A stretch of 64,000 bases of DNA from an uncultured Sphingomonadales bacterium (lineage in GTDB: Bacteria > Pseudomonadota > Alphaproteobacteria > Sphingomonadales > Rhodothalassiaceae): positions 1 through 64,000 of the forward strand of contig CANMND010000001.1 of the NCBI GenBank assembly GCA_947499155.1, read 5' to 3'. Below the pieces are notes generated by a model that saw nothing but the letters and a program-made list of their open reading frames with translations, ran no database searches and had not been told where the DNA came from. Below are positions 1 to 64,000 of the stretch, piece after piece. Every line of letters begins with the position of its first letter. Position 1 is the first letter of the stretch. The position numbers and the translations under genes are program-made.

Positions 1-150
1 GGCACTTTCCCCGCCAAGGTCACACCCGAAGATGCGGCTCACCGTGTCAGTTGGATGCTTCCCCGCAAAAAGCCGTCGTCCCCGCAAATGGCCGGTCCTG
101 CCCTTCCAGGCAAGAGCGCCTATGCGTGGAACCACAGGGCTTTGGTCTGA
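1..150 (+). CDS. C-terminal fragment of an upstream protein (possibly SCO-type)
   Basis: An open frame enters from the left edge and ends at a TGA at 148-150, giving 49 residues. The segment runs through GTFPAKVTPEDAAHRVSWML to a basic, proline-rich tail. The pattern of a short strand followed by a tPEdAA helix is what SCO/thioredoxin-fold proteins have at their C-terminus, and the next genes include two SCO proteins, so this could be the end of another one. The fragment is too short to assign firmly. It lies 44 bases before the next start codon and is probably in the same operon. Confidence 0.55.
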   Translation, partial: GTFPAKVTPEDAAHRVSWMLPRKKPSSPQMAGPALPGKSAYAWNHRALV

Positions 151-194
151 AGACCATCGTCCATAAGGCTTAAACGGAACAATGGAGTGACGTA

Positions 195-2117
195 ATGAGA
201 ACGAAACTCGATAAGCGCATTGCCCGCGCTATAGCACCGGCAGCACTTTTGCTGGCCGGGACGGGCATGGCGTTTGCCCAAGGGGTGCCAGTGCAACCCA
301 GGCCGGCAGACGCCACGGCGGAGGTTGTCAATAATGGCACCAAAACCATCTACAAAACGGGAACCGCAGAAGGCTTGACTACATTCGGCCATCCTTTCGC
401 GCCTTCCCACAGCATGGGTATAAACAAGGATAACCCGACAAATCTTCTGCCAACCATTTATGAATTGCAGAACGACATTCTCGGCAATCCTATCCCTAAT
501 ACCCTGCCGTCCACACCTCAAAATCCGTATAATCTTCATGCGGATCCGATCGTCAGTGATCTTTTTGATGATCGCAGCCCGGAAGAGGATCTGGCACGGC
601 TTATCAAGCGTTTGAAGGAAGGGGTTGATCCCATCCATCGATTCTTGTCAAAGCAGAATGTCTTCTATGCAGGGCTCGGTGTTCCCGCTGACCCGCGTCG
701 CGGCGCACGGGATGTGCCCCGCAATGCCAATCCGGGTGACCTCGGTGAAGCCATTCTGAACAAAATCAATGCTGATGATCTTCAATTCGGTATTGATATT
801 TTCGAAGGCAATGCTGTGAACCGTGTCTATAGCGGAATGCCATTGCTTAACTACAAGGGACCTGAGCAGATCAGCGTCGTGGACCCCGTGACAAAAATCG
901 CGAATGTCCATCAGGTCTGGGTACGTAACACCATTATGTCCGACACATTCTTCGTGGACCCAAGTGCGGTTCATGACGATGAGTGGATTGTACGCTATAC
1001 AGTGGACGTGGTGTCACGTGGTCATGAGGACTTTGTGCCATTCGTGGCTCTCGTGACTGATCCTGCCAATAACAACGGAGCCGCAGAACCACTCGTTGCC
1101 ATGGACGCCACCTTCTTCCCGATGGATGAAGGAAAGCGTTACGTCTTCGATCTGCAAATGCCTCCTGCCAAATACTGGACCCTGACCTATCACTGGGGTT
1201 GGCGCTATCATCCGTCACGCATTCAGACGCATGAAAATGCTCTGAAAGTGATTGCCGGCAAGAACATTGTCGAATGGGAATCCGACGTGTTCGGTGTTGC
1301 TCCATCGTCCAGTGAAGCTGCTAAAGAAGCCGCCATCGACATGATCGGTGAACTGGCCCCTGCCAAGCGTATGTGGCGCGGGTTCAAGGCCTTGAAGCAG
1401 TTCTATGGTAATGGCCAGAGCTCTGACCTGACAGCATATCTTCTCGTAAGAGAAATTGACGCTGCATATCAGGATTGGCAGAACCGTATGCGCTTGCCAC
1501 GTGGTGTTGTGGCCGACGCAAACTCTGACTCCACTCTCTTCTATGTGAACAACACGATCTACGGAGAGATGGATGACACTGATGGTGTTGCACAGATCGA
1601 GTTCCATCGGTGGACGACTCGCGGAGAGACAATCAACATTAAGCTTTATAATGGTGATTACTTCCCACATGCCTACATCAACCTGGACTTCGGTGGTCTG
1701 CGCGGTTGGGAGAATATCTTCCATAACACGCTGCCTCTGAATGGTCAGGGCGCATGGTTCACCTTTGGACGTGCAGCATGGTTCCTGAATACGATTGCAC
1801 CAGCAATCATTCCGCCAGCTACGCGTGTAGAAGATGGCCATAGTGCTGAATATCATGCTGCCAATGACGGCGTATCTCTCGAAGAAATGCAGAACTTGCC
1901 AACATTCGAGCAGGCCAAAGTCATCTTTGGAGGCACGAAAGCACAATTGCGCAAGAACTTGTATTTCAACGCCACCAAGACTTCAAACAAAGTCACGTCT
2001 GAAGGCCTTGGCGAGCACGATGTTGAAATCGAGTTCCGCTTTGATCCAGCGCAACGTCTTCGGTTCTACCAGTTCGATCCACTCCATCATGGAGTAGCGA
2101 TCTGGTCGGTACACTGA
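195..2117 (+). CDS. Exported ~71 kDa cysteine-free protein, IoxC-like (putative iodide oxidase subunit)
   Basis: The 640-residue product begins with a clear signal peptide (basic MRTKLDKR, hydrophobic stretch, AFA|QG cleavage near residue 28). No cysteine is visible anywhere in it, so it cannot carry a type 1 copper site and is not itself a canonical multicopper oxidase. His and aromatic residues cluster around 330-347 (HWGWRYHPS...THE) and at the extreme C-terminus (LHHGVAIWSVH). From memory, the iodide oxidase of strain Q-1 has two components, multicopper oxidase IoxA (about 62 kDa) and IoxC (about 71 kDa). Size, export signal and the SCO/cytochrome c/SCO neighbours fit IoxC. The start is supported by GGAG eight bases upstream of the ATG. 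The export and lack of Cys are seen. The Iox link is inference. Confidence 0.6.
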   Translation: MRTKLDKRIARAIAPAALLLAGTGMAFAQGVPVQPRPADATAEVVNNGTKTIYKTGTAEGLTTFGHPFAPSHSMGINKDNPTNLLPTIYELQNDILGNPIPNTLPSTPQNPYNLHADPIVSDLFDDRSPEEDLARLIKRLKEGVDPIHRFLSKQNVFYAGLGVPADPRRGARDVPRNANPGDLGEAILNKINADDLQFGIDIFEGNAVNRVYSGMPLLNYKGPEQISVVDPVTKIANVHQVWVRNTIMSDTFFVDPSAVHDDEWIVRYTVDVVSRGHEDFVPFVALVTDPANNNGAAEPLVAMDATFFPMDEGKRYVFDLQMPPAKYWTLTYHWGWRYHPSRIQTHENALKVIAGKNIVEWESDVFGVAPSSSEAAKEAAIDMIGELAPAKRMWRGFKALKQFYGNGQSSDLTAYLLVREIDAAYQDWQNRMRLPRGVVADANSDSTLFYVNNTIYGEMDDTDGVAQIEFHRWTTRGETINIKLYNGDYFPHAYINLDFGGLRGWENIFHNTLPLNGQGAWFTFGRAAWFLNTIAPAIIPPATRVEDGHSAEYHAANDGVSLEEMQNLPTFEQAKVIFGGTKAQLRKNLYFNATKTSNKVTSEGLGEHDVEIEFRFDPAQRLRFYQFDPLHHGVAIWSVH

Positions 2118-2207
2118 GACCGTTTGCGAAATAGACAGTCATGTCTGTCGGGCCAAAGGCCCGGCAGACACCGCTTTTTGTAAAACACTCGAATAAAGGT
2201 GGTTCCT

Positions 2208-2981
2208 ATGCAAATGTTGTTACAGTCTGTAATGGTCAGGACCTTCTGCCGATCGGCCCTTATGGCTCTTGCCCTTTTGCTGCCTGCTTCGCTCTCTGCA
2301 CAGACAAATGACTCTCATGACGAACATCAGGGTCATGACATGTCGAGGCATATGAACCCCAACAGTACGGCCTCTTCTCACGACAGCCACGCAGGTCACC
2401 ATAATATGACCCACAATGGCAAAAAAGTTGAAATGTTTGACGGGGAGCTGAAGGCCAATACCAATTACAAGCGCACCACATCTGCATATAATGTCCCAAA
2501 TGTGACATTGCGCGACCAAAATGGTGCTGTTGTGGAACTGGTGGACTATCTGGCTGAGCCCGGTCCGGTTGCCATGCAATTCATCTTCACCAGTTGTGCC
2601 ACAGTCTGCCCAGTGCTGTCTGCTGGATTTGCACAATCTGTGACAGAAATGACCACACTTGATGGTGATGTGCGCCTGCTTTCCATATCCATTGACCCCG
2701 AACATGACACACCTGACCGCTTAAATCAGTATGCCAAGCGGTACGGTGCGCCGGACAACTGGACCTTCCTGACCGGGACCCGCAACGATATCCGCACTGT
2801 TATCATGGCGTTCGACGCGCTTTTTGAGAGTGATAACAAGGTTTACCATCGGCCTTATACCTATATGCGCGGTGAGCCTGGCGACGACTGGGTGCGCATT
2901 GATGGCCTGATGAGCAAGGCGTCCTTGCTTGAAGAATACACATACCTGGTCAGGCGCAAGTCAGCGTCCAGTGCACATTGA
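2208..2981 (+). CDS. SCO1/SenC family copper chaperone with His/Met-rich N-terminal region
   Basis: Thioredoxin-fold SCO protein of 257 residues. Signal peptide at about 10-31. Residues 36-69 contain nine His and three Met, a likely flexible copper-binding segment. The SCO copper site is intact: CATVC (C130, C134) and His at about 214 in VYHRPY, with the family DPEHDTP motif near 163-169. SCO proteins deliver copper to, or reduce thiols of, copper enzymes in the periplasm. The ATG at 2208 is chosen because AAAGGTGG lies five bases upstream; an in-frame GTG at 2199 is less likely. It lies 90 bases after the IoxC-like gene and 18 bases before the cytochrome gene, so probably one operon. The metallated target is inferred to be an oxidase encoded upstream of this window. 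Confidence 0.85.
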   Translation: MQMLLQSVMVRTFCRSALMALALLLPASLSAQTNDSHDEHQGHDMSRHMNPNSTASSHDSHAGHHNMTHNGKKVEMFDGELKANTNYKRTTSAYNVPNVTLRDQNGAVVELVDYLAEPGPVAMQFIFTSCATVCPVLSAGFAQSVTEMTTLDGDVRLLSISIDPEHDTPDRLNQYAKRYGAPDNWTFLTGTRNDIRTVIMAFDALFESDNKVYHRPYTYMRGEPGDDWVRIDGLMSKASLLEEYTYLVRRKSASSAH

Positions 2982-2999
2982 TTACCCGGAGTAGCTTCT

Positions 3000-4706
3000 A
3001 TGGCCCGCTTTTTCCTGTTTCTGGGCGTACTGACATTGCTGTCTGCGCCTGTCGTCACTGACAGCACATATGCCGCTGAAAATGATAATGGGGACCCTGA
3101 ACTTGGTGCGCGTCTTTATTTCCAGGGCCTCGACAGTAATGGGGAGCCAATCAAAGGCCTCACCCGCACAGATATTCCCATCGATGGCTCACAATTAACC
3201 TGCATAAGTTGTCACAGACCCAGTGGCATGGGCTCAAGTGAAGGGGGCACTTATGTCCCGCCAATTACCGCAAGCTACCTTTTTCGCGAACGCATATCTG
3301 ATCGCCGGTTACGTAATCAGCGCTTCAAGGAAGTCTACAAAGAACGTCAAGGCGGCGAGTTTTATGACGATGTAAGACGTGGCCGTCTGCGCCCTGCCTA
3401 TGAAACGCCCCACGATATCGCGCAAGCCCTGCGGGACGGTTTGGATACTGCAGGCCGCACCCTCAACCCTGTCATGCCCCGATATGAAATAAGTGACGAA
3501 GATGCAGCCAATTTGACCGCATTTCTCAAAAGCAATTACGCTAATTACGACAGGGGCGTAGAGGAAAACAAGATCCACATGGCCACAATCATCGCAGGTG
3601 ATGTGCCGCAAGAAAATGCCGATGCTGTATCAGACCTTGTTGAGACCTATGCTGACTGGATCAACAAAGCCATCAATGTGAATCTGGCACGGCCTGGCTT
3701 TTCAACCTATTACCGTTCTGAATTTGCGGACTCCTACAGAACATGGGAGACCGCAATTTGGCGATTAACAGGTGACCCCGATACATGGGGTGAGCAACTG
3801 GCCCGCTATTACGAAGAGCAGCCCGCCTTCTTTGTTGTTGGTTCGATTGTAGAGGGTGATTATAGCCCCATCGCCGATTTCTGCGATGAAAAGAAGATGC
3901 CCTGCCTTCTGCCCGTAACCAACCTGCCCCGTCTAACCGATATGGAGAACTCTTTTACCCTGTATTTTTCACGTGGACTGACACTCGAAGCCGAAGCATT
4001 GGCCATATATCTGTCTGAAGCCGATATGACAGACGATATCATTCAGGTTCATACCAGTGACGTGGAAGGTACCAAGTCAGCACAGGCATTTTCCACCCAC
4101 ATGGCAAAATTGACAAAGGAGCCGGTCAATACTTTTTTGGTCAATAAGACAGATGATCTGGACGAAACCTTAGCAAAAGCCCTCTCTGAAAAGCCCAAAA
4201 GCCTGATTTTCTGGACCGGAAAGGAAAGCGAAAAGGCGGTGGCAGCACTTAATAACGCTGATCTGGGTGAGACAATCATTTATATGCCTTCCACCGGCCT
4301 CAAGGACATACAAGCGTCCCTGTCCGATGACAAACAAGGCGCCATCAGGGTCACTTATCCTTATGACGATCCCAAAAACTACCACCCGGAATCCTTTCGC
4401 ATCAGGGCCTGGATCGGGTCACGGAAACTGAACGTCCCGGATTGGAATATCATTCTCCAAACCTTTTACTCCCTGAAGATCTCTGAGTTTGCACTAAGCC
4501 ATCTGTGGGTCGATTATTACGGGGCCTACATGATTGAACTGACAGAGCATGATATTGGGGTTGGCTTCGATCCTGGTCCATATCCACGCCTGCAATTGGG
4601 TCCCGGTCAACGATTTGGCTCCAAGGGCGCGCTTATCGCGCAGCTTGCTGATGACCCCTCCAATCCATCAGGTATTGAATCCATCAGCCGCTGGATCATT
4701 CCATGA
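3000..4706 (+). CDS. Cytochrome c fused to a periplasmic-binding-protein-like domain
   Basis: 568 residues with a signal peptide (about 1-25, cleavage near YAA). A class I cytochrome c domain occupies roughly 30-180, with one haem site CISCH (C68, C71, H72) and a probable axial Met at 159 (NPVMPRY). From about 190 to the end the sequence has the rhythm of type I periplasmic binding proteins, for example AFFVVGSIVEGDY followed by CDEKKMPCLLPVT and repeated alternating strand/helix blocks. The probable role is electron transfer in the periplasm. The binding domain might sense or hold a ligand, or be a docking platform. GGAG sits nine bases before the ATG. The stop overlaps the next gene's start (ATGA), implying translational coupling. 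Cytochrome assignment is firm; the second domain is from pattern only. Confidence 0.8.
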   Translation: MARFFLFLGVLTLLSAPVVTDSTYAAENDNGDPELGARLYFQGLDSNGEPIKGLTRTDIPIDGSQLTCISCHRPSGMGSSEGGTYVPPITASYLFRERISDRRLRNQRFKEVYKERQGGEFYDDVRRGRLRPAYETPHDIAQALRDGLDTAGRTLNPVMPRYEISDEDAANLTAFLKSNYANYDRGVEENKIHMATIIAGDVPQENADAVSDLVETYADWINKAINVNLARPGFSTYYRSEFADSYRTWETAIWRLTGDPDTWGEQLARYYEEQPAFFVVGSIVEGDYSPIADFCDEKKMPCLLPVTNLPRLTDMENSFTLYFSRGLTLEAEALAIYLSEADMTDDIIQVHTSDVEGTKSAQAFSTHMAKLTKEPVNTFLVNKTDDLDETLAKALSEKPKSLIFWTGKESEKAVAALNNADLGETIIYMPSTGLKDIQASLSDDKQGAIRVTYPYDDPKNYHPESFRIRAWIGSRKLNVPDWNIILQTFYSLKISEFALSHLWVDYYGAYMIELTEHDIGVGFDPGPYPRLQLGPGQRFGSKGALIAQLADDPSNPSGIESISRWIIP

Positions 4707-5380
4707 TGTCTGACAAAAAGAAAAAAACACAAACCCTCTGGCTGCTTCTCGGCGGCCCGAGGGTCCTCATGGTCTTTGCCGTTACACTACTGACGGTTAT
4801 CGGCCTTGTATTTATTATTTCTTCAGGAAAGGAACTCAGCTGGGCTGAAAAAGTCGCATCGACAGATGTTGACCTTGATGCTCCGGTTGGTGGTCCCTTC
4901 ACACTTACGGGTACAAACGGAGAAGCTGTTCATGCCAAAGACTTTAAAGGCAAGATGATGCTGATGGTCTTCGGCTATACCTATTGTCCTGATGTCTGCC
5001 CTATGTCGCTTCTGGCTATTTCCAATACGCTTTATGATCTGGAAAAAACACAGCCTGAAGTCGCCAGCCAGATTGCACCTATATTCGTCACGCTCGACCC
5101 TGAACGTGACACGCCTGAAATGCTGACAACCTATCTGAAAAGCTTCCATCCCCGAATTACAGGGCTGACCGGTACCCTGCCGGACATAAAGCGTATGACA
5201 ACTGCCTATGGCGTCAGTTTTGCCAAGACTGAAAACGAAGCATTTTCAGATTATCTCGTCGATCACACAACGAATATCATGCTGATGGATGCGGATGGTC
5301 GCTATCTCACCCACTATTCGCCTCAGACACCTCCCAATCTCATGGGTATGTCCTTGCAAAGATATGCTCGCACGTCCTGA
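4703..5380 (+). CDS. SCO1/SenC family protein, membrane-anchored
   Basis: 225-residue SCO protein with an uncleaved N-terminal membrane segment (about 11-40) followed by a periplasmic thioredoxin-like domain. Copper ligands are present: CPDVC (C95, C99) and H188 in VDHTT. The DPERDTPEM family signature is at 132-140. Unlike the first SCO gene (2208) it has no His/Met-rich insertion, and it resembles the mitochondrial/cytochrome-oxidase type more closely. It overlaps the cytochrome gene by four bases and is the last gene before a strong terminator. Two SCO proteins in one operon suggest separate copper-delivery and thiol-reduction jobs for one exported copper enzyme. Confidence 0.88.
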   Translation: MMSDKKKKTQTLWLLLGGPRVLMVFAVTLLTVIGLVFIISSGKELSWAEKVASTDVDLDAPVGGPFTLTGTNGEAVHAKDFKGKMMLMVFGYTYCPDVCPMSLLAISNTLYDLEKTQPEVASQIAPIFVTLDPERDTPEMLTTYLKSFHPRITGLTGTLPDIKRMTTAYGVSFAKTENEAFSDYLVDHTTNIMLMDADGRYLTHYSPQTPPNLMGMSLQRYARTS

Positions 5381-5420
5381 CTTGATATCAGGACAGCGGG
5401 TTCTACTCTAATATGAGATA

Positions 5421-5453
5421 TATAAAGGCTGTGAACATTTCACGGCCTTTATA
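5421..5453. terminator. Bidirectional rho-independent terminator
   Basis: A 15-bp stem (5421-5435 with 5439-5453, one G-U pair) closes on the 3-base loop CAT. The arms begin TATAAAGGC and end GCCTTTATA, so both strands read T-rich after the GC core. It lies between the plus-strand SCO gene and the convergent purine nucleoside phosphorylase and can serve both. Confidence 0.85.
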
Positions 5454-5457
5454 TTAT

Positions 5458-6297
5458 TTAACCAGCCATTTGCTTTGCATTTAGATCGGCAAAAAAGCGG
5501 TTGAGCAGACGTTCCGTGGTCGCAGTGGCTTTACTGCCTTCGCTGATTGTCTCTTCATGGCTCAAGGCATGCTTTGCAATGCCCGCAGCCAGATTAGTGA
5601 TGACGGAGAGACCCGCAACCCGCATGCCGGCATGTTGCGCCACAAGGCATTCCGGTACCGTTGACATGCCTACTGCATCGGCACCCAATTGCTTGAACAT
5701 GCGCACTTCGGCAGGCGTTTCGAAATTCGGCCCCATGGTTTGTACATAGACACCTTTGTGAAGGCCAATGCCCAGTGACTGGGCTGCCTCTGTCAAACCT
5801 TTACGCAATTCACTGTCATAAGCACTCGACATATCGAAAAACCGATCGCCGAAGCGCTGGTCATTGGGACCGACCAGTGGGTTCTGCCCGGAAAAATTAA
5901 TGTGATCCTCGATCAGCATCAAAGACCCCGGTCCCATATCCTCGTGCATACTGCCCGCGGCATTGGTCAAAATAAGTGTATCCACCCCCAAAAGCCGCAA
6001 GGTCCTGATTGCAATGGCGAGTTTGGATGCGGGATAGCCCTCATAAAGATGCATCCGGCCTTGCATACATATCAAAGGCAGACCTGACGCCTTTCCTATC
6101 AGAAAGCGGCCAGAATGACCGGACACAGTAGACACCGGAAAATCCGGTATGTCGCCATAATCGACAACCGTCTCAATTTCCATAGTCTCACCGAACCGGC
6201 CAAGGCCGCTACCAAGAACCAGAGCCGTTTTCGGAAACGGCCCCTGATGGTTCTGCTTTATAACAGCGACGGCCTTGTCATAATTAAACTTCTGCAT
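5458..6297 (-). CDS. punA: Purine-nucleoside phosphorylase
   Basis: Trimeric-type (class I) purine nucleoside phosphorylase of 279 residues. It splits (deoxy)inosine/guanosine with phosphate to base and (deoxy)ribose-1-phosphate in the cytoplasm. Family motifs are in order: GSGLG, SGHSGRFLIG (phosphate site), GRMHLYEGY, TNAAGS, GPNFETPAE and AVGMSTVPE. The frame is open a further 32 codons upstream, but the ATG at 6297 is preferred: AAGG lies six bases before it and the protein begins MQKFNYDKA as in the family. With the nucleoside transporter (6653) and AMP nucleosidase (7904) it forms a divergent purine-salvage group. Confidence 0.92.
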   Translation of the reverse strand: MQKFNYDKAVAVIKQNHQGPFPKTALVLGSGLGRFGETMEIETVVDYGDIPDFPVSTVSGHSGRFLIGKASGLPLICMQGRMHLYEGYPASKLAIAIRTLRLLGVDTLILTNAAGSMHEDMGPGSLMLIEDHINFSGQNPLVGPNDQRFGDRFFDMSSAYDSELRKGLTEAAQSLGIGLHKGVYVQTMGPNFETPAEVRMFKQLGADAVGMSTVPECLVAQHAGMRVAGLSVITNLAAGIAKHALSHEETISEGSKATATTERLLNRFFADLNAKQMAG

Positions 6298-6652
6298 AAT
6301 GAACCTTGCTGGACACGACCAAACTGGCCAAATGGGTGAAAAGCTGCCGGGACAGGCGACATCAGCTTTAATCGATATTTCAGCGTTATACACCCTTAAA
6401 AAGGTATGAACCCTTTAATTTTACAATCAAAAGCCGCCTCCCTTGGCCACCTGAATATTCAACGGTCCAATCATAGCCGAAGAAGACAATGTGCGGGAAA
6501 TCATCCCTTGCCTTGACTCCTTTGCTATTGGAACCGCTCATATCTTCCGTCATATTACCTTTGCTGGTACCGGGAGCGGCTGATTTCTGTGATCCCAAAG
6601 GACAAGCGGCCCTTGAGGGTGATAAAGCTGTAAAAAACAAAAAGGATTACAG
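6298..6652. other. Intergenic region between divergent purine-salvage genes
   Basis: About 355 bases separate punA (minus) from the nucleoside transporter (plus). It must carry both promoters. I see no convincing -35/-10 pair, riboswitch or hairpin. An 84-codon minus-strand frame (6386-6640) crosses it but has no recognisable family or good ribosome site and is not called. Confidence 0.4.
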
Positions 6653-7876
6653 ATGATCGCTCTGGTAGGAATAGCGGTTCTACTCCTCACAGCCATTACG
6701 GCATCCTCCAACTGGCGTCATATCCGACTGCGTGTTGTTGGAAGTGCCTTTGCGTTACAAGCTGCTATTGCGGTTTTTGCGCTTTATATCCCGCTAGGAA
6801 AATCCATTCTGGGGTCCATTGCAGCTGGTGTTGGCAGTATCGTCGGCTATGCAGATGCGGGCATAGAATTCCTGTTTGGACCGCTAGGTAATGACGGCAT
6901 GGGCTTTATCTTCGCCTTCAGAGTGTTGCCGGTCATTGTCTTTGTCTCGTCCCTGATTGCAGTTCTATATCATCTGCGCATCATGCAACTGATCGTTTTG
7001 ATCGTTGGTGGCGGGTTAAAAAAGATAATTGGCACACGTCAGGTGGAAAGCCTGTGCGCGGCGGCCAATATTTTTATTGGCATGGTGGAATCGCCGCTGG
7101 TGGTCCGGCCTTATCTCTCAGGCCTGAGCCAATCTCAGCTTTTTGCGGTCATGGCCGTGGGTTTATCGTCGGTTTCAGGAGCTATTCTGGTTGGTTATGC
7201 CAGCCTTGGCATCAGCCTTGAATATCTGCTTCCCGCGGCCTTCATGGCAGCACCGGGCGGACTGTTACAGGCAAAGCTTCTCATGCCAGAAGCTCCAGAC
7301 GAACCTGAAGACACCACCGAAACTCTGGAAATCAGATCCTTTGATCCTGACAATCGTCCAGTCAATGTTATTGAAGCCGCCGCAGATGGCGCCATGGCGG
7401 GGCTGAAGATTGCCGTCGCTGTCGGTGCACTGCTTTTAGCCTTTGTCGCTCTTCTCGCACTACTCAATGACATGTTTGGAGGCATAGGAAGCCTTTTTGG
7501 CTATGATGATTTGAGCCTTGAACTGGTACTGGGAACCTTGTTGTCGCCCCTGATGTATCTTATGGGCGTTCCATGGGAAGAAGCAGCGATAGCAGGCAAT
7601 CTTCTGGGACAGAAAACCATCCTCAATGAATTTATCGCCTTTGTACAATTGGCGACCATTCAGGATACACTAAGTCCCCATACGGTTGCTGTTGTTACAT
7701 TCGCCTTGTGTGGGTTTGCAAATTTTCAGGCACTGGCCATCATATTCGGTGGACTTGGTGCGATGATCCCCGAACGCAAATCGGAAATCGCGCGCCTGGG
7801 CCTTAAGGCTGTGCTGGCGGGCACTCTGTCCAATCTGATGAGTGCCGCTTTCGCCAGTATTCTGCTATCTCTATAA
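6653..7876 (+). CDS. nupC: Concentrative nucleoside transporter (CNT/NupC family)
   Basis: Integral membrane protein of 407 residues, expected to import nucleosides by cation symport across the inner membrane. The N-terminal hydrophobic helices, the gate domain around GNDGMGFIFAFRVLPVIVF, the NIFIGMVESPL signature and the later GQKTILNEF motif are CNT hallmarks; length matches NupC (about 400). AAGGA lies six bases upstream of the ATG. A soluble acidic loop lies around 222-242 between membrane halves. Position between a nucleoside phosphorylase and AMP nucleosidase supports a purine nucleoside substrate, but specificity is inferred. Confidence 0.9.
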   Translation: MIALVGIAVLLLTAITASSNWRHIRLRVVGSAFALQAAIAVFALYIPLGKSILGSIAAGVGSIVGYADAGIEFLFGPLGNDGMGFIFAFRVLPVIVFVSSLIAVLYHLRIMQLIVLIVGGGLKKIIGTRQVESLCAAANIFIGMVESPLVVRPYLSGLSQSQLFAVMAVGLSSVSGAILVGYASLGISLEYLLPAAFMAAPGGLLQAKLLMPEAPDEPEDTTETLEIRSFDPDNRPVNVIEAAADGAMAGLKIAVAVGALLLAFVALLALLNDMFGGIGSLFGYDDLSLELVLGTLLSPLMYLMGVPWEEAAIAGNLLGQKTILNEFIAFVQLATIQDTLSPHTVAVVTFALCGFANFQALAIIFGGLGAMIPERKSEIARLGLKAVLAGTLSNLMSAAFASILLSL

Positions 7877-7903
7877 GAACAGGCAGCGGCATAGGATTCA
7901 TGA

Positions 7904-9385
7904 ATGAACCATTCAGAGCAATATAAAAGCGGGCTGGACAGTTTACCGGTAACCGACCTTGTGCGGTGCACCAGCCCTGAAGACGCCATGGCGCGCCTGA
8001 TCACGCTTTATGATGGGGCAATTGCCACCATCAACGAAGACTTCCACACGTTCAGCAATGGTGATTTGGGAGGCAGTGCCCGTTCTGCCACTTACCCCTA
8101 TCTTGCCGCCTATATCAAACCGGGCACGCTTTCGCGCACGAGCAATCTCGCCTTTGGTCGGGTCAGCGAGCCGGGCTTTCATGGGGTGGATATTACCAGG
8201 CCTGAGCTTTTCCGTGATTATCTTACCGGCCAAATGACTCTGCTAGCCAGTAATTACGATGCTGTTTTTTACGTTGGGAAAAGTAACACCCAGATTCCTT
8301 TGACATTTGCGATTGAGCGCGCTGTGTCGGCTCTCGCTCCTGACCTCAGGGCTAAAATCAAGCAGCGCTTTACCCTGCCCGACCTTGGGGCCACCAATGA
8401 CGATATTGTTGATGGCAGGCGTATCAGGCGAAACCCGGAGACTGTGGCGCCCCTGTCTTTATTTTCTGCCGAACGCACCGACTATTCTCTCCACCGGCTG
8501 AAACACTATACCGCCACCAGCCCCGAGCATTTCCAGCATTTCGTGCTATTTACGAACTACCAGCGTTATGTGGATGAGTTTATCGAGTTTGGACGCGATG
8601 CCGTCCATTCCGGCTCATATGACAAACTGGTGGAACCGGGTGAGCGCATCACCCTTCCTGGCAAGCCTCACGGAATGGACCCAATCGCCAAGCCCCCGCA
8701 AATGCCTGCCTACCATCTGATTAAAGCGGACGGCAGTGGTATCAGCATGGTCAATATCGGCGTTGGCCCCTCCAATGCCAAAACCGTCACCGACCATCTG
8801 GCTGTTCTGAGAAGCCATGCCTGGTTGATGGTTGGTCATTGCGGCGGCTTGCGCGGCAGTCAGCGACTGGGTGATTATGTTCTGGCTCACGCCTATCTGC
8901 GCGATGATCATGTGCTGGATCAGGCCCTGCCTCCCGCTATTCCTCTGCCAACCATAGCAGAAGTTCAACTGGCACTTGCACAGGCAGTAGCAGAAATAAC
9001 CCATCTGAAGGGCCCGCAATTAAAAGAACGCCTGAGGACAGGCACTGTCGTCACAATCGCCGACAGAAACTGGGAATTGCGGATCGAGGAACTGGCTTTG
9101 CGCTTCAATCAGTCCCGCGCCATTGCCATTGATATGGAATCCGCCACCATTGCAGCCAACGGTTATCGCTTCCGCGTTCCTTATGGAACACTGCTGTGTG
9201 TTTCTGACAGGCCCCTGCACGGCGAAATAAAATTACCCGGCATGGCGGATGCTTTTTACGAGAAGAGCGTCAGTCAGCATCTCCAGATCGGAATCAGGGC
9301 CATGGAACTGCTGCGACAAGAGGCAGCGGACGGGACTTTGCATTCCCGCAAACTCAGAAGTTTTGACGAGCCCGCCTTCAGATAA
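7904..9385 (+). CDS. amn: AMP nucleosidase
   Basis: Cytoplasmic AMP nucleosidase, hydrolysing AMP to adenine and ribose-5-phosphate. The 493 residues match the family length (E. coli Amn 484). An N-terminal Amn-specific domain (about 1-180, with a TYPYLAAYIKPGTLSRT segment) is followed by a nucleoside-phosphorylase-like catalytic domain. The latter shows NIGVGPSNAKTVTDHLAVLR, VGHCGGLRGSQ and AIDMESATIAANGYRF. It starts 27 bases after nupC and is likely co-transcribed. Together these genes would recycle purines and tune AMP level. Confidence 0.93.
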   Translation: MNHSEQYKSGLDSLPVTDLVRCTSPEDAMARLITLYDGAIATINEDFHTFSNGDLGGSARSATYPYLAAYIKPGTLSRTSNLAFGRVSEPGFHGVDITRPELFRDYLTGQMTLLASNYDAVFYVGKSNTQIPLTFAIERAVSALAPDLRAKIKQRFTLPDLGATNDDIVDGRRIRRNPETVAPLSLFSAERTDYSLHRLKHYTATSPEHFQHFVLFTNYQRYVDEFIEFGRDAVHSGSYDKLVEPGERITLPGKPHGMDPIAKPPQMPAYHLIKADGSGISMVNIGVGPSNAKTVTDHLAVLRSHAWLMVGHCGGLRGSQRLGDYVLAHAYLRDDHVLDQALPPAIPLPTIAEVQLALAQAVAEITHLKGPQLKERLRTGTVVTIADRNWELRIEELALRFNQSRAIAIDMESATIAANGYRFRVPYGTLLCVSDRPLHGEIKLPGMADAFYEKSVSQHLQIGIRAMELLRQEAADGTLHSRKLRSFDEPAFR

Positions 9386-9410
9386 GGCCTAGTCTGCGGC
9401 AACGTGTTGT

Positions 9411-9424
9411 ATTCCTATAGGAAT
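9411..9424. repeat. Perfect 14-bp palindrome upstream of indolepyruvate oxidoreductase
   Basis: ATTCCTATAGGAAT reads identically on both strands and sits 161 bases before the start of the next gene, in a 200-base gap. It could be an operator, but no regulator is identified. The rest of the gap also carries two ATTGCGC direct repeats near 9469 and 9485. Confidence 0.35.
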
Positions 9425-9585
9425 TTCGCATACGGCCGTTTATTGCGATGCCCTATCTTTCAAACATTGCGCCCTATTGAAGCATTATTGCGCAATTCCG
9501 GACCAAAGAACGAAAGCTCATTGCCAAATGTTCGTGGCATACTGCCGCCGCTTCGACAGTTTTTCAGTACTGCCGGGAATACACC

Positions 9586-12500
9586 ATGTTTATGCAAAAT
9601 GTTACTCTGGACGATAAGTATCTGCTAAAGCGCGGCCGCGCCTATATGACGGGGATTCAAGCCCTTGTCCGTCTGCCCATCGTACAGCGTTGGCGGGATC
9701 TGGATGCAGGCCTCGACACGGCAGGTTTTATTTCCGGCTATCGCGGATCTCCCCTTGGAACCTATGACCTGGAACTGTTGAAAGCCAAACGCTATCTGGA
9801 ACCCTTAAATATCCAGTTCGAGCCAGGCCTTAATGAAGATCTGGCTGCAACGTCTGTCTGGGGCAGTCAGCAAGCCAATCTGGCAGGCCAGGGCAAGCAT
9901 GATGGCGTCTTTGGCATCTGGTACGGAAAAGGGCCGGGTGTTGACCGCAGTATGGACGTCATAAAGCACGCCAATGCGGCAGGTACCATGAAACATGGCG
10001 GTGTTCTTGCCATCGCAGGCGACGACCATGGTGCCAAATCCTCCACCCTGCCCCATCAGACTGAACATAACTTCATGTCGGCGATGGTGCCGGTGCTTTA
10101 TCCTGCTGGTGTACAGGAATTTGTGGAATTCGGACTTCTCGGCATTGCCATGTCACGTTTCACCGGTGCCTGGGTTGCATTCAAGGCGACATCTGACACG
10201 GTTGAAACGTCCGCATCCATCGATCTTGGCCGGGAAAATCGTCAGATCATCCTGCCGACGGATTTTGAAATGCCGGAAGGTGGCCTTCATATCCGCTGGC
10301 CTGATCCATGGCGTGGACAGGATACGCGACTGCAACGCTACAAGGGTTTTGCTGCCCATGCTTTTGCGCGTGCCAATGGCATCGATAAAATGATCTGGGA
10401 CAGCCCCAATGCCCGCTTAGGCATTATTGCATCTGGCAAGGCCTATATGGATGTGCGTCAAGCCCTGCGGGAAATGGGTATCACTGAAGACGTCGCGCGT
10501 GAGATAGGCCTGCGCCTTTATAAAGTGGGCATGGTCTGGCCGCTGGAACCTGTCGGTGCCCGTACCTTTGCCGAAGGTCTGGACGAAGTTCTGGTGGTCG
10601 AGGAAAAGCGTGAGATGATCGAATATCAACTCATGCAGCAACTTTATAATTGGAAAGAAACCACACGCCCCAAAATCGTTGGCAAATATGACGACCATGG
10701 CAACTGGCTTTTGCCGCCTGATAACGAGCTTGATGTTTCGCGTGTTGCCCATGCCATAGCAGCACGACTGGCACGTTTTCATGACACCCCGCTTATCCGC
10801 GACCGTCTGGCCTATTTTGAGCAACGCGAGGCAGAAACAAGCGCATATGAACCGGCAATCGCCCGCGCGCCGTTTTTCTGTTCCGGCTGCCCCCATAACA
10901 GCTCCACAAGACTTCCTGAGGGAAGCCGGGCGCTGGCGGGGATCGGCTGCCATATCATGGCGATCAATATGGATCGCGGCAGTGAGACCTTCACCCAGAT
11001 GGGCGGAGAAGGCACACCCTGGATCGGCACCCACCGCTTTACCAATGAACCGCATATCTTCGCCAATCTGGGCGACGGCACCTACACCCATTCCGGTGTC
11101 CTTGCCATCCGTGCAGCCGTGGCGGCCAAGGTGAACATCACCTACAAAATCCTTTATAATGACGCCGTAGCCATGACAGGCGGTCAGATTGCAGAAGGCC
11201 AATTGACCGTTCCGCAAATTGCCGCCCAGCTTAAGGCTGAAGGTGTGGGGCGTGTGGCGATCGCATCTGAACGCTCTGAACTTTATCATGACGTCACACT
11301 TCCCGATGGGGTGGAGGTCCATGATCGCGATCACTTGATGCGACTGCAAACGGAACTGCGCGATATCAAGGGCGTAACCGCTATTATCTATGACCAGACC
11401 TGTGCTGCTGAAAAGCGCCGCCGTCGCAAACGCGGCAAGATGGAAGATCCTGCAAAACGGATTTTCATCAACGATCTGGTCTGCGAAGGCTGTGGTGATT
11501 GCTCGGTCCAGTCGAACTGCGTGTCGGTTGAGCCATTGGAGTCAGAGCTTGGCCGCAAGCGCCAGATTAACCAGTCCACTTGTAACAAGGACTTCTCCTG
11601 CGTGAAGGGTTTCTGCCCCTCATTTGTGACAGTTGAAGGCGGCTCATTGAGAAAGCCAAAGGCGACAGGCGGTGCGAATGCTGAACTGCCTGATGTTCCC
11701 AAGCCGAAAATTCCACAGGCGGGAGACGCTTATAATATTCTTGTAACCGGCATTGGCGGCACAGGTGTTCTGACTGTTGGCGCCTTGCTGGGCATGGCCG
11801 CACATCTTGAAGGCAAGGGATGCTCCATTCTTGATATGGCAGGACTTGCACAAAAAGGCGGGGCGGTTTTGTCCCATATTCGCCTTTTCGATAAAGCCGA
11901 TCACGAAACCAGCCCCAAAATCCTTACCGGTTGCACGGACCTTCTTCTTGCCTGTGATGGTGTGGTGGCTGCTGGCAAAGACGCCCATGGCACCTTGTCA
12001 AAGGATCGTAGCCGGGCCGTAATCAACAGCACCCAGTCGCCGGTTGCAGGCTTTGTCCGTGAACGGGATATGGATTTCAAGGAACTGGCTGTACAAAAAG
12101 CCATTTTAAGCCGGACAAAAGAAGGTGGCCAGCATGTCTTGCCTGCCACCAGCATAGCAACAGCCCTCATGGGGGACTCAATCGCCACTAATATTTTCAT
12201 GCTGGGCTATGCCTGGCAAAAGGGTCTTATTCCCTTGTCACTGGAGGCGATTGAAGAAGCCATTCGCCTTAACAAAGTGGCAGTGGATAACAATCTTGCC
12301 ACCTTCCATTGGGGCCGATATGCCGCCCATGACGGCGACGCAGTAAACAAGCTCATTGAAAACACACTGAAAGCCGGTGAACGCACCAAGGCAAAAACAC
12401 TTGATGAGGCCATCCGTTTCCGCGAAAAGTTCCTGACAGACTATCAGGATGAACAACTGGCCAAGCGATATCGTGCGTTGGTCGATCGCGTAAAAGCTGT

Positions 12501-13065
12501 TGAGAAAAAGCTGTCACCAGATAGTGAGGCCCTAACCGATGCCGTGGCGCGGAATTACTTCAAGCTGTTGTCTTATAAGGATGAATATGAAGTGGCGCGT
12601 CTTTATACATCAGGTGAGTTTGCAAGAAATCTGAAGGCGCAGTTTGAAGGTGACATGAAACTGAGCGTTCAGTTGGCACCGCCCCTTTTCGCTCGCACTG
12701 ATCCCCGCACGGGTCGCCCGCGCAAAACATCATTTGGGCCGTGGGTGTTTAGTCTTTTCAAACTTCTTGCCCGTATGAAGGGATTACGCGGAACCCGCTT
12801 TGACGTTTTCGGCTATACGCAAGAACGCAAGTTGGAGCGCCGCCTGATTACCGATTATGAATCAATGGTTATAACAATCCTGGACGCACTCACTGATGCC
12901 AGACTGGATATAGCAGTTGCCCTTGCCCGCATACCTGACCAGATTCGTGGTTTTGGGCCGGTTAAGCTGGAAAGTATCGAAAAGGCTGATGCTAAAAAGA
13001 CAGAGCTGATGGAAGCATTCTTGCATCCTACGAATAATCCTCCGCGCGTTTTGGCGGCTGAATAG
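9586..13065 (+). CDS. iorAB: Indolepyruvate:ferredoxin oxidoreductase, fused alpha-beta type
   Basis: Large 1159-residue thiamin-diphosphate enzyme that oxidatively decarboxylates aryl (or branched) 2-oxo acids to acyl-CoA with ferredoxin as acceptor. Order seen: N-terminal oxidoreductase domain with GYRGSPLGTYD (about 50); CSGCPHN near 432; thiamin-diphosphate region with GDGTYTHSG near 500; ferredoxin-like iron-sulphur segment CEGCGDCSVQSNC near 632; the gamma-type domain beginning GIGGTGVLT near 723; and a C-terminal extension usual for this long form. The fused architecture is common in Proteobacteria and acts in phenylalanine/tyrosine/tryptophan or branched-chain catabolism. It lies upstream of leucine dehydrogenase, which makes 2-oxo acids. 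Confidence 0.92.
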   Translation: MFMQNVTLDDKYLLKRGRAYMTGIQALVRLPIVQRWRDLDAGLDTAGFISGYRGSPLGTYDLELLKAKRYLEPLNIQFEPGLNEDLAATSVWGSQQANLAGQGKHDGVFGIWYGKGPGVDRSMDVIKHANAAGTMKHGGVLAIAGDDHGAKSSTLPHQTEHNFMSAMVPVLYPAGVQEFVEFGLLGIAMSRFTGAWVAFKATSDTVETSASIDLGRENRQIILPTDFEMPEGGLHIRWPDPWRGQDTRLQRYKGFAAHAFARANGIDKMIWDSPNARLGIIASGKAYMDVRQALREMGITEDVAREIGLRLYKVGMVWPLEPVGARTFAEGLDEVLVVEEKREMIEYQLMQQLYNWKETTRPKIVGKYDDHGNWLLPPDNELDVSRVAHAIAARLARFHDTPLIRDRLAYFEQREAETSAYEPAIARAPFFCSGCPHNSSTRLPEGSRALAGIGCHIMAINMDRGSETFTQMGGEGTPWIGTHRFTNEPHIFANLGDGTYTHSGVLAIRAAVAAKVNITYKILYNDAVAMTGGQIAEGQLTVPQIAAQLKAEGVGRVAIASERSELYHDVTLPDGVEVHDRDHLMRLQTELRDIKGVTAIIYDQTCAAEKRRRRKRGKMEDPAKRIFINDLVCEGCGDCSVQSNCVSVEPLESELGRKRQINQSTCNKDFSCVKGFCPSFVTVEGGSLRKPKATGGANAELPDVPKPKIPQAGDAYNILVTGIGGTGVLTVGALLGMAAHLEGKGCSILDMAGLAQKGGAVLSHIRLFDKADHETSPKILTGCTDLLLACDGVVAAGKDAHGTLSKDRSRAVINSTQSPVAGFVRERDMDFKELAVQKAILSRTKEGGQHVLPATSIATALMGDSIATNIFMLGYAWQKGLIPLSLEAIEEAIRLNKVAVDNNLATFHWGRYAAHDGDAVNKLIENTLKAGERTKAKTLDEAIRFREKFLTDYQDEQLAKRYRALVDRVKAVEKKLSPDSEALTDAVARNYFKLLSYKDEYEVARLYTSGEFARNLKAQFEGDMKLSVQLAPPLFARTDPRTGRPRKTSFGPWVFSLFKLLARMKGLRGTRFDVFGYTQERKLERRLITDYESMVITILDALTDARLDIAVALARIPDQIRGFGPVKLESIEKADAKKTELMEAFLHPTNNPPRVLAAE

Positions 13066-13142
13066 GCACCAAAGCTATAAAATATTGGAATGCAGGACCT
13101 ATATATTAAAGAGCCTGCCCTAAAAATGGAAAGGGATCACCG

Positions 13143-14261
13143 ATGTCTGTATTTTCAACACGTGCTTTCAACAAGCATGAACAGGTGGTGTTTTGCAGTG
13201 ATCCAACAAGCGGTCTACGTGCCATTATCGCCATTCATTCCACGGTTCTTGGCCCGGCCGTAGGTGGTTGTCGATTCTGGGACTATGCAGCAATTCATCA
13301 CAATGCTTCGCCAGAATTGGCCAATGCACGCGCTGAAGAAGACGCCATTTTCGATGTTCTGCGCTTGTCTCGCGGGATGAGTTACAAGAATGCCATGGCT
13401 GGTCTGCGGCTTGGCGGTGGAAAATCCATTATTATGGGTGACCCTCGCAAGGTCAAAAACCCGGCGTTATTGCGCAGCTTTGGTGCTCAGATCAATCGTT
13501 TGGGTGGCCGGTATTACACCGCTGAGGACATGGGAATAAAGCCCCAGGATCTGGAGCTCGTCCACGAACAGACCGATTATGTTGTTGGACTGGAAAGCGG
13601 TGATTTTGCCACCGGCGATCCCTCACCTCATACCGCCCTGGGCGTTTTCGTCGGTATTCGCGCAGCCGTACAATATAAACTTAAGCGTGAGGATCTTAAT
13701 GGTGTGACCGTTGCGATCCAGGGTGTGGGCAATGTCGGGCGTGAAGTCGCCAATCAGCTTCGCAATGCCGGCGCAAAAATCATCATTTCTGATATCGTTC
13801 GGGACAATATCGAGCGTGTGCTTGCCGATGGTGAAGCAACCGTTGTCGAAGGCGACCAGATTCTGACAGTGGATGCAGATGTGTTTGCGCCTTGCGCCAT
13901 GGGTGGGGTTCTGAATTCAAGAACAATCCCCAACCTTAAAGCCAAGGTGGTGGCAGGTTCAGCCAATAACGTTCTGGATGACGAGATCAGCGACGGACAG
14001 GAGCTTTTGAAACGCGGCATTCTTTATGCCCCCGACTATGTAATCAATGCCGGTGGCATTATTTCAGTTGAAACTGAGGTACATAAGGAAAAGCTCGACC
14101 ACAAGGCACGTGCTGCCAAAATTGTCCGGATCGGCGACACCCTGAAAGAAGTCTTTGCGGCCAGTGACAGCAAAGGTCGGCCAACGGGTCTCATCGCCAA
14201 TGAAATTGCCGAAAAGCGCATTGAAGATGAACGCCAGGCCATGCAAACTGCAGCCCAATAG
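13143..14261 (+). CDS. ldh: Leucine dehydrogenase (Glu/Leu/Phe/Val dehydrogenase family)
   Basis: 372-residue NAD-dependent amino acid dehydrogenase converting leucine/valine/isoleucine to 2-oxo acids and ammonia. Catalytic region GMSYKNAMAGLRLGGGKSI (about 80-98) holds the conserved lysines; the NAD-binding Rossmann motif is GVGNVG near 195-200; the C-terminus shows VINAGGIISVETE. Length and the ADMGI segment fit leucine rather than glutamate dehydrogenase. Its own leader (77 bases, AAAGGGA before the ATG) and downstream terminator suggest an independent unit. Substrate preference between branched-chain and aromatic amino acids cannot be read from sequence. Confidence 0.87.
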   Translation: MSVFSTRAFNKHEQVVFCSDPTSGLRAIIAIHSTVLGPAVGGCRFWDYAAIHHNASPELANARAEEDAIFDVLRLSRGMSYKNAMAGLRLGGGKSIIMGDPRKVKNPALLRSFGAQINRLGGRYYTAEDMGIKPQDLELVHEQTDYVVGLESGDFATGDPSPHTALGVFVGIRAAVQYKLKREDLNGVTVAIQGVGNVGREVANQLRNAGAKIIISDIVRDNIERVLADGEATVVEGDQILTVDADVFAPCAMGGVLNSRTIPNLKAKVVAGSANNVLDDEISDGQELLKRGILYAPDYVINAGGIISVETEVHKEKLDHKARAAKIVRIGDTLKEVFAASDSKGRPTGLIANEIAEKRIEDERQAMQTAAQ

Positions 14262-14317
14262 ACGTTAAATTGCTGTCGGTGCATTCCTTGTGCTTTCGCA
14301 TGATGGGCTGAATGCTA

Positions 14318-14357
14318 TAAAGGCCGTGCAGACATCAACTGGGCGGCCTTTATTTTT
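14318..14357 (+). terminator. Rho-independent terminator after leucine dehydrogenase
   Basis: TAAAGGCCG (14318-14326) pairs with CGGCCTTTA (14344-14352) across a 17-base loop and is followed by TTTTTG. It ends only 18 bases before the next ATG, so the next gene's promoter must overlap it or expression is partly read-through. Confidence 0.7.
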
Positions 14358-14375
14358 GACCAAGGGTAAATCATC

Positions 14376-15314
14376 ATGAGCTTGTTGCGTTATCTGTCAC
14401 CTGAAGATGGCTTTCTAGGGCTGGACGAAGAAGATTCGGCGGCACCTGACAAGGCCCGTGCAGTCATCATTCCATTCGGCCTTGAGGCGACTGTTTCTTA
14501 TGAAGGTGGCACGGCTAAAGGCCCTCAGGCTATGCTCGACGCCAGCCACGAAGTAGAACTGTTCGACGAAGAGTACTGGCTGGAGCCCGTGCACCAATAT
14601 GGTGTGGCGACGCTTGTTCCTCCTGTAATTGAAAAACCGGTAGAACGCGCGCTGGACCAGCTTTCGGCCCTGACCGGAGAAATTCTGTCACAGGATCGTT
14701 TCCCGATGGTCTTTGGCGGCGAACATTCCATAACGCCAGGCGCCATACGCCCGTTTTTGGACGCCATTCCCGATCTGGTCATTCTTCACTTCGATGCCCA
14801 TGCCGACCTGCGTGACGGTTATGAAGGTGAAAAATTCAGCCATGCCTCGGCAATCAGGCGGGTCCTGGATGATCCAAATGCAGAAGTGGTATCTGTGGGC
14901 ATTCGCAATATTTCAGCCAGTGAAATTCCTTTCTATGAAGACAACCGCGACCGCATCCACATGCACTGGGCAAAGGACAAGGCCCTTTGGACGCTTAATA
15001 ATATTGTTGAACCTTTGCGTGACCGCCCGATTTATCTGACCTTTGATCTGGATGGATTTGACGGCTCTGTCATGCCTGCCACCGGCACACCGGAGCCAGG
15101 TGGCCTGTTCTGGGACGATGCCCTTGCCATCATCAGGAAGGCAGCAGAAGTAGGCGAGATTATCGGTGCCGACATCAATGAACTGTCACCGCGCCCCGGT
15201 CTTCATGGCTGTGATTTTCTGGCGGCCAAGCTTGCCTACAAGATTTTGTCCTACGCCCACTTGGGTGTGCCAGACCAGAAAGGCTCCCGTCCCTCAAACC
15301 AGTCGCTGCATTGA
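14376..15314 (+). CDS. speB: Agmatinase/arginase family ureohydrolase
   Basis: 312-residue binuclear manganese ureohydrolase. Metal-ligand motifs are present: GGEHSITPG (about 115), HFDAHADLRD (about 138) and TFDLDGFDGSVMPATGTPEPGG near 225-246. Agmatinases convert agmatine to putrescine and urea; the overall look (SpeB-like N-terminus, SHASAIRR) favours agmatinase. A guanidinobutyrase or related activity is possible. The third motif has DGS where DP is usual in many family members. The gene follows a terminator and precedes the CsaA-like gene by 33 bases. Confidence 0.82.
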   Translation: MSLLRYLSPEDGFLGLDEEDSAAPDKARAVIIPFGLEATVSYEGGTAKGPQAMLDASHEVELFDEEYWLEPVHQYGVATLVPPVIEKPVERALDQLSALTGEILSQDRFPMVFGGEHSITPGAIRPFLDAIPDLVILHFDAHADLRDGYEGEKFSHASAIRRVLDDPNAEVVSVGIRNISASEIPFYEDNRDRIHMHWAKDKALWTLNNIVEPLRDRPIYLTFDLDGFDGSVMPATGTPEPGGLFWDDALAIIRKAAEVGEIIGADINELSPRPGLHGCDFLAAKLAYKILSYAHLGVPDQKGSRPSNQSLH

Positions 15315-15347
15315 TACGGACAGGACTATTTATAACAGAGGGACGCC

Positions 15348-15692
15348 ATGACAGATAATACACTGAGCTGGGACGACTTTATGCGCGTTGAATTGCGCGC
15401 TGGCACGGTGATCAGCGCTGAAGAGTTTCCCGAAGCGCGCAAGCCTGCCTATAAGGTAATGGTGGATTTCGGACCGGATATCGGCATCAGGAAAACCAGT
15501 GCGCAGATCACCACCCTTTATAAGCCGGAGGAACTGGTGGGCAAACAGGTTCTTGGTGTTGTCAATTTCCCTATCAAACAGATCGGTCCCATGCGTTCAG
15601 AATTCCTGCTGACGGGAATTTATGGCGACAACGACTCTGTCATCCTTGCCGTCCCCGACAAGCCCGTGCCCAATGGTGCCAGACTGGGTTAA
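15348..15692 (+). CDS. csaA: CsaA-like tRNA-binding-domain protein
   Basis: 114-residue single OB-fold protein of the EMAP/Trbp111 type, as in CsaA, a putative export chaperone with tRNA-binding fold. The pattern [26 protein letters not shown] with later [23 protein letters not shown] is characteristic. GGGACGCC precedes the ATG. Probably expressed with the upstream ureohydrolase; no functional link is evident. Confidence 0.85.
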
Positions 15693-15730
15693 CCCCTTTT
15701 CAGTTCAAGACAGAACGGATGCACTAAATC

Positions 15731-17338
15731 ATGACCGTATTGAAAAGCGCCCTTAACCCGGACAGTGACAGCTTCAAGTCCAATGCAGCCCATATGCAGG
15801 GGCTGGTGGATGAGTTGAACACCATTGTAGGAAAAATCGCCGAAGGTGGCCCTGAACGCTCACGCAATAAACATCTGGCACGTGGAAAGCTCTTGCCCCG
15901 TGACCGGGTAAATACCCTGCTGGATCCCGGCTCGCCGTTTCTGGAGCTGTCACAATTGGCAGCATATGGCATGTATGACGCCGATATTCCTGCGGCCGGA
16001 TTAATAACAGGCATCGGGCGCGTGTCGGACACGGAATGCATGATTGTGTGCAACGATGCCACGGTCAAGGGCGGCACCTACTACCCCATGACCGTCAAAA
16101 AGCACCTTCGCGCGCAGGAAATTGCACGGGAAAACAACCTGCCCTGTCTTTATCTCGTGGACTCAGGGGGCGCCAATCTTCCCAATCAGGACGAGGTGTT
16201 TCCTGACAGGGACCACTTCGGACGTATTTTCTATAATCAGGCGACACTGTCGGCGGCCGGAATTCCACAGATCGCCATCGTCATGGGAAGCTGTACGGCA
16301 GGCGGTGCCTATGTCCCCGCCATGTCTGATGAATCCATCATTGTCCAAAATCAGGGCACCATCTTTCTTGGCGGTCCTCCACTTGTAAAAGCGGCAACCG
16401 GAGAGGTGGTATCAGCCGAAGATCTGGGAGGTGGCGATGTCCATGCCCGGCAATCTGGGGTAAGCGACCATCTGGCTGCAAATGACACCCAGGCCCTGAT
16501 GCAGGCACGCCGGATCGTCGCCAGCCTCAATCGCAGGAAAAATCCTGACCTTGCCCTGAAAGAGCCGCGAGAGCCTCTGTACAGCCCGCAAGAAATTCAT
16601 GGCATTATCCCCAAAGACACACGCCAGCCCTATGATGTACGCGAAATCATTGCCCGGATCGTTGATGGATCCGAGTTTAATGAATTCAAGAAACTCTATG
16701 GCACGACACTGGTAACAGGCTTTGCCCATATTCACGGCTACCCTGTTGGTATTATTGCCAATAATGGTGTGCTGTTTTCTGAGTCCGCTCTAAAGGGCGC
16801 CCATTTCATTGAGCTGTGCGCACAAAGAGGCATCCCTTTGGTATTCTTGCAAAATATTACTGGCTTCATGGTCGGGCGCAAATATGAAACCGGCGGCATT
16901 GCAAAAGATGGTGCAAAGCTCGTGACAGCCGTTGCAACCGCAGCGGTTCCCAAATTTACCATACTGATTGGCGGCTCTTATGGGGCGGGCAATTATGGCA
17001 TGTGTGGCCGTGCATATGGCCCGCGCTTTTTGTGGATGTGGCCCAATGCCCGGATATCCGTCATGGGTGGTGAACAGGCAGCATCGGTTCTTGCAACTGT
17101 CAAACGCGACTCCATGGAAGCACGCGGCGAAAGCTGGAGCGAAGAAGAAGAAGCCGCTTTCAAGGACCCCTTGCGCGAACAGTATGAACATCAGGGCCAT
17201 CCCACCTATGCGTCCGCAAGACTTTGGGACGATGGCGTGATTGATCCGGCCGATACCCGCATGGTGTTGGGTCTTGGCCTGTCTGCTGCACTTAATGCGC
17301 CGATCGAAAAGACGCGCTTTGGTATATTCCGCATGTAA
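15731..17338 (+). CDS. liuB: Methylcrotonyl-CoA carboxylase, carboxyltransferase (beta) subunit
   Basis: 535-residue carboxyltransferase subunit that moves CO2 from biotin to 3-methylcrotonyl-CoA in leucine degradation. The N-terminal half has [24 protein letters not shown] and the acyl-CoA site region [18 protein letters not shown]; the C-terminal half has [24 protein letters not shown] and [16 protein letters not shown]. These distinguish MCC beta from propionyl-CoA carboxylase. First gene of a three-gene operon with the hydratase (17383) and the biotin subunit (18191). Confidence 0.92.
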
Positions 17339-17382
17339 AACGGCTCTCTGCGCCGCTACATTTTTGATCTGGGGAAGCAACC

Positions 17383-18180
17383 ATGACTGACAGTTTAAGC
17401 ACCAGTATTGATGCACGGGGCGTTGCCACCGTCACCATGATGCGTCCTGACGTTCACAATGCTTTTAATGACGATCTTATTTTGTCGCTGAGTGATACTT
17501 TTGACGACTTGGGCAAGAATGACCGGGTCCGTGTCGTCGTTCTGCAAGGCTCTGGCAACAGTTTTTCTGCCGGAGCTGATCTCGACTGGATGAGAAAGGC
17601 CGCCGGTTACACTGAAGGACAAAACCATGCCGATGCACGTCGTCTTTCCCTTATGCTGCATCGGGTGAATTGCTGCCCGAAGCCGGTTCTTGCCCTGGTG
17701 CAAGGAGCGGCCATTGGTGGCGGGGCCGGTCTCGTAGCATGCGCTGATATTGCCATAGCCGTGCGCAACACAAAATTCGGATTTTCCGAAGTACGCCTTG
17801 GCCTGACACCTGCCACCATCAGCCCTTATGTGCTTGCGAAAATCAGTGAAAGTGCCGCCCGGCGTTATTTTCTGACTGGTGAGCGATTTGATGCAACGAC
17901 CGCATGTGACATGGGACTAGTCCATGAAACGGTCGGCTCTGACGCTGATCTGGCTGCTGCAAAAGACCGCATCATCGCACATCTTCTGGCCGGTGCCCCA
18001 CAGGCTCAGGGCCATGCCAAGGATTTGATATTTTCTGTTCACGCAAGACCCATAGATGCTGCTCTTCGTGAAGATACCGCCGCGCGCATTGCCGCACGCC
18101 GGGCATCGGAAGAAGGGCGCGAGGGGCTGGCTGCTTTCTTCGAAAAACGTCGTCCCAAATGGGCGCCACCACTAGATTGA
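17383..18180 (+). CDS. liuC: Methylglutaconyl-CoA hydratase (enoyl-CoA hydratase family)
   Basis: 265-residue crotonase-fold protein. The oxyanion-hole regions are FSAGADLDWM (about 64-73) and GAAIGGGAGLVACADIAIA (about 108-126). Placement between the two methylcrotonyl-CoA carboxylase subunits is the classic liuBCD order and points to hydration of 3-methylglutaconyl-CoA to HMG-CoA. GGGAAG precedes the ATG; only ten bases separate it from the next gene. Isovaleryl-CoA dehydrogenase and HMG-CoA lyase, the other steps, are not in this window. Confidence 0.88.
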   Translation: MTDSLSTSIDARGVATVTMMRPDVHNAFNDDLILSLSDTFDDLGKNDRVRVVVLQGSGNSFSAGADLDWMRKAAGYTEGQNHADARRLSLMLHRVNCCPKPVLALVQGAAIGGGAGLVACADIAIAVRNTKFGFSEVRLGLTPATISPYVLAKISESAARRYFLTGERFDATTACDMGLVHETVGSDADLAAAKDRIIAHLLAGAPQAQGHAKDLIFSVHARPIDAALREDTAARIAARRASEEGREGLAAFFEKRRPKWAPPLD

Positions 18181-18190
18181 GCGAAAACAC

Positions 18191-20215
18191 ATGACACCTG
18201 AAATCGAAAAAGTCCTGATTGCCAATCGTGGTGAGATCGCCTGCCGGATCATTCAGACTGTCCGTGCCATGGGCCTGCAAACCGTCGCTGTATATTCAGA
18301 CGCAGACGAACATGCCCGCCATGTCGCCATGGCTGATGAAGCCGTTCGCATCGGTGCCGCACCTGTTGGGGAAAGCTATCTCAGGGCGGACCTGATTTTG
18401 AAGGCTGCCAAAGACACGAACACTGACGCCATTCATCCCGGCTATGGCTTTTTGTCTGAAAATGCCGAATTTGCCGCAGAATGCGAGAATGCAGGCATTA
18501 TCTTTATCGGCCCAACCGCTGACAATATCCGTAAAATGGGTCTCAAGGACGAAGCCAAGAAGCTGATGATTGACGCTGGCGTTCCTGTTGTTCCCGGCTA
18601 TCTGGGTGAAAATCAGGATCCTGACCATCTTTTGGCAGAGGCTGAGAAAATCGGGTTTCCGGTCTTGATCAAGGCTGTGGCCGGGGGCGGTGGAAAGGGC
18701 ATGCGCCGCGTTGACACCTCAACCGAATTCCCTGCAGCCTTAAGAGGTGCCAAGCGTGAAGCCGCTGGCGCTTTTGGCAATGACCAGGTGCTGATCGAAA
18801 AGTTTATCGAAAAGCCGCGCCATATCGAGGTGCAGGTCTTTGCCGATACCCATGGCAATGCGATTCACCTGTTCGAGCGCGATTGTTCCTTGCAGCGCCG
18901 CCACCAGAAAGTGGTGGAAGAAGCCCCCGCCCCTCACATGACGGATTTCCTTCGCGGCCAGATGGGCAGTGCCGCCGTGGCTGCTGCCCGAGCCATAGAC
19001 TATCGCGGTGCTGGCACAATTGAATTCATCGTCGATGTTGCAAACGGACTTGATGGCGCACCGTTTTATTTCATGGAGATGAATACCCGCCTGCAGGTGG
19101 AGCATCCTGTAACCGAAATGATAACGGGTGAAGATCTGGTTGAATGGCAGATACGTGTTGCATCCGGAGAAGAATTACCGTTCGACCAGGGCGATCTTGA
19201 GATTGACGGTCATGCGATTGAGGTTCGGCTTTATGCCGAAGATCCGGCCCGTGATTTTCTTCCTGCAACTGGTCGGCTGACGCGCTTCCGCCCGCCTTTG
19301 GACGAGGATTTTACCCGCGTTGAAACCGGAGTCCGGGAAGGCGATGTGGTCAGTGTTCACTATGACCCGATGATTGCAAAAATCATCTGCTGGGGTGAAG
19401 ATCGGGCAACCGCCTTGCGTCATTTATCCCGAGCCCTTGACCAAACGGAAATCGCCGGGCTTTCCACCAATCTGGATTTCTTGCGACATACCATCAACCA
19501 TCCGGCATTCGCTGTTGGCGATGTGGATACAGGGTTTATACCCCGCCATATAAAGGATCTGGTCCCCGCCCCCCAACCTGCCTCTGACAGTATTTTGTGC
19601 CTGTCCGTTCTTGGGATTATCGCAGCTCGTGAAAAGCGCGCACAGGAGACGGCGCGAGCATCACATGACCCATGGTCGCCCTGGGCCGCGCCTACCAACT
19701 GGCGGGCCAATCTGGAGAGGTCCGACACTCAGCGCTTCATCGATGCAACCGATGAAGAACGTACCGTGACCTCTGCACGAAAGGATCAGGGATTTATTCT
19801 GACAATAGATGGTGTGGCTCACCACGCTCATTTCCATGATCACAGTGAAGACTCAGACCTTTGTGTTGTCATTGATGGCAAGCGACTGAATAGCGCGGTC
19901 CAGGTCACCAATGACGCAGTTACTGTTATATCAGGGGGGAGAACCCATCACCTAAAGCGTCTAAGCAGCAGGGTTGATCTGGAAGATGATGCAGATGGTC
20001 CCGGCGCCATCATCGCTCCCATGCCAGGAAAAATTCTTGATGTGCTGGTGGCTGATGGTGACGAAGTGGAAAAAGACCAGCCGCTTTTGATACTGGAAGC
20101 CATGAAGATGGAGCACACGCTGACCGCACCCCGTGCTGGTACTGTCACTGGCCTTACTGCCAAAGATGGCATGCAGGTCAATGACGGCACCGTCCTTGCA
20201 CAGATTGCTGATTAA
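18191..20215 (+). CDS. liuD: Methylcrotonyl-CoA carboxylase, biotin (alpha) subunit
   Basis: 674-residue biotin-dependent subunit. Biotin carboxylase domain (about 5-450) begins [14 protein letters not shown] and carries the ATP-grasp glycine loop VAGGGGKGMRRV and the [20 protein letters not shown] signature. A linker/BT domain follows, and the C-terminal biotinyl domain has EAMKMEHTL with the biotin lysine near residue 640. It is distinguished from AccC (22381) by the C-terminal biotinyl domain and operon context. Confidence 0.93.
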   Translation: MTPEIEKVLIANRGEIACRIIQTVRAMGLQTVAVYSDADEHARHVAMADEAVRIGAAPVGESYLRADLILKAAKDTNTDAIHPGYGFLSENAEFAAECENAGIIFIGPTADNIRKMGLKDEAKKLMIDAGVPVVPGYLGENQDPDHLLAEAEKIGFPVLIKAVAGGGGKGMRRVDTSTEFPAALRGAKREAAGAFGNDQVLIEKFIEKPRHIEVQVFADTHGNAIHLFERDCSLQRRHQKVVEEAPAPHMTDFLRGQMGSAAVAAARAIDYRGAGTIEFIVDVANGLDGAPFYFMEMNTRLQVEHPVTEMITGEDLVEWQIRVASGEELPFDQGDLEIDGHAIEVRLYAEDPARDFLPATGRLTRFRPPLDEDFTRVETGVREGDVVSVHYDPMIAKIICWGEDRATALRHLSRALDQTEIAGLSTNLDFLRHTINHPAFAVGDVDTGFIPRHIKDLVPAPQPASDSILCLSVLGIIAAREKRAQETARASHDPWSPWAAPTNWRANLERSDTQRFIDATDEERTVTSARKDQGFILTIDGVAHHAHFHDHSEDSDLCVVIDGKRLNSAVQVTNDAVTVISGGRTHHLKRLSSRVDLEDDADGPGAIIAPMPGKILDVLVADGDEVEKDQPLLILEAMKMEHTLTAPRAGTVTGLTAKDGMQVNDGTVLAQIAD

Positions 20216-20224
20216 GGATTGCTA

Positions 20225-20252
20225 TTTCCCCTTCCCCACACAGGAAAGGGGT
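20225..20252. terminator. Hairpin between convergent liuD and thiSG
   Basis: TTTCCCCTTCC and GGAAAGGGG form an imperfect stem with a one-base bulge around a short CCACACA loop. It lies in the 43-base gap between convergent genes, so a bidirectional terminator is likely, but the T-tract is weak. Confidence 0.4.
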
Positions 20253-20258
20253 ATTCAT

Positions 20259-21254
20259 TCAGATAAGGCCGGCAAGCGGGCTTGACGGATCGGCATAACG
20301 CTTTTTCGGCATGCGTCCGGCAAGATATGAGCAGCGCCCCGCCTCCACCGCATGGCGCATGGCCCGCGCCATCAGGACCGGGTTTTTCGCCTCGGCAATG
20401 GCGGTGTTCATCAAGACAGCATCACAGCCAAGCTCCATGGCAATCGTCGCATCAGATGCGGTTCCAACACCGGCATCAACGATTACCGGCACCTGGCTTT
20501 GTTCGACAATCAGGCGGATATTGATCGGGTTCTGGATACCAAGTCCTGAGCCAATCGGCGCGCCCAAAGGCATGATGGCGACACAGCCCATCTGCTCCAG
20601 CTCACGCGCAAACAAGGGGTCATCACTGGTATAAACCATGACTTTAAACCCTTCATCGATCAGGACGCCGGCTGCCTTGATGGTTTCGCGCATATCGGGG
20701 TAGAGGGTCGTTTTGTCTCCCAGCACTTCCAGCTTTACCAGGTCCCAGCCCCCAGCTTCGCGGGCAAGGCGCAGTGTGCGCAAAGCATCATCAGCGGTGT
20801 AGCACCCGGCTGTATTTGGAAGATAGGTGATGTTTTTGGGATCAAGATAATCTGTCAGCATCGGCTGATTTTTATCCATCACATTCACCCGCCTCACGGC
20901 AACGGTAACGATTTCAGACCCGGCCTCAGCAACAGCGCGGGCTGTTTCTTCAAAGTCGCGATATTTCCCTGTTCCCACGATCAGTCGCGAGTTATAGCGC
21001 TTGCCTGCGATAACGAGACCCTCATCGGGAGCTGCCCCATCGCCACCGCCGACGAAATGGACAATCTCAAGCTGATCGCCATCTTCAATCGCCGTCTCTG
21101 AGAAACGAGACCGTGCGAGAATCTCGCGGTTGCGCTCCAGCGCTACCTTGCGAGGGTCAAGAGAAAGCGCCCTTAAAAGCGCATCTGCGGACATGGATTG
21201 CTCGAATGTTCGCTTTTCACCATTGATCGAGACTGTAATCACGCATACACCCAC
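20259..21254 (-). CDS. thiSG: ThiS-ThiG fusion: sulphur carrier plus thiazole synthase
   Basis: 331-residue fusion. Residues 5-71 are a ThiS-like ubiquitin fold ([12 protein letters not shown] ... EIVHFVGG); the rest (about 79-331) is thiazole synthase ThiG, with [11 protein letters not shown], the catalytic-lysine region LVKLEVLGD, and [18 protein letters not shown]. ThiG makes the thiazole phosphate of thiamin using sulphur from ThiS thiocarboxylate. Here the ThiS GlyGly (69-70) is internal, so thiocarboxylation at a free C-terminus is impossible without processing or another carrier. The frame starts at GTG (21254); the in-frame GTG at 21242 (MITVSINGE) matches usual ThiS starts equally well. 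No other thi genes are nearby. Confidence 0.88.
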
Positions 21255-21431
21255 TTATTGAAGTCTGACATCTGTCAGTGATAATAACCAATACGCCATC
21301 GGACAAGGTGATACGCATCTATTTTCCTGCCTGCTGTGCTTTTCTCATGCTTCAGGAAGGACTATAGAAGGATGACACCAGACATTCCCGACACCTTACG
21401 TTTCATGCCCAAAGCTCAAGAGCACCAATCA

Positions 21432-21881
21432 ATGCCCCACATTCTTGTTCTAAACGGTCCGAATCTTAATCTTCTGGGCACGCGCGAACCCCATATCTAT
21501 GGTAAGACGACGCTCGAAGATATCGGAACGATGTTAAAGACATGGGGAAAGGGTAATGGCTATTCAATCGAGATGCGACAAAGCAATCATGAAGGAAAAC
21601 TGATTGATTGGTTGCATGAATCGCGTGAGTCTGCTGATGGTGTTATTCTCAATCCCGGTGGATTGACACACAGCTCCGTATCTCTTGCAGATGCGGTGGC
21701 TGCAATCGGTTTGCCGGTCATTGAAGTACATCTCTCTAATGTTTACGCGCGCGAGCCTTTTCGGGCGCACTCATATATAAGCCCAGTGGCGCTTGGCGTA
21801 ATCTCGGGGTTTGGGGCAACTGGCTATCTGTTGGCAGCCCAGGCTCTTGCTCCCCGGCTTTTATCTCAAGAAGAAGGATAA
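21432..21881 (+). CDS. aroQ: 3-dehydroquinate dehydratase, type II
   Basis: 149 residues from this ATG, the usual type II length. It dehydrates 3-dehydroquinate in the shikimate pathway as a dodecamer. Motifs: [18 protein letters not shown] (catalytic Arg and Tyr), [25 protein letters not shown] and [21 protein letters not shown] (catalytic His). An upstream in-frame ATG at 21372 with AGGAAGG about 11 bases before it would add 20 residues and cannot be excluded. It is followed within seven bases by accB, the common aroQ-accB-accC order. Confidence 0.93.
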
Positions 21882-21888
21882 GGCACAT

Positions 21889-22365
21889 ATGTCCAAACTC
21901 AAGGACACCAAGGATCTGATCCGCGAGCTTGCAGAACTGCTCGACAAATCGAGCCTGTCAGAGATCGAAGTGGAAGACGAGGATGTCCGAATCCGCGTCG
22001 CGCGACAGATCACGACACAAACTGTCATGGCTCAGCCCCAGTACCATGCACAGGCGGCGGCACCTGCACCTCTGCCCGATGCAACCCCTGCAGCCAGCTC
22101 AACACCGGCTGCCAGTAGCGATGAGCCTCATCCTGGCAGTGTTCCATCACCCATGGTCGGCACGGTCTATCTTGCCCCCGAACCAGGTGCACCCACCTTC
22201 ATCAAGCTTGGCGCCCAAGTGGCGGAAGGTGATACCCTGCTGATTGTCGAAGCCATGAAAGTGATGAATCCTATTCCTGCGCCTCGGTCGGGAACCATTA
22301 CAAAAATTCTCGTCAGTGATGCCCAGCCCGTCGAATATGGCGAGCCCCTTGTGATTATCGAATGA
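21889..22365 (+). CDS. accB: Acetyl-CoA carboxylase biotin carboxyl carrier protein
   Basis: 158-residue BCCP. N-terminal helix region ([29 protein letters not shown]), an Ala/Pro-rich linker (about 50-85) and a C-terminal biotinyl domain with EAMKVMNPI, the Lys being the biotin site. It works with AccC (next gene) and the carboxyltransferase encoded elsewhere to make malonyl-CoA. The ATG at 21889 has AAGGATAAGG just upstream. Confidence 0.95.
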
Positions 22366-22380
22366 GTCGATGGGATTGAG

Positions 22381-23727
22381 ATGTTTCAAAAGGTTCTGAT
22401 TGCCAATCGCGGCGAAATCGCATTGCGTATCCATCGTGCCTGTCAGGAAATGGGCATTAAGACTGTCGCAGTGCACTCCACTGCCGACGCCAGCGCCATG
22501 CATGTGCGTCTGGCGGATGAAGCAGTCTGTATTGGCCCTCCCGCGTCCTCGGGCAGTTATCTTAATATTCCGGCGATCATCGCCGCTGCTGAAATAACCG
22601 ATGCCGATGCGATCCATCCCGGCTATGGCTTTTTGTCAGAAAATGCCCGCTTTGCCGATATTGTTGAGGAACATAATCTCGCATTCATTGGCCCCACCGG
22701 TGAACATATCCGGATTATGGGCGACAAAATCGCGGCCAAGGAAACCATGAAACGACTGGGCGTGCCCGTTGTTCCTGGATCCACTGGCGGCATCACGGAT
22801 GATGCAGAAGCCTTTAAGGTTGCAGCCGAGGTCGGCTATCCGGTCATCGTCAAGGCAGCAGCCGGTGGTGGCGGACGGGGAATGAAGGTCGCCAATGAAG
22901 AGTCAGAGCTTTCCCGAGCGCTGACTGCGGCACGCACGGAAGCCCGGGCAGCATTTGGCGATGATGTTGTTTATATTGAAAAATATCTGGCAACACCACG
23001 CCATATCGAAGTGCAGATCCTGGGCGATACCCATGGCAATGTTGTCCATATGGGCGAGCGTGACTGCTCCTTGCAAAGACGCCATCAAAAAGTTCTGGAG
23101 GAAGCCCCCTCACCTGCCATAACTGACAAGCAGCGGGCCAAAATCGGCAAGCGCTGTGTCGCTGCCATGAAGCAGTTTGGCTACCGTGGCGCGGGTACCG
23201 TTGAATTTTTGTATGAGAATGGTGAGTTCTATTTCATCGAAATGAACACCCGCCTGCAAGTCGAGCATCCGATAACAGAAATGATTACCGGGATTGACCT
23301 CGTGCGCGAGCAGATCAGGGTAGCAGCCGGCGAAAAGCTGGGATTCAGTCAGGCTGATATCCCACTTAGAGGCCATGCTATTGAATGTCGTATCAATGCG
23401 GAAGATCCGATGACATTTGCCCCATCGCCCGGAACGGTTACAGACTATCATCCCCCAGGCGGGCTTGATGTTCGTGTCGATTCAGGGATTTATGCGGGGT
23501 ACAGAGTTCCGCCCTATTATGATAGCCTGATTGCAAAGCTGATTGTTCGTGGCGACACTCGCGAAGACTGCCTTATGCGGTTGCGGCGGGCGCTGGATGA
23601 ATATGTGATTGGTGGGATCAAAACCTCCATCCCTTTGCATCAGATGCTTGTCGATAACCCTGATTTTGGCGAAGGTGAGTACCATATTCACTGGCTTGAG
23701 AGATTTCTGGCCGACCTGAATAGCTAA
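22381..23727 (+). CDS. accC: Acetyl-CoA carboxylase, biotin carboxylase subunit
   Basis: 448-residue ATP-grasp enzyme that carboxylates biotin on AccB. Signature segments: [18 protein letters not shown] at the N-terminus, [13 protein letters not shown] (ATP loop), [19 protein letters not shown] and [20 protein letters not shown]. Length is the standalone AccC size; no biotinyl domain. The start lies 15 bases after accB with GGGATTGAG upstream, an obvious operon. Confidence 0.96.
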
Positions 23728-23770
23728 TTCGACCTTCGGACCACGTAATGACTGTGAGAGAGATCCAATC

Positions 23771-24421
23771 ATGTCCCGGCTAACGCCGGAGCTGTTGCTG
23801 CGTGCTTATGCATGCGGGCTTTTTCCCATGGCAGACAGCCGGGAAAGCCCTGAAGTGTTTTGGGTCGATCCACAACAGCGCGGAATATTTCCACTTGAGC
23901 ATTTCCACGTGCCCAGGCGCCTGCGCAAAACCGTGAGACAAAACCGGTTCGAGGTTCGGATCGATACTGCATTTCATGATGTCATGAAAAAATGTGCAGC
24001 GCCTGCCAAGGGTCGCGACGGCACCTGGATCAACGAGGAAATTCTCGATATCTATGGCCGTTTGTTTGCTCTGGGAGCCGCCCACAGTGTCGAATGCTGG
24101 CGTGACGGGCATCTGGTTGGCGGTCTTTATGGTGTATCTTTGGCCGGTGGCTTTTTTGGTGAGAGTATGTTCCACCTGGAAACTGACGCCAGCAAAGTGG
24201 CCGTTGTGCATCTGGTTGCGCGCCTAAGGATTGGCGGGTATCGCCTGCTGGATACACAATTCCTTACCGATCATCTCGCACAATTTGGTGCAATCGAAAT
24301 CCCCCGCGAGGCCTATCATGAGCTGTTGCGAGACGCTTTGGGAACACATGCTGAATTCTATCGATTGCCTGAAGGAGCCGATGGCGCCTCTGTTTTGCAG
24401 GCAATAACCCAAACATCGTAA
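23771..24421 (+). CDS. aat: Leucyl/phenylalanyl-tRNA-protein transferase
   Basis: 216-residue GNAT-fold transferase that adds Leu/Phe to proteins with N-terminal Arg/Lys, marking them for ClpS/ClpAP. Motifs: [72 protein letters not shown] and [16 protein letters not shown]. Its last 64 bases overlap the 3' end of the convergent DUF2155 gene. Synteny accC-aat-DUF2155 is widespread in Alphaproteobacteria. Confidence 0.95.
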
Positions 24422-24795
24422 ACCGGATGTTCCAGAGCGTTAAGCGCGGGGCTTGATGCCATCATCCAGCCGGAAAATATACGGCGACGATCATCGTCAT
24501 GCACATCATCAATTTCAAGGAAGGCGAACGTCTCCGGCGGCTCTTCAGGCGGGCGCGATTCGCAGTGGCGTGCTGTTATAAACAGACTGCCAAATCGGAC
24601 TTCCTCATCTTCTGGCAGTTCCAGTTCTGTAATACGGGCTGTCACCTTGTCCAGTGCACGGGCAATAGTAACCGTTTGATCTTGTGACACGGTATCCGGC
24701 CTGTTCTGGACCTCAAAGGACGCCTGTGCATTCACTTCGAATGAAGTAAGAAGCATAAGGCCCGCGCAAAGACTTATGACGGTCTTGTTATTCAT
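24358..24795 (-). CDS. DUF2155 family exported protein
   Basis: 145 residues with a signal peptide ([20 protein letters not shown]). The family signature is the C-terminal segment [27 protein letters not shown]. Function unknown; the family is alphaproteobacterial and periplasmic or envelope-associated. It is translationally coupled to mlaD: its ATG overlaps the mlaD stop by eight bases. Its 3' end overlaps aat on the opposite strand by 64 bases, an unusually long convergent overlap. Confidence 0.85.
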
Positions 24796-25243
24796 CAGAA
24801 CCTGAGTCGCCGCTATAAACCGCTTTGGAAATCAGCGCGAAAATATCAATAGGACCCTGAGTGAATGTCAACTCGTCACCTGGTTCGAGCATATCATCAA
24901 CCCCACCAGGCTGAATATCGATATAGGTGTCCCCCAAAAGACCGTCGGATGTGATTTTGGCAAAACTGTCCTGTGAAAGCTTCAGCCCCTTGTCCACAGT
25001 AAACTCGACAACGGCCTGATAAGTCTGTGGATCAAGGGACTGGCGGGTCACAGTTCCCACCTTGATCCCGGACAGGCGCACATCGGCCCCAAGAGACAAG
25101 GAGCCCACGCGCTCAAAGCGGGCACCAAGAGGATAGCCGCCTCTGCCGCCCACATCGGTTGTACTGTAGGCCACATATAAAAAGACCCCAGCCACCACGA
25201 GCACAATGGCCCCGATCAGCGATTCAACCAGATTACCGCCCAT
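24788..25243 (-). CDS. mlaD: MlaD-family lipid-transport protein (MCE domain)
   Basis: 151-residue inner-membrane-anchored protein: N-terminal helix (about 5-26), then a single MCE domain with LGARFERVGSLSLGADVRLSGIKVGTVT and later GLLGDTYIDIQPGG. MlaD hexamers form the periplasmic part of the MlaFEDB phospholipid transporter that keeps outer-membrane asymmetry. The ATPase and permease genes are not in this window. It lies 35 bases downstream of the NDUFA12 gene on the same strand. Confidence 0.9.
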   Translation of the reverse strand: MGGNLVESLIGAIVLVVAGVFLYVAYSTTDVGGRGGYPLGARFERVGSLSLGADVRLSGIKVGTVTRQSLDPQTYQAVVEFTVDKGLKLSQDSFAKITSDGLLGDTYIDIQPGGVDDMLEPGDELTFTQGPIDIFALISKAVYSGDSGSDE

Positions 25244-25278
25244 CCTCTGCTCTCCTTTTTATATCAGCCAATACCGAC

Positions 25279-25659
25279 TTATTCCGGTCGCCAGGCTTTG
25301 TAATCCCCGCTTGCGGACGCGCGTTTGCCGGACTTGTGCAAGCTGCCGTCAGGATAGTAGGCTTCTGTAGTCCCGGTCAGATTGGGAGTATGATCTTTTT
25401 CCCATGATTTGAATACCGGAGGACGATCAACCGGCGACACATCTGTTGTGCGGTGGAGCCAGCCATGCCATTCAGCCGGTACTCGTGATGCTTCCGCTTC
25501 GCCATTATAAATGACCCAGCGTCTTAGCCCATCTTTCGAGCGATAATAGACATTGCCCTGATCATCATCGCCAACTCGCTCACCTTTTCTGGCCGTATAA
25601 AGCCAGGTACCGAATGTCGCGCCATTCCACCAGGTGAAGATTTTCTGGAACACAGTCAT
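25279..25659 (-). CDS. NADH:ubiquinone oxidoreductase NDUFA12-type subunit
   Basis: 126-residue homologue of the mitochondrial complex I accessory subunit NDUFA12 (B17.2), found in Alphaproteobacteria. Diagnostic pattern: TWWNGATFGTWLYTARKGERVGDDDQGNVYYRSKDG followed by RRWVIYNGEAEASRVPAEWHGWLH. It binds the peripheral arm of complex I. The nuo operon itself is elsewhere. First gene of the NDUFA12-mlaD-DUF2155 run. Confidence 0.93.
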   Translation of the reverse strand: MTVFQKIFTWWNGATFGTWLYTARKGERVGDDDQGNVYYRSKDGLRRWVIYNGEAEASRVPAEWHGWLHRTTDVSPVDRPPVFKSWEKDHTPNLTGTTEAYYPDGSLHKSGKRASASGDYKAWRPE

Positions 25660-26083
25660 CAGTCGCTTTCTTTCTCTCTGGACAAGGGGCAGTTATTTAT
25701 CTCTGGACGAAGGACAGTCTGCCACATGAAATCGCAGCGAATATGGCAAGGTGAGCGCCAAAGGTCCAGCAGGCAATCATCATATGGTAAAGTCAGCACA
25801 AATCTGTATGTGTGAGATGTGAAATCTTTCGTTAAAATTTGCAATATTTTGCATGAATCAGGCTGCATCCATTTTGGCTCGACAACTTCATATATATGAG
25901 ATTTGGCGCGGGTATTAACCAAAACCATGTCAACTGATTTATTTGCATTTTTGGTGTTGCGTAACCATATAATAGGACTAGAATTTGTGCCTGGTCGCGG
26001 GAAGTGAACCATATCTATGGGTTGGGACGCGCCACATTTCATAGTTATCACAAGTTCGATATCACTAATAAAGGGGAACGGGC
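25660..26083. other. 424-base non-coding region upstream of nrdJ
   Basis: AT-rich gap between divergent NDUFA12 and nrdJ. GGGGAAC lies before the nrdJ ATG. A 130-codon minus-strand frame (25659-26051) crosses it without recognisable family or composition and is not called. Such a long leader could hold regulation of the B12-dependent reductase. I looked for a cobalamin riboswitch box and for paired NrdR boxes and found neither convincingly. Confidence 0.4.
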
Positions 26084-29000
26084 ATGCGTTTTGAGCGTCG
26101 ATTCACGAAATCTGGGGTCTCCCCTTATGCTGACATCACGTTCCGCATGGCGACAAGCGAGATTCGTAATCCAGACGGCACCACGGTCTTCCATATGGCG
26201 AACGTGGATGTACCGGCCAATTGGTCACAGGTGGCTACCGATATTCTTGCGCAGAAGTATTTCCGCAAGGCTGGTATCCCCGCAGCTTTAAAGGCTGTTG
26301 AAGAATCGACAGTTCCCTCATGGCTGTGGCGCAAGACCGCTGATACCGAGGCATTGGCCAAACTCCCTGAAGACAAGCGTTATGGCCCTGAGACCAGCGC
26401 ACGTCAGGTTTTTGACCGTCTTGCTGGAACATGGACCTATTGGGGCTGGAAAGGCGGCTATTTCGACGACGAAGAAGATGCGCGCGTTTATTATGATGAA
26501 ATGCGCCATATGCTGGCCTGCCAAATGGCAGCGCCCAATTCGCCACAATGGTTCAATACGGGCCTGCACTGGGCCTATGGTATCGACGGGCCCGGCCAGG
26601 GGCATTTCTATGTCGATTATGAATCTGGTGAACTGGTACGCTCCACCAGTGCCTATGAACATCCGCAGCCCCATGCCTGTTTTATTCAGGGCGTCTCGGA
26701 TGATCTGGTAAATGACGGCGGCATTATGGATCTTTGGACCCGTGAAGCCAGATTGTTCAAATACGGCTCCGGCACTGGCTCCAACTTTTCCCACATTCGG
26801 GGGTCTGATGAGCCTTTGTCAGGCGGTGGAAAATCATCGGGTCTAATGAGCTTTCTCAAAATCGGCGACCGGGCAGCCGGTGCTATCAAGTCCGGCGGCA
26901 CCACAAGGCGGGCTGCCAAGATGGTGGTGGTGGATGCAGACCACCCCGATATCGAGGCATTCATTGGCTGGAAAGTGGCTGAAGAACAAAAAGTCGCGGC
27001 CTTGGTGGCGGGCTCCAAACTTTGTGAACTCCACCTCAATCGAATCATTGAGGCGTGCCACGCTGCACGGGATGAACACGGTGATGACGCCTTCGAACCA
27101 AAAAAGAACACCAACCTAAAGAGAGAAATCCTTGCTGCCCGAAAGGCCATGATTCCTGAGAACTATGTCCAGCGCGTCATTCAGTTTGCGCGCCAGGGAT
27201 ACCGGAATCTGGATTTCACCACTTACAATACGGATTGGGATTCAGAAGCTTATGTGACTGTATCTGGTCAGAATTCCAATAACTCCATTCGCGTCACCGA
27301 CGATTTTATGAGGGCCGTTGATAAAGGTTCTTCCTGGGATCTGACCCGGCGTACTGACGGAAGTATTGCAAAAACCATTAACGCTGCTGACCTTTGGGAT
27401 CAGGTTGCATATGCAGCATGGTCTTGTGCTGATCCGGGCATTCAGTTCCACACCACAATCAACGACTGGCATACCTGTCCTGCATCAGGCGAAATTCGTG
27501 CCTCCAATCCGTGCTCGGAATACATGTTCCTGGATGACACGGCCTGTAATCTTGCTTCGCTCAACTTGATGCAGTTCCGTGCCGAAAACGGTGATTTTGA
27601 GGTTGAAGCCTTTGAACATGCGGTGCGCTTGTGGACATTGACCCTTGAGATTTCTGTCATGATGGCGCAATTCCCGTCGCCGGAAATTGCAAAGCTGAGC
27701 TATCGCTACCGCACCCTTGGTCTGGGCTATGCCAATATCGGCGGCCTTTTAATGTCGCTTGGCCTGCCCTATGACAGTGATGAAGGCCGGGCGCTTTGTG
27801 GAGCCATTACTGCCCTGATGACAGGGACATCATATGCCACATCAGCCGAAATAGCGGCTGAACTCGGTGCGTTTGAGGGCTACAAAGACAATGCAGATCA
27901 CATGTTGCGGGTCATAAGAAATCATCGCCTTGCAGCCCATGGCGAAACAGAAGGCTATTTGTCCCTTCATACAAATCCGGTACCGCTTGACATCGAAAAC
28001 TGCCCTGATGAGGCTTTGGTCGTTGCCGCTGCTGCGTCATGGGACCGGGCGCTTGAGCTGGGAGAGATGCATGGGTATCGCAACGCCCAGGCCACTGTTA
28101 TCGCGCCCACGGGGACAATTGGTCTTGTCATGGATTGTGACACCACTGGAATTGAACCCGACTTTGCCCTGGTAAAGTATAAAAAGCTTGCAGGGGGTGG
28201 TTATTTCAAGATCATCAATCGTGTCGTGCCTGATGCCCTGCGTCTTCTTGATTATAAGGAAGACGAAATAGACGACATTATCTCCTATGCAGTCGGACAC
28301 GGAACCCTGACCGGCGCGCCCCACGTCAACCCTGTAAGTCTGAAAGCAAAGGGCTTTGCACGCGCTCAGCTTGACGCACTGGAAGACGGGCTGAAAAGCT
28401 GCTTCGACATTCGTTTTGTTTTCAACCGCTGGACGTTTGGCGACACTTTCTGCAAAGACGTGCTTGGGTTCACTGAAGAGCAGTTGTCCGACGTCTCCTT
28501 TGATTTCCTGAAAGAGCTTGGATTCAATCGCCAACAGGTTGACGCAGCCAATCTTTATGTCTGTGGCGCCATGACCCTTGAAGGCGCACCCCATCTGCGT
28601 AAGGAACATCTGCCAATATTCGATTGCGCCAATCCATGCGGACGTATCGGCAAGCGTTCCTTGTCCTGGGACAGCCACATCAATATGATGGCGGCAGCCC
28701 AGCCCTTCATCTCCGGTGCCATCTCCAAGACCATCAACATGCCTAACCTTGCCTCCGTTGAAGAGTGCAAGCACGCCTATGAATTGAGTTGGTCCTTAGG
28801 GCTCAAGGCCAATGCGCTTTACCGTGATGGATCAAAACTGTCACAGCCGCTGTCCGGGGCACTTTTAACAGATGAAGATCTGGAAGAGCTGCTGGATGAC
28901 ACTGTTCCAGTTGGTGAGAAAGCGCAGGTCGTTGCAGAACGGATTGTTGAAAGAATCGTTGAGAAGACCGCACCAGCGCGTCGCGATAAACTGCCACAAA

Positions 29001-29776
29001 GACGTAAAGGCTATACGCAAAAGGCTATGATAGGCGGTCACAAGGTCTATCTTCGCACCGGTGAATACGATAATGGCCGTCTTGGTGAGATTTTCATCGA
29101 CATGCACAAGGAAGGAGCGGCCTTCCGCTCCCTGATGAACAATTTTGCCATCGCTATCTCAATCGGCCTGCAATATGGCGTACCATTGGAAGAATTCGTC
29201 GACGCCTTCACCTTCACAAGATTTGAGCCGTTTGGCCGGGTTGAAGGAAATGACGCCATCAAAATGGCCACGTCCATTCTTGATTATATCTTCCGGGAAC
29301 TGGCTATATCTTATCTGGGCCGGAATGATCTTGCGCATGTCCAGCCGGATGATATTCGCCATGACACGCTGGGCGACGGAACCGAATCGGAAAGACTTCC
29401 AGCCGTTGGAACACAAGCTGCCGCAGATGCAGCTCTAGCCCTCGACAAGGTTCTGGGCCTTGCCTCCAATGGCTATGTCCGCTCTAATCTTTATGTACTA
29501 AAAACACAAAAGAGCGCGACCAAAACGGCGCTAACAAGCAGACCAGCCAGCGATGTGGCCGAAGTCAAAACCGCCCGAACCGGTACAAGTGACGTTGTAT
29601 CCGAGAGCCGCCACGACAGTATGGGAGTTCATGCTGCCCAGATTGATCGCCGGGCGGAAGCACGTATGAAGGGCTATGAAGGCGATGCCTGCGGCGAGTG
29701 CGGGAACTTCACTCTGGTGCGCAACGGCACGTGTCTTAAATGCGATACATGCGGTGGAACCAGCGGTTGTTCATGA
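26084..29776 (+). CDS. nrdJ: Vitamin B12-dependent (class II) ribonucleotide reductase
   Basis: 1230-residue adenosylcobalamin-dependent reductase making deoxyribonucleotides. N-terminal region [32 protein letters not shown] is typical of the long NrdJ. The barrel includes [34 protein letters not shown] (about 475) and [21 protein letters not shown]-terminal TSCPD-type domain ([21 protein letters not shown]) and a terminal Cys-rich tail (CGECGNF ... [13 protein letters not shown]) supply the redox-active thiols. No class I reductase is seen here. It stands alone between a long leader and a terminator. Confidence 0.95.
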
Positions 29777-29802
29777 GCTGATTTCACCTTTTCACAGTCG
29801 CC

Positions 29803-29840
29803 AGGGGTGATGTCGGGCAGCCGGCGTCGCCCTTTTATTT
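29803..29840 (+). terminator. Rho-independent terminator after nrdJ
   Basis: AGGGGTGATGTCGG (29803-29816) pairs with CCGGCGTCGCCCT (29821-29833), with one bulged G and several G-U pairs, around the loop GCAG. TTTTATTTATT follows. Confidence 0.7.
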
Positions 29841-29962
29841 ATTATGATCTTTACAATATATTTCCATCTTTAAGAGATTTTTAGGGGCAGGGTTTCACAG
29901 TGGGACAATGAAACGTCTCAGAAAACCATCAGTTGTCCAGACAGGTCTCATAAGAGGGTGTA

Positions 29963-31723
29963 ATGAGTATTGAAACCTCGTTTGATTCTGCAGCAGGACC
30001 ATATCAGGGCGATGACAAGCTGGTCATCGCTCCATCAGGTCTTTTGGCTCTTTTGCCCATAGGCGTACTGGTCTGTGATATAGATGAACGACGAGGTCAT
30101 CCATTACCAATCATTAATGAACACGCCTGCACACTTATGCGCCTTGACCTTGATGAGCAGTCTCAGCCTTGTCTTGACGATATTCCAGTCCTTGAATTTG
30201 GCGAGCCGCTGCTCAGCTTATTTCGACAGGCCATTCGCCAGAACCGCTCAATCAACCACAGTTGGCTTATTGAGAGCGGTGGGACCGCGCAACATATCTG
30301 TTGCACCATTACACCACTTAATTCAGACGGCATCAGAAGGCCGCGCGTCTTGTGCACCTTGTCGGACCGCACTGTCGAGAAGCGCGCCGAAGAAACCCTG
30401 CTTCATCAGGCACTCCATGACGAATTAACAGGGTTGCCCAATCGCAATCTTTTTCTTAACCGTCTGGAAGAAGCAGTAAGCCGATGCCGCGAGGAAAGTG
30501 ATCTTTACTGCGCCGTTTTAATGCTCAATGTAGACAGGTTTCAGCTTGTCAATGAAAGCTCTGGCCATCAGATCGGAGACAAATTCCTGATTGACCTCGC
30601 TGAATCGTTGCGCGGGTGCCTTCGCAGCAATGATCTTTTGGCTCGCTTCAGCGGAGATGAGTTCGCGATCCTGATCACAAACACGAATAGTCCTGATGAT
30701 GCAGTACTTCTGGCAGACCGCATTCACAAGATGATGGAAAAGCCACGTTGTCTGGGAGAAACGGATGCTTATATGTCAATAAGTATCGGAATTGCATCGA
30801 CTCACGGTTCGCATAAGCATCCCGAAGAATTGATCAGAGATGCAGATATTTCCATGCATCGGGCCAAAAAGTCAGGCCGAGGCAGAACAGAGGTCTTCCT
30901 TCGTGGCTCCTACATCGTTCGCCGTGACCAGATCAAGCTGGAAACGGCACTACGTCACGCCATCCATAATCAAGATCTGGAGCTATTTTATCAGCCGGTA
31001 ATCGACCTTGAAAGTGGACGCATCGTTGCATTCGAAGCACTGACCCGCTGGCATGACCCTGAACGGGGCTTCATCTCACCAGGGGACTTCATCCCTATAG
31101 CCGAAGATACAGGCCTGATCATGCCACTTGGGCGCTGGGCCATGCATACGGCCTGCAAGCAACTGGTTCTTTGGAAATCGGCGATTGCTGGTCTTGATGA
31201 CCTCTATGTCAATGTGAACCTCTCGCCGGTACAACTATTGCATGAAGATATCCCTGCAACAGTGCGCGATATACTGGCGGCTACCGGATTAGATGGTAAG
31301 AAGCTGCGCCTGGAAATAACCGAAAGTGCGCTTGTGGCCGATCCTACAGGTGCGGCTGCCAAGCTCCACGAAATCAAGGCTCAGGATGTAACCCTTGCAC
31401 TTGATGATTTTGGGACGGGCTATTCATCGCTCAACTATCTCAACAGCTTTCCTATCGATTGCATCAAGATCGACAGGTCTTTTGTCAGCCGTGTTGAGCG
31501 TGATGAACAGTCGGCCAAAATTATCCGCATAATCACAATGCTGGCCGATACCCTGCACATGTCAGTGATTGCGGAAGGTATTGAAAATAGTGAGCAGCAC
31601 ATGATGATGCGCTCACTTGGCTGCCGCTATGGCCAAGGTTTTTTATTTGCACGACCATTGCCCCATGAAGAAGCCGAAGCTTATTTGCGCAGGGCACTTA
31701 AAAACAACTGCTCAGTTTTTTGA
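29963..31723 (+). CDS. GGDEF-EAL protein, probable c-di-GMP phosphodiesterase
   Basis: 586 residues. A PAS-like sensory region (about 20-140) leads into a GGDEF domain (ELTGLPNRNLFLNRL start near 150) whose signature reads FSGDEF near 230, so the first Gly is replaced by Ser. The EAL domain has FEALTRWHDP near 357, the metal/catalytic residues in EITESAL, DDFGTGYSS, KIDRSF and AEGIE. This pattern suggests the EAL domain is active as a phosphodiesterase while the degenerate GGDEF may bind GTP or be weakly active. No membrane segment is seen, so cytosolic. It stands alone after the nrdJ terminator. Confidence 0.87.
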   Translation: MSIETSFDSAAGPYQGDDKLVIAPSGLLALLPIGVLVCDIDERRGHPLPIINEHACTLMRLDLDEQSQPCLDDIPVLEFGEPLLSLFRQAIRQNRSINHSWLIESGGTAQHICCTITPLNSDGIRRPRVLCTLSDRTVEKRAEETLLHQALHDELTGLPNRNLFLNRLEEAVSRCREESDLYCAVLMLNVDRFQLVNESSGHQIGDKFLIDLAESLRGCLRSNDLLARFSGDEFAILITNTNSPDDAVLLADRIHKMMEKPRCLGETDAYMSISIGIASTHGSHKHPEELIRDADISMHRAKKSGRGRTEVFLRGSYIVRRDQIKLETALRHAIHNQDLELFYQPVIDLESGRIVAFEALTRWHDPERGFISPGDFIPIAEDTGLIMPLGRWAMHTACKQLVLWKSAIAGLDDLYVNVNLSPVQLLHEDIPATVRDILAATGLDGKKLRLEITESALVADPTGAAAKLHEIKAQDVTLALDDFGTGYSSLNYLNSFPIDCIKIDRSFVSRVERDEQSAKIIRIITMLADTLHMSVIAEGIENSEQHMMMRSLGCRYGQGFLFARPLPHEEAEAYLRRALKNNCSVF

Positions 31724-31812
31724 CAGACTGACTTTTTAGTCACATCATCTGGAAATCACTGTAAAATGGGCTGGTGCGGAAGGCTCCAATTCGCACGGCA
31801 AGGAGTGGATCA

Positions 31813-32592
31813 ATGGCAGAGAACCAGGATAAGAGCGACAAGGCCTCATTAGTTAATAACACTGACAAGGCACCTGAAGGCGCTACTGCTGCACAAAAAG
31901 CAACAGCTAAGCCCCAGAAAAGCACAGCTTCTGCAGGCGGACCCCGTTCGTCCAAAACTCCCAAAGCCAAAAGTAAAAAAGCAACCGGGGCGAAAACTGC
32001 AAAAGTGGCCCAAAATACAGGTCAAAGTTCGAAGAAAGCCGTCAAAACCCCAGCCAAACCCCGTAAAAAACCCACTGCCCCAGAAAGCCCAAAGACACCC
32101 GCTGCACCTGAAGACAAGATTGCTGCATCTTCTGCGTCTACGCCACCAGCCGCCCCTGAAAAATTATCCGGGCCGACTATCGGACCGGCTTCATCCTTTC
32201 AGGAAACCGCCCAGGACGACGAGGCGCAAAACAGATTTCAGCCGGACCATTCCTCAATGGAAAACCACGACTCCAAAAGCGACGACTCACAGCGCTGGCT
32301 GCACGGTCTATGGCGGTTTTTCGGTATCCTTGTGTTTGGCTTCATCTCTTACTTATTGTTGATGGCCGCCTGGATATGCAGTGCCATCCAATTCTTTGTC
32401 ATTCTCATTCAGCAAAAACCTAATCAGCAACTTTTTCGCCTGATGGGCCAAATCAGCGCCTATATAGAGCAAATTTTGAATTATCTGGCTGGCAGGACGG
32501 ATGCAACCGACCTGCCATTTCCTTTAGGCACTCTGCCGGAGCCTCATTTTAAAGCGGACAGAACAAGCAAGACAGAACGCCATAACAGCTAA
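31813..32592 (+). CDS. DUF4389 membrane protein with Lys/Ala/Pro-rich histone-like N-terminus
   Basis: 259 residues from the ATG preceded by AAGGAG eight bases upstream (an upstream in-frame start at 31774 lacks this). Residues 1-130 are low-complexity and Lys/Ala/Pro/Ser-rich (repeats such as KPKAK-, AKTAK-, KTPAKPRKK), like bacterial H1-type or AlgP-like tails. The C-terminal 100 residues match DUF4389: two hydrophobic segments (about 178-207), then QKPNQQLFRLMGQISAYIEQILNYL and PFPLG. The stop overlaps the convergent DUF3168 gene by four bases. The tail could bind nucleic acid or the acidic cell surface; function is unknown. Confidence 0.75.
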   Translation: MAENQDKSDKASLVNNTDKAPEGATAAQKATAKPQKSTASAGGPRSSKTPKAKSKKATGAKTAKVAQNTGQSSKKAVKTPAKPRKKPTAPESPKTPAAPEDKIAASSASTPPAAPEKLSGPTIGPASSFQETAQDDEAQNRFQPDHSSMENHDSKSDDSQRWLHGLWRFFGILVFGFISYLLLMAAWICSAIQFFVILIQQKPNQQLFRLMGQISAYIEQILNYLAGRTDATDLPFPLGTLPEPHFKADRTSKTERHNS

Positions 32593-33026
32593 TCACCAAT
32601 AGTAAGAGCCTTGAAATACAAGCGGCATTGATCAATTCCATCGCCAGGGTCTTCTGCAGCGGTCGTTTCTGAGCACTCGAAATCCAGTGAGACGAGCGCA
32701 TGCCCGTGAATAGGCAAATCTGCATCGTGCAAACGTTCTATTATAGCTGATGAGATTTCCTGGGTGTCTGTCCCGCGCCTTTTACAGAAGACATCAAGGA
32801 CAAGGGCATGCTCTTGTCCATCAAATGTTGCTGAATGCCAACTACGGGCCGTTCCTGACCTTAATATGATTGACGGTCTCCCTTGATCATCCGGGTGATC
32901 AGTGTCCTGCGGCATATCTTCGCCACAAATTCTGCCACCCGCACCCAGCAGCTCCCCGATGCGGGTGCTCTTATTCAATGCTTTTAGAATGGCGCGATGC
33001 AATCCCTTAGATGCGTCAGATGTCAT
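32589..33026 (-). CDS. DUF3168 family protein (phage tail / gene-transfer-agent type)
   Basis: 145 residues from an ATG with AAGGAG nine bases upstream; the frame is open further back but lacks a good site. The layout LHRAILKALNKSTRIGELLG ... PSIILRSG ... GQEHALVLDVFCKR ... ISSAIIERLHDADLPIHGHALVSLDFE follows DUF3168, a family seen in tailed phages and alphaproteobacterial gene-transfer agents as a tail-completion/connector protein. No capsid, portal or other tail genes are nearby, so it is an orphan, either a remnant or a detached GTA gene. Confidence 0.6.
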   Translation of the reverse strand: MTSDASKGLHRAILKALNKSTRIGELLGAGGRICGEDMPQDTDHPDDQGRPSIILRSGTARSWHSATFDGQEHALVLDVFCKRRGTDTQEISSAIIERLHDADLPIHGHALVSLDFECSETTAAEDPGDGIDQCRLYFKALTIGD

Positions 33027-33051
33027 GTTTTCAGACTCCTTCATGCGGGCA

Positions 33052-33087
33052 TAAAAAATGCCGATGCAGTGCTGCACCGGCAAAAAT
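33052..33087 (-). terminator. Hairpin with T-tract immediately upstream of the DUF3168 gene
   Basis: On the minus strand TGCCGGTGCAG pairs with CTGCATCGGCA (33060-33083, one internal mismatch), followed by TTTTTTATG. It lies between the unknown gene at 33148 and the DUF3168 start at 33026. It may terminate the former or attenuate the latter. A-runs on the other side make it usable in both directions. Confidence 0.6.
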
Positions 33088-33147
33088 CCAATTCTCGGAT
33101 TTATCCAAATTGGTACATTTTTTAGCCCGATTGTCAAGTTTTGGCTA

Positions 33148-33537
33148 TTATGAGGAGCGAAAAATCCTCAATGCTAGGATAAGTTGTTCTCGAGACCATC
33201 CTTTGCGTCGTCTCATTTTCTTATCTAAATGCGAAAAACTAGACCCATTAACAACTGCCATAAGCACCACATCTAGCGGGCAATTCTCTGCTTTCATCCC
33301 CATAATCCAGCGGCTTAACCTACCCATGGCCTCAAGATTCTGATCTTGATAATTCGCTGTTCTATAGTCACTCTTTTTTTGCCTAATATACTGTTTTAAA
33401 TCAATTTTATTTTGATATTGTCCTGCAAACAGTTTCTCCAGGCTTCGCTCCAGATGCCAGGCTGCCTGCGCATCTTCTCTTGATGTTCCCCGCTTGATTG
33501 CCTCAAATCCGCCCGGCCGGCCCCGGTGTCCTGACAT
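33148..33537 (-). CDS. Hypothetical protein, basic
   Basis: 129-residue basic protein I do not recognise. The N-terminus (MSGHRGRPGGFEAIKRGTSREDAQAAWHLERSLE) is hydrophilic and positively charged. The C-terminal part (LDVVLMAVVNGSSFSHLDKKMRRRKGWSREQLILALRIF) looks helical, and the tail could be a helix-turn-helix (Ser-Arg-Glu-Gln-Leu recognition-like segment). AGGAGG is present just upstream of the start (33540-33551, complement strand). It is divergent from the S24 regulator, which is often how a repressor controls a partner gene. Confidence 0.55.
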   Translation of the reverse strand: MSGHRGRPGGFEAIKRGTSREDAQAAWHLERSLEKLFAGQYQNKIDLKQYIRQKKSDYRTANYQDQNLEAMGRLSRWIMGMKAENCPLDVVLMAVVNGSSFSHLDKKMRRRKGWSREQLILALRIFRSS

Positions 33538-33569
33538 CTTGTAATCCTCCTAGAAAAAACGAAATTCTA

Positions 33570-33592
33570 TACCACCACAGGTAATAGCTACC
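33570..33592. promoter_or_regulatory. Candidate operator of the S24-type regulator
   Basis: In the 130-base gap between the divergent genes are three spaced, alternating tetramers: TACC, GGTA and TACC, forming two overlapping inverted repeats (TACC-6-GGTA and GGTA-5-TACC) flanked by ATAC/GTAT. Position suits an autoregulated operator. Evidence is pattern only. Confidence 0.3.
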
Positions 33593-33667
33593 GTATGACG
33601 GCATTTTCCGATTCACAAGAGGATTTTTCCTATTGTTTTGACGCTTATAAATCGCTATCATTTATTA

Positions 33668-34333
33668 ATGATGACAGACGACACAGATGATTTGGCTATA
33701 CGGAATCGGCTTGATGCACTCATTGTGCAAACGCCTGGTGAAAGCTATGCATCGATCTCTGCGTTGATCGGGCGCAATCATGCGTATATTCAGCAATATA
33801 TTAAACGCGGCCAGCCCCGGCGCCTGCAAGAGCAAGACAGGCGCACCATTGCCGCCCACCTCAATATTCCTGATTATGAGTTGGGCGGGCCTACCCCCCC
33901 GCAAAGCCCGGGGTTTTCCGATGTGGATCATTATCTCGTGTATGTCGCACGTTATGACCAGTCCATCTACCCTCTTAAAGGTCAGGGATTAGCCGATGAA
34001 GATGTACCGTTTCGGCCAGAGCATCTTCGCGCCCTCACACCCACCCCCCCTGAGCGTCTTCGAATTTTAACGGTGCAAGGTGATTCCATGTACCCCACCT
34101 TGGGTGATGGAGATGAAATCCTGGTTGATCGCGATGAGCGCCAACCACACAGGGATGCTATTTATGCCTTGCGATTGGAAGAAACACTTCAGGTAAAACG
34201 GATATCAGTTAATCCCATAACTGGGCGTCTCACCATCAAAAGTGACAACCCGCTTTATGAAAGCTGGTCCGATTGTGATCCTTCGCGCATCAACGTTATT
34301 GGGCGTGTCATATGGGTGGGGCGAAAATTATAG
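33668..34333 (+). CDS. S24-family (LexA/CI-like) transcriptional regulator
   Basis: 221 residues from the first ATG of an ATGATG pair. N-terminal third (about 5-70) is an XRE-like DNA-binding region (SYASISALIGRNHAYIQQYIKRGQPRRL). C-terminal S24 peptidase domain has the catalytic Ser in VQGDSMYPTLGDGDEILVD and Lys in LQVKRISV. LexA/CI family members self-cleave on RecA activation, but I do not see an obvious Ala-Gly cleavage site, so this one may be a non-cleaving regulator. It is divergent from the basic hypothetical gene. Confidence 0.82.
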   Translation: MMTDDTDDLAIRNRLDALIVQTPGESYASISALIGRNHAYIQQYIKRGQPRRLQEQDRRTIAAHLNIPDYELGGPTPPQSPGFSDVDHYLVYVARYDQSIYPLKGQGLADEDVPFRPEHLRALTPTPPERLRILTVQGDSMYPTLGDGDEILVDRDERQPHRDAIYALRLEETLQVKRISVNPITGRLTIKSDNPLYESWSDCDPSRINVIGRVIWVGRKL

Positions 34334-34398
34334 GCGCTCCTGCCTATTGAACAAAATCCGCTAAATGCGCACCAGATAAAAAGGTGAGATCAAGCAGA

Positions 34399-34431
34399 AC
34401 CGCCTCGCATGCATCGTGCACCCGAGGCGGT
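34399..34431 (-). terminator. Hairpin downstream of tRNA-Lys
   Basis: ACCGCCTCG (34399-34407) pairs perfectly with CGAGGCGGT (34423-34431); the 15-base loop contains GCATGC and GTGCAC elements. It lies 23 bases past the tRNA 3' end on the minus strand; the T-tract is poor. It could also serve the convergent S24 gene. Confidence 0.5.
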
Positions 34432-34453
34432 CATTAAAAGCGTCCGAAAAATA

Positions 34454-34529
34454 TGGTGAGCCCAACAGGATTCGAACCTGTGACCTACTGATTAAAAGTC
34501 AGTTGCTCTACCAGCTGAGCTATGGGCCC
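34454..34529 (-). tRNA. tRNA-Lys (anticodon TTT)
   Basis: Reading the complement gives a 76-base cloverleaf starting GGGCCCATAGCTCAG and ending GGGCTCACCA. The D arm AGCTCAGCTGGTAGAGC, anticodon arm CTGACTTTTAATCAG with TTT in the loop, and T arm CAGGTTCGAATCCTG all pair. The acceptor stem has one G-U pair. The CCA end is encoded. tRNA genes are frequent integration sites, but no integrase is seen here. Confidence 0.96.
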
Positions 34530-34637
34530 TCAATGTGGGATACGGCGCAAAGGTCAGCCGTTTTGTGAGGCGAAGCGGACCATAAGTGTGCAGACCTACC
34601 GGGTCAAGGCTTTGTCACCGCTTCATGCAAAAGAATT

Positions 34638-35288
34638 TCACAAGGCATCGCTGTCATGGCTCCAAGGCTCTTTAAGTCCGGCGTCACGCCACTCCAAAAA
34701 ATCCGGCCATTTGTGGATCTGGCCGACATAGCGTGCAGAAAGCGCTGACAAAGGAACTGCATAAGACTGAAACCGGGTAGCGATAGGCGCATAAAACGCA
34801 TCAGCTATGGAAAAATCTCCGTAAAGAAATGGACCCCCTGACAAACCAAGGGCTTCACCCCACAGGGATTCAATGCGGGCAATCTCCGCTTTGGCCGCGT
34901 CATTAAGCGGAACGGGCTTGGGCGTGCGCTTTAAATTCATCGGCATGGCTTTCCGTACATTGGAAAAACCCGAATGCATTTCCGCAACTGCTGCGCGAGC
35001 ATGGGCACGCAAATGAGGTGCTTGTGGCCACCAGTGGCGTCCTTTGGGGAAACGATCCGCCAGATGCTCACAAATTGCCAGGCTGTCCCATACTGTTATC
35101 TCGCCATCTAGCAGGACCGGAACTTGTCCTGCCCCGCTATAGCGCGCGATAGCAGAGGAAAATTCTGGCGTATTGAGCGGAATAATCTCTTCACCAAACT
35201 CAAGTCCATTGGCCTTCATCGCAAGCCAGGGACGCAGCGACCAGCTTGAATAATTCTTGTTGCCGATAACAAGGGTCAGATCAGACAT
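34638..35288 (-). CDS. Glutathione S-transferase family protein
   Basis: 216-residue GST. Thioredoxin-like N-terminal domain begins LTLVIGNKNYSSWSLRPWLAMKANGLEF, with the probable catalytic Ser in SSWS and the glutathione-contacting QVPVLLDGEITVWDSLAI segment; the C-terminal half is helical. The family conjugates or reduces substrates with glutathione; this subclass resembles YfcF/zeta-like bacterial GSTs, substrate unknown. It lies 59 bases downstream of tgt on the same strand. Confidence 0.85.
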   Translation of the reverse strand: MSDLTLVIGNKNYSSWSLRPWLAMKANGLEFGEEIIPLNTPEFSSAIARYSGAGQVPVLLDGEITVWDSLAICEHLADRFPKGRHWWPQAPHLRAHARAAVAEMHSGFSNVRKAMPMNLKRTPKPVPLNDAAKAEIARIESLWGEALGLSGGPFLYGDFSIADAFYAPIATRFQSYAVPLSALSARYVGQIHKWPDFLEWRDAGLKEPWSHDSDAL

Positions 35289-35347
35289 GCCAATTCCTCT
35301 TTTTCTTGAGGTGATCGAGCATCACAATACCCTATGCCGTGCGGTAC

Positions 35348-37518
<2,171 letters not shown>

Positions 37519-37594
37519 GACGCGCTTTTAAGGCCGGGCAGCGTCAGGCTCAAGGACTAGATGGTTTAGTCCATCACATCGGCGAGAGTTTGTT

Positions 37595-38752
37595 CTAAGG
37601 ATTTGTCGCTCCACCGTCATCAGATGGACCCTCTTTGGGTTTCACTTCAGTTTGGTCTTCAGGTTGAGTTTCCGGCAAACGGAATAATTGTCCGGGATAA
37701 ATCAGGTCAGGATCCACAATCTGTTCGGAATTTTCCTGAAAGATCATCGTGAAGCGCGTCCCGCGACCATAGAGCTTGCGGGCAATGGTCCAAAGCGTAT
37801 TGCCGGGCTGAACCACAACACGGCTTTCTGCCAGACTTGGATCAAGTGCAACGCCGGCCCGGAAAGGCTGTACGACACGCAATTGCACCTCGCCCTCCGT
37901 AATGACCTGATCGATCCGCAAAATATGCTCACCGTCGTCCAACTCCTGCTCGGTGGTGGCTGACCAGCGTCCATCGTCACTGGTCCGGATTTCGCTAACA
38001 AATTCGTTATCAAGATAGATGCGCACGATACTGCGCGGAAGTGCGCGTCCAGCCAGCGCCGTTTTGCTGCCTGCTCCATAATCAATTGTATCAATAACGA
38101 GGCTGTCGCCCACTTCACCAGGTGTTGCAAGGCCAGGCTTTTGCATAACACGACTTGCACCTTCGCCGGACCTTGGAGTGAGAACTGCAACGACGCCCTC
38201 ACCTTCCCGTTCTGCAAAACGCTCAGGTCTTAATGGTTCCGGAACCGCTATCACTACAAGATCATCAGATGTAGTGGGCTCTCCCCCATCAATGGTCGAG
38301 CGCAGTCCCATTTCCACAGTACCAGGCGACAAGGGTTCTTCTAAAATCAGCACCCATTCGCCATTGCGATCAGCCCTGACGCTGGCGATAACCTTTCCGT
38401 CTATTAGTACTTCCACAAGGCTGTCAGGGGCTGCACGTCCAGCCAGAACACCGGTGCCCCCTCGTGAAATTCTCACAACGTCAAAGGACGGTTCCAGTTC
38501 AATTGCAGCCACTGTTTGGTCATTGACCGTGTCTGATGCTGATTGCGGCTGTGGTTGCTCTATGGGATCGGATTGACGAAGATTGATAATGGCCAGCACA
38601 ACTATGGCTATAACAAGCACGGCCATAGCCGCAATGGGAAGCCATGATTTGGCCTTCCCGCTGCTATCCTCGTCCCATCTGGGTGACTTTTGCTCTTTAC
38701 TCAAAACCCTGACACTTTCCGGTTCGCCTCGAATATTTTCCGGGTCCGCCAT
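37595..38752 (-). CDS. Membrane-anchored LysM protein with two Ig-like repeats
   Basis: 385 residues. Cytoplasmic N-terminus (1-35), one membrane segment (about 36-58), then two related beta-rich repeats at about 95-175 (GTGVLAGRAAPDSLVEVLIDGKVIAS) and 210-300 (KTALAGRALPRSIVRIYLDNEFVSE). A C-terminal LysM domain spans about 312-365 (VVVQPGNTLWTIARKLYGRG ... IYPGQLFRLPE), which binds peptidoglycan. A likely cell-envelope tethering protein; alphaproteobacterial homologues are common and uncharacterised. Acidic, low-complexity tail. Confidence 0.82.
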   Translation of the reverse strand: MADPENIRGEPESVRVLSKEQKSPRWDEDSSGKAKSWLPIAAMAVLVIAIVVLAIINLRQSDPIEQPQPQSASDTVNDQTVAAIELEPSFDVVRISRGGTGVLAGRAAPDSLVEVLIDGKVIASVRADRNGEWVLILEEPLSPGTVEMGLRSTIDGGEPTTSDDLVVIAVPEPLRPERFAEREGEGVVAVLTPRSGEGASRVMQKPGLATPGEVGDSLVIDTIDYGAGSKTALAGRALPRSIVRIYLDNEFVSEIRTSDDGRWSATTEQELDDGEHILRIDQVITEGEVQLRVVQPFRAGVALDPSLAESRVVVQPGNTLWTIARKLYGRGTRFTMIFQENSEQIVDPDLIYPGQLFRLPETQPEDQTEVKPKEGPSDDGGATNP

Positions 38753-38905
38753 GCTCAGCTTATGCCTGTCATGACGGTGATACTACGGTCTTTAACTGAC
38801 TCTCACATGAATGTGGAAGCCAATCCCACGCCCTGAACAAGAAATCAAAGGCAAACAGACATTTCTTTTGCTTGATTGTCCATCTCACTCCTATATGGAG
38901 ACGTT

Positions 38906-39469
38906 ATGAGTGAAATTAAATCCATATGTGTTTATTGCGGCTCAAGATCTGGTGCACGATCAGATTACGCCGATCTTGCCAGGCTGACGGGGGAATCTCT
39001 CGCCCGCGCTGGTATTACCCTTGTATATGGTGGTGGCCAAGTCGGACTTATGGGATTAGCCGCTCGCGAGGCTATCTCGTCCGGTGGTCGGGTGGTCGGT
39101 ATTATCCCCGAACATCTTGATGAAGTGGAAATCGCCCAAACCGGCCTTAGTGAGCTTCATGTGGTCGCCGACATGCACACGCGAAAACGCATGATGTTTG
39201 ACCGCTCTGATGCCTTTATAGTGTTACCGGGCGGGCTTGGGACGCTTGAAGAATTCCTGGAAATGCTTACGTGGAAACAGCTTGGTCTTCATGACAAGCC
39301 AATCTACCTGTTGAATCACAAGGGATACTGGGACCCACTCATTAAACTTTTCGATCGTGTTACAGATCAGGGCTTTGCAACATTGTCTAACCTTGCCCTG
39401 TTTCAGACAGTCGATGATCTGGAGAGTATTTTTGAGGATATCGCCTTACATGCTGCATCGGACAATTAG
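38906..39469 (+). CDS. LOG-family (TIGR00730) Rossmann-fold protein
   Basis: 187 residues from the ATG preceded by GGAGA; an upstream in-frame ATG at 38876 is less likely. Signatures: SICVYCGSRSGARSDY, VYGGGQVGLMG, GIIPEHL and the PGGxGTxxE motif as LPGGLGTLEEFLEMLTWKQLG. LOG-type proteins hydrolyse cytokinin or nucleotide monophosphates to free base and ribose-5-phosphate. In non-plant bacteria the physiological substrate is uncertain. Confidence 0.9.
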   Translation: MSEIKSICVYCGSRSGARSDYADLARLTGESLARAGITLVYGGGQVGLMGLAAREAISSGGRVVGIIPEHLDEVEIAQTGLSELHVVADMHTRKRMMFDRSDAFIVLPGGLGTLEEFLEMLTWKQLGLHDKPIYLLNHKGYWDPLIKLFDRVTDQGFATLSNLALFQTVDDLESIFEDIALHAASDN

Positions 39470-39649
39470 GTTCAAACAGATCCCGACTGAAGCATCTGTT
39501 GCACCTTTGCGCAGCGCAGCAAAGCTGCTAGGGTGCGGCGCGATTTCCCCTGAAAGTGATGGCATGTAGCTGTCGCTTTCCCTTATCTGCATCAACGTCT
39601 TTGGGACATGCGCCCCTGGACACCACATTATCTGTTGAGGACGCTTTCT

Positions 39650-40864
39650 ATGGCAAAAATCAAGGTAAAAAATCCGATTGTCGAGCTTGATGGCGACGAA
39701 ATGACCCGGATCATCTGGAAATGGATCAGAGAACGCCTGATCCAGCCTTATCTGGATGTGGACCTGAAATATTACGACCTGTCTGTACAAAAGCGTGACG
39801 AGACGGACGACCAGATTACCATTGATGCCGCAAACGCCATCAAAGAGTTTGGCGTCGGTGTAAAATGCGCCACCATCACACCGGACGAAGCACGCGTTGA
39901 AGAGTTTGATCTCAAGAAAATGTGGCGTTCGCCCAACGGGACGATCCGCAATATTCTGGGCGGTACTGTTTTCCGTGAGCCGATTATCATCAAAAACGTA
40001 CCGCGCCTTGTTCCCGGCTGGACCCAGCCGATGGTTATTGGCCGCCACGCATTTGGTGACCAGTATCGCGCAACCGACTTTCTGGTACCCGGCCCTGGCC
40101 GTTTGACCATGACTTATACACCTGACGATGGTGGCACCCCTGTGGAACATGAAATTTTCCAGTTCCCCAGCGCCGGCATTGCCATGGGCATGTACAATCT
40201 GGATGACTCAATCCGCGACTTTGCCCGGGCGTCGTTCAACTACGGCCTGCAGCGTGGTTTCCCGGTATATCTGTCCACAAAGAACACCATCCTCAAGGCC
40301 TATGACGGTCGATTCAAGGACCTGTTCCAGGAGGTGTTTGACGCTGAGTTCAAGGCAGACTTTGATAAAAAGGGCCTGACCTACGAACATCGCCTGATTG
40401 ATGACATGGTGGCTGCTGCCATGAAATGGGCTGGTGGCTTTGTGTGGGCCTGTAAAAACTATGATGGTGACGTGCAGTCCGACACCGTCGCGCAGGGCTA
40501 TGGCTCCCTCGGCCTCATGACATCGGTCTTGTTGACGCCGGACGGAAACACCGTGGAAGCAGAAGCCGCTCATGGGACAGTCACGCGCCACTACCGCCAG
40601 CATCAGGCGGGCAAGGCCACATCCACCAATCCCATTGCCTCGATCTTTGCCTGGAGCCGTGGGCTTCATTATCGCGGCAAGATGGATGACACCCCTGAGG
40701 TGGAGCAGTTTGCCCAAGCCATTGAGCAAACCTGTATTGAGACAGTTGAACAAGGTCACATGACCAAGGATCTGGCCCTTCTTATCGGCCCGGATCAAAA
40801 CTGGCTCACCACAGAACAGTTCTTTGCCAAGATCGACGAAGGTCTGCAGGCAAAACTGCGTTAA
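39650..40864 (+). CDS. icd: Isocitrate dehydrogenase (NADP)
   Basis: 404-residue eukaryotic-type (subfamily II) NADP isocitrate dehydrogenase converting isocitrate to 2-oxoglutarate. Motifs: [90 protein letters not shown] (metal-binding Asp) and [18 protein letters not shown] 39650 has TTGAGGA upstream; the frame extends 14 codons further back without a site. Confidence 0.96.
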
Positions 40865-40879
40865 TTCTATTGAATATCT

Positions 40880-40905
40880 GCCGGGATGTCTTGGGGCGTC
40901 CCGGC
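40880..40905. terminator. Hairpin between convergent icd and methyltransferase
   Basis: GCCGGGATG (40880-40888) pairs with CGTCCCGGC (40897-40905), one G-U pair, loop of eight. A short T-rich tail (GCATTTA) follows on the plus strand. Likely a shared terminator. Confidence 0.55.
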
Positions 40906-40909
40906 GCAT

Positions 40910-41533
40910 TTACCGGATAACAGCACTGCCCCAACTGTTATAGCCAAGCGTGCGCGGCGTCTGTGGCATGTACATATGATCAAGTGACTGGATGGAAAAT
41001 CCTGCTGTCATGATCATCTTGTCAGGCTCACGCGACAGGTGACACCCCCCTGCAATCTTCGGCCAGAACCAGCGGTCCAGCCGTTCCTGCCATCTCCTGA
41101 CCTTAAGGTCAGGCGCAGCACCATGTTCAGCAAACAGCAACCTGCCATTGGGCCTGAGGATCCGCCGCATCTCGTGCAAGGCTCGCATCGGATCGGGGAT
41201 CGTGCATAAGGAGAAAGTCACCACAACCGTATCAGCACTGCCATTTTCAAACGGCAAATATTCGCCCTCCAGGGCTGCCATTTCGACCGGGAAATCCACA
41301 GCCTCAACGCGCTTTGCCGCCCGCGCCAAAAGAACGCCCGCAGGATCAACCCCGATAACGGCTGACACTTTATCCGCATCATAAAATGGCAAATTATGGC
41401 CGGTTCCAAAACCGATCTCGACCACGCGGCCCTCTGCCTGCGGGATGATCTTTGCACGCTGCCTTGCCACAACCCGCATACCGCAAGCGTGCTCGATCAG
41501 ATGTGGCAGAATATGATTATCGTAAAAACCCAT
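40910..41533 (-). CDS. Class I SAM-dependent methyltransferase
   Basis: 207-residue Rossmann-fold methyltransferase: motif I VVEIGFGTGHNLPFY, then IGVDPA (acidic end of strand 2), FENGSADTVVVTFSLCTI and MRRILRPNGRLLFAEHG. It resembles UbiE/Methyltransf_11 proteins of the thiopurine/phospholipid or small-molecule type; substrate not predictable. It is 65 bases downstream of leuD on the same strand, so it may be read from the leu operon. Confidence 0.83.
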   Translation of the reverse strand: MGFYDNHILPHLIEHACGMRVVARQRAKIIPQAEGRVVEIGFGTGHNLPFYDADKVSAVIGVDPAGVLLARAAKRVEAVDFPVEMAALEGEYLPFENGSADTVVVTFSLCTIPDPMRALHEMRRILRPNGRLLFAEHGAAPDLKVRRWQERLDRWFWPKIAGGCHLSREPDKMIMTAGFSIQSLDHMYMPQTPRTLGYNSWGSAVIR

Positions 41534-41598
41534 GCGTTATAATGACACAATAAATCGCGCTCACCAGCAGCTAAAATTAGCCCCGCAGGAAATCATGC

Positions 41599-42210
41599 CT
41601 ATTGCCGGTAGAGCCAGGGCTGTTCAAGCTTTTGCCTTTCCTCGAATGCCGAAATGGCTTTGGCATGGTGTTTGATCGTAAGGCCAACTTCATCAAGACC
41701 GTTCAAAAGGCAAGTGCGTCTAAAATCATCAAGGTCAAAGGTAAAAACGGTTCCGTCTTCAAGTCCCACTGTCATTTCTTGCAGATCAACAACAAGAGAG
41801 CGCCCGGCCTCCCCCTCAGCCGCAAGACGCGTCACCTGATCTTTTGGCAGGGCAATAGTCAAAATACCGTTTTTGAAGGCGTTGGACGCAAAGATATCGG
41901 CAAAGCTCTCAGCAATGACACAGATATAACCCCTGTCCACCAACGCCCAGGCGGCATGCTCCCGACTTGATCCACAGCCAAAATTATCCCCTGAGATCAG
42001 AATACGGCTGGACTCAAAACGTGGCTCATTAAACACGCATTGAGGATCAGGAGTTTTGTCATCCCGATAACGCAAATTGGCAAAAAGTCCTTCTCCCAAC
42101 CCTTCACGCGAAACCGTCTTAAGATAAGCTGCCGGAATGATCGCGTCCGTGTCGATATTGTCATGACAAAATGGTGTGGGAATCGACTGAAGCCTTCTAA
42201 ATGCGTTCAT
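41599..42210 (-). CDS. leuD: 3-isopropylmalate dehydratase, small subunit
   Basis: 203-residue aconitase-swivel subunit of the leucine-pathway isomerase. Motifs: NIDTDAIIPAAYLKTV at the N-terminus and ILISGDNFGCGSSREHAAWAL in the middle. It pairs with LeuC, whose gene ends two bases upstream on this strand. Confidence 0.95.
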   Translation of the reverse strand: MNAFRRLQSIPTPFCHDNIDTDAIIPAAYLKTVSREGLGEGLFANLRYRDDKTPDPQCVFNEPRFESSRILISGDNFGCGSSREHAAWALVDRGYICVIAESFADIFASNAFKNGILTIALPKDQVTRLAAEGEAGRSLVVDLQEMTVGLEDGTVFTFDLDDFRRTCLLNGLDEVGLTIKHHAKAISAFEERQKLEQPWLYRQ

Positions 42211-42212
42211 CT

Positions 42213-43649
42213 TTATTCTCCCTCAACAGCACTAAAGCCACGAATATCAGTCAGATGGCCCGTGACAGCAGCTGCAGCTGCCATGGCAGGCGATAACAGA
42301 TGTGTCCGCGAGCCCGGCCCCTGACGCCCGACGAAATTACGGTTGGAAGTGGACGCACAGCGCGCGCCCGGTGGCACCTTGTCCGGATTCATCGCCAGAC
42401 ACATGGAACAGCCCGGATCCCGCCACTCAAAGCCCGCATCCAGAAAAACCCGGTCCAACCCTTCATCCTCAGCCATCATTTTCACCAGACCTGACCCTGG
42501 AACGACCATTGCCTGAGTGACAGAGTCTGCAACTTTACGGCCACGAAGAACATCAGCGGCGGCGCGCAAATCCTCGATCCGGCTGTTGGTGCAGGACCCG
42601 ATGAAGACATGACTGACCGCAATCTCTGACAGGGGCATTCCCGGCGTCAGATCCATATAGGCCAGCGCCCGTTCCGCCGCCTCCCGCTTGCCCTTGTCCG
42701 CTATGGTGGCCGGATCCGGCACATGGCCTGTTATAGCCAAAACCTGCTCCGGATTCGTCCCCCAGGTCACCTGTGGTGCAATCTGTGATGCCTCAAGATG
42801 AACCTCGCGGTCAAATTTGGCTTCTGGATCAGAGGAAAGCTGCGACCACAAGGTTATGGCCTGCTCCCACTGGCCGGCCTTGGGAGAAAATGGCCGACCC
42901 TGCAGATAACGGAATGTGGTCTCATCTGGCGCTATCAGGCCTGATCTTGCGCCCGCCTCGATCGCCATATTGCACAAAGTCATACGGGCTTCCATGCTAA
43001 GGGCCTCTACAGCCTCGCCCGCAAATTCAATGACATGGCCTGTTCCGCCATTGGTGCCGATTTCACCGATGATCGCCAGCGCCATATCCTTGGCCGTCAC
43101 CCCCAGGGGCAATGTTCCCGACACTGTCACCCGCATGTTCTTTGCTTTTTTCAAGGTCAGGGTCTGGGTCGCCAGAACATGTTCAACCTCAGACGTGCCA
43201 ATTCCAAAAGCCAACGCTCCAAACGCCCCATGGGTGGAGGTGTGGCTGTCGCCACAAACAATGGTCAGACCCGGCTGGGTAAAGCCCTGTTCCGGTCCGA
43301 TCACATGAACAATGCCCTGGCGAACATCATCGACATCGTAATAAGGGATATTCGTCCGCATTACATTGCGGCGCAGCATATCAACCTGCAGTCTGGCCAG
43401 TTCATCAGTGATGCCCTCAGCCCGCCCGACTGTCGGTATATTGTGATCTGCAACCGCAAGTGCTGCCTCAGGCCGCCGCACTGGAATGCCCTGATTAGCC
43501 AGCTTCTCAAACGCTTGGGGGCTTGTCACTTCATGAACCAAATGGCGGTCGATATAAATCAGACCAGAGCCTGATTCTGCATCAGACACCAAATGATTGT
43601 GCCAGATTTTGTCGTATAAAGTCCGAGGTGAAGGCATAAACTGACCCAT
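42213..43649 (-). CDS. leuC: 3-isopropylmalate dehydratase, large subunit
   Basis: 478-residue iron-sulphur dehydratase that isomerises 2- and 3-isopropylmalate. Motifs: [31 protein letters not shown], the cluster-ligand segments [15 protein letters not shown] and [11 protein letters not shown]. The GACTCC-type start is ambiguous: an ATG at 43637 (residue 5) is also possible. LeuB and LeuA are not in this window. Confidence 0.95.
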
Positions 43650-43704
43650 ATTTTGCTGGAATCACAGTGTCTGTGCCTAGCCCCTGGCCGTTTGTTTCGC
43701 AATG

Positions 43705-43742
43705 CAAAAAAGCGAATCGGCATGATACCGATCCGCTCTTGC
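43705..43742 (-). terminator. Rho-independent terminator after the glycosyltransferase pair
   Basis: On the minus strand AGCGGATCGG pairs with CCGATTCGCT (43711-43737, one mismatch) around a 7-base loop, followed by TTTTTTGCATT. It separates the glycosyltransferase/sulfotransferase pair from leuC. Confidence 0.75.
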
Positions 43743-43786
43743 ATCAAAATGAATACCTGACGTGGATTTGTCGCCGATATTTCTAT

Positions 43787-44536
43787 TCAGCGTGTCTGGG
43801 TGGGCCAATAGCCGGACAACAAGCGCTCTCCTGTATGGCCGCCACCAATCTCATCAATCACGCGGTTTCCAATGCCGGACAGATTCTTGTCGTGCATCCG
43901 ATAGGAGAACAAGGGTTCAGAAAGATGGATACCACCCCAGCCATTATCGATGATACGGCACCATTTATGATGCTTTGTACCCTTGCGGATCGTCTCATCA
44001 AAAGGACCTGCTTCTTCCAGGGCTGCCATTAATGTCACCGCAGGCTCTGGAATGAAGCTGAAGCGCTTGATCAATTCCGGGTCAAAATCAGTGGACTTGC
44101 CCTGACCAATTTCAGTCCCATCATCACCGATCAAGAGGCAGTTGGTGTACACAAAACCGATGTGCCGGTCTTTCTCACGGGCTTTTGTTAATTCGGCAAT
44201 GCAGCGGCTGATATATCCGTCATTGATGAGATCATCAGCGTCCAGAATTACTGCATATTCACCAACGCAGTATTTCATTCCTGCGTTCATAGCTGCAAGC
44301 TTGCCCGCATTGGATGGCATTTCCACCACCTCAATACGTGACAGGGAATTGGGACGCTTGATCGCTTCGCGGATTGTCTCCAACGAATGATCAGTGCTCC
44401 CATCATCAACAATTACGAGCTCAATCGGACTATAGTCCTGACGGAAAACACTGGCGATTGTTTCACCAATGAAACGTCCATAATTGTGATTTGGGATGAT
44501 GACGGACACTAGTCCGGGGGAAGTAATTAATGTCAT
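43787..44536 (-). CDS. Family 2 glycosyltransferase
   Basis: 249-residue GT-A fold enzyme. Signatures: VSVIIPNHNYGRFIGETIASVFRQDYSPIELVIVDDGSTDHS and the DxD-type EYAVILDADDLINDGYI. No membrane segments. It overlaps the upstream sulfotransferase-like gene by four bases (ATGA), so the two are coupled and end at one terminator. The acceptor could be a surface glycan or lipid; the sequence does not say which. Confidence 0.85.
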   Translation of the reverse strand: MTLITSPGLVSVIIPNHNYGRFIGETIASVFRQDYSPIELVIVDDGSTDHSLETIREAIKRPNSLSRIEVVEMPSNAGKLAAMNAGMKYCVGEYAVILDADDLINDGYISRCIAELTKAREKDRHIGFVYTNCLLIGDDGTEIGQGKSTDFDPELIKRFSFIPEPAVTLMAALEEAGPFDETIRKGTKHHKWCRIIDNGWGGIHLSEPLFSYRMHDKNLSGIGNRVIDEIGGGHTGERLLSGYWPTQTR

Positions 44537-45678
44537 GAGTGCGATCTCGCAATAGTCTCTGAAGAGTTCCCAACCCTGTTCGCACCATTAGGCACGAAAA
44601 GATTTTGTGATGTCGTGTCGAGTTGCGCCATCAAGCCCGCGCATCTTTTTTCTACCATGTCTCGCTCATCCTCAGAAAGCACCGTCTGCTTTTGTGCTTT
44701 ATCATCGTGAAAGCGACTGGAATTACTATCGTCCTTGGAGTGATAGCGAAACTGTTCGCTCATGGCCAGCAGTTCATGCTGATCAAAAGAACAATCCAGC
44801 CCATACTCCACGATATAGGGAAAGTTATCCAATGACAGGTCACGGTAGTTAACGAATGCAAGAGGAGTGTGCGCATTTAGTGCGGTCTTGAAATAATTCG
44901 CATAACAGGCTGCAAGATAGTCTGTATCTGTCATGCCGATGGTCTCGTCTAAAGGCAGATCGGCGAGAAATGCCCCCTGATTTGACCCTTTTGCCACAAG
45001 TGCCGCTGTTGTTTCCTTCCTGACCGATGCAATCACTTCTACCGGATCACGGTATAAAAACAGGCACGGCACATCAGGAAACGCTGCTGCGATCATATCC
45101 ACATACAGGATATTCCAGCTGATGAATTTAACGAACGCCTTTTTCTCACTCCCAAGACGGCGCCTTGTCATGGCCAGAACCAACGTCCGCAGGCGCTTTA
45201 AATCGCGCGGAGACATGGAAAGAGGCTTTGAAAAATTGTCTGTAATGGCCGCCCAAAAGCCACGTTGCAATGGGCCACCCTGACTGATCATCATGTGCCC
45301 AACAGGCCGCGCCAGCGCCTTGGTGGTCAGGGTCGAACCGCATCGCGAGATATGAAAGATAAAACCGGACGGTGCGAGACTGTCAGCAAATGGGGCCTCA
45401 TCATCCAGAATATCCAGTGAAGTAGTGAATGCAGTCTTGATTTCTCCTGCCTCAGCCAGATGACTGATGGTAAAAATATACTGCCATTCACGAAACGGGT
45501 GCTGACCAAGGTCGCCCCATAAAACACGCCCGCCATTACGATGATCTATCGCCAGCGGCACAATCCCCGGCATTTCTGACAGCAGACGAACGGCCTCATC
45601 GGTCTCCACATGCCTTTTCATAACATGGGGTACCAGGGCCGACACGACTTCGTGGTCGGGCAGCGCATACAAGGCCAT
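44533..45678 (-). CDS. Sulfotransferase-like protein
   Basis: 381 residues. A PAPS-binding loop is suggested by FIFHISRCGSTLTTKALA near 110 and the 3'-phosphate motif by CLFLYRDPVEVIASVRKE near 205. The N-terminal 100 residues are a separate region with no family I recognise. Probably transfers sulphate, or a related reaction, to a sugar or small molecule with the coupled glycosyltransferase. There are no PAPS synthesis genes in the window, so donor supply must be elsewhere. Confidence 0.7.
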   Translation of the reverse strand: MALYALPDHEVVSALVPHVMKRHVETDEAVRLLSEMPGIVPLAIDHRNGGRVLWGDLGQHPFREWQYIFTISHLAEAGEIKTAFTTSLDILDDEAPFADSLAPSGFIFHISRCGSTLTTKALARPVGHMMISQGGPLQRGFWAAITDNFSKPLSMSPRDLKRLRTLVLAMTRRRLGSEKKAFVKFISWNILYVDMIAAAFPDVPCLFLYRDPVEVIASVRKETTAALVAKGSNQGAFLADLPLDETIGMTDTDYLAACYANYFKTALNAHTPLAFVNYRDLSLDNFPYIVEYGLDCSFDQHELLAMSEQFRYHSKDDSNSSRFHDDKAQKQTVLSEDERDMVEKRCAGLMAQLDTTSQNLFVPNGANRVGNSSETIARSHS

Positions 45679-46008
45679 CGGCGGTTTTATGATTTAGTCC
45701 TTCCTGTTATGATGCCTTGGTCCTGCATGGGACAGATAAGCATAAAGGGCGCATCTCTTTTATCCCGTGTCATATGCCCCTCACCCTGAGGCATGCAAGA
45801 GCAAGTGCACAAAAGCCACCCAAAAAAGGCAAAAACATGGCAAAACTACACAGTTTGCAGTGACATCTCGCCACCTGTTGCACCTCTGCTATAGATGATT
45901 CAGCAGCATTGCATTGTGTTCCCAAAGCCCATGCAGCAGTTGACGCCGCATGCGGTCATGTCGATAAAGGCGCTTATTATCTGATGTATTGTCCGGAGAC
46001 CTTTCATC
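45679..46008. other. 330-base gap between divergent sulfotransferase and MmgE/PrpD genes
   Basis: No ORF I trust. It contains a perfect 10-bp palindrome CCGCATGCGG at 45946-45955, just downstream of a TTGACG (45940-45945) that could be a -35 element for the plus-strand gene; no clear -10 at the expected spacing. Nothing else recognised. Confidence 0.3.
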
Positions 46009-47439
46009 ATGCCTGACACTATCCCAAAACCGCACCAAACAGACAACCCTTTGAAAGCATTCGGACAGTGGATTGCCAACGCCCCTAAGGCCTGGCCACA
46101 AGATGCGACCGACAGTGCACACAAACAATTGATCGATCTTGTCGCTGTCATGGTCCCTGGAGCAGTCGAAGATGCAACCAGATTTGCATTAAACACTGTT
46201 AAGGACTGGGGCACGGGGCCATCAAGCGTTGTCGGCAATAGCACAGGGCTTTCTGCACCCTGGGCCGCACTAGTTAACGGCACTGCCGGTCATGTTCTTG
46301 ATCTTGATGATAATTTCGATCCTCCCAAAGCTCATGCCACAACGGTTCTTGGACCGGCTATTTTTGCATTGGGCGAGCAGGAAGACATTTCCGGAGCAGC
46401 CGTAATTGATGCCTATATCGTTGGCCTGCAAATCATGGGCCGTGTCGGGCAAGGAGTTAATCCCACACACCGGAATCGCGGCTGGCATGCAACTGCGACT
46501 GTAGGCGTAATCGGCGCGGCTGCGGCATGTGCGCGCATTCTGGGACTGGACGCAGAAAAATCCGCCCGTGCCCTGTCCATAGCCACATCCATGTCAGCGG
46601 GCTTCATGTCCCAGTTCGGGAGCATGACAAAACCGCTTCATGCAGGACTGGCAGCCAAAGGTGGCATCATGGCTGCAAGCTTTGCCAGGTCAGGCATGAC
46701 TGCAGGCATGGAGACTCTGGATGGCAGGACCGGCATGAACCGGTTGATGGTCGGACCGGATTATGAAGCTCTTCGTGACGCAATCACAAATCCGGAACAT
46801 GGTCAGGTCTTGCGTTATGAAACAGAACAGGTGGGCGACCCGCTTCTCATCACCGAGCACGGCTACAGGGTTAAGCGTTTTGCCAATTGTGGTGCTTCCC
46901 ACAGGTCCATGGACGGCATACTGGATTTGAAGGCAGAGCATGGCTTTACCCATAAAGACGTGGAAAAAGTCACCATCGACCTGCCCCGTGTGCACTTTAA
47001 CAATCTGATGTACGACGATCCCCAGTCCGGCCTTCAAAGCAAATTTTCGTTTCCACACGCCCTGTCTCTGTGCCTTTACCAGGATCAGATTGGCCTGGCT
47101 GACTTCACCGACGAAGCGGTAATGCGCCCTGAAATTCGCGCTCTTTATCCTCTCATTCATCTCAATCCAGTGGACAAGCTTGAAGGAGAGTTCCCAACTA
47201 CAGTTACTATCCACTTAAAGGATGGCCGGTCAGTCGCAACCACACGCCCATGGCCGCTGGGCAGCAAGGCCCTGCCCTTCAGTATGGCGCAATACTGGGA
47301 TAAATATGACGCCTGCGTTGCGGGTATTCTGAGCAAAAAAGAAGCCGACGCTCTCAGGGAAAAACTGGAAGAACTGCCACAGCTTGCCTCCATCAGAACC
47401 CTGATGCAGTGTCTTGCACGACCCATGGAAGCGGCGTAA
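46009..47439 (+). CDS. MmgE/PrpD family protein
   Basis: 476-residue member of the MmgE/PrpD (2-methylcitrate dehydratase / cis-aconitate decarboxylase-like) family. Features: GTAGHVLDLDDNFDPPKAHATTVLGPAIFALGEQ, RGWHATATVGVIGAAAACARILGLD and FGSMTKPLHAGLAAKGGIMAA. The family removes water or CO2 from citrate-like acids or has unknown substrates; without prpC/prpB neighbours the propionate role is not supported. The next gene (47481) starts 41 bases downstream. Confidence 0.85.
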   Translation: MPDTIPKPHQTDNPLKAFGQWIANAPKAWPQDATDSAHKQLIDLVAVMVPGAVEDATRFALNTVKDWGTGPSSVVGNSTGLSAPWAALVNGTAGHVLDLDDNFDPPKAHATTVLGPAIFALGEQEDISGAAVIDAYIVGLQIMGRVGQGVNPTHRNRGWHATATVGVIGAAAACARILGLDAEKSARALSIATSMSAGFMSQFGSMTKPLHAGLAAKGGIMAASFARSGMTAGMETLDGRTGMNRLMVGPDYEALRDAITNPEHGQVLRYETEQVGDPLLITEHGYRVKRFANCGASHRSMDGILDLKAEHGFTHKDVEKVTIDLPRVHFNNLMYDDPQSGLQSKFSFPHALSLCLYQDQIGLADFTDEAVMRPEIRALYPLIHLNPVDKLEGEFPTTVTIHLKDGRSVATTRPWPLGSKALPFSMAQYWDKYDACVAGILSKKEADALREKLEELPQLASIRTLMQCLARPMEAA

Positions 47440-47480
47440 GACCTCTCTGTCAGCAGCCCAATAAGAAAGATCGTCACAGA

Positions 47481-48299
47481 ATGACCGGGATATCAGCCCA
47501 ACACCCCGAACTCACAGCACTCATTCTCGCCGCGGGGCGGTTTGGGGTGCAGGACAGTGTGGCGCAACTTCAGAACAAGTCACATAAATGCTTTGTAACG
47601 ATAGACGGCGAAGTCATGCTGGAAATGGTTATCAGGGCACTGCACGAAAGCGGTGGTTTTGGCCGGATATTTATCTCGATAGAACGGGAAGAGGACCTGC
47701 GACAAACAGAAAACCTCAGCCGCTGGCTTGATGAGGGTAAAATTTCCTGGATAAAAAGTGAATTGACGCTGGCCGACAGTCTGTTCGCTGCAGGGTCCAA
47801 AATTCCCGATGCCATGCCATTGGTTGTAACAACTGGCGACAATGTCCTGCACACTGCGCCGATGATCGCCGAGTTCAACAAACAGTTTCTGAGCGACACT
47901 CATGACCTTGCCATTGCCTTTACGTCCGAAGCAGTGGTCGCCCAATCTATCCCTGATTCAGGTCTCAATTGGCACCGCCTTAAAGATGGCAACTGGTCCG
48001 CATGCAATATCTACGGCCTGAGATCAGCCAGGGCGTTAAAGGCGGTTGAGGCGTTCCGGGGCGGGGGGCAATTCGGGAAACGCCATTGGCGCATTTTAAA
48101 GGCTTTTGGCATCATCCCGTTCATTTTGTACAAGCTGCGTCTTGCGACCCTTGATACCCTCGTCAACCGAATCGCCAGAAATATGGGCATGACGGCCAGG
48201 GCCGTTAATCTGCCTTATCCTGACGGTCCGATTGACGTGGATAACCCGACTAGCTATGCCTTGAGTGAACGGATACTCAAGGCACGACGTGGGGCCTGA
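47481..48299 (+). CDS. NTP-transferase family nucleotidyltransferase
   Basis: 272 residues from the ATG at 47481; the open frame runs further upstream into the MmgE/PrpD gene. N-terminal ALILAAGRFG with a Lys a little later (NKSHKCFVTIDGEVMLEMVIRAL) and GDNVLHTAPMI form the nucleotide-sugar/MobA-like transferase fold. No other pathway gene is adjacent, so substrate (NTP plus sugar-phosphate, molybdopterin or phospho-alcohol) is open. Spacing suggests co-transcription with the upstream gene. Confidence 0.75.
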   Translation: MTGISAQHPELTALILAAGRFGVQDSVAQLQNKSHKCFVTIDGEVMLEMVIRALHESGGFGRIFISIEREEDLRQTENLSRWLDEGKISWIKSELTLADSLFAAGSKIPDAMPLVVTTGDNVLHTAPMIAEFNKQFLSDTHDLAIAFTSEAVVAQSIPDSGLNWHRLKDGNWSACNIYGLRSARALKAVEAFRGGGQFGKRHWRILKAFGIIPFILYKLRLATLDTLVNRIARNMGMTARAVNLPYPDGPIDVDNPTSYALSERILKARRGA

Positions 48300-48311
48300 C
48301 GGGGTCAATAT

Positions 48312-48776
48312 TCAGCCGCGCCCTCTATAGGGCTGGACTCCTGGATCAGGTACCCACAATCCTGCTGGCGGCTCTCCGGTCTGATAAAAGACATCAATAG
48401 GGATGCCACCCCGTGGATACCAATATCCCCCAAGGCGCAACCATTGGGGAGACAGCTCCTCAACCAGGCGCTCGGCGATTCCAACGGTGCAATCCTCATG
48501 AAACGCCGCGTGGTTCCGGAAGCTTTGCAAATAAAGCTTTAAGGACTTGCTTTCCACCAGATGGGCACCTGGCACATAGTCCAGCACCAAATGGGCAAAA
48601 TCCGGCTGACCTGTTACCGGGCACACACTGGTGAATTCCGGACAGGTGAAGCGCACCAGATAAAGTGAATCGGCACGCGGATTGGGTACTTTTTCAAGGG
48701 TGGCGTCTTCGGGCCGGGTCGGGCTTTGTGCCCGTCCACCAAGCTGGGACAAACCATCATAAATATCTTTGCTCAT
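48312..48776 (-). CDS. queF: NADPH-dependent 7-cyano-7-deazaguanine reductase
   Basis: 154 residues from [14 protein letters not shown]. Single-domain (type I) QueF that reduces preQ0 to preQ1, the substrate of Tgt. The thioimide Cys is in [13 protein letters not shown] with the conserved Asp, and [22 protein letters not shown] completes the site. Together with tgt and queA in this window it indicates a queuosine pathway. An upstream in-frame ATG at 48800 is possible. It is convergent with the nucleotidyltransferase gene. Confidence 0.94.
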
Positions 48777-48994
48777 GGCTCGGTTATGCTGCGCGCACAC
48801 AGATTTGTCAAAAGCATCTGTATAGATAAGAAAAAAACTTGTATCCGAAAGCTCTGTTCAGATTCCATTCAGGCTCCTGTGACATACTATTACATTGTCT
48901 TGATGGACCTTTGGCCTTTGCGAATATCTGATTTCCATAGGTCCGGCCAAAGGCACAACCTTCGAAGCCCGTATACGTAAACAGGAGCATGGCA

Positions 48995-49318
48995 ATGGCA
49001 GAACTGCCGAAAGCGCGTTTCTCAATCGGGCAGGTCGTTCGCCATAAAATGTTCGGCTATCGCGGTCTCATTTTCGACGTTGACCCGTTCTTTTCCAACG
49101 CACCTGAATGGTATGAGACCATGGCGCAGACACGCCCGCCCAAGGATATCCCATGGTATCACGTCATGGTGGACGGTGCCGATCATGTCACTTATGTCGC
49201 AGAACGCAATCTGATCGAAAGTGACGATACAGACGATCCCATTGACCATCCGCTGGTACCTGAAATTTTTCAGGCCGGAAACCGGGGCGCCTATCACCTG
49301 CGAGCGCGAGCGAATTAA
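48995..49318 (+). CDS. hspQ: HspQ-like heat-shock protein
   Basis: 107-residue YccV/HspQ-type protein (hemimethylated-DNA-binding-domain fold) with ARFSIGQVVRHKMFGYRGLIFDVDP and PWYHVMVDGADHVTYVAERNL. In enterobacteria HspQ is a Lon substrate-specificity enhancer. The ATG at 48995 has AGGAG seven bases upstream; the ATG at 48989 is too close to the site. Confidence 0.9.
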   Translation: MAELPKARFSIGQVVRHKMFGYRGLIFDVDPFFSNAPEWYETMAQTRPPKDIPWYHVMVDGADHVTYVAERNLIESDDTDDPIDHPLVPEIFQAGNRGAYHLRARAN

Positions 49319-49444
49319 GCACGCGTTATTCTGCTCTCACCCTGTTTGAGACTATCGGTTGTCTCATACCCGATATCTCATCTTGTCACGCCTGCTCTGC
49401 CTCCTTATCCTTTTTCTTTAAGTGGCCTGGACAGGGAGTAGATC

Positions 49445-50308
49445 ATGACACCCAATATCGCATCCTGGTTGTGCCCGACAGATTGGCTTGAACTCAATCT
49501 CACTGATCCCGATCTTGTGATTCTTGATGCATCATGGCACTTGCCTGATCAAAATCGCGATGCACAAGCCGATTATGCTGCAAGCCATATCCCCGGCGCC
49601 CTATTTTTCGACATCGACAAGATCTCATACCCTGATACCCCCCTTCCCCATATGCTGCCTTCGGAAGAAGAGTTCGCAAACCATATGCAGCGTCTTGGCG
49701 TTGGCGATGGCACGACAGTCGTAGTTTACGACCAAAGCGCAGTTCATTCCGCCGCCCGGGCCTGGTGGATGCTCAGGGTCTTTGGTTTCAAGTCCGTCAT
49801 GGTCCTTGACGGCGGCCTTGATAAATGGCGCAAGGAAGGACGGCCTCTTGAAGATACGCCACCAACACCGCAAAAGCGCACATTCACAGCCCATCGTCAG
49901 GACCATCGGGTAGCGGACCTTGCACTAGTCGAAAAGGCTAGCGAGAACGGCAAGCCACAACTACTGGACGCCCGCAGTCCGTCCCGCTTTGCCGGCAAGG
50001 AAAAAGAAGCCCGCCCTGGCCTTCGCTCTGGTCACATCCCCGGCAGTGCCAATCTCCATTATCAAAAATTATACAAGGAAGATGGCACGCTGAAAGACAG
50101 TGACACCTTGAAAAAACTCTTCATTGCCAGCGGAATTGACCTCGACAGGCCTGTCATCACCAGTTGTGGGTCTGGTATCTCTGCCTGTACGCTGGCCCTT
50201 GGTCTTTCCGTCACTGGCCATGACAAATGGGCGGTCTATGATGGCTCATGGACTGAATGGGGCGCAGGGTCTATACGGCCCGTTGAAACCGGCTCCCGCA
50301 ACTCATAA
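49445..50308 (+). CDS. sseA: 3-mercaptopyruvate sulfurtransferase
   Basis: 287-residue two-rhodanese-domain protein. The inactive N-domain has DASWHLP, IPGALFFDIDKIS and the conserved Tyr/Asp region; the active C-domain has LLDARSPSRFAGKEKEARPG, SGHIPGSANLHY and the catalytic loop TSCGSGISAC. CGSG[IV] favours 3-mercaptopyruvate over thiosulfate. It is followed 29 bases later by a cystathionine beta-lyase, both of sulphur amino acid metabolism. Confidence 0.9.
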   Translation: MTPNIASWLCPTDWLELNLTDPDLVILDASWHLPDQNRDAQADYAASHIPGALFFDIDKISYPDTPLPHMLPSEEEFANHMQRLGVGDGTTVVVYDQSAVHSAARAWWMLRVFGFKSVMVLDGGLDKWRKEGRPLEDTPPTPQKRTFTAHRQDHRVADLALVEKASENGKPQLLDARSPSRFAGKEKEARPGLRSGHIPGSANLHYQKLYKEDGTLKDSDTLKKLFIASGIDLDRPVITSCGSGISACTLALGLSVTGHDKWAVYDGSWTEWGAGSIRPVETGSRNS

Positions 50309-50337
50309 AAACGTATAAACGAAAGCTGCACTGATTT

Positions 50338-51504
50338 ATGAAACCTAATACCCTGATCATGAATGCTGGTCGCCAGGACGAGTGGACCCATGGCATTGTC
50401 AATCCGCCTGTTTTCCGGGCCTCCACTTGCCTTTTTGACAGCTACGCCGACCTGCTCGCCGGTCTGAAAAGTCCTGACGACACTTTGTTTTACGGCCGAC
50501 GCGGCACGCCTACCCACTGGGCCTTGCGAGAAGCCATAAACGAACTTGAAGGTGGCGCGGGGACCTGGCTCTATCCATCAGGCCTTGCAGCTCTTGCCGG
50601 CTCAATCATGTCATGCGTACAGGCTGGTGACCATATCCTTGTCACCGACAGCGCTTATGAACCGACACGCGCGCTTTGTAACGGGCTTCTTAAGGGCTAT
50701 GGGGTGGAGACATCTTATTACGATCCGACCATCGGAGCGGAAATTGCCGATCTGTTTAAAGACAACACCCGCCTTATCATCACGGAATCTCCCGGATCTC
50801 TTACCCTTGAAGTCCAGGACCTGCCCGCCATTGCAGACGTTGCCCACGCCCATGACGCCCTTGTTCTCCTCGACAATACATGGGCAACGCCACTGCATCT
50901 GGATGCCTTAAAGCTGGGTGTAGATATTTCAGTTCATGCCGCAACCAAATACATTGTTGGCCATTCAGACGTCATGCTGGGCACTGCAACCGCCAATGAT
51001 CGGGCCTGGAACCGCCTCAGAAGCGCCTCCATTCAGATGGGGCACACTGTCAGCCCAGATGATGCCTGGCTTGCGCTTCGCGGCCTGCGCACCCTGCCTG
51101 TCCGTCTAAGGCAACATGATAAAAATGGTATGCAGATCGCCAAATGGCTTGATGACAGGCCTGAGGTTGACCGCGTTCTTCATCCGGCCCTGCCCTCTCA
51201 TCCCGGTCACGACTTGTTCAAGCGGGACTTCAAGGGAGCATGTGGCCTGTTTTCTTTCACCCTCAAAAGTGGCAGCTACGATACGATCGGCGCGTTTGTC
51301 GATGACATGAAGTATTTCAAACTGGGCTTTTCATGGGGTGGCTATGAAAGCCTGATCCTGCCAATCAACCCGTCGTTTGCGCGCAGTGCCACACGCTGGT
51401 CAAGCTCTGGCCCGCTTTTGCGTCTTCATGTCGGCCTGGAAGATCCCGACGATCTCATTGCCGACCTTGAAGCCGCATTCAAGCGCTATAGCACCCACAT
51501 GTAA
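50338..51504 (+). CDS. metC: Cystathionine beta-lyase
   Basis: 388-residue PLP enzyme of the Cys/Met metabolism family (AAT type I fold). LDNTWATPLHLDALKLGVDISVHAATKYIVGHSDVMLGT holds the PLP Lys. GLKSPDDTLFYGRRGTPTHWALREAINELEGG is MetC-like. It cleaves cystathionine to homocysteine, pyruvate and ammonia; a promiscuous lyase role is possible. Confidence 0.9.
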   Translation: MKPNTLIMNAGRQDEWTHGIVNPPVFRASTCLFDSYADLLAGLKSPDDTLFYGRRGTPTHWALREAINELEGGAGTWLYPSGLAALAGSIMSCVQAGDHILVTDSAYEPTRALCNGLLKGYGVETSYYDPTIGAEIADLFKDNTRLIITESPGSLTLEVQDLPAIADVAHAHDALVLLDNTWATPLHLDALKLGVDISVHAATKYIVGHSDVMLGTATANDRAWNRLRSASIQMGHTVSPDDAWLALRGLRTLPVRLRQHDKNGMQIAKWLDDRPEVDRVLHPALPSHPGHDLFKRDFKGACGLFSFTLKSGSYDTIGAFVDDMKYFKLGFSWGGYESLILPINPSFARSATRWSSSGPLLRLHVGLEDPDDLIADLEAAFKRYSTHM

Positions 51505-51514
51505 TCAAAGATTC

Positions 51515-51547
51515 CGCCCGGTCATTTACTCCTGGCCGGGCGTTTCC
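51515..51547. terminator. Bidirectional terminator between metC and DUF502
   Basis: CGCCCGGTCA (51515-51524) pairs with TGGCCGGGCG (51533-51542), one G-U pair, loop of eight, followed by TTTCCTT on the plus strand. It overlaps the last codons of the convergent DUF502 gene, which ends at 51522. Confidence 0.75.
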
Positions 51548-52202
51548 TTATTTCTTTTGCGGGTGTTTTCTTCTTTTCAAAATCATCAGGAGATACAAGA
51601 CCAGCCGAAATTATATATTTGACTGCTTGCTCCACTGAAATATCAAGAAAGACACAGTCACGTCTTGCCACAAATAAAAGAAAGCCCGACGTCGGATTGG
51701 GCGTCGTGGGCAAAAAAACGTTAATCATGTCTTCGCCGTCAGTTTTTTCCTCAATTTGTTTCATGGCATCGCTGGACACAAAGGCCAGTGCCCATAACCC
51801 TTTTCGCGGATATTCAATCAACACCACGTCCCGAAATGTTGATGCACTTTGTGCCATCATCGTCTCGGCGATCTGCTTTACGGTGGTATAAACACCTCGG
51901 ATAACCGGCATCCTGTTGACGATCTTTTCTCCCAGACCGATCAATGCCCGCCCCATTACATTGGCAGCAAGCGCGCCCAAAAGGGTCAAAAAGACAAATG
52001 TGATCACAAGGCCAATGCCAGGCAAAGTGACAGCAAAATATGTTTCAGGATTATAAGCAGCAGGCAAAAGTGAGCGGACAAGGCCGTCCACACCGTCGAT
52101 CACCTTCCAGGTCAGATATACAGTGATGGATATAGGTGCAATAACCACCAGACCGGTCAGAAAGTACTTCCGCAACTTCAACCACATGGACGTTTCACTC
52201 AT
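51522..52202 (-). CDS. DUF502 membrane protein
   Basis: 226 residues with two membrane segments (about 12-30 and 50-80) followed by a soluble domain (GEKIVNRMPVIRGVYTTVKQIAETMM, VVLIEYPRKGLWALAFVS, VFLPTTPNPTSGFLLFVARRD) typical of DUF502, found near ceramide or envelope genes and in many bacteria and plants. Function unknown. Last gene of the lptF-lptG-flippase-GNAT run, 20 bases from the previous gene. Confidence 0.88.
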   Translation of the reverse strand: MSETSMWLKLRKYFLTGLVVIAPISITVYLTWKVIDGVDGLVRSLLPAAYNPETYFAVTLPGIGLVITFVFLTLLGALAANVMGRALIGLGEKIVNRMPVIRGVYTTVKQIAETMMAQSASTFRDVVLIEYPRKGLWALAFVSSDAMKQIEEKTDGEDMINVFLPTTPNPTSGFLLFVARRDCVFLDISVEQAVKYIISAGLVSPDDFEKKKTPAKEIRKRPARSK

Positions 52203-52222
52203 TAAAATTATGACAGGCTGCT

Positions 52223-53386
52223 TCAGGACTGGGCAGAGACGGGTTCTTTCTCATATATACGATAGGTTTTGTATATCTCGCAGCCTATCTCGCTCAGGAT
52301 GCTACGCATTCCGTGATTATCTTCCAATATCCAGGATAACTCAGCCCAATTTGCACCGCGTTGCACCACTTCCTGCCTGGTCTTTTCAATCATAAGCAAG
52401 GAAATGGCCGCGGAATGCCGGGTTTTTTGAAGACTTTTGCGCACGCCCATCAACGGTGTCCGCATTCGCCTGGGATATGAGAGGAACAAACGGCGGATCA
52501 TCGTCCACCACCCAAATGGAAGGAGGCTGCCATTAACTTCCTTAATGGCAGCATTAACATCAGGCAGGGTCACAAACATGGCGACCGGCTCGCCCTTAAA
52601 ATCACAAATCCGAACTCTGTGTGGGGAAACAATCGGACGGATTTCTTTAGCCAGATGCTTGGCCTCGTCTTCTGTCAATGGCACAAAACCCCAGTTTTCT
52701 GACCAGGCATCATTAAAGATATCGATAATTGTGCGCAATTCCTGATCATAATTATTCATGTCAATATTGCGCAGCACATAGTTCCCGCTTCTTTCCGCAG
52801 AACTGACAAAGCGGGCAATACGTGGGGGCAGTGGCCTTAGTAAATCAAGCTCATATGCAAGAAGATCCTTGGCCTTACGATACCCCATATTTTTCAATAT
52901 CTTAGGGTAATAAGGCAGGCCATGACCCATCATGAGTACCGGTGGAGTCTGAAATCCGTCAACCAGCAAACCACATTCGCCATTCGTGGACAGATTGAAC
53001 GGCCCCCTGATGCAACTGCATCCTTTTTCCTTCAGCCAATGTTCTGCCTTATCAAACAGGGATCGGGCAACCGTCTCATCATTCACGCACTCAAACATAC
53101 CAAAATGGCCGACCCGCTCACCCACGCTTTTTTCGTGAGAGTGATCGATCTGGGCACTAATCCTCCCCACCGGCTCTGCGCCACGATAAGCCATCCAGTA
53201 ACAGGCTTCAGCATGCTGAAAAAAAGGATTTTTCGTCCGGTCAAGCAAGGCCATGCGCTCAGCCATAAGAGGGCGAACCCAGTTGGGGTCATTTGCATAA
53301 AGCCTGTCCGGCATACGCACAAATGCCTTGATCTCCGCCTTTGTGCGCACGGGTTTTATTTTGATATCCGAACGTCCACTTTTCAC
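52223..53386 (-). CDS. GNAT-fold acyltransferase, candidate bacterial ceramide synthase
   Basis: 387 residues of the YghO-like GNAT-related type: an N-terminal half with VRPLMAERMALLDRTKNPFFQHAEACYWMAYRGAEPVGRISAQIDH, then GMFECVNDETVARSLFDKAEHWLKEKG and GPFNLSTNGECGLLVDGF. From memory, Caulobacter bCerS, which N-acylates the sphingoid base, is a GNAT-like protein encoded near spt. Here the spt, acp and cerR genes are 7-9 kb away on the same strand, which makes that role plausible. No experiment-level evidence; a general N-acyltransferase is the fallback. Confidence 0.7.
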   Translation of the reverse strand: MKSGRSDIKIKPVRTKAEIKAFVRMPDRLYANDPNWVRPLMAERMALLDRTKNPFFQHAEACYWMAYRGAEPVGRISAQIDHSHEKSVGERVGHFGMFECVNDETVARSLFDKAEHWLKEKGCSCIRGPFNLSTNGECGLLVDGFQTPPVLMMGHGLPYYPKILKNMGYRKAKDLLAYELDLLRPLPPRIARFVSSAERSGNYVLRNIDMNNYDQELRTIIDIFNDAWSENWGFVPLTEDEAKHLAKEIRPIVSPHRVRICDFKGEPVAMFVTLPDVNAAIKEVNGSLLPFGWWTMIRRLFLSYPRRMRTPLMGVRKSLQKTRHSAAISLLMIEKTRQEVVQRGANWAELSWILEDNHGMRSILSEIGCEIYKTYRIYEKEPVSAQS

Positions 53387-53456
53387 TTGTACGTCCCTTC
53401 ACCATCTTTAACTGAACATTACTCTGGTCGCGATGCACCGGACGGTCATCAGGCGA

Positions 53457-55016
53457 TCATCGGGAAATCCATAATTTACGGCGGGCAAAACGAGCTACTC
53501 CTCCCAAGGCTGCTGCATCCTCGGAAGACAACCCATAGCGAAGAAGAGCCAAGAAACACATAACAAATGCGATAACCAGAAAGATAATCTGAATTACAAT
53601 CGGAAGTGACCTCGCACCCTCTCCAAGTGCCAAAAGTATCATTGCACCCAGTATGGATACGAAAAACGGGCGGATCATGGCACGGCTATATGGCCACATC
53701 CTGTCAAGAACCGCGACTTCCACGAGGGCAAGGCCCCGCGTAAGTACAAGGCCTGCGGACGCAGCAATGGCCGCACCAACTGCACCATAGTTTTCCACCA
53801 ACAGGGCCAACAGAACCAGCATGGCACCGAGACCGGCCAGACCATTGGCAAGTGTCCACCAGGTTGACGAGAGCGTTCTGATGATTGCAGGTGCCTGCCC
53901 AAAGAAAAAAGTTACAAGGCGTCCCAAAACAAGAATAAGCAGCGCCGCCATCGCAGGCCGTGCTTCGGGACCAAATCCACCCACCAAAGCATGGCGGATC
54001 CCCAAAACAGCAGCCGCAAGCAAAATTCCCAATGCGATCATTAATCTTGTAGAATAAGCATACATATCGGCAATAGCAGCGCGTACTCCATGGCCACTTT
54101 GAAATGCCGCAAGTGGGGCGATCACATAATCAAAACTGTTATGAATGATCTGCATCACGCTCGAGATCTTGCGTGCGATGGTGTAATAGCCCGCAGCAAT
54201 CGTCCCTGGGTCTCCCGGTATAAGGATATTGAGCAAGACCACGGGCAATTCTGAAAAGAAACGCTGGATCAGGGTTGCTGGCATCATCGGCAAGGCATAG
54301 AACACCATTTCCTTTGCTATTGCCGGATCAAATCCAGCGCTGAACAAGCGTCCAGGCTCATAAAAGCGCATCATCAGGATCACAGACAAAATAGCCGCGA
54401 TCGCCATAGAAGCTACATGGGCAATAAACAGCCCGTATACCGTAAACCCAGCCAGCGCGAGACCAGCCGCGATGACGATGCGCAAAACCTGTTCATAAAA
54501 AAACCGAATACGGATTTCTGGACCAAACCTGCGCCTTGCCCGCACACTCGCGGTCAAAACTTCCACCAATGTCCATAATGGCAAGCACCAAGCATAGAGC
54601 CGGATTATGCTTATGGTTTGCGCGATATTTTCATTTGCCCCATCAACAAACCGGGCAATCCATGGCGCCAGAACTATCATCAAAAGTGCGCCCAGAAGAC
54701 CCGCGCCAAAGGTCACGGCGAGGGCAACCGCCAACCCCCGGTGGACCTTGTCTTCATCATCATAAGACGGCAAAAATCGCTGCAGGGCGATGTCCATGCC
54801 CATTTGGGTTACAGCGGTTCCCATTCTGACAATGGCCCATAATGTGGCAAACAGGCCAAATGTTACCGAGCCATAAAGCCACAGAAAAAGAGGAAAACTT
54901 GCAGCCTCGATAATGGCACCAAAGCGACCCAAAAAAGCGAGGCCCGCACCCCTTGCCATCTCTTTTCGTTCGCTTTGGAAGGTGCCTTTTTCTGTCTGAC
55001 CCGCCTTCATGCTCAT
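53457..55016 (-). CDS. Polysaccharide/lipid flippase (Wzx/MATE-like)
   Basis: 519-residue polytopic protein with about 12-14 membrane segments, e.g. GAGLAFLGRFGAIIEAASFPLFLWL near the start and the repeated two-helix hairpins of oligosaccharide flippases. Likely moves a lipid-linked sugar or lipid across the inner membrane. It overlaps lptG by four bases, so is translated with it. With neighbouring ceramide genes, a glycosphingolipid or O-antigen unit is a possible cargo; the sequence alone does not tell. Confidence 0.8.
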   Translation of the reverse strand: MSMKAGQTEKGTFQSERKEMARGAGLAFLGRFGAIIEAASFPLFLWLYGSVTFGLFATLWAIVRMGTAVTQMGMDIALQRFLPSYDDEDKVHRGLAVALAVTFGAGLLGALLMIVLAPWIARFVDGANENIAQTISIIRLYAWCLPLWTLVEVLTASVRARRRFGPEIRIRFFYEQVLRIVIAAGLALAGFTVYGLFIAHVASMAIAAILSVILMMRFYEPGRLFSAGFDPAIAKEMVFYALPMMPATLIQRFFSELPVVLLNILIPGDPGTIAAGYYTIARKISSVMQIIHNSFDYVIAPLAAFQSGHGVRAAIADMYAYSTRLMIALGILLAAAVLGIRHALVGGFGPEARPAMAALLILVLGRLVTFFFGQAPAIIRTLSSTWWTLANGLAGLGAMLVLLALLVENYGAVGAAIAASAGLVLTRGLALVEVAVLDRMWPYSRAMIRPFFVSILGAMILLALGEGARSLPIVIQIIFLVIAFVMCFLALLRYGLSSEDAAALGGVARFARRKLWISR

Positions 55017-56131
55017 TCCTCAGAATAAAACAGGGCGGCAAAACCAACACTGGCAAAAATAATCATGGCACCAAATGCTGACAAAAAAGGTGGCGCTGCA
55101 CCGAACTTGCCCATAGCCAGCATGAAGTTGTCGGCCACGAAGAATGTGAAGCCCAGCCCCATACCCACAGCCATACGGGCAAAGATCTTGCCGCGCCTTT
55201 GCTGGCCAAAACCTGCAATCGCGCCCAGGAGTGGCATTAAAAGAGACGCCGCAGGAGCCGCGATCTTGTGTAAAAGGCCCGCCTTCAAGGCTGAAACGGG
55301 CTGGCCTTCTCGCTGAAGCTGGCTGATACTTCTCCAAAGCTTGCTGAAACTGGACTGGTCTGCATCCACATTAAGCGAGAAAAACCGCTCAGGCGGGGAT
55401 GCAAGACTCCAGGGCATGGACTGCGCTGTCATAATCTCGTGACTGGTTACATCAAACCTGCGTACAGCATATAATGTCCACTGCCCGTCCGTATGCCAGG
55501 CAAAATCCGCACGTAAAATGCCAGATAAAAGATCGTTTTCATCACGCTCATAAACCGTGACCTTATCCAGAATTACGCGATTTCCCGATCGGCTGACCGC
55601 CTTCACAAGCACAAGAGACGTGCCTTCCATCAGCCACAGATCATCAAGAATATCAGGTGGTGGTGGCAAGTCTGAAGCATAATCAAAGCGCTTCCAGTAT
55701 TCCAGTTCAGCCTTGGCGGGGGCGACCATGATCTGATCAAGCATGAAATGGGTAACCGCAATCCCAAAGCAGGCAATGCCCAATGGCAATAAAATGCGAT
55801 GGGCTGACATACCCGAGGCCTTCATCACAACAATTTCGCTGTGCTGAGACAGGGTGGCCATGGTCAATAGCACAGCCAGCAAGGCACTAAATGGGATAAA
55901 TCGGCTAAAAAGCTCAGGAAATCTCAACCAGACATAACGCCAAAGCTCTGACGTGCCATTCCCCTCACTTGCCAGAATTTCATCAGATTGGGCCAGAAGA
56001 TCCAGCATCTGCAAAACGACGGCGACGCCGATGGCAATCCCCAGAAACCGGAAAAGAAACACCCGGATGACATAACGCCCCATGGTCCGGGAAGGCAGAA
56101 AGTAACGCCGAAGAGGACGCAAAATACTCAC
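55013..56131 (-). CDS. lptG: LPS export permease LptG
   Basis: 372-residue YjgP/YjgQ-type permease. N-terminal membrane segments with YVIRVFLFRFLGIAIGVAVVLQMLDLLAQSDEI, a periplasmic beta-jellyroll in the middle, and C-terminal membrane segments (LMPLLGAIAGFGQQRRGKIFARMAVGMGLGF). With LptF and LptB it extracts LPS from the inner membrane. Overlaps lptF by four bases (ATGA). Confidence 0.92.
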   Translation of the reverse strand: MSILRPLRRYFLPSRTMGRYVIRVFLFRFLGIAIGVAVVLQMLDLLAQSDEILASEGNGTSELWRYVWLRFPELFSRFIPFSALLAVLLTMATLSQHSEIVVMKASGMSAHRILLPLGIACFGIAVTHFMLDQIMVAPAKAELEYWKRFDYASDLPPPPDILDDLWLMEGTSLVLVKAVSRSGNRVILDKVTVYERDENDLLSGILRADFAWHTDGQWTLYAVRRFDVTSHEIMTAQSMPWSLASPPERFFSLNVDADQSSFSKLWRSISQLQREGQPVSALKAGLLHKIAAPAASLLMPLLGAIAGFGQQRRGKIFARMAVGMGLGFTFFVADNFMLAMGKFGAAPPFLSAFGAMIIFASVGFAALFYSEE

Positions 56132-57333
56132 GCGTTGCCTCCACGAATCTGCTGCAAAAGCCAGCGGAAGGGAAAGATAATTATATCAGCTACCCGGTCG
56201 ATCACTCCTGCAGCACCACGCCCTGGCCTCAGAATTGCAGAACCAAACAGGTAAAAACCGACTGCAGCAAACGCCAGCAACAAAAGCCATAAGCCAACGA
56301 AGGGTGACACACCATCAAATGCCACTTTTCGCTCACCCACTTCCAAAAGTTCATTAAATACAATCAGGGCGGAAAGTCCGGCCACCAAGCCACCAGCGGC
56401 CCCAGTTCGCTTGTTGGCAATTCCCAAGGGGGCTGCAAAAAAGGGAATGATCAGCAAAGTCAATACATTGACCAGTCGCCAGTGATAATTCCCTAAAAAC
56501 CGCCGCTCCAATGGCCCCATAGTCGTTTTGTCGGCAAGCGCCTCATGAAGCTCAGCCAGCGTGAGCTCCAGTTCCTCACCACCACGGCGTCTGAATTGTT
56601 CAATCTCAGGCAAATCTATGACAATATCCTGAGAGTCAAATGACAAGACACGGGGCTTGATCTTGTCCGGGTCAAAGTCAATAAGCCGCCCGTCAAAAAG
56701 GCGGAGCAATACCATGGTGTCATTATCTGTCGCATAAAACGCACCGCGTCTGGCAGTTGCCACGATTTCTTCTGCAGTCCCCACCCCTCGGCGCAAGAAG
56801 ATATCCAGAAGCTCGCGCCCTTCATTGCGTGAGCCCCCTACACGCAACAAGGTATTATCCGACAGCGTAACGAACTTTCCCACATCCACGCTCGCCCCAA
56901 GCGCGCCGCTTCGCAATTCAAATTCCAGATGCCGGTATTCGTAACGACTGAAGGGCTGCATAAAACCCAAAAGGCCGAATTCCACCACGGCCAGAACCAA
57001 AGCCAGCATCATGATCGGACGCAACAGGCGCGGCAGGCCAGCACCGCCTGCCATCATGCCGTCCAGTTCACTGTTCAATGACAAATGCCGAAAAGCCAGC
57101 AGCGTGCCCAAAAACAGTCCGACTGGAATAGCCATTCCCATATAATGAGGCACCAGATGAGCCAGCATCTGCCAGACCACATCGATCGGTCCGTTTTCAT
57201 TCACAACGAAATCAAAAAGCCGCAGCATTCGCTCCAGCAGCAAAAGCGCAGCCGTTATGGCAACGGTCGAAAGCAGGGGAATAGTCACCTTGCCCAGCAC
57301 ATAGGCATCCATACGACTGAAATAGGGGGTCAT
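56128..57333 (-). CDS. lptF: LPS export permease LptF
   Basis: 401 residues, same family as lptG: N-terminal membrane block (MDAYVLGKVTIPLLSTVAITAALLLLERMLRLFDFVV), MGMAIPVGLFLGTLLAFRHLSLNSELDGMMAGG, a central periplasmic jellyroll and C-terminal membrane segments with IPFFAAPLGIANKRTGAAGGLV. First gene of the five-gene minus-strand run ending at DUF502. Confidence 0.93.
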   Translation of the reverse strand: MTPYFSRMDAYVLGKVTIPLLSTVAITAALLLLERMLRLFDFVVNENGPIDVVWQMLAHLVPHYMGMAIPVGLFLGTLLAFRHLSLNSELDGMMAGGAGLPRLLRPIMMLALVLAVVEFGLLGFMQPFSRYEYRHLEFELRSGALGASVDVGKFVTLSDNTLLRVGGSRNEGRELLDIFLRRGVGTAEEIVATARRGAFYATDNDTMVLLRLFDGRLIDFDPDKIKPRVLSFDSQDIVIDLPEIEQFRRRGGEELELTLAELHEALADKTTMGPLERRFLGNYHWRLVNVLTLLIIPFFAAPLGIANKRTGAAGGLVAGLSALIVFNELLEVGERKVAFDGVSPFVGLWLLLLAFAAVGFYLFGSAILRPGRGAAGVIDRVADIIIFPFRWLLQQIRGGNA

Positions 57334-57650
57334 AGTTTGTCCACCATCCCGAACGGATACCTTTCTCGGTCACTTCTTATTGGCAATGGGCACAGTTGTA
57401 CCTGATCCGGCAACGAGCCCGAACTTTTAGCTTATATTTAATCTGAAATACATAACCGATCCAGCGAAGGAAAGAACGTTGATTTTACCGGGCCTGTTAA
57501 CGATACCTTCAAGCGATCACTAATGATCAAACCAGAAGACATAGCCATATTTATGACACATTTGTCCGCTTGCTGACACAAAGTGAAATATAATACTAAT
57601 CAGGCGCCGACAAAATTTAATTTATTTTTCTGATCGCTCCTAAATACCAA
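57334..57650. other. 317-base gap between divergent lptF and DUF2141 genes
   Basis: AT-rich toward the right. No ORF or strong hairpin recognised. It must contain promoters for both directions; no unambiguous -35/-10 pair was found, and the DUF2141 gene lacks a clear ribosome-binding site. Confidence 0.35.
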
Positions 57651-58181
57651 ATGAGCAATATGCTGAAACCTGCACTAGTTTTTGGACTGTTACAGCTCCT
57701 TGCCTCCAGTCTTGTGTTCGCACAAACTGAAAGCGGCCTATGTAATGACTTAAATGCCAATAGCTGGGTTGGCGTCACTGTTCATGGGATTATGTCCGAT
57801 GAAGGACTGATCCGAGCACAGATTTATAGTGACACCCCTGATGAGTTCCTCAGGAAAGGTAAAAAAATTGTGCGCACGGAGATCCCCAGCCGCATCAACA
57901 AGGCGATCCTTTGTGTTCCACTGCCCGGCCCAGGACAGTATTCCCTTGTCGTGATGCACGACCGTAAAGCCAATGGCCGCGCCGATTTTTATACAGATGG
58001 GTTTGGTTTTTCCAACAATCCCCGTCTGGCTCTGTCCGCACCTGACCATGCCGATACGCTTTTTACTGCCAATTATGGGGGCAAGACACTTGACGTGTTT
58101 CTTAGATATATGCTCTTCGGGCGTCTTTCTTCTGGTGATCCTTGGGCAACACCTGCTACCAAAGGCGACACTGATCAGTAA
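57651..58181 (+). CDS. DUF2141 exported protein
   Basis: 176 residues with a signal peptide (LKPALVFGLLQLLASSLVFAQ, cleavage near residue 24). The body (GVTVHGIMSDEGLIRAQIYSD ... VPLPGPGQYSLVVMHDRKANGRADFYTDGFGFSNNPRLALSAP) fits DUF2141, a small periplasmic beta-sandwich family. A second in-frame ATG at 57660 may be the start. It is 89 bases upstream of the lipid kinase and perhaps in the same transcript, so a role with the sphingolipid genes is possible. Confidence 0.8.
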   Translation: MSNMLKPALVFGLLQLLASSLVFAQTESGLCNDLNANSWVGVTVHGIMSDEGLIRAQIYSDTPDEFLRKGKKIVRTEIPSRINKAILCVPLPGPGQYSLVVMHDRKANGRADFYTDGFGFSNNPRLALSAPDHADTLFTANYGGKTLDVFLRYMLFGRLSSGDPWATPATKGDTDQ

Positions 58182-58270
58182 TATTATGCTCAGGACGGAT
58201 AAAACAAAATCATCTCCTGGGATAAACTGGCATACCAAAACTCATTGCTGGAACGTATTGAAAGGCTCTG

Positions 58271-59266
58271 ATGCTGCACGAACCGCATATCATCAAAACT
58301 GACCGTCAAGGGCAGTCCCTGATCGGAATTCTCTCTAATTCCGCAAGCACTACGAACCGCGAGATGATGTCCCGTATTCGCGATATCGTGGACGATAATC
58401 CACACATGTTTCACTATGAATTTGAAGATGTGGGTACAATCTCGGAAGGCCTTAAAATGATGGCCGAAGCCGGCGTCTCGCTTCTGGTTATCAATGGCGG
58501 TGACGGTACCATCCAGGCTACCATGTCGTGCATCATCAATAACAAGCCGTTCGCAACACCACCGGCCATCGCGGTCCTTCCTGGCGGAAAGACCAATATG
58601 ATCGCCCGGGATCTGGGGGCGCATCAGGGACCGGACAAGATGCTGAGAAAGTTGATCAATCTGGTCCGTTCCGGCAAGATTGAAAAACGCATCGTCCAGC
58701 GTTCACTCATCGGACTTGACATGCACGATGGCATGCCGGTGCGCTATGGCATGTTTTTTGGAGCTGCTGCCATCGTCCAGGGCATTTTATGGAGCCGCGA
58801 TCACGTCCACAAGAATGGCATCCCAACGCGACTAGGCCATGCGGTCGCAATTTCCCGGATTGTGTTTGGCGCAGCCTTCAGTAACAAGAAATCGCCTCTG
58901 ACCTCAGCCGCTGCCAAAATCACGCTGGACGACGATGAATGCTTCGATGGGACATTCAATCTGATTATTGTCACGACATTGTCACGTCTGCTTGTCGGTC
59001 TGAAACCCTTCGGCCGTGATGGCAAAGGAACATTACAGCTTTCTGTTATTAAATCCGGCCCAGCTATCATGCGGCGCTCATTATTGGCGTTCCTGACAGG
59101 GCGCTACACCAAAGCGAAAATAGATGGGCTTTATACCCGCACGGCAAATAAAATGACGATTGCCTGTCCAGACGCCATTACTCTGGATGGTGAACTCTAT
59201 ACGCCAAAGCCAGATGTACCCATCGACCTTCTTGGTGATCACAGCTTGAGGTTTGTGCACTTTTGA
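58271..59266 (+). CDS. DAGK-family lipid kinase, candidate ceramide kinase
   Basis: 331 residues of the diacylglycerol/sphingosine-kinase fold. The nucleotide-binding signature is VINGGDGTIQATM near 76-83, with VLPGGKTNMIARDLG (substrate loop) and a C-terminal beta-sandwich including GLDMHDGMPVRYGMFFGAAAIVQG. In Caulobacter a DAGK-domain protein (CpgB) phosphorylates ceramide in ceramide-phosphoglycerate synthesis; the convergent spt cluster makes that the best guess. AAAGG precedes the ATG. Other lipid kinases (YegS-type) remain possible. Confidence 0.78.
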   Translation: MLHEPHIIKTDRQGQSLIGILSNSASTTNREMMSRIRDIVDDNPHMFHYEFEDVGTISEGLKMMAEAGVSLLVINGGDGTIQATMSCIINNKPFATPPAIAVLPGGKTNMIARDLGAHQGPDKMLRKLINLVRSGKIEKRIVQRSLIGLDMHDGMPVRYGMFFGAAAIVQGILWSRDHVHKNGIPTRLGHAVAISRIVFGAAFSNKKSPLTSAAAKITLDDDECFDGTFNLIIVTTLSRLLVGLKPFGRDGKGTLQLSVIKSGPAIMRRSLLAFLTGRYTKAKIDGLYTRTANKMTIACPDAITLDGELYTPKPDVPIDLLGDHSLRFVHF

Positions 59267-59282
59267 GGGCATAAGCCATGCC

Positions 59283-60242
59283 ATGACGCAAAACGCCCCC
59301 TACTCAGCTCTTGAGACATTGATAGCAGCAGAACTGGCCCGGCCCCAGCCACAGGCAGTGCTTGAAGCTGCACAGCACATTGCCAACCGGCATGAGGGCT
59401 GTGTTCTGGGTATTTTGTTTTACGGATCCTGCCTTAGGACCGGTGAACTGGATAATAACATCCTCGATTTTCACCTGGTCGTCTCTTCCTATGATCAGGC
59501 ATATGACAGCTATTGGCTCAAACTCGCCAATCGCCTGTTGCCTCCCAATGTATTTTATAATGAATGCATGGTGGATGGTCGGGTCATCCGCTCGAAATAT
59601 AATATCTTCAGTCTTGAGGATATAAAAAGGCGGGTTCTGCCTTCTTCAACCAATGTATCGGTATGGGCACGCTTTTCGCAACCAATGGCCTTTCTGCTCG
59701 CTGACTCTGATGAGACCAGGCAGACCATAACACGCCATGTTTCAAACGCCGTACTCACCATGCTGGGGGCGGCTTTGCCCTTATGCGACAAGGGCGCGAC
59801 CTCTGATCATGTCTGGACCAGGGCACTTGGCCTTACATATGGCGCAGAACTGCGATCTGAACCCCCCGGCAAAGGCCATGAAGTCTATCTGCTGGATGCT
59901 GAGCGCTACGACGCCTTGTTCGGCCCTGCCCTTACGAGGCTTGGCGCCCCCATGACCGATGCAGGTGACGGCACGCTGGTTTTGAACAGACAGCAATCAG
60001 CTAAAGATGTGAAGGCCGCTCACCGTGCATGGATGTGGCGGCGCATGAACGGCAAGATTGTCACCTTCTTACGCCTGATCAAAGCCTCGACCACCTTTGA
60101 TGGCGGCATTGATTATCTCGCATGGAAAATCGAACGCCATTCAGGCGTCAAAATAGAGATCAAGCCCTGGCAAAGACGGTTTCCCGTCATTGCAGGGCTT
60201 ATGCATTTCATTCGGCTGCGTCGGCGCGGGGCTTTTCGCTAA
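59283..60242 (+). CDS. Nucleotidyltransferase-fold protein of the ceramide locus
   Basis: 319 residues from the ATG at 59283, 16 bases after the kinase stop (the frame is open slightly farther back from a TTG). The pol-beta nucleotidyltransferase signature appears as LFYGSCLRTGELDNNILDFHLVV (GS at about 48-49, acidic residue at about 62). The rest is not recognised; a C-terminal basic amphipathic region ends RRRGAF. Possibly the partner that adds a phospho-alcohol to phosphorylated ceramide, as inferred for the Cpg genes of Caulobacter. The 3' end overlaps the convergent spt gene by 35 bases. Confidence 0.6.
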   Translation: MTQNAPYSALETLIAAELARPQPQAVLEAAQHIANRHEGCVLGILFYGSCLRTGELDNNILDFHLVVSSYDQAYDSYWLKLANRLLPPNVFYNECMVDGRVIRSKYNIFSLEDIKRRVLPSSTNVSVWARFSQPMAFLLADSDETRQTITRHVSNAVLTMLGAALPLCDKGATSDHVWTRALGLTYGAELRSEPPGKGHEVYLLDAERYDALFGPALTRLGAPMTDAGDGTLVLNRQQSAKDVKAAHRAWMWRRMNGKIVTFLRLIKASTTFDGGIDYLAWKIERHSGVKIEIKPWQRRFPVIAGLMHFIRLRRRGAFR

Positions 60243-61434
60243 GGTCAATCCCAAGCTTTTCTGCTGCCTTTTTGAATGCGGCTATGATGGTATCCACCTG
60301 TGCTTCGCTATGTCCGGCACCCAGACTGCACCTAAGCAGATAAAGGCCCAAAGGTGTAGCAGGCGGGCGCGCCACATTGACATAGACACCCTCTGCCAAA
60401 AGCGCCTGACACATGCCGAACATCTGCTCCTGGTCCGGGAAACAGACAGCGACAATCGGGCTTTCCACCTGTTTGGTGCCAAGGGTGAAGCCCAAATCCT
60501 TCAGCCCCTTGTGCAGCTTTCTCACCAGCCCCCACAAATGGCCACGCCGGTTGTCCGCATATTTTAATGTCCTGATAGATGAAAGAGCCGACGCCACCAC
60601 CGATGGCGGCAGGGATGCGGTAAACATATAAGGACGGCAAGCCAGTCGCAGAATCTCGAATTTCGGATGGTTGGAAAGACAGAACCCGCCGACGGTCCCG
60701 ACACTTTTGGAGAAGGTACCGACGATAAAGTCCACATCGTCTTCAACGCCTAGCTCCTGCGCGACACCACGTCCGGTTTCACCGCAAAAGCCCATGGAAT
60801 GGGCCTCGTCAACCAGAACCATGGCACCGGCAGCCTTTGCTGCCGCAATAAGCTCCACCAATGGTGCGCGGTCGCCCAGCATGGAATAAATGCCCTCAAG
60901 CACCACGAGCTTGCCCGCATCTTTTGGCAGGCGGCCCAGACGCCTGGCCAGATCGGCCGCGTCATTATGCCGGAATCGCAAAATATCCGCATTGCCCATG
61001 GAGCAGGCGTCATAGATCGACGCATGGCTATCTGCATCGATGATCACATAGTCGCCACGTCCGGCAAGCGTTGAGATTATCCCCAGATTGGCCTGATAGC
61101 CGGTCGTGAACACCATGGCATGCTTCATGCCATAAAAGTCCTCCAGCGCCGCCTCCAGCGCCTTGTGCCCCTGATAGGTGCCATTGAGGATGCGGCTGCC
61201 AGTTGTCCCCGTTCCAAACTGGTCCAGTGCGTCTTTTGCGGCACTGATGGCATCGGGGTCGAAGGTCATGCCCATATAATTGTTGGTGCCTGCAAGAATG
61301 ATCCGCCGACCGGCGATCATCGCTTCCGTCGGAGACAGAACCTCGTCCATAACAATGTTGAGAGGGTCAGGGTCCAAAAAACCCATCTTCGCACGCTCAG
61401 CGATCAGAGGATCGAATTTATCAAACAGGTCCAT
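60208..61434 (-). CDS. spt: Serine palmitoyltransferase
   Basis: 408-residue PLP enzyme of the alpha-oxoamine synthase family: GTGTTGSRILNGTYQGHKALEAALEDFYGMKHA, LVDEAHSMGFCGETGRGVAQEL and the PLP-lysine segment GTFSKSVGTVGGF. In this neighbourhood (acp, cerR, acyl-AMP ligase) it is best read as Spt, condensing serine with acyl-thioester to 3-ketosphinganine; glycine or other oxoamine synthases are less likely. Its ATG overlaps the acp stop (TAATG), so the two are coupled. Cytosolic. Confidence 0.9.
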   Translation of the reverse strand: MDLFDKFDPLIAERAKMGFLDPDPLNIVMDEVLSPTEAMIAGRRIILAGTNNYMGMTFDPDAISAAKDALDQFGTGTTGSRILNGTYQGHKALEAALEDFYGMKHAMVFTTGYQANLGIISTLAGRGDYVIIDADSHASIYDACSMGNADILRFRHNDAADLARRLGRLPKDAGKLVVLEGIYSMLGDRAPLVELIAAAKAAGAMVLVDEAHSMGFCGETGRGVAQELGVEDDVDFIVGTFSKSVGTVGGFCLSNHPKFEILRLACRPYMFTASLPPSVVASALSSIRTLKYADNRRGHLWGLVRKLHKGLKDLGFTLGTKQVESPIVAVCFPDQEQMFGMCQALLAEGVYVNVARPPATPLGLYLLRCSLGAGHSEAQVDTIIAAFKKAAEKLGIDLSEKPRADAAE

Positions 61435-61694
61435 TACACATCCTTTCTGATCTTTTGAACGGCCCGTGCCACCTGGTCGATCGATTCCAGATCGGGAAGC
61501 ATATTAAGTGGCAGAACAATATCAAATTCATCTTCAATGGATGCAACCAGATCCATTACCGTCAACGAATCAAAGTCCATATCACTGGCAAATGTGGTTT
61601 GCGGTGTCAGCGGGACATTCTTTTTGTTGAATGGCTCTATCAGTCGGCAGATCCGACTATAAACATCGCCTTCAGGCGCACCGGCATTGGTCAT
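61434..61694 (-). CDS. acpR: Dedicated acyl carrier protein
   Basis: 86 residues, acidic, with the phosphopantetheine Ser in MDFDSLTVMDLV near 43. The context acyl-AMP ligase-cerR-acp-spt is the sphingolipid arrangement seen in Caulobacter, where this ACP is loaded by the ligase and supplies Spt. It is less similar to a fatty-acid-synthesis ACP (no DSLD/VEL run). Confidence 0.88.
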   Translation of the reverse strand: MTNAGAPEGDVYSRICRLIEPFNKKNVPLTPQTTFASDMDFDSLTVMDLVASIEDEFDIVLPLNMLPDLESIDQVARAVQKIRKDV

Positions 61695-61813
61695 AGAGCC
61701 ACTCCCCTCACTTTCAGGTCAGCCTTTAAACTGTCCACATCTATGCAGATTGATCACGGCACCCGATATAGCGCCACTGTCGATAAAAAAACAGGCCTGC
61801 TGGCAAATCACGG

Positions 61814-62746
61814 TCAAATGAGTTTTTCTTTTCTTGCCCAATCAAGAGTTTTGGCCAAGCCTGTGGCAAAATTATGCTGAGGCGTCCACACTTGTTCAAG
61901 CCCTTCACCAGAAGGCTGTGAAACCCAGTCCGGATGAAGCAGTTCCCGCGCTTTCATGGCAGTCAGCATACTGGGGTTTTGCACTGCTTTCCCCCACAGA
62001 TTGCTTATATGGCCTGCAAGAAGCAAAACCGGGGCCGGTATCGGCATTATACGCACCGGGCGTCCCAGGCCGCCTGACAAAACCTGCGCAAGATCTTCAT
62101 AACTATAGCCATTTTTATGACCATCATCCACATCAACCAACTGACCACGCATTATATGAGATTGGGTAAGGTGCCCCAGAACCTCAGCAAGATCGGGTCC
62201 ATAGATCAATGAAACGCGATGATGCCGGTTTCCAGGAACCGGCAGAATTCCACGGCGGGCCGCTTTTATCAGCTTCAGGATTTCACGATCCCCCGGACCA
62301 TAAACACCCGGTGGGCGAACGATCATCCAGTCTTGACCGGCCCCTATAGATTCAACAGCCTTTTCCGCTTCATATTTGCTGGCGGCATAATGCGAAAGTT
62401 CCGGCCAGCGTGCAGCAAGACTTGAAACATGCACCAGTTTTGCGCTCGGCGCCGTTTTCCCCATGGCATCAATAAGACGACAGGTTCCGTCCACATTGGC
62501 CGCAAAAAAGTGCCGTCTGTCCGACGCTTTCAACACAGCTGCCAGATGGACGACCGCATCAGAGCCCGCAACAAGACGCTCCAGCGCTGCCCCATCTTCC
62601 AAGGTTCCCGGCACCCACTCAAGGCCTGGGCGTGCCGGCTGTGGACGTCTGGTCAAAGCCTTTACCGTGTGGCCATGGTCGAGCGCATTATTGATCAGGT
62701 GAGCGCCGACAAACCCGGTCCCACCTGTGAGTGCGATGACAGCCAT
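61814..62746 (-). CDS. cerR: NAD-dependent epimerase/dehydratase family, candidate 3-ketosphinganine reductase
   Basis: 310-residue extended SDR: nucleotide-binding IALTGGTGFVGAHLINNAL, GSDAVVHLAAVLK, the catalytic YxxxK as HYAASKYEAEKAV, and VRPPGVYGPGDREILKLIKAA. In Caulobacter CerR in this position reduces the keto group of 3-ketosphinganine (or its acylated form). The order with acp and spt supports that. 119 bases of leader separate it from acp, possibly with minor regulation. Confidence 0.85.
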   Translation of the reverse strand: MAVIALTGGTGFVGAHLINNALDHGHTVKALTRRPQPARPGLEWVPGTLEDGAALERLVAGSDAVVHLAAVLKASDRRHFFAANVDGTCRLIDAMGKTAPSAKLVHVSSLAARWPELSHYAASKYEAEKAVESIGAGQDWMIVRPPGVYGPGDREILKLIKAARRGILPVPGNRHHRVSLIYGPDLAEVLGHLTQSHIMRGQLVDVDDGHKNGYSYEDLAQVLSGGLGRPVRIMPIPAPVLLLAGHISNLWGKAVQNPSMLTAMKARELLHPDWVSQPSGEGLEQVWTPQHNFATGLAKTLDWARKEKLI

Positions 62747-62805
62747 TTAAATGCCTGTTGCTATTTTCAAAGCCATTTTGCCTGTCTTTAAGGCAATTGG
62801 TTGTC

Positions 62806-64000
62806 TCAAAAGTCCAGTGCCTCAATCGTGCCTGCCATAAACTGCTGGCGTGCTTTAGAGCGGCTGAGCTTTCCAGATGAGGTCCGGGGCAAAGTACGAG
62901 GAGGAACCAGCTCAATCCGGCAATTGATCCCGGCAACTGACTGAATCTGGCGCTTGATCTGTTCCACAAGTTGGCGGCGCTCGTCTTCCGTTCGCAAGCG
63001 GCATTGTACCAGAACGGTTGCCACTTCTTCTCGTGATTTGCCCGGCAAGGATATGGCCGCGATATCACCGCTGCGCATGCCCGGAATTTGTTCCACGGCC
63101 CATTCAATATCTTGTGGCCAGTGGTTGCGACCGTTGACAATGATCATGTCTTTGGCCCGCCCGATTACATAAAGCCCGCCGTCGCGCATGTATCCCATGT
63201 CGCCCGTATCAAGCCAGCCATCGGCAGACAAGACCGACGCCGTGGTTTCCGCATCATCGAAATAGCCGGTCATCACGCTATCACCGCGAACAAAAATCCG
63301 TCCAATTTGGCGTTCAGGAAGTTTGCTGCCGTCTTCATCGCGAACGTGCAATTCATATTCGGGCAATGGAATGCCGCAGCAGACGACCTCGCGGTAGCGG
63401 ATATCATCTTCCGACACACTCTCATCTGATTTAAGATGGATATCACTATCCACATCAGCCAGCACGCCATTAGCCGCTACATGCAGATGATCATCAGTAT
63501 TTTGCGGAATATCGCCTGACAGCACCCGCTCATCCACAAGGTCGATTTCCATCCCGCGTCCCAGAACAGCAAAGCTGACAGCGAGAGTACACTCGGCAAG
63601 GCCATAGCTGGGCACGAAGGCCGTTGAACTGAATCCCGCGTCCTTGAAGGTTTCGGCGAAGTGCCGGATCACATCGGGCCGTATCATGTCGCCGCCGATC
63701 CCGGCCACACGCCATGAAGAAAGATCCAAACTTTTCATGGCTTCCGCGCCCACGCGACGCGCACAGATATCATAGCCGAATGTGGGGCTGTATGTGATGG
63801 TGCCACGATTGCGTGTCATCAGTGTCAGCCACTGCATGGGACGCCGGGCAAAATCCTCGGTCGCCAGAAAATCAACGGACACCTGATTGGCGATAGGCGT
63901 CAACAAAGTGCCAACCAGCCCCATGTCATGATAAAATGGCAGCCACGAAATACAGCGATCATCATCAACAAGCTGAACCCCGTCACGCCCCTGCCCCTGA
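62806..64000 (-). CDS. aasR: Fatty acyl-AMP ligase (partial), candidate acyl-ACP synthetase of the ceramide locus
   Basis: The gene runs off the right edge, so the N-terminus is missing; at least 398 codons are visible. In the visible edge the frame reads through SWLPFYHDMGLVG, a fatty acyl-AMP ligase motif. Further on are FGYDICARR, SYGLAECTL, GRIFVRGDSVMTGYF, ADGWLDTGDMGYMRDGGLYVIGRAKDMIIVNGRNHWPQDIEWAVEQ (A8-type) and SGKLSRSKARQQF. It likely charges the ACP (61434) with a fatty acid for Spt or ceramide synthesis. 59 bases precede cerR. Confidence 0.9.
   Translation of the reverse strand, partial: QGQGRDGVQLVDDDRCISWLPFYHDMGLVGTLLTPIANQVSVDFLATEDFARRPMQWLTLMTRNRGTITYSPTFGYDICARRVGAEAMKSLDLSSWRVAGIGGDMIRPDVIRHFAETFKDAGFSSTAFVPSYGLAECTLAVSFAVLGRGMEIDLVDERVLSGDIPQNTDDHLHVAANGVLADVDSDIHLKSDESVSEDDIRYREVVCCGIPLPEYELHVRDEDGSKLPERQIGRIFVRGDSVMTGYFDDAETTASVLSADGWLDTGDMGYMRDGGLYVIGRAKDMIIVNGRNHWPQDIEWAVEQIPGMRSGDIAAISLPGKSREEVATVLVQCRLRTEDERRQLVEQIKRQIQSVAGINCRIELVPPRTLPRTSSGKLSRSKARQQFMAGTIEALDF

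Follow-up and report, generated by a model that had tools for sequence, protein, structure and literature searches.

Strain Q-1 oxidises iodide to I2, using O2, by means of an extracellular enzyme (IOX), purified from this strain, in which IoxA (62 kDa) and IoxC (71 kDa) occur together and copper and zinc are present; the account of the cluster in PMC9415286 also describes IoxB, IoxD and IoxF as SCO1/SenC homologues and places gsp genes in the flank. Iodide oxidation in culture has been reported for all three named Iodidimonas species (PMC10556733). The locus described here, found in the genome of a third Iodidimonas species (assembly GCA_947499155.1), represents this already known system, and its layout is a new variant.

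The iox cluster at the contig edge

The window, that is, the whole stretch of DNA analysed, comprises 64,000 nt (contig CANMND010000001.1, positions 1 to 64,000). Judged by sequence comparison, its positions 1–5380 hold the 3' portion of the published iodide-oxidase (iox) cluster, with the gene content ioxB(tail)-C-D-E-F; base 1 of the window is base 1 of a 661-kb contig (C1), so that the window opens at a contig edge and ioxA is absent from it. From the ioxB tail to ioxF the genes are contiguous and on the same strand, while ioxA is placed by overlaps between contig ends and is not read through. The features are the following:

1–150, plus strand: 3' end of ioxB (49 final codons plus the stop), encoding a SCO-like protein; 85% identity with residues 172–219 of I. 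muriae IoxB
168–244, plus strand: 77-bp stretch equal to the start of contig C12, running from the ioxB-ioxC spacer 50 bases into ioxC; assembly junction of the two A-B-C units
195–2117, plus strand: ioxC1, 640 aa, 71.5 kDa, cysteine-free exported subunit (export judged by eye); diverged copy of the genome's two
2143–2169, plus strand: hairpin after ioxC; a similar hairpin follows ioxC in C12, I. muriae and Q-1
2199–2981, plus strand: ioxD, SCO1/SenC copper chaperone (PF02630, E 2.7e-18; CATVC at nt 2595–2609)
3000–4706, plus strand: ioxE, monohaem cytochrome c fused to a type I periplasmic-binding domain (CISCH, residues 68–72, nt 3201–3215)
4703–5380, plus strand: ioxF, SCO1/SenC copper chaperone (PF02630, E 1.2e-46; CPDVC at nt 4985–4999)
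about 5420–5460, plus strand: stable hairpin and T-rich run, a terminator-like end of the cluster

The order B-C-D-E-F is the same in strain Q-1 (BAYV01000013.1) and in I. muriae JCM 17843 (NZ_BMOV01000001.1), and the features of iox given in PMC9415286 (sizes, SCO1/SenC proteins at B, D and F, gsp flank) all fit the locus. Chance is not an issue, because the IoxC homologues in Iodidimonas are full length, with E <=1e-250, and the gene order is conserved. The next gene after the cluster, convergent with it, belongs to the phosphorylase superfamily in both the window and Q-1; in I. muriae four genes intervene.

The four open reading frames of the original prediction were all recovered at the coordinates listed above, on the plus strand, and its assignment to iox in the order IoxC-D-E-F agrees with Q-1 and I. 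muriae; the exported 71-kDa protein without cysteine, the two SCO copper chaperones and the cytochrome c fusion are all as it had described them. Each of the two chaperones has a CxxxC, and in the fusion CISCH precedes the binding domain. Its single terminator corresponds to the hairpin and T-rich run at the cluster end, but the operon has another strong hairpin internally, at 2143–2169. This element is possibly an attenuator or 3' stabiliser setting A-B-C apart from D-E-F; its interpretation as a common repeat was rejected, the pattern occurring once within the window. The ioxB tail, the start at a contig edge and the duplication of A-B-C had been overlooked.

An apparently doubled A-B-C core

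The multicopper oxidase that had been expected just to the left of the window was sought in the rest of the genome, where two 5' parts of ioxA, of 286 and 214 aa, were found: contig C2 terminates in one of them, next to a divergent gspE, and contig C12 carries the other; the expectation therefore held for the presence of the oxidase gene upstream and failed for its exact position, since it is ioxB, and not ioxA, that directly precedes ioxC. The gspE-like gene, which is divergent from ioxA1, matches T2SSE (Pfam E 3.7e-146) and is 70% identical to its I. muriae counterpart. Multicopper oxidases detected by Pfam on C3, C4 and C7 were considered as the missing IoxA and rejected by a search of the genome with I. 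muriae IoxA, whose only results were the partial copies of C2 and C12 plus a weak match on C7 (E 1.5e-4, 30%).

The contig layout bears directly on the copy number of the core: C2 ends with gspE-ioxA1, C12 (3391 bp) carries ioxC2 followed by ioxA2, and the window carries ioxC1-D-E-F; each end of C12 is identical over exactly 77 bp to another contig, one to C1 and the other to C2. The A-B-C core thus appears to be doubled, in the order A1-B-C2-A2-B-C1-D-E-F, which is deduced from the contig ends, the junctions not having been read through. Two units, and not an allele of a single locus, are indicated by the fact that C12 leads from ioxC2 to ioxA, where an allele would lead from ioxC2 to ioxD. 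The divergence between the units is uneven, the ioxA parts being identical at 204 of 214 residues and the two IoxC copies at only 63%.

It is very probable that the locus is the IOX locus of an Iodidimonas species with a duplicated A-B-C, arranged as (gsp divergent) ioxA1-ioxB-ioxC2-ioxA2-ioxB-ioxC1-ioxD-ioxE-ioxF, with the roles proposed in the following section. A different placing of the second copy, with C12 and the missing A-B part forming a separate circle or plasmid, or with an array of more than two units, seems unlikely: flanked on both sides by the shared A-B segment, C12 could close on itself, but a circle of ~5 kb with only these genes would be odd and a tandem repeat is simpler; moreover, in Ferruginivarius the second A-B-C unit lies a few kb downstream on the same contig. 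The small size of C12 might also suggest contamination or a mixed strain, the species then having a single iox cluster; this we consider very improbable, given that the shared 77-bp ends are as expected of a single assembly graph, that no single-copy allele would join ioxC to a following ioxA, that IoxC2 groups inside Iodidimonas and that the contamination of the assembly is given as 0.09.

The age of the putative tandem duplication was addressed with a tree of 44 IoxC rows (L070 left out), in which IoxC2 falls inside Iodidimonas and the IoxC1 of the window branches outside the other three Iodidimonas IoxC; forcing the two copies of this genome to be sisters costs 15.9 log units (p-AU 0.023). 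As the two are not sisters, the duplication is possibly older than the species, with loss in the two others, and not recent; fast evolution of IoxC1 would be an alternative explanation of the same branching.

Subunits and their proposed roles

The IoxA of I. muriae and of Q-1 possess all four copper motifs. In the present genome HLHN.H is found in both ioxA parts and WYHDH in the longer part; about 1.5 kb (the 3' part of ioxA and the 5' part of ioxB) is missing from the assembly, so that ioxA is incomplete and motifs L3/L4 lie beyond view. The CxxxC site is present in 36 of 37 proteins scored as IoxD and in 3/3 IoxF, and in none of 40 IoxB rows; the latter count refers to homologues, the IoxB of the window being cut before the site, and the L063 open reading frame scored as IoxD, which has A on one side and C on the other and is regarded as the IoxB of L063, is also without it.

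IoxC1, whose signal-like N-terminal segment was identified by eye, shares 60–61% identity along its whole length with the IoxC proteins of I. muriae and Q-1. It has no match in Pfam up to E 0.1 or in NCBIfam up to E 0.01, an IoxC profile found nothing among PDB sequences up to E 1, and neither a search of a plasmid collection with IoxC nor a first contig scan of genomes with the window IoxC alone returned any relative; among 385 genomes drawn from the class the profile matched its own genome alone, and among 398 genomes of the phylum its own and two more. Cysteine is absent from both copies of this genome and from the IoxC of I. muriae and Q-1 (0 to 5 in other homologues), and with no cysteine there can be neither a type 1 nor a CuA copper site. 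Histidines 115, 339, 631 and 632 are invariant in 34/34 rows of an alignment of the window protein with 33 of 42 loci, from which eight Roseovarius or Rhodobacteraceae loci similar to others and the partial L070 were left out. Two beta regions (about 113–351 and 444–640) align to cupredoxin-type chains; the top match of the structure search is beta-arrestin (Z 7.8), not a copper protein, and the best cupredoxin-type scores (CuA 7.4, rusticyanin 7.0, nitrite reductase 6.4) are all <8 and may reflect a common arrangement. The top Foldseek matches are multicopper oxidases, but with a probability of 0.30–0.44 and TM about 0.1.

For IoxE, a structure model (pLDDT 79.4) gave a solute-binding protein as the best Foldseek match (E 5e-14); Met159, invariant in an alignment of the window protein with 25 of 36 IoxE rows, is likely the axial haem ligand.

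In the mechanism that we propose, IoxA would hold the copper sites and IoxC would be its partner, a subunit whose two beta domains perhaps derive from cupredoxins and whose four invariant histidines are possible ligands of a metal, perhaps zinc; IoxD and IoxF, with CxxxC intact, would load copper. From these features we infer what IoxB and IoxE may do and why two IoxC may exist: IoxB, in which CxxxC is lacking in every row examined, is more likely a holding or assembly factor for IoxA/IoxC than a copper carrier; the fusion of haem c and binding protein in IoxE would most likely serve electron supply, or else ligand sensing during assembly; the duplication would yield two enzyme forms with near-identical oxidases and different IoxC partners. 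The comparison offers as handles an IoxB without the SCO copper ligands, an IoxC with four invariant histidines, which is the part that diverges upon duplication, and the ioxA-B-C-D-E block of Nitrosomonas sp. Nm51 taken up below.

Other loci and comparison with known systems

An IoxA-type gene lies upstream of ioxC in 39 of 42 other loci, the remaining 3 being cut by a contig end; among the 39, the gene is truncated at the contig start in L038, L039 and L068, is present only as a 134-aa piece in L052 and is split over two open reading frames in L059. D and E are both present in 35/42 (ioxE is split in L040; start codons of homologues were chosen by script for length). Searches of 37 other genomes in full (those of the 42 loci less L061, L062, L070, L030 and L037) gave no second full-length IoxC, two Acidobacteriota having a distant paralogue.

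Relatives of the iox genes in Methylobacter, Acidobacteriota, Nitrospirota and others raise the question of whether the main substrate is iodide or whether the same genes make a laccase-like phenol oxidase or a metal or copper-detoxifying oxidase. Other substrates of the Q-1 IOX include ABTS, syringaldazine and hydroquinone (PMC9415286; PMC5928188). In one clade D/E are missing beside A-B-C in 4/4 loci with >2.4 kb of right flank; in L060 and L062, the two of these loci checked with Pfam, a gene of CusB/HlyD type that carries a heavy-metal-binding domain follows downstream, L060 having an AcrB-type pump in addition. We nevertheless hold another main substrate to be improbable, as the present cluster equals that of Q-1 gene for gene and the named Iodidimonas species oxidise iodide in culture.

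Nitrosomonas sp. Nm51, an ammonia oxidiser, carries ioxA-B-C-D-E. This strain is reported to have made iodate from iodide (PMC12335899, citing Hughes et al.), Nitrosococcus oceani being the other iodate-forming strain in that paper; the activity of Nm51 has been attributed to the ammonia-oxidising enzymes (PMC12535851), and a 2025 paper did not settle if the operon is present in full in such species. The operon is a rival to those enzymes as the source of iodide oxidation. In the genus of Nm51, IoxC homologues are patchy, occurring in 10 of 85 genomes (3 full length, in the genomes of L054, L055 and L058, 5 in two or three pieces and 2 weak). A broader proposal, which we put forward only tentatively, is that IoxC is an exchangeable specificity or targeting subunit: after duplication of A-B-C, gene conversion would keep IoxA and IoxB alike and leave IoxC free to diverge, as would have occurred at least twice (Iodidimonas, Ferruginivarius), giving two iodide oxidases per cell with different substrate ranges, anchoring or stability; the A-E operon, not the ammonia-oxidising enzymes, would then explain iodide oxidation by Nm51.

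Compared with described protein families, I. muriae IoxA matches the Cu-oxidase Pfam domains and the NCBIfam PhsA/CueO models, but lies far under the model cut-offs (154 of 950 bits, 127 of 525), and differs from CueO/PhsA in its C-terminal site HCHN(V/N)VHED(H/N)xM, found in 40/41 IoxA rows (the remaining row is a 5' fragment). IoxD and IoxF resemble SCO1/SenC chaperones in both family match and CxxxC, whereas IoxB departs from them in the absence of that site from 40/40 rows and in its weak family match in I. muriae (E 1.5e-5).

Among whole loci, Roseovarius sp. A-2 shares a contiguous ioxA-B-C-D-E and all four IoxA copper motifs; it differs in that no ioxF was scored in the locus, its IoxC is 38% identical to that of the window and the genome has a single IoxC. 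Ferruginivarius sediminum WD2A32 is alike in having two A-B-C units, with A and B similar (IoxA 90%; IoxB 100%, with a 519-bp identical run) and C diverged (65.5%), but its second unit lies downstream of D-E and no ioxF was scored in the 21.7-kb locus; its IoxC copies are sisters in the tree, and its duplication is therefore separate from that of Iodidimonas. The closest systems are those of Q-1 (Iodidimonas nitroreducens) and I. muriae, which share with the present locus the B-C-D-E-F order, sizes, motifs and the divergent gspE-like gene beside ioxA; their IoxC are 79% identical to each other, unlike IoxC1 of the window, at 59–60% to both, and the present genome stands apart in that A-B-C appears twice.

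The iox cluster of the window

The window forms bases 1-64000 of C1, a contig of 661 kb in an assembly of 25 contigs (2.81 Mb in all) from a third Iodidimonas species, besides I. muriae and that of strain Q-1. The genes at its 5' end had been predicted from sequence to be part of an iodide oxidase (IOX) cluster; this reading is supported, since homology to two further Iodidimonas genomes that carry the cluster, those of I. muriae JCM 17843 and strain Q-1, agrees with the available description of the Q-1 cluster (PMC9415286). In both genomes ioxA-B-C-D-E-F is intact, and their proteins are 60–61% (IoxC) and 52–54% (IoxE) identical to those of the window, in whose genome ioxE is a single copy. 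The gene following ioxF, in the opposite orientation, belongs to the phosphorylase superfamily and, judged by its sequence, presumably encodes a purine nucleoside phosphorylase.

Features of the iox cluster in the window and of iox units in two further loci (L030, Ferruginivarius sediminum; L054, Nitrosomonas sp. Nm51)
1-150, + strand: 3' end of ioxB (last 49 codons and stop), first gene, cut by the contig edge
195-2117, + strand: ioxC
2199-2981, + strand: ioxD
3000-4706, + strand: ioxE
4703-5380, + strand: ioxF
about 5420-5460: terminator-like hairpin, end of the iox cluster
L030:7316-11740 and L030:15751-20216: two A-B-C units, the second downstream of D-E
L054:7002-14287 (NZ_FOGH01000034.1): contiguous ioxA-B-C-D-E

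The Q-1 cluster is described in the same terms in the available passages of PMC9415286: IoxA (62 kDa) and IoxC (71 kDa) are both present in the purified enzyme, IoxB, IoxD and IoxF are SCO1/SenC homologues, the function of IoxC and IoxE is given as unclear, and gsp genes flank the cluster. Divergent T2SSE and T2SSF genes (Pfam) adjoin ioxA in I. muriae, and genes similar to them in sequence lie beside ioxA in Q-1. The cluster is an already known one, and its identification is secure. A strong hairpin is located between ioxC and ioxD (window 2143-2169), with similar hairpins 3' of ioxC in I. muriae, in Q-1 and in C12, a second contig of the window's genome; it would let the amounts of A-B-C exceed those of D-E-F, which would suit a pair of enzyme subunits encoded ahead of maturation factors.

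Duplication of the A-B-C unit

A search of the window's own genome with IoxC retrieved a second copy, 63% identical, on the 3391-bp C12. With I. muriae IoxA as the query, two 5' parts of ioxA were recovered, one (ioxA1, 286 aa) at the extreme end of contig C2, adjoining a divergent T2SSE gene, the other (ioxA2, 214 aa) at the end of C12, where it lies downstream of ioxC2. The overlap between C12 and each of the other two contigs is exactly 77 bases long, corresponding on C1 to window 168-244; beyond it C1 extends 167 bases into ioxB and C2 218 bases into ioxA. Such overlaps would be expected where two paths merge during de Bruijn assembly at k = 77. The simplest linear order that accommodates all three contigs is gspE(divergent) / A1-B-C2-A2-B-C1-D-E-F, which would imply one extra unit or more; some 1.5 kb (ioxA 3' and ioxB 5', size estimated from I. 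muriae) is absent from the assembly.

The copies have diverged unequally. The two IoxA parts agree in 204 of 214 residues and in 602 of 642 bases, and the 77 bases shared by C12 and C1 run from the ioxB-ioxC spacer into codon 17 of ioxC; because C12 ends to the left of this stretch, the comparison within this genome covers ioxA, part of the spacer and ioxC. Over the remainder of ioxC, protein identity is 63%, and third codon positions past the first 40 codons are 20–54% identical (blocks of 40). The same profile is found in Ferruginivarius sediminum, whose two units, on one contig, encode IoxA, IoxB and IoxC that are 90%, 100% and 65.5% identical, with 519 identical bases in ioxB, a run that stops about 25 bases before ioxC. 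The simplest explanation would be gene conversion of A-B, with IoxC released to diverge, since constraint alone would not yield 519 identical bases. In the IoxC tree the two Ferruginivarius proteins are sisters (support 100/98) and the window IoxC branches outside the three other IoxC proteins of Iodidimonas (99/97 and 100/98), so that, on a plain reading, the duplications in the two genera would represent two events.

Properties of IoxB, IoxC and IoxE

Cysteine is absent from the Iodidimonas IoxC copies, which excludes a type 1 or CuA centre; His115, 339, 631 and 632 are invariant in all 34 rows, and there may be a zinc or type 2 copper site with His as its sole ligand type. In the AlphaFold2 model (mean pLDDT 75.6, pTM 0.81) two beta regions find weak matches, the top VIA row being a beta-arrestin (Z 7.8); next come CuA domains (at best 7.4), rusticyanin (at best 7.0) and others, with nitrite reductases going up to 6.4, so that every row stays below 8. 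The three Foldseek rows with E <0.001 are all multicopper oxidases, of low probability.

IoxB is listed among the SCO1/SenC homologues known for copper binding (PMC9415286, available passages), a grouping that needs a caveat, as CxxxC occurs in none of 40 rows of the SCO-like IoxB; among rows scored as IoxD it is found in 36 of 37, and all 3 IoxF have it. Among the IoxB N-termini (e.g. L029, L040, L054, L060), a twin-arginine-like export signal is seen in Nitrosomonas (L054) and Thiogranum (L060); in Iodidimonas and Roseovarius the hydrophobic stretch is short or missing, by the starts picked here, as if these proteins were co-exported or cytoplasmic. IoxE combines a haem c domain with a type I periplasmic-binding fold, and of its 36 rows 35 have CxxCH; the remaining row is a fragment of a split ORF.

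Distribution of the block and comparison with known systems

An IoxA-type gene, in some cases cut or broken, lies upstream of IoxC in 39 of 42 further loci, the remaining three being cut by a contig edge; HCHN(V/N)VHED(H/N)xM is present in 40 of 41 IoxA rows and missing from one, the 5' piece of a split ORF. In 35 of the 42 loci D and E come next, L058 additionally having D near its contig end, and IoxF was scored, among these loci and the window, in the Iodidimonas clusters and L031 only. D/E were not seen in six Thiohalobacter/Thiogranum-like loci (L060, L061, L062, L063, L069, L070), in four of which the right flank exceeds 2.4 kb; IoxA and IoxB are present there where the contig permits. 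In the two examined, L060 and L062, there is a downstream gene of the CusB/HlyD type that includes a heavy-metal-binding domain, followed in L060 by an AcrB-type pump; this type of enzyme is possibly a copper or metal oxidase, not an iodide oxidase. Two Acidobacteriota genomes hold a distant second IoxC-like match within ORFs of about 900 aa (G771:C215, G772:C138), on contigs other than that of the iox block.

Nitrosomonas sp. Nm51, an ammonia oxidiser that reportedly produces iodate from iodide (PMC12335899, available passages), carries an IoxA with all four copper motifs, 59% identical to that of Q-1, an IoxC with NPYNLH and a double His close to the C-terminus, CxxxC in IoxD and CxxCH in IoxE. 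Its IoxC groups with neither biochemically studied clade, so that iodide is a candidate substrate of this putative IOX-type enzyme. According to the available passages, it was not known to the authors of a 2025 paper whether such species possess the complete operon, and a 2025 review assigns the iodide oxidation of Nm51 to ammonia-oxidising enzymes (PMC12535851).

One ioxA is reported in the Q-1 genome paper, and the duplication is mentioned neither in the main text of PMC9415286, a scope outside which the cluster drawings of its Figure 4 fall, nor in the available passages of PMC10556733. As far as the available passages go, what is new is the duplicated layout of A-B-C, in which IoxC has diverged, the recurrence of the same pattern in a second genus, an IoxB without copper ligands, and the full iox block in Nm51.
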